This document shows positions 1 to 8,655 of a stretch of DNA of 8,655 nt, piece after piece. The translations under genes and the position numbers were made by a program. The notes beneath the pieces were generated by a model. The model had not been told where the DNA came from and searched no databases. It saw nothing but the letters and a program-made list of their open reading frames with translations. The DNA lies in NCBI GenBank assembly GCA_020634495.1, contig JACKBR010000099.1, forward strand, positions 1 through 8,655, written 5' to 3'. The number at the start of each line of letters is the position of its first letter. Position 1 is the first letter of the stretch. Source of the DNA: Ardenticatenaceae bacterium. Lineage in GTDB: Bacteria; Chloroflexota; Anaerolineae; Promineifilales; Promineifilaceae.

Positions 1-87
1 GGGGTTAATGGCACCGTTCGCTACCGCGTCTTGTTTACTTCAGACGGGTCAGTGACGCCTATTTTGCAAGCAATTTCATTTCAGTAA
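1..87 (+). CDS. 3' end of an unidentified protein, possibly an extracellular beta-sandwich protein
   Basis: The first frame is open from the left edge to a TAA at 85-87 and encodes 28 residues ending in VLFTSDGSVTPILQAISFQ. The alternating hydrophobic and polar pattern (RYRVLFTS, PILQAISF) looks like the last beta-strands of a secreted or surface sandwich domain of the laminin-G/discoidin sort. That reading is an impression from a very short stretch. The start and main body lie outside the window, so no function is assigned. The next gene begins 89 bp downstream, across an inverted repeat, so the two probably belong to different transcription units. Confidence 0.5.
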   Translation, partial: GVNGTVRYRVLFTSDGSVTPILQAISFQ

Positions 88-114
88 ACAAAGATAGGAA
101 TTAAGCAGTCCTGA

Positions 115-156
115 CAGATTTTTTTCGGTAGTAAATTTTCTGTCGAAAAAAATCTG
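115..156. repeat. perfect 13-bp inverted repeat, AT-rich stem
   Basis: The left arm CAGATTTTTTTCG (115-127) is exactly complementary to the right arm CGAAAAAAATCTG (144-156), with a 16-nt loop. It lies between the stop of the left-edge gene and the ATG at 177. The 3' side of the stem is an A-run with no T-run after it on either strand, so it is not a standard intrinsic terminator. It could be a 5'-UTR hairpin, a protein-binding site or a dispersed genomic repeat. A -35-like CTGACA at 111-116 overlaps the left arm, but I see no convincing matching -10 element. No second copy is visible in the window. Confidence 0.75.
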
Positions 157-176
157 CCTGGGCTATAAACGAAACT

Positions 177-884
177 ATGACAAACTCTTCTAGCACAACA
201 TTACAAGAAAAGCTCTATGAGAACAGAGTTGTTATTGGCAATGTTATTGCCTTCCTCGGATTTGTACTCGTGTGGGTAGACCCCTATGCCCGGGTGACGA
301 TGCCCCGCCTGCTGGCAGGGGCTTTTATTGGCGGTGCCGGTTTTGGGCTGCGAGTTTGGGCTTCATCTTATCAGTGGCCCAATATTGCCACCGCCCAACC
401 AGATTCACGAACGGGGTTGCTAACTGCCGGACCATATGCTTATTTGCGCCACCCGATTTACCTGAGTATATTCTTGCTGACCGCTGGGGCTTTTCTGGCT
501 TTTGGCTCGTGGTTAGCTGCGCTGGTTACGGTCATTCCTACTTATCTAGTGAATTGGTGGCAAGCCCGCTATGAAGAAGGTTTTTTGAGGGAAAAATACG
601 GCCGTGAGGCAGCCGAGTACCAGCAGCATTTACCCATGTTTATTCCCAACCCTTTCAAACCGTATCCGATTAGAAACGGGCAGTTTGCCCTGGCCCAAGG
701 TATCAAGCACGATATTGGGCCGTTATCGGCGTTTGCTTGTTTCATTGTGTTGATGCTGGTTGTGACGTTGGTGCAGCCACCCACCTTGCCGTTGATCCTG
801 GGTATCCTGGTAGGCTCTATCTTGCTTAGTTTTGTGCTTGTTTGGTTGGTGCGGCGCGTCTTTAAGGAACAGCTTTCGCTATGA
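177..884 (+). CDS. isoprenylcysteine carboxyl methyltransferase / phospholipid methyltransferase family membrane protein
   Basis: This 235-residue membrane protein has the hallmark of the ICMT/PEMT superfamily: GPYAYLRHPIYLS at residues 85-97 (the GPY-x2-xRHP-x-Y block). A second conserved block follows at 132-156, with YEE at 132-134, KYG at 140-142 and a P-x-FIP ending. In characterised relatives these build the SAM pocket, and the enzymes methylate lipid or prenyl-type substrates at the membrane. Hydrophobic segments lie at about 20-36, 44-60, 95-125, 181-200 and 204-226. The last two form a C-terminal extension beyond the usual catalytic end. The start is the only reasonable ATG after upstream stops, and no good Shine-Dalgarno is seen. 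The gene overlaps the next one by 4 bp (ATGA), indicating translational coupling. The substrate is unknown. The family call is secure, but the specific enzyme is not. Confidence 0.85.
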   Translation: MTNSSSTTLQEKLYENRVVIGNVIAFLGFVLVWVDPYARVTMPRLLAGAFIGGAGFGLRVWASSYQWPNIATAQPDSRTGLLTAGPYAYLRHPIYLSIFLLTAGAFLAFGSWLAALVTVIPTYLVNWWQARYEEGFLREKYGREAAEYQQHLPMFIPNPFKPYPIRNGQFALAQGIKHDIGPLSAFACFIVLMLVVTLVQPPTLPLILGILVGSILLSFVLVWLVRRVFKEQLSL

Positions 885-2614
885 AGCAATCTAAGTGGTC
901 AGCAACTCTCATTTTGCTGTTAGCGGCCACAGGGTTTCTCTTGTGCATCATTCCAGTGATTCATGGCGGGCGAACGGCCGTTGTGGTCACATTACTCCAT
1001 CTGACTATTAGCGGGTTGCTTATTCTTTGGCTGGTTCCCTTTTTGTGGCAACATATTCGTCAAAAACGTCGCTTCGTTTTTATTCGCCCTGGTCAAATTT
1101 TGCTGCTGCCTGTTTTGTTAGTGATGGTAGCCAGTGGCGTTTGGCTCACTATTGCCGGTCAGCAACAACAGAATGCCTGGTTTCATACGCTTGCTGGCGT
1201 GGTGCTTATTCTGCTTTTGCTGTGGCATGCCCAGTCTGTGCTGGGGACCATTTTTACTAAATGGCTGCTTTGGGGACTGGCCTTGCTCATGCTATTAGCT
1301 TTGGGGGCAACCTGGCTAGAAAATGAGGCACGGCCTCAATCCGTCCTCGCGCAACAATATGCTCAGACGCCTGTGAGGCTGCTGGGACCCTTACCCCCCT
1401 ACAATGCAGACACCATGTCGCCGGATAGGTGTGCTGAGTGCCATGCTGAAATTGCTAATGAGTGGCAGCAATCGCTCCACTCGGTAGCGGATGTTGAGTT
1501 GATATATTCCCGGGTGGTCAGCCAATTTCGGCGAGAGCATGGCATAGAGGCAAGTAATTATTGTGCAGGCTGTCATAGCCCATTGCGGATGGCTCGGGGA
1601 CAGCTTGATCGCAATATTGCTCAGGCTGATCAGGCCAATGTGGATTGCCTGGTTTGCCACAGCATCCAAACCATTCACCAGCCAGTAGGGAATAATTACG
1701 CTGACCTGAAGGTGTGGCAAACAAATAGCTATGATTGGCGTTGGCCTCAGTCTGTGGCTGACCGTTTTTTGCTGATGCAACCGGAGGCTCACAAAGCGCA
1801 GTGGAACGGCCCTATTATGCAAGAAAGCCTGTTATGTGGCAGTTGCCATCGCCAGATCTTGCCAGCATCATTATCTGGGGGGCCAGAAGACTTGGTTTTG
1901 CAGGATACATTCGCTGAATGGCAAAACAGCATCTATAATAACGACGATGTGACGGAACGGCGTACCTGCCAAGATTGCCACATGTCTACAACTGAAGGTA
2001 GCGGGACTAAATATAGCCATTTATTTGCCGGTGTGAATACAGATGTGGCGCAGATTATGGGGTTTCATGATTTGCATCCGGCGCAGCAGGCGCTTATGGA
2101 AAAAGCGGCAACATTGGAGGTGACTGCGGATGGTTGTGAACAGGGGAACATTAATCTGTTAATAACGGTAACTAATTCTGGCACCGGGCACAATTTACCG
2201 ACCGGGGTAACGGACTTACGACAGATATGGTTGGAGGTAACGGCCGTAAATGAGCAAAACGCCATCGTCTTTCAAGCTGGCAATATCAACCAGGCAGGAG
2301 TCTTAGACCCTCAGGCAACTATATTTCATGCCGTTCTTGGTGATAAACATGGGCAGCCAGTTTACTTCCATGATATAATGCGTGCCCGTCAAATCTTGGC
2401 AGATACAACTATCCCACCAAAGGCTTCACACCAGTCAAATTACCAAATACCTGCCTTAGAAAACCAGACTTTAAACATCACCGCCAAACTACAATACAGA
2501 CTTATTCCTCAAAACTTTGTGAATTATTATATGGCGGCCAATTTACGCTTTCGGGTGATCACTATGAATAGTGAATCACTTCAAATAGACGTTCCGAAAA
2601 TTTGTTCAAATTAA
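881..2614 (+). CDS. membrane-anchored pentahaem cytochrome c with N-terminal b-type-like helix bundle
   Basis: This 577-residue protein has three parts. (1) Residues 8-146 form about five transmembrane helices. His40 and His57 bracket one helix and His102 and His116 another, each with an H-x3/4-G start (HLTISG, HTLAG), as in small cytochrome b561/DUF4405-like bundles. They could hold b haems, but this is inferred. (2) Residues 180-370 carry five CxxCH haem c sites: CAECH 184, CAGCH 228, CLVCH 256, CGSCH 319 and CQDCH 363. His200, His266, His304 and His380 are possible distal ligands. This resembles the cytochrome c554/multihaem family, and the domain should lie outside the cytoplasmic membrane. 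(3) Residues 410-577 form a beta-rich domain with TGHNLPTG at 435-442, seen in related multihaem proteins. The likely role is electron transfer between the membrane quinone pool and an outside partner. It shares an ATGA overlap with the preceding gene, and the next gene follows 19 bp later. Confidence 0.88.
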   Translation: MKQSKWSATLILLLAATGFLLCIIPVIHGGRTAVVVTLLHLTISGLLILWLVPFLWQHIRQKRRFVFIRPGQILLLPVLLVMVASGVWLTIAGQQQQNAWFHTLAGVVLILLLLWHAQSVLGTIFTKWLLWGLALLMLLALGATWLENEARPQSVLAQQYAQTPVRLLGPLPPYNADTMSPDRCAECHAEIANEWQQSLHSVADVELIYSRVVSQFRREHGIEASNYCAGCHSPLRMARGQLDRNIAQADQANVDCLVCHSIQTIHQPVGNNYADLKVWQTNSYDWRWPQSVADRFLLMQPEAHKAQWNGPIMQESLLCGSCHRQILPASLSGGPEDLVLQDTFAEWQNSIYNNDDVTERRTCQDCHMSTTEGSGTKYSHLFAGVNTDVAQIMGFHDLHPAQQALMEKAATLEVTADGCEQGNINLLITVTNSGTGHNLPTGVTDLRQIWLEVTAVNEQNAIVFQAGNINQAGVLDPQATIFHAVLGDKHGQPVYFHDIMRARQILADTTIPPKASHQSNYQIPALENQTLNITAKLQYRLIPQNFVNYYMAANLRFRVITMNSESLQIDVPKICSN

Positions 2615-2621
2615 TTTATTT

Positions 2622-2628
2622 AGGAGGT
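2622..2628 (+). promoter_or_regulatory. strong Shine-Dalgarno for the HDO-like gene
   Basis: AGGAGGT lies 5 nt before the ATG at 2634. It is one of the best ribosome binding sites in the window. It shows that the gene's proper start is 2634, upstream of the in-frame TAA, and not the internal GTG at 2877. Confidence 0.8.
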
Positions 2629-2633
2629 TTTCC

Positions 2634-3401
2634 ATGTCAACGATTCGTCCTGCTGTGAGTGCTGAAGAGGCCAAGCGCATTGCTAAAAGTTATGAGGAAA
2701 TGGCCTATCGACTTTATGAAGAACGTCTGTTCAACCATCCCCTAATACTAGGTATGAAGGATGGGACAACACCAGATTATCAAATCAAGGGCTTCTTATA
2801 AAACTGGTATACCTTTGCGCAGGAAGTCAATACGGCCGCTTCCACTATCTACCATCGTTTCATCTCCTGGTTCAAAGTGCATCGAGAACTAGAAGAATTA
2901 ACCCTGGATGTTATCGCTGAAGAATTTAGCCATCCGGGTCCAGGTGGCCATATCCGCACGATCCAGCGCACCTGTGAGGCAGCTGGATTAACACTAGATG
3001 AAATCGTTCATGCTAAACTCGTGCCTGAAGCACGCGCCTGGGTAGATTTTCACGTTCGTCTGCTTACCGAAGGTACCCTAGCAGAAACCGCTGCTGACTT
3101 TATTTGTGAAGGTGCATTTGGCCACTTTGCCAAAATACTATTCGAGGTTTTAACAACTCGGTATGGGTTTACTCGCCAGTCGGCTGATTATTTCCGCGAG
3201 CACTATGAAGCTGATGCGGTTGGCACAGAAGATAAGCTACCTCACGGTGAGCGTGGCACGCTCATGCTCCAGGCATTACTGGAAGAAGGGATGCTGGAGG
3301 AGCGTACTGGGTGGGGAGTAGAATACACGATTGATATAACCGTATCTATGTTTGAGCTGTTGCTGGATGGTATCCTGCGGCGCTATCCGGTAGAGGGTTA
3401 G
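2634..3401 (+). pseudogene. haem-oxygenase-like (HDO/TenA/PqqC fold) enzyme interrupted by in-frame TAA
   Basis: From ATG 2634 the frame is protein-like on both sides of a TAA at 2799-2801 (codon 56), then open to TAG at 3399-3401. The full product would be 255 residues, a normal length for haem-oxygenase-like diiron oxidases and TenA/PqqC relatives. The stop falls inside a hydrophobic helix (GFL-stop-NWYTF), so a TTA-to-TAA change (Leu) is a simple origin. Candidate metal ligands in full-length numbering are E97, H106 (nine residues on), E159, H190 and D194. The usual last His of the H-x3-D-x2-H helix is Gly197, and H204 is the nearest alternative. Known HDO enzymes (SznF, UndA, CADD) oxidise amino-acid-like or fatty-acid substrates. 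The substrate here is unknown. A shorter product could restart at GTG 2877 (174 residues) and would keep the listed ligands but lose the first helices. Alternatives are a sequencing error, or an inactive or non-metal homologue. The family call is moderately sure. Confidence 0.65.
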
Positions 3402-3430
3402 TTCAGTGTGGTGCAGGCAAAGCTATAAGC

Positions 3431-3437
3431 AGGAGGT
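3431..3437 (+). promoter_or_regulatory. Shine-Dalgarno that fixes a TTG start
   Basis: AGGAGGT sits 9 nt before TTG 3447. No ATG or GTG in this frame is better placed, so the UbiA-family gene most likely begins with TTG. Confidence 0.7.
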
Positions 3438-3446
3438 AAAGGGATA

Positions 3447-4484
3447 TTGACTCAAAAAATAGATGAGAGTTACCATTTTTTAGATGTTCTGACACACCCT
3501 GCCAGATCCACGAATGTTCACCTGAGGGACGTCATTCGTGGCTGGTGGACAACGAGCCGAATGGAATTTTTGCCGGACGCCTTCGTTCATATAGGGCTTC
3601 CTTTGTTGTTGGTTCTACACCACGAGCCCTGGAGTAGCAAACTGCTGTTGCTTTCCTTTTGGGGTGGGGTGGTATGGTTTATGGGCCACTGGGTTGGCTC
3701 ATCAATCAATTGCCTAGCAGATTACCCACTTGATCGCCTGGATACGCAACACAAGGCGAGGTTGGCAAAAGCAATTGATGAAGCGGGTATGCGATCCATT
3801 TTGCTGGTAAATTTGGCAGAAACGCTCCTGGCAATTGTTGTTTCTGTCTGGTTGGCTATTCAATTAAACAAACCCCTGCTCATTATTTTCTGGTTCACAG
3901 GGCTAATTATTGCCACACTGTATTCTTTTGAACCGGTTCATTTCAAGCGTCGCAATTGGCTCAATCCGATTGCACTAGATCTGATCGTGTATGCGATGCC
4001 TTTGTTTTTTATCTATCATGTTCTCTCACCTGTTTGGAATGGATTTGATGTGGCGGTGCTTATTATCTACTGCTTCCAGATGGTGCCTATGTTTTTGGTC
4101 GATGAAGTGAGTGATCATGATGAGGATAAGGCACTGGGTATCTATAATCCGTGTGTAACATACGGCCGTTTTAAAGTAAGTTGGCTTGCCAACAGCATTT
4201 ATATCCTTGCCTGCCTGGCTTCGTTAATCGCTTATGTGACCCAAACAGAAATCTGGTCCTTTACTCGCCTTGTAATGCTTGTACTGGCTGTATTGGCCTA
4301 TGCTTGGGTTGCCCGCGAGTTTGTTCTGCTAGCGAAGCATAGCCAATTAATTGCTGAGGCCTCAAACGAGACTGAGCGGGAGAAGCGGAATTTGGCCCTG
4401 AAAAACTTTTCCAAAACACCAGCCTGGTTAGTGGGAACAAGCATTGGGGCTTTGCTTCTGGCTGTGGCCGAAACTTTTTTCTAA
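3447..4484 (+). CDS. UbiA-family prenyltransferase
   Basis: This 345-residue polytopic membrane protein has about eight hydrophobic segments. Both acidic, Mg-diphosphate-binding motifs of the UbiA superfamily are present. The first is N88-x3-D92-x3-D96-x2-D99 (NCLADYPLDRLD). The second is D219-x3-D223-x-D225-x-D227 (DEVSDHDED), followed by KALGIYNP. The loop YSFEPVHFKRR at 159-169 matches the family's YS-x-PP-x-x-x-K region. These enzymes transfer a polyprenyl group to an aromatic or other acceptor in quinone, chlorophyll, haem or archaeal-type lipid synthesis. The acceptor cannot be told from sequence. The first motif is irregular compared with the usual NDxxDxxxD: the position after Asn is Cys, and the Asp spacing differs. 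It starts at TTG behind a strong Shine-Dalgarno. The downstream methyltransferase begins 2 bp after its stop, so the two are probably translated together and may act on the same product. Confidence 0.85.
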   Translation: MTQKIDESYHFLDVLTHPARSTNVHLRDVIRGWWTTSRMEFLPDAFVHIGLPLLLVLHHEPWSSKLLLLSFWGGVVWFMGHWVGSSINCLADYPLDRLDTQHKARLAKAIDEAGMRSILLVNLAETLLAIVVSVWLAIQLNKPLLIIFWFTGLIIATLYSFEPVHFKRRNWLNPIALDLIVYAMPLFFIYHVLSPVWNGFDVAVLIIYCFQMVPMFLVDEVSDHDEDKALGIYNPCVTYGRFKVSWLANSIYILACLASLIAYVTQTEIWSFTRLVMLVLAVLAYAWVAREFVLLAKHSQLIAEASNETEREKRNLALKNFSKTPAWLVGTSIGALLLAVAETFF

Positions 4485-4486
4485 AA

Positions 4487-5128
4487 TTGAGCAAGTATCA
4501 AGCAGGTATTGGCTATAATCCCACCAATCGACCCGACGGCTTTGATTGGGATGGATTTTGGGCATTTACCAGTAAGCAAGAAGGGTTTAATCGTTTGCTG
4601 TATGCTGTTCATTTTCGGCACTATATTCGGCTGCTTAAAGGAATTTTGCCGCCCAATCCACGAATTCTGGAGCTGGGTGCCGGTTCTGGCATTGTAGCCC
4701 GGCGCATATCCCAGCAGTGGGGCGGCCGACTTACCCTCATTGACGCTAACCAGGCTGCTTGTGAACGATACAAATCTCTGCGACAACCTCACGAGCCTAT
4801 CGATTATGTGCAAGGGGATGTGTTTTCCGTGAGTTTCCCTCCCGTGTTTGATTTAGTGTACAGCGACGGGTTAATTGAACATTTTCCAGTTAAGGATACA
4901 GTTATTGCGGCTCATTTACGGCCTCTAAAACCTTCAGGTCACGTGCTTTTGTTTGTCCCCAATAATTCTCTGTTTTTCCGCACATTAACTAAATTGGGTC
5001 CAGATTTTGGCTATGAGGAACGTTACACGCTTTCGGCTCTCATCACACTTTGTGCTGATTATGGCCTGAGTGTCTTACGTCAGACGCAATATCCATTTGC
5101 TGTAGGAGTTTTATGCCAAAAACAGTGA
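4487..5128 (+). CDS. class I SAM-dependent methyltransferase
   Basis: This 213-residue soluble protein has a Rossmann-type methyltransferase core. Motif I is ILELGAGSG (60-68). The acidic residue ending strand 2 is D86 (LTLIDAN). D111 (QGDVF) lies near the adenine site, and motif IV is FDLVYSDGLIEHF (121-133). A strand at 152-159 (HVLLFVPN) follows. The family includes O-, N- and C-methyltransferases of small molecules such as UbiE/UbiG-type enzymes, and the substrate is not readable. The start is TTG at 4487, only 2 bp after the prenyltransferase stop. There is no separate Shine-Dalgarno, so translation probably depends on termination-reinitiation. The 3' end overlaps the next gene by 16 bp. 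Its position directly after a UbiA-family gene favours methylation of the prenylated product, as in quinone pathways. This is an inference from context. Confidence 0.82.
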   Translation: MSKYQAGIGYNPTNRPDGFDWDGFWAFTSKQEGFNRLLYAVHFRHYIRLLKGILPPNPRILELGAGSGIVARRISQQWGGRLTLIDANQAACERYKSLRQPHEPIDYVQGDVFSVSFPPVFDLVYSDGLIEHFPVKDTVIAAHLRPLKPSGHVLLFVPNNSLFFRTLTKLGPDFGYEERYTLSALITLCADYGLSVLRQTQYPFAVGVLCQKQ

Positions 5129-6237
5129 CCTCAACTTGCGAGATTCCCTTACGGACTCTTAACTTATACATCTTACGCAAGCAGTTTTTGCTGCCGGAAT
5201 CGGCTGCAACAGATGTTATGCAAGTGACAGAACATTTATTGGGACTTCATGCAAAACGTCCGCAAACACCTTATCTGATGTTGCAAGCACGGCTGCCTGA
5301 TTTTTCAGCCCAACATCTTGATGATTTGCTGTACCAGCAGCGCGTCCTGTTGCGGGCCCATGCGATGCGTGGCACAGTTCACATGCTCCCGCTTTCACAA
5401 TATCGCATGATACTGGCAGCCACGGAGGACCAGCTGGACGGTATGTACCGGCGTGCTTTCAAACATCTGGATAACATGCAGGCAATTATCGATGCTATTC
5501 TAGACGCAGTTCAGCAGCAAGGTGCACTGCTGATTGAAGAGATTATGGCTGCACTGCCGCTGGAGGTAGATAGCCGTGATCTTTACCGCCTGGTTAATTA
5601 CCTGTGTACAAATGGCATTTTGGTCAAATCAACAGTCAAAGGAACCTGGCGCAATAGCGTTTATCGGTATCAGCTTTTGACCGAATGGCAACCAAATATC
5701 CCGAACCACGATTGGGATGTACTACCGGCGCAGGCCAAGCTTATTGAAGGGTACCTGTTTGCTTATGGCCCGGCCACAATAGATGATATTGTATGGTGGA
5801 CGGGTCTGACAAAGACAAAGGTCAAAAAAGGGCTGAACTCTTTGGGGGAAAATTGTGTCTCTGTCTATTTTGAGGCGCTTGCCGATGATGCCTATCTGTT
5901 ACAAGACGATTATGAAGCTCTGGTAAAGTGGCAGCCACCCGACGAGACACAAATTACGTTCCTACCCAGTTTTGATGCTTATGTAATTGCTTATATCAGG
6001 CGTGAACGATTAATAGATGAAGTTTACTACGATCTTATCTTCAGAGGGGTCGCCGGCATTATCGAACCGGTTGTTCTGCTGGACGGCCGTATCATTGGTA
6101 CCTGGAAGTATGCGGTTGACGGTGATTGCGTGGCAACTGAATTATTTGTGCAACCCAAAGGTATAGAAGACGCATTACACAAGGCCAGCCACAAAACAGC
6201 TCAATTTCTGGAGTTGGCAGATGCCAGCACACAATAA
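5113..6237 (+). CDS. AlkZ/YcaQ-like winged-helix DNA-binding protein (HTH_42 family)
   Basis: This 374-residue protein follows the HTH_42 family order. An N-terminal winged-helix part contains LLGLHAKRPQTPYLMLQARL at 42-61, then RAHAMRGTVHMLP (81-93). A middle winged helix spans about 205-245 (AYGPATIDDIVWWTGLT). The C-terminal barrel contains FLPSFDAYVIAYIRRERL (283-300) and DGRIIGTW (324-331). Characterised members are DNA glycosylases that excise bulky alkyl adducts or unhook crosslinks: AlkZ protects azinomycin producers, and YcaQ (AlkX) is the housekeeping form. As I recall, the catalytic motif is Q-x-Q or Q-x-D. At the matching place here, residues 46-48, the protein reads H-A-K, so activity cannot be assumed. 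An AGGAG at 5104-5108 lies 4 nt before the ATG, inside the previous gene. The possible role is self-resistance or DNA-adduct repair. A regulatory or non-catalytic role is also possible. Confidence 0.8.
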   Translation: MPKTVTSTCEIPLRTLNLYILRKQFLLPESAATDVMQVTEHLLGLHAKRPQTPYLMLQARLPDFSAQHLDDLLYQQRVLLRAHAMRGTVHMLPLSQYRMILAATEDQLDGMYRRAFKHLDNMQAIIDAILDAVQQQGALLIEEIMAALPLEVDSRDLYRLVNYLCTNGILVKSTVKGTWRNSVYRYQLLTEWQPNIPNHDWDVLPAQAKLIEGYLFAYGPATIDDIVWWTGLTKTKVKKGLNSLGENCVSVYFEALADDAYLLQDDYEALVKWQPPDETQITFLPSFDAYVIAYIRRERLIDEVYYDLIFRGVAGIIEPVVLLDGRIIGTWKYAVDGDCVATELFVQPKGIEDALHKASHKTAQFLELADASTQ

Positions 6238-6255
6238 ATCAAAAAAGGAAACCTA

Positions 6256-7107
6256 ATGACAAAAGAATCGATTATTGCCAATATTCGAGAAGAGTATTTG
6301 CAGGATTTTTCATTTGCTGGGTCAACCGAGACATTTGTCGCCTCTCTTGATTCTCTCTTTGATCTTATTTATGAAGATGCGGTTGAGCGCTATTATAAAT
6401 CCCCTCCCTGGGATTTGCCCGGAGTACAGTTGGCTATCTGTTGTTTTTTATCCTGGGGAGAAGTAAGGTCTGTTGATGTGTTTACACGTCAGGCGGTCGA
6501 ATTGGGTTTTGACTATCCCGATCTGCGCCTGTTACTTTCCAAACAAATCTACGAAGAAATGGTTCACCATCAAATGTTTCGCAGAGCGGCAATTAAAATA
6601 GGTGGTGTTGATCCGCTAACGGTACCACCTCCGGCGGGAATCATGTCTATGTTCGATGCCTACAATGATGCGCTTGGAACAGACGATGTTCTAGAGAAAA
6701 TCTTCTACGGACAATTTTCCTCAGAAAGGGCTGCGATTCCTTCCTTCAAGCAAATTAAAGAATCTATGGCTGCCAGTCGGCGCGGCCTGCCGCCAGAGAT
6801 GAAAAAGGCTTTTGAGAGAGCCGAGAAAGATGAGCCCGGACACATTGCCGTGGGGCGTTGGGCCGCTGTGAAGCTTGCCGAACGAGGGGAAAAACAGCGT
6901 CAACGCATGTTGGAGCTGGCGCTCGACATTATTGGTATAACCATTAATTTATGGATTACTGAGACTAAAAATTATCCAGCTATCATCAAATTTGCTAGCT
7001 CGCTAGTAAAAGCGAAGGCAAAAGCAAAAATTGTTGGATTGCCAGAAGTTGATGATTCTGACTGGAACTTCTCTGTTGAAGACAATAGCTTCAAAAATGA
7101 AGGATAA
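6256..7107 (+). CDS. ferritin-like diiron protein, probable oxidase/oxygenase
   Basis: This 283-residue, mostly helical protein has a full ferritin-type carboxylate-bridged diiron ligand pattern on four helices. The ligands are E69 (WGEVRS), E101-x2-H104 (YEEMVHH), E157 (SSERAA) and E193-x2-H196 (DEPGHIAVG). This E, ExxH, E, ExxH order is typical of diiron oxygenases and oxidases such as AurF, MiaE, PaaA-like and R2-like proteins. At about 280 residues it is too long for a simple ferritin. The C-terminal tail has a Lys/Ala repeat (KAKAKAK, 252-258) and an acidic end. The reaction and substrate are unknown. In this operon it is a second oxidase fold beside the HDO-like gene and may carry a hydroxylation, N-oxygenation or desaturation step. 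Translation starts at ATG 6256 behind AAAGGAAA (6243-6250). It is the last intact gene of the operon, and no terminator hairpin is apparent after it. Confidence 0.8.
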   Translation: MTKESIIANIREEYLQDFSFAGSTETFVASLDSLFDLIYEDAVERYYKSPPWDLPGVQLAICCFLSWGEVRSVDVFTRQAVELGFDYPDLRLLLSKQIYEEMVHHQMFRRAAIKIGGVDPLTVPPPAGIMSMFDAYNDALGTDDVLEKIFYGQFSSERAAIPSFKQIKESMAASRRGLPPEMKKAFERAEKDEPGHIAVGRWAAVKLAERGEKQRQRMLELALDIIGITINLWITETKNYPAIIKFASSLVKAKAKAKIVGLPEVDDSDWNFSVEDNSFKNEG

Positions 7108-7111
7108 TCCA

Positions 7112-7267
7112 TTACACCAGAAGCACAAAAAGAAATGAAACATATTGAGCGGTAATAACATAACGCAAGTTAATCATCGCAAATACGATGTGATGTCCAC
7201 CTAGATAGTAGGGATCACGTCGCTCGAACCTTAACAACAAAGCGCAGAACTTATTGCAAATTCGGCT
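7112..7267 (-). mobile_element. C-terminal remnant of an IS transposase (IS4/IS5-like tail)
   Basis: The - strand is open from 7267 down to a stop at 7114-7112, about 51 residues with no start. It contains LLRFERRDPYYLGGHHIVFA followed by MINLRY (roughly 7160-7234). The pattern R-x-E-R-R-x-D-x-Y-L-x3-H-x-x-x-A-x-I-x-L-R-Y matches my memory of the C-terminal helix of DDE transposases of the IS4/IS5 type. The catalytic region is missing, and the piece stops about 10 bp before the ATPase homology at 7278. I take it as a truncated insertion sequence whose 3' end lies next to the operon end. I see no clear terminal inverted repeat or target duplication. The family assignment is from one short motif. 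Confidence 0.45.
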
Positions 7268-7277
7268 TCAGATTTAA

Positions 7278-7585
7278 CGCGACGTTGTTATTGCCATCGG
7301 CAGCGGCACAAATGTAGTGGTGGAATCTGCTGGGCTGATTCTGGTGCAGTCCAATCCGCTGGATATGGTAAAAATCATAACCTTGAGCAACGCCAGCCAG
7401 CGCAAGATGGTGCAAAACATCTGGTGGGCTGCCGGGTATAACATTGTTGTCATTCCACTGGCAGCGGGAATTCTAACTCCGTGGGCATCAACATGTCCCA
7501 GGCAGTGAGTGCCCTGGTGATATTCCCCTGCACGATTATTGTAGCAATTAATGCTCAACTGCTGCGCCGCGTATCATCTACCTGA
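7278..7585 (+). pseudogene. C-terminal fragment of a CopB-like heavy-metal P-type ATPase, frameshifted
   Basis: The fragment starts abruptly at [18 protein letters not shown] (7281-7334), the hinge region just before the last two transmembrane helices of P1B-type ATPases, where families normally read GxGTDVAxESA. It continues as a [13 protein letters not shown] block and [11 protein letters not shown] to about 7484. Homology then moves to the next frame ([13 protein letters not shown], then IIVAINAQLLRR, to 7570), with TGA at 7583-7585. The shift fits loss of one G in the GGG at 7483-7485. All upstream parts (metal-binding helices, actuator domain, DKTGT phosphorylation site) are absent. Intact CopB-type pumps export copper or silver. 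This one cannot function. It abuts the transposase remnant, which suggests that IS activity removed the 5' part. Confidence 0.8.
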
Positions 7586-7655
7586 GCTGAATAACCACCA
7601 AATGGCCTATGGGAAACAAACCATAACGCGCTATTTGTCGGATGCGTACAAACCT

Positions 7656-8181
7656 ATGATTAATGAGTCTCTGCGGCGACACTTTTTTGTGAATGAGAAT
7701 TTAACCATACGCTATCTAATTGTTTTGGCCTTATGGCTGGTTGGCAAGCAACCAGCCATAGACCCACTGCCGTATGTTGCGGATGGAACGGCCGTTCCTC
7801 TCAGACCTACCATTACGCCTGAAGAGATCAGCTTGGGAAAGGATGTTTACGTGCAAAACTGCGCCAGTTGCCACGGTGTGAACCTGGAAGGAGAGTCGAT
7901 TGGAAATCCCAGAATGAAGATGGCTTGTTTCGTGCGCCACCACATGACGCAAGTAGTCACACCTGGCACCAAGGCGACCCACCCTGCTGGAAGCAATTTA
8001 TGCTGGCAGCGCTGGTTTATCCGACATGAATGTTGGTGGTACAAGTAACATGCCTGCCTTTGCAGAAACCCTAAATGATGAAGAGATTACGGCCGTTTTA
8101 ACCTGCATCAAAAGCACCTGGTCAGAAGATATTCAAGATATCCAATGGGAGGCAACCCTACGTGAAGAAGTGCAGAATTGA
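7656..8181 (+). pseudogene. class I cytochrome c, broken by two single-base deletions
   Basis: Translation from ATG 7656 gives a hydrophobic leader (about residues 15-30, ending LWLVG), a linker, then EEISLGKDVYVQNCASCHG with the haem site CASCH at 7860-7874. Homology shifts frame at about 7896-7897 (DWKSQNEDGLFRAPPHD) and again at about 7979-7980 (TLLEAIYAGSAG). The third frame carries the methionine axial ligand region SNMPAFAETL (Met at 8050-8052) and DEEITAVL, and ends with TGA at 8179-8181. Each shift is explained by one lost base. The parts in order match a small membrane-attached monohaem cytochrome c of respiratory or copper-handling clusters. The leader looks like a lipoprotein signal, but the lipobox position has Lys31 where Cys is expected. 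The true start is uncertain, because the frame is open further upstream. No functional product is expected if the sequence is correct. Confidence 0.75.
7732..7760. repeat. perfect 12-bp inverted repeat in the cytochrome c pseudogene leader
   Basis: TATGGCTGGTTG (7732-7743) and CAACCAGCCATA (7749-7760) are exact complements around a 5-nt loop (GCAAG). It lies in the signal-peptide coding part, and the loop contains the Lys31 codon where a lipobox Cys would be expected. There is no T-run after it, so it is not an intrinsic terminator. Confidence 0.7.
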
Positions 8182-8233
8182 ACCTAAAATAACTGCTTAC
8201 GACCAATCTTAATGCGCAAAGCTAGGTGCTTTC

Positions 8234-8271
8234 TGCTATCATTGCCGCACCGTGATGGATTTTGGCAGGAG
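8234..8271 (+). promoter_or_regulatory. candidate extended -10 promoter and Shine-Dalgarno for the restriction gene
   Basis: TGCTATCAT at 8234-8242 fits an extended -10 element (TGnTATnAT). The -35 region (about 8213-8218, TGCGCA) is weak. AGGAG at 8267-8271 lies 11 nt before ATG 8283. This intergenic stretch (8182-8282) holds no other visible feature. The promoter is a by-eye match only. Confidence 0.35.
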
Positions 8272-8282
8272 TACCCTGTTTT

Positions 8283-8655
8283 ATGTCTGGACCCAATGAA
8301 TCCCAAACAAGAAAACTGTACATAGACAAAGCGTTGGCCCGTGCTGAATGGCATGTGGATAATCCCCATCAGGTGGGTCTCGAAATCCCCGTGGATGGTT
8401 TTGCCCCCGAGGTATGGCAACGACTAAATCACAAGCTGCATACCCTCCGTGAATCCGGCGTCAGTTATGATGCGTCGCTGCCCAGCGGCATCAGCGACTA
8501 TGTGCTAAAGCGGCCGAATGGCGAGGTCATTGCCGTGGTGGAAGCCAAACGCACCAGTGTCGATCCCCGGCTGGCGCAGGTGCAGACCGAATTTTACGTG
8601 GAGGAAATTGAAAAGCGGCAAAGTTTTCGGCCGTTTGCTTTCATGTCTAATGGGC
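8283..8655 (+). CDS. type I restriction enzyme R subunit-like protein, N-terminal nuclease domain (3' truncated by window)
   Basis: The frame is open from ATG 8283 to the right edge (124 residues seen). It matches the HsdR N-terminal PD-(D/E)xK nuclease domain. SDYVL (71-75) supplies the first acidic residue, D72. E87-A-K89 (VVEAKR) is the ExK motif. Q101-x3-Y105 (QTEFY) is the QxxxY motif typical of type I R subunits. LARAEWHV (18-25) matches the usual start region. Full-length proteins continue into SF2 helicase (DEAD/H) motors and cleave DNA when partnered with HsdM and HsdS. Those parts are outside the window, so a solitary restriction helicase is also possible. By eye the base composition is more GC-rich than the operon upstream, and the gene follows a pseudogene zone, which suits an acquired defence gene. 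Confidence 0.8.
   Translation, partial: MSGPNESQTRKLYIDKALARAEWHVDNPHQVGLEIPVDGFAPEVWQRLNHKLHTLRESGVSYDASLPSGISDYVLKRPNGEVIAVVEAKRTSVDPRLAQVQTEFYVEEIEKRQSFRPFAFMSNG

Follow-up and report, generated by a model that had tools for sequence, protein, structure and literature searches.

Gene content of the locus

The window, meaning the whole 8,655-base stretch of DNA that was analysed, carries the following features.

107..164, no strand assigned: inverted repeat (two 29-base arms) containing runs of T and of A, a probable terminator upstream of the unit
177..884, + strand: ICMT/PEMT-like integral-membrane methyltransferase (PF04191, E 5e-12; PF04140, E 1.3e-5)
881..2614, + strand: multihaem cytochrome c (PF13435, E 4.4e-8; five CXXCH)
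2634..3401, + strand: haem-oxygenase-like dimetal oxidase (HDO), interrupted copy (Haem_oxygenas_2)
3447..4484, + strand: UbiA-superfamily prenyltransferase (PF01040, UbiA, E 1.1e-14)
4487..5128, + strand: class I SAM methyltransferase (PF08241, Methyltransf_11, E 4e-13)
5113..6237, + strand: AlkZ-like (HTH_42) protein (PF06224, E 2.5e-56)
6256..7107, + strand: ferritin-like diiron protein of an unnamed family (ligand pattern, predicted model)

The preliminary description of this DNA had proposed a set of five genes, HDO to diiron protein, with very short or overlapping junctions. The arrangement was confirmed, with five frames on one strand and successive gaps of 45, 2, −16 and 18 bases, but the HDO frame is broken by an in-frame TAA (2799–2801, codon 56). 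The cytochrome gene stops 19 bases short of the HDO start and is itself overlapped by 4 bases by the ICMT/PEMT-like gene, and the transcription unit plausibly starts earlier than the five-gene set, possibly with the gene at 177..884. The arms of the 107..164 repeat are 79% complementary, without spacer, and the repeat is absent from the terminator-like sites given by site prediction. Promoter-like sites (21 versus 12.7 expected) and terminator-like sites (11 versus 9.1 expected) were not used for interpretation, and no RNA families or tRNAs were found in the window. Downstream of the unit lies gene debris, a P-type ATPase fragment among it.

Active-site conservation in the three core families

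Motif counts were made over all 28 diiron proteins, all 47 UbiA proteins and 27 of 28 HDO proteins, each plus the window's own, with P0103 (HDO, 110 aa, without contig data) left out; the counted rows include one protein identical to the window's (P0001) and four short ones (P0027, P0028, P0099, P0100). Alignments, each with the window's protein or piece added, held 21 of 28 diiron proteins (A1), 25 of 47 UbiA proteins (A2) and 21 of 28 HDO proteins (A3). In the UbiA homologue search, scoring was confined to the 7998 candidates with the most shared words.

For the HDO, the Haem_oxygenas_2 match (E 2.5e-10) covers the part after the stop, and an uninterrupted orthologue of 255 aa (P0076) matches 99% of the compared piece at 96% identity. 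The HDO has a haem-oxygenase fold, with CADD, PqqC and UndA as the nearest structures to its model. Residues were assigned by alignment to CADD, using the metal-site residue numbers of that enzyme. E97 (27/27) and H106 (25/25) are invariant in rows with letters, P0086 and P0089 having a deletion at H106, and E159, H190, D194 and H204 are kept in 28/28. HDO metal sites are built from three His and three carboxylates (excerpts of PMC13108848). The third His would canonically lie at position 197, three residues past D194, but Gly stands there in 25 of 28 rows; with this spacing lost the metal site is not certain, and the invariant H204 may replace that His.

An earlier suggestion for this locus was CADD-like formation of a p-aminobenzoate-type ring. 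In CADD, Tyr27 is the sacrificed tyrosine (excerpts of PMC11965152); its place holds I, M, T or V in 25/25 rows with letters of the HDO family and Tyr in 0/25, and the place of the amine donor Lys152 holds L, F, Y, C or W in 28/28 and Lys in 0/28, with a Lys two residues earlier kept in 21/28. Because both sacrificed residues are missing, self-sacrificing p-aminobenzoate synthesis by the HDO was ruled out. The p-aminobenzoate synthases CADD and NePabS belong to the same HDO superfamily, CADD being the closest to the HDO here, but they differ from it in these two residues, in the last ligand helix, where its third His is displaced, and in its linkage to UbiA.

The UbiA gene has a TTG start preceded by AGGAGG. 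Its product carries the two Asp-rich Mg/diphosphate motifs of PF01040, with N88, D92 and D96 in 47/47 rows with letters, D219 in 47/48, and D223 and D227 in 48/48. The ChlG/BchG branch, which shares both motifs, provides the best family and the best solved relative: the BchG model matches 26/26 scanned UbiA relatives, and the nearest solved structure is chlorophyll a synthase (ChlG, E 8.4e-9). In contrast to that branch, the window protein falls far under every subfamily cut-off (at most 43.4 bits versus 212–436; 43.4 versus 212.3 for chlorophyll synthase) and has an invariant block of its own (W33, T36, S37, R38 and E40, 48/48 rows).

Ferritin-like diiron oxygenases carry the pattern E / ExxH / E / ExxH, spread over four helices. 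In the diiron protein it is formed by E69, E101xxH104, E157 and E193xxH196, on helices 57–83, 88–116, 145–171 and 180–208 of the predicted model (maadcb4c9e959, pLDDT 90), and is conserved at E69 in 27/28 rows with letters, at E101, H104, E157 and H196 in 29/29, and at E193 in 28/29; P0016 departs from it at two positions. No Pfam family scored above cut-off (AurF, E 0.025; Rubrerythrin, E 0.073). The nearest folds to the model are helical-bundle oxidases, HDO/PqqC/TenA folds outrank ferritin-like folds by Z, and Foldseek gave no match at E 0.001. These fold rankings speak against a simple ferritin label, and it is the ligand pattern that decides for a ferritin-like diiron reading; the closest known systems are the ferritin-like diiron oxygenases (ADO, MiaE, VlmB, R2 and Coq7, with AurF as a special case). 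AurF-like N-oxidation, also part of the earlier suggestion for this locus, was not supported. The extra AurF histidine lies four residues before the Glu of the last ExxH; at that place (position 189 here) the 29 rows have Ala 6 times and Val 23 times. In AurF-type N-oxygenases the extra His gives a 3H/4C site (excerpts of PMC13108848). PF11583 (AurF) scored 14.2 bits in the window protein against a cut-off of 29.6, and reached E ≤ 0.1 in 9 of 22 scanned family members (best E 0.0019). Judged by their conserved residues, the HDO, UbiA and diiron families look catalytically intact, the window HDO itself being interrupted.

Methyltransferases, cytochrome and AlkZ-like protein

The SAM methyltransferase has a TTG start and the motif ELGAGSG, and its best NCBIfam models, BioC and UbiG, both scored far under cut-off. 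The cytochrome has CXXCH at residues 184, 228, 256, 319 and 363, and its hydrophobic N-terminal part, read by eye, probably spans the membrane. The AlkZ-like protein shares PF06224 with the AlkZ/AZL DNA glycosylases and matches AlkZ (5uuj) at E 2.4e-15, but the catalytic Q-A-Q of AlkZ aligns to H46-A47-K48. The catalytic motif of AlkZ/YcaQ glycosylases is (Q/H)-x-(Q/D) (excerpts of PMC9040887 and PMC7367128), which H-A-K does not match, and H-A-K also differs from the AZL2 variant as given in the former. Since H-A-K stands where the glycosylase motif is expected, the idea of a glycosylase-family immunity protein is weak.

Anti-phage defence was considered and set aside: PADLOC matched only two of the six proteins given, the methyltransferase as mad2 (E 9.7e-15, confined to the methyltransferase part) and an HsdR-like piece as REase_I (E 1.7e-12). 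The diiron, UbiA and AlkZ-like proteins were compared with PHROGs, and none matched.

Apparent linkage and co-divergence in related DNA

Every protein cluster is represented by its longest contig alone, and an absent match therefore carries no information. Longest contigs were identical in size 11 times between HDO and UbiA clusters (27 × 47 compared), where 600 shifted comparisons gave a mean of 0.098 and a maximum of 2, 4 times between UbiA and diiron clusters (47 × 28; expected mean 0.098), and 3 times between HDO and diiron clusters (27 × 28; expected mean 0.072). Sizes of 11743 and 31836 bases were common to all three. Lack of conservation elsewhere had been named beforehand as counting against a dedicated pathway; instead, judged from these identically sized contigs, related DNA appears to carry two or all three of HDO, UbiA and diiron genes together again. 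Over the 11 HDO/UbiA contigs the divergences of the two proteins correlate with a Mantel r of 0.93 (0/5000 permutations as high), as would also be expected from shared organism history alone. If P0036 (UbiA) and P0025 (diiron) lie on one 3332-base contig, at most 1445 bases separate them, versus 1771 in the window, so at least one of the methyltransferase and AlkZ-like genes is probably not fixed there.

In exact-pattern scans of one-genome-per-species GTDB-based contigs (at least 3 kb) for the diiron family, one with the diiron protein by itself and one with alignment A1, no relative was found among 59 and 61 pattern matches, respectively. Viral contigs gave none for A1, A3 and A2 among 14, 81 and 18 matches, respectively, and plasmids none for the diiron protein or P0076. 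As the contig and plasmid scans yielded no second neighbourhood, linkage rests on the equal contig sizes.

Proposed pathway and alternatives

We put at about even chances an undescribed, conserved biosynthetic module with HDO, UbiA and the ferritin-like diiron enzyme as its core, making an oxidised prenylated lipid or meroterpenoid. At the membrane, UbiA would link a small acceptor to an isoprenoid tail; the substrate oxidised by the HDO would be small and diffusible, probably aromatic or derived from an amino acid, and this step most likely makes or prepares that acceptor; the diiron enzyme would oxidise the acceptor or the prenylated product, most simply by hydroxylation; and the soluble methyltransferase, perhaps with the ICMT-like membrane methyltransferase, would cap the product as an oxidised, methylated, prenylated lipid or meroterpenoid. 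What the analysis shows is the gene set, its motifs and predicted folds and, through equal contig sizes, the core occurring together on other contigs. We infer the order of steps, the substrates and the product, and both methyltransferases, the AlkZ-like protein and the cytochrome are candidate members; no substrate-naming model was among the families matched. The interpretation given in the preliminary description was partly supported, its specific chemistry for the most part not. Redox use of the product is possible, a role to which the adjacent cytochrome points.

In a narrower and bolder version, which is less probable, the product would be an isoprenoid compound, quinone- or aminoquinone-like, that acts as a new redox carrier for the five-haem cytochrome, with HDO and diiron enzyme replacing the flavin hydroxylases of ubiquinone type. 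Ubiquinone assembly uses UbiA, UbiG and Coq7, which a UbiA, a UbiG-like methyltransferase and a 4C/2H diiron enzyme parallel here; the cytochrome gene lies 19 bases upstream of the HDO, and a carrier protein, a regulator and an intact transporter are all missing among nine proteins scanned. However, the diiron gene was not found by pattern scan in the one-genome-per-species collection (contigs of at least 3 kb), a result that speaks against a core respiratory quinone of wide distribution, the UbiA stands closer to chlorophyll synthase than to the quinone enzymes, though far under every cut-off, and the primary quinone of Pyrinomonas is MK-8 (excerpts of PMC4644332). More speculatively still, this would be a previously unknown redox lipid of uncultured Acidobacteriota and relatives, wired to a multihaem cytochrome. 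That the product is instead a DNA-reactive specialised meroterpenoid, against which the AlkZ-like protein would give self-resistance as a glycosylase, is quite improbable: AlkZ homology is strong, and Streptomyces biosynthetic gene clusters, several of them for genotoxins, are enriched in AlkZ-like proteins (excerpts of PMC9040887), but the H-A-K motif is against it, Ala at either catalytic position of YcaQ abolishes excision, although Asp to Asn does not (excerpts of PMC7367128), the spacing on the putative shared contig makes it improbable that methyltransferase and AlkZ-like genes are both fixed there, and no intact efflux gene was among the nine proteins.

Coincidental neighbourhood of independent housekeeping or accessory genes is quite improbable, and is disfavoured for HDO, UbiA and diiron protein but may hold for the other genes; AlkZ-like and methyltransferase families are common and debris lies downstream, but the 11, 4 and 3 exact size matches (about 0.1 expected each) and the HDO–UbiA co-divergence oppose it. 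Tetrapyrrole or chlorophyll-like chemistry, in which methyltransferase, diiron cyclase and chlorophyll-synthase-like UbiA would act as in late bacteriochlorophyll synthesis, is very improbable; the BchG and ChlG matches favour it, but the UbiA score is far too low, the matches listed for the methyltransferase and diiron protein include no BchM or AcsF model (Rubrerythrin only, at E 0.073), and the nine proteins include no further pigment gene.

The favoured three-gene module invites comparison with the ebo operon, which is likewise conserved among bacteria, centres on a UbiA-type enzyme (EboC) and makes an unknown product (excerpts of PMC5133447), but the TatD-like, sugar-phosphate cyclase and phosphodiesterase families of ebo are unmatched by the nine proteins scanned. 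About a dozen HDOs have a validated function (excerpts of PMC13108848), and an apparently recurring HDO, UbiA and unclassified ferritin-like diiron enzyme form a defined set that can be expressed and assayed. Should the product be a redox lipid, the few respiratory quinone types known would gain a further carrier; should it be a meroterpenoid, HDO chemistry would be seen in a new combination with prenylation.

Distant matches to the AlkZ-like protein were found in 28 plasmid records, and two distant UbiA matches on Hymenobacter plasmids (23.1% and 23.9% identity), the first of which adjoins an isonitrile synthase gene.

Gene organisation and limits of the putative transcription unit

Seven genes, all on the + strand, occupy positions 177 to 7107, with successive junctions of −4, 19, 45, 2, −16 and 18 bases. 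The five-gene run with very short or overlapping junctions in the preliminary description is confirmed by the last four of these values. The features are as follows:

107–164: inverted repeat, preceding the seven genes
from 177, +: ICMT/PEMT-like membrane methyltransferase, first of the seven genes, overlapping the cytochrome gene by 4 bases
second gene, +: cytochrome carrying five CXXCH motifs, its N-terminal part hydrophobic, 19 bases ahead of the HDO gene
2634–3401, +: haem-oxygenase-like dimetal oxidase (HDO)
3447–4484, +: UbiA prenyltransferase
4487–5128, +: class I SAM methyltransferase
5113–6237, +: AlkZ-like protein
6256–7107, +: ferritin-like diiron protein
7274–7540: fragment with similarity to the tail of a copper-translocating P-type ATPase, with no other part of that gene present (TIGR01511, E = 1.1e-13 for 7317–7505)
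7551–8180: class I cytochrome c, with a reading frame that appears broken when judged by eye
8262–8655: beginning of an HsdR-like protein (type I restriction), truncated by the window edge (PF04313, E = 3.9e-6; PADLOC REase_I)

The inverted repeat looks like a terminator ahead of the unit. Downstream, the unit is followed by the ATPase fragment, the cytochrome c with its broken-looking frame (either gene decay or sequencing errors), and the HsdR-like start, and 7107 was therefore taken as its natural 3' limit.

Probable recurrence of the neighbourhood

Protein searches with the diiron, UbiA and HDO proteins returned few named relatives, from Pyrinomonadaceae and Blastocatellia MAGs, and no second locus of this neighbourhood was obtained from genome contigs scanned with the diiron protein, or from viral contigs scanned with diiron, HDO and UbiA alignments. 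Linkage was gauged from the longest contig recorded for each homologous protein cluster, with exactly equal sizes matched between the HDO, UbiA and diiron lists, and chance expectation was estimated by offsetting contig sizes by 1 to 300 bases in either direction. Identical sizes were found for 11 HDO–UbiA pairs (offset control mean 0.098), 4 UbiA–diiron pairs (mean 0.098) and 3 HDO–diiron pairs (mean 0.072), and no control exceeded 2. Contigs of 11743 and 31836 bases were present in all three lists, and the UbiA–diiron pair at 36369 bases comes from the window's own species or a near relative. Across the 11 shared-size contigs, HDO and UbiA distances were correlated (r = 0.93, with none of 5000 permutations as high), a result for which common ancestry of the organisms alone would suffice. 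Because identical sizes exceed the offset control, and given this correlation, the HDO, UbiA and diiron genes are most likely a recurrent module.

The UbiA cluster P0036 and the diiron cluster P0025 share a contig size of 3332 bases, leaving at most 1445 bases between the genes if both lie side by side on one contig, versus the 1771 bases that the methyltransferase and AlkZ-like genes occupy in the window; at least one of these two genes is therefore probably not fixed in the module.

Predicted product

The genes are most economically explained as a small module whose biosynthetic product would be an oxidised, prenylated compound; no matching description turned up among the papers that literature searches listed. 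A bolder version of this reading makes the product a redox lipid, which the adjoining cytochrome gene favours. The redox lipid is disfavoured because an exact-pattern scan of a one-genome-per-species collection (contigs of at least 3 kb) did not recover the diiron gene, and because Pyrinomonas has MK-8 as its primary quinone (PMC4644332).

State of the individual genes

Codon 56 of the window HDO is an in-frame TAA (2799–2801), either a real nonsense codon or an assembly error. Ligand residues are still present in the piece downstream, and the HDO orthologue P0076 is uninterrupted, with 96% identity across 99% of the post-stop piece.

In the diiron relative P0016, E69 is replaced by His and E193 by Lys, and its metal site may have been lost or changed.

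The methyltransferase is generic by family matches. In the AlkZ-like protein, H-A-K aligns at the Q-A-Q of AlkZ, unlike the family motifs described in PMC9040887, namely Q-x-D, (Q/H)-x-Q and the rarer AZL2 variant. For YcaQ, PMC7367128 reports that Ala at either motif residue abolishes excision. Judged by its motif, the window protein may be inactive, altered, or acting in some other way.

The UbiA protein retains both Asp-rich motifs and is nearest to chlorophyll synthase, yet scores far under the cut-offs. It differs from its relative P0029 at four aligned positions, the start residue among them. The gene shows no sign of disruption like that in HDO, since its departures from near-invariant columns, start residue excepted, all recur in P0029. 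Residue 58 (3618–3620), a candidate for binding the acceptor to judge from archaeal UbiA, is His in the window and P0029 and Arg in 45 of 48 rows. Separately, on a Hymenobacter plasmid (L001), a gene annotated as a TauD/TfdA dioxygenase (L001:7221–8987), near an isonitrile synthase gene, has UbiA similarity across locus positions 8001–8936 and possibly encodes a fused dioxygenase–UbiA protein.
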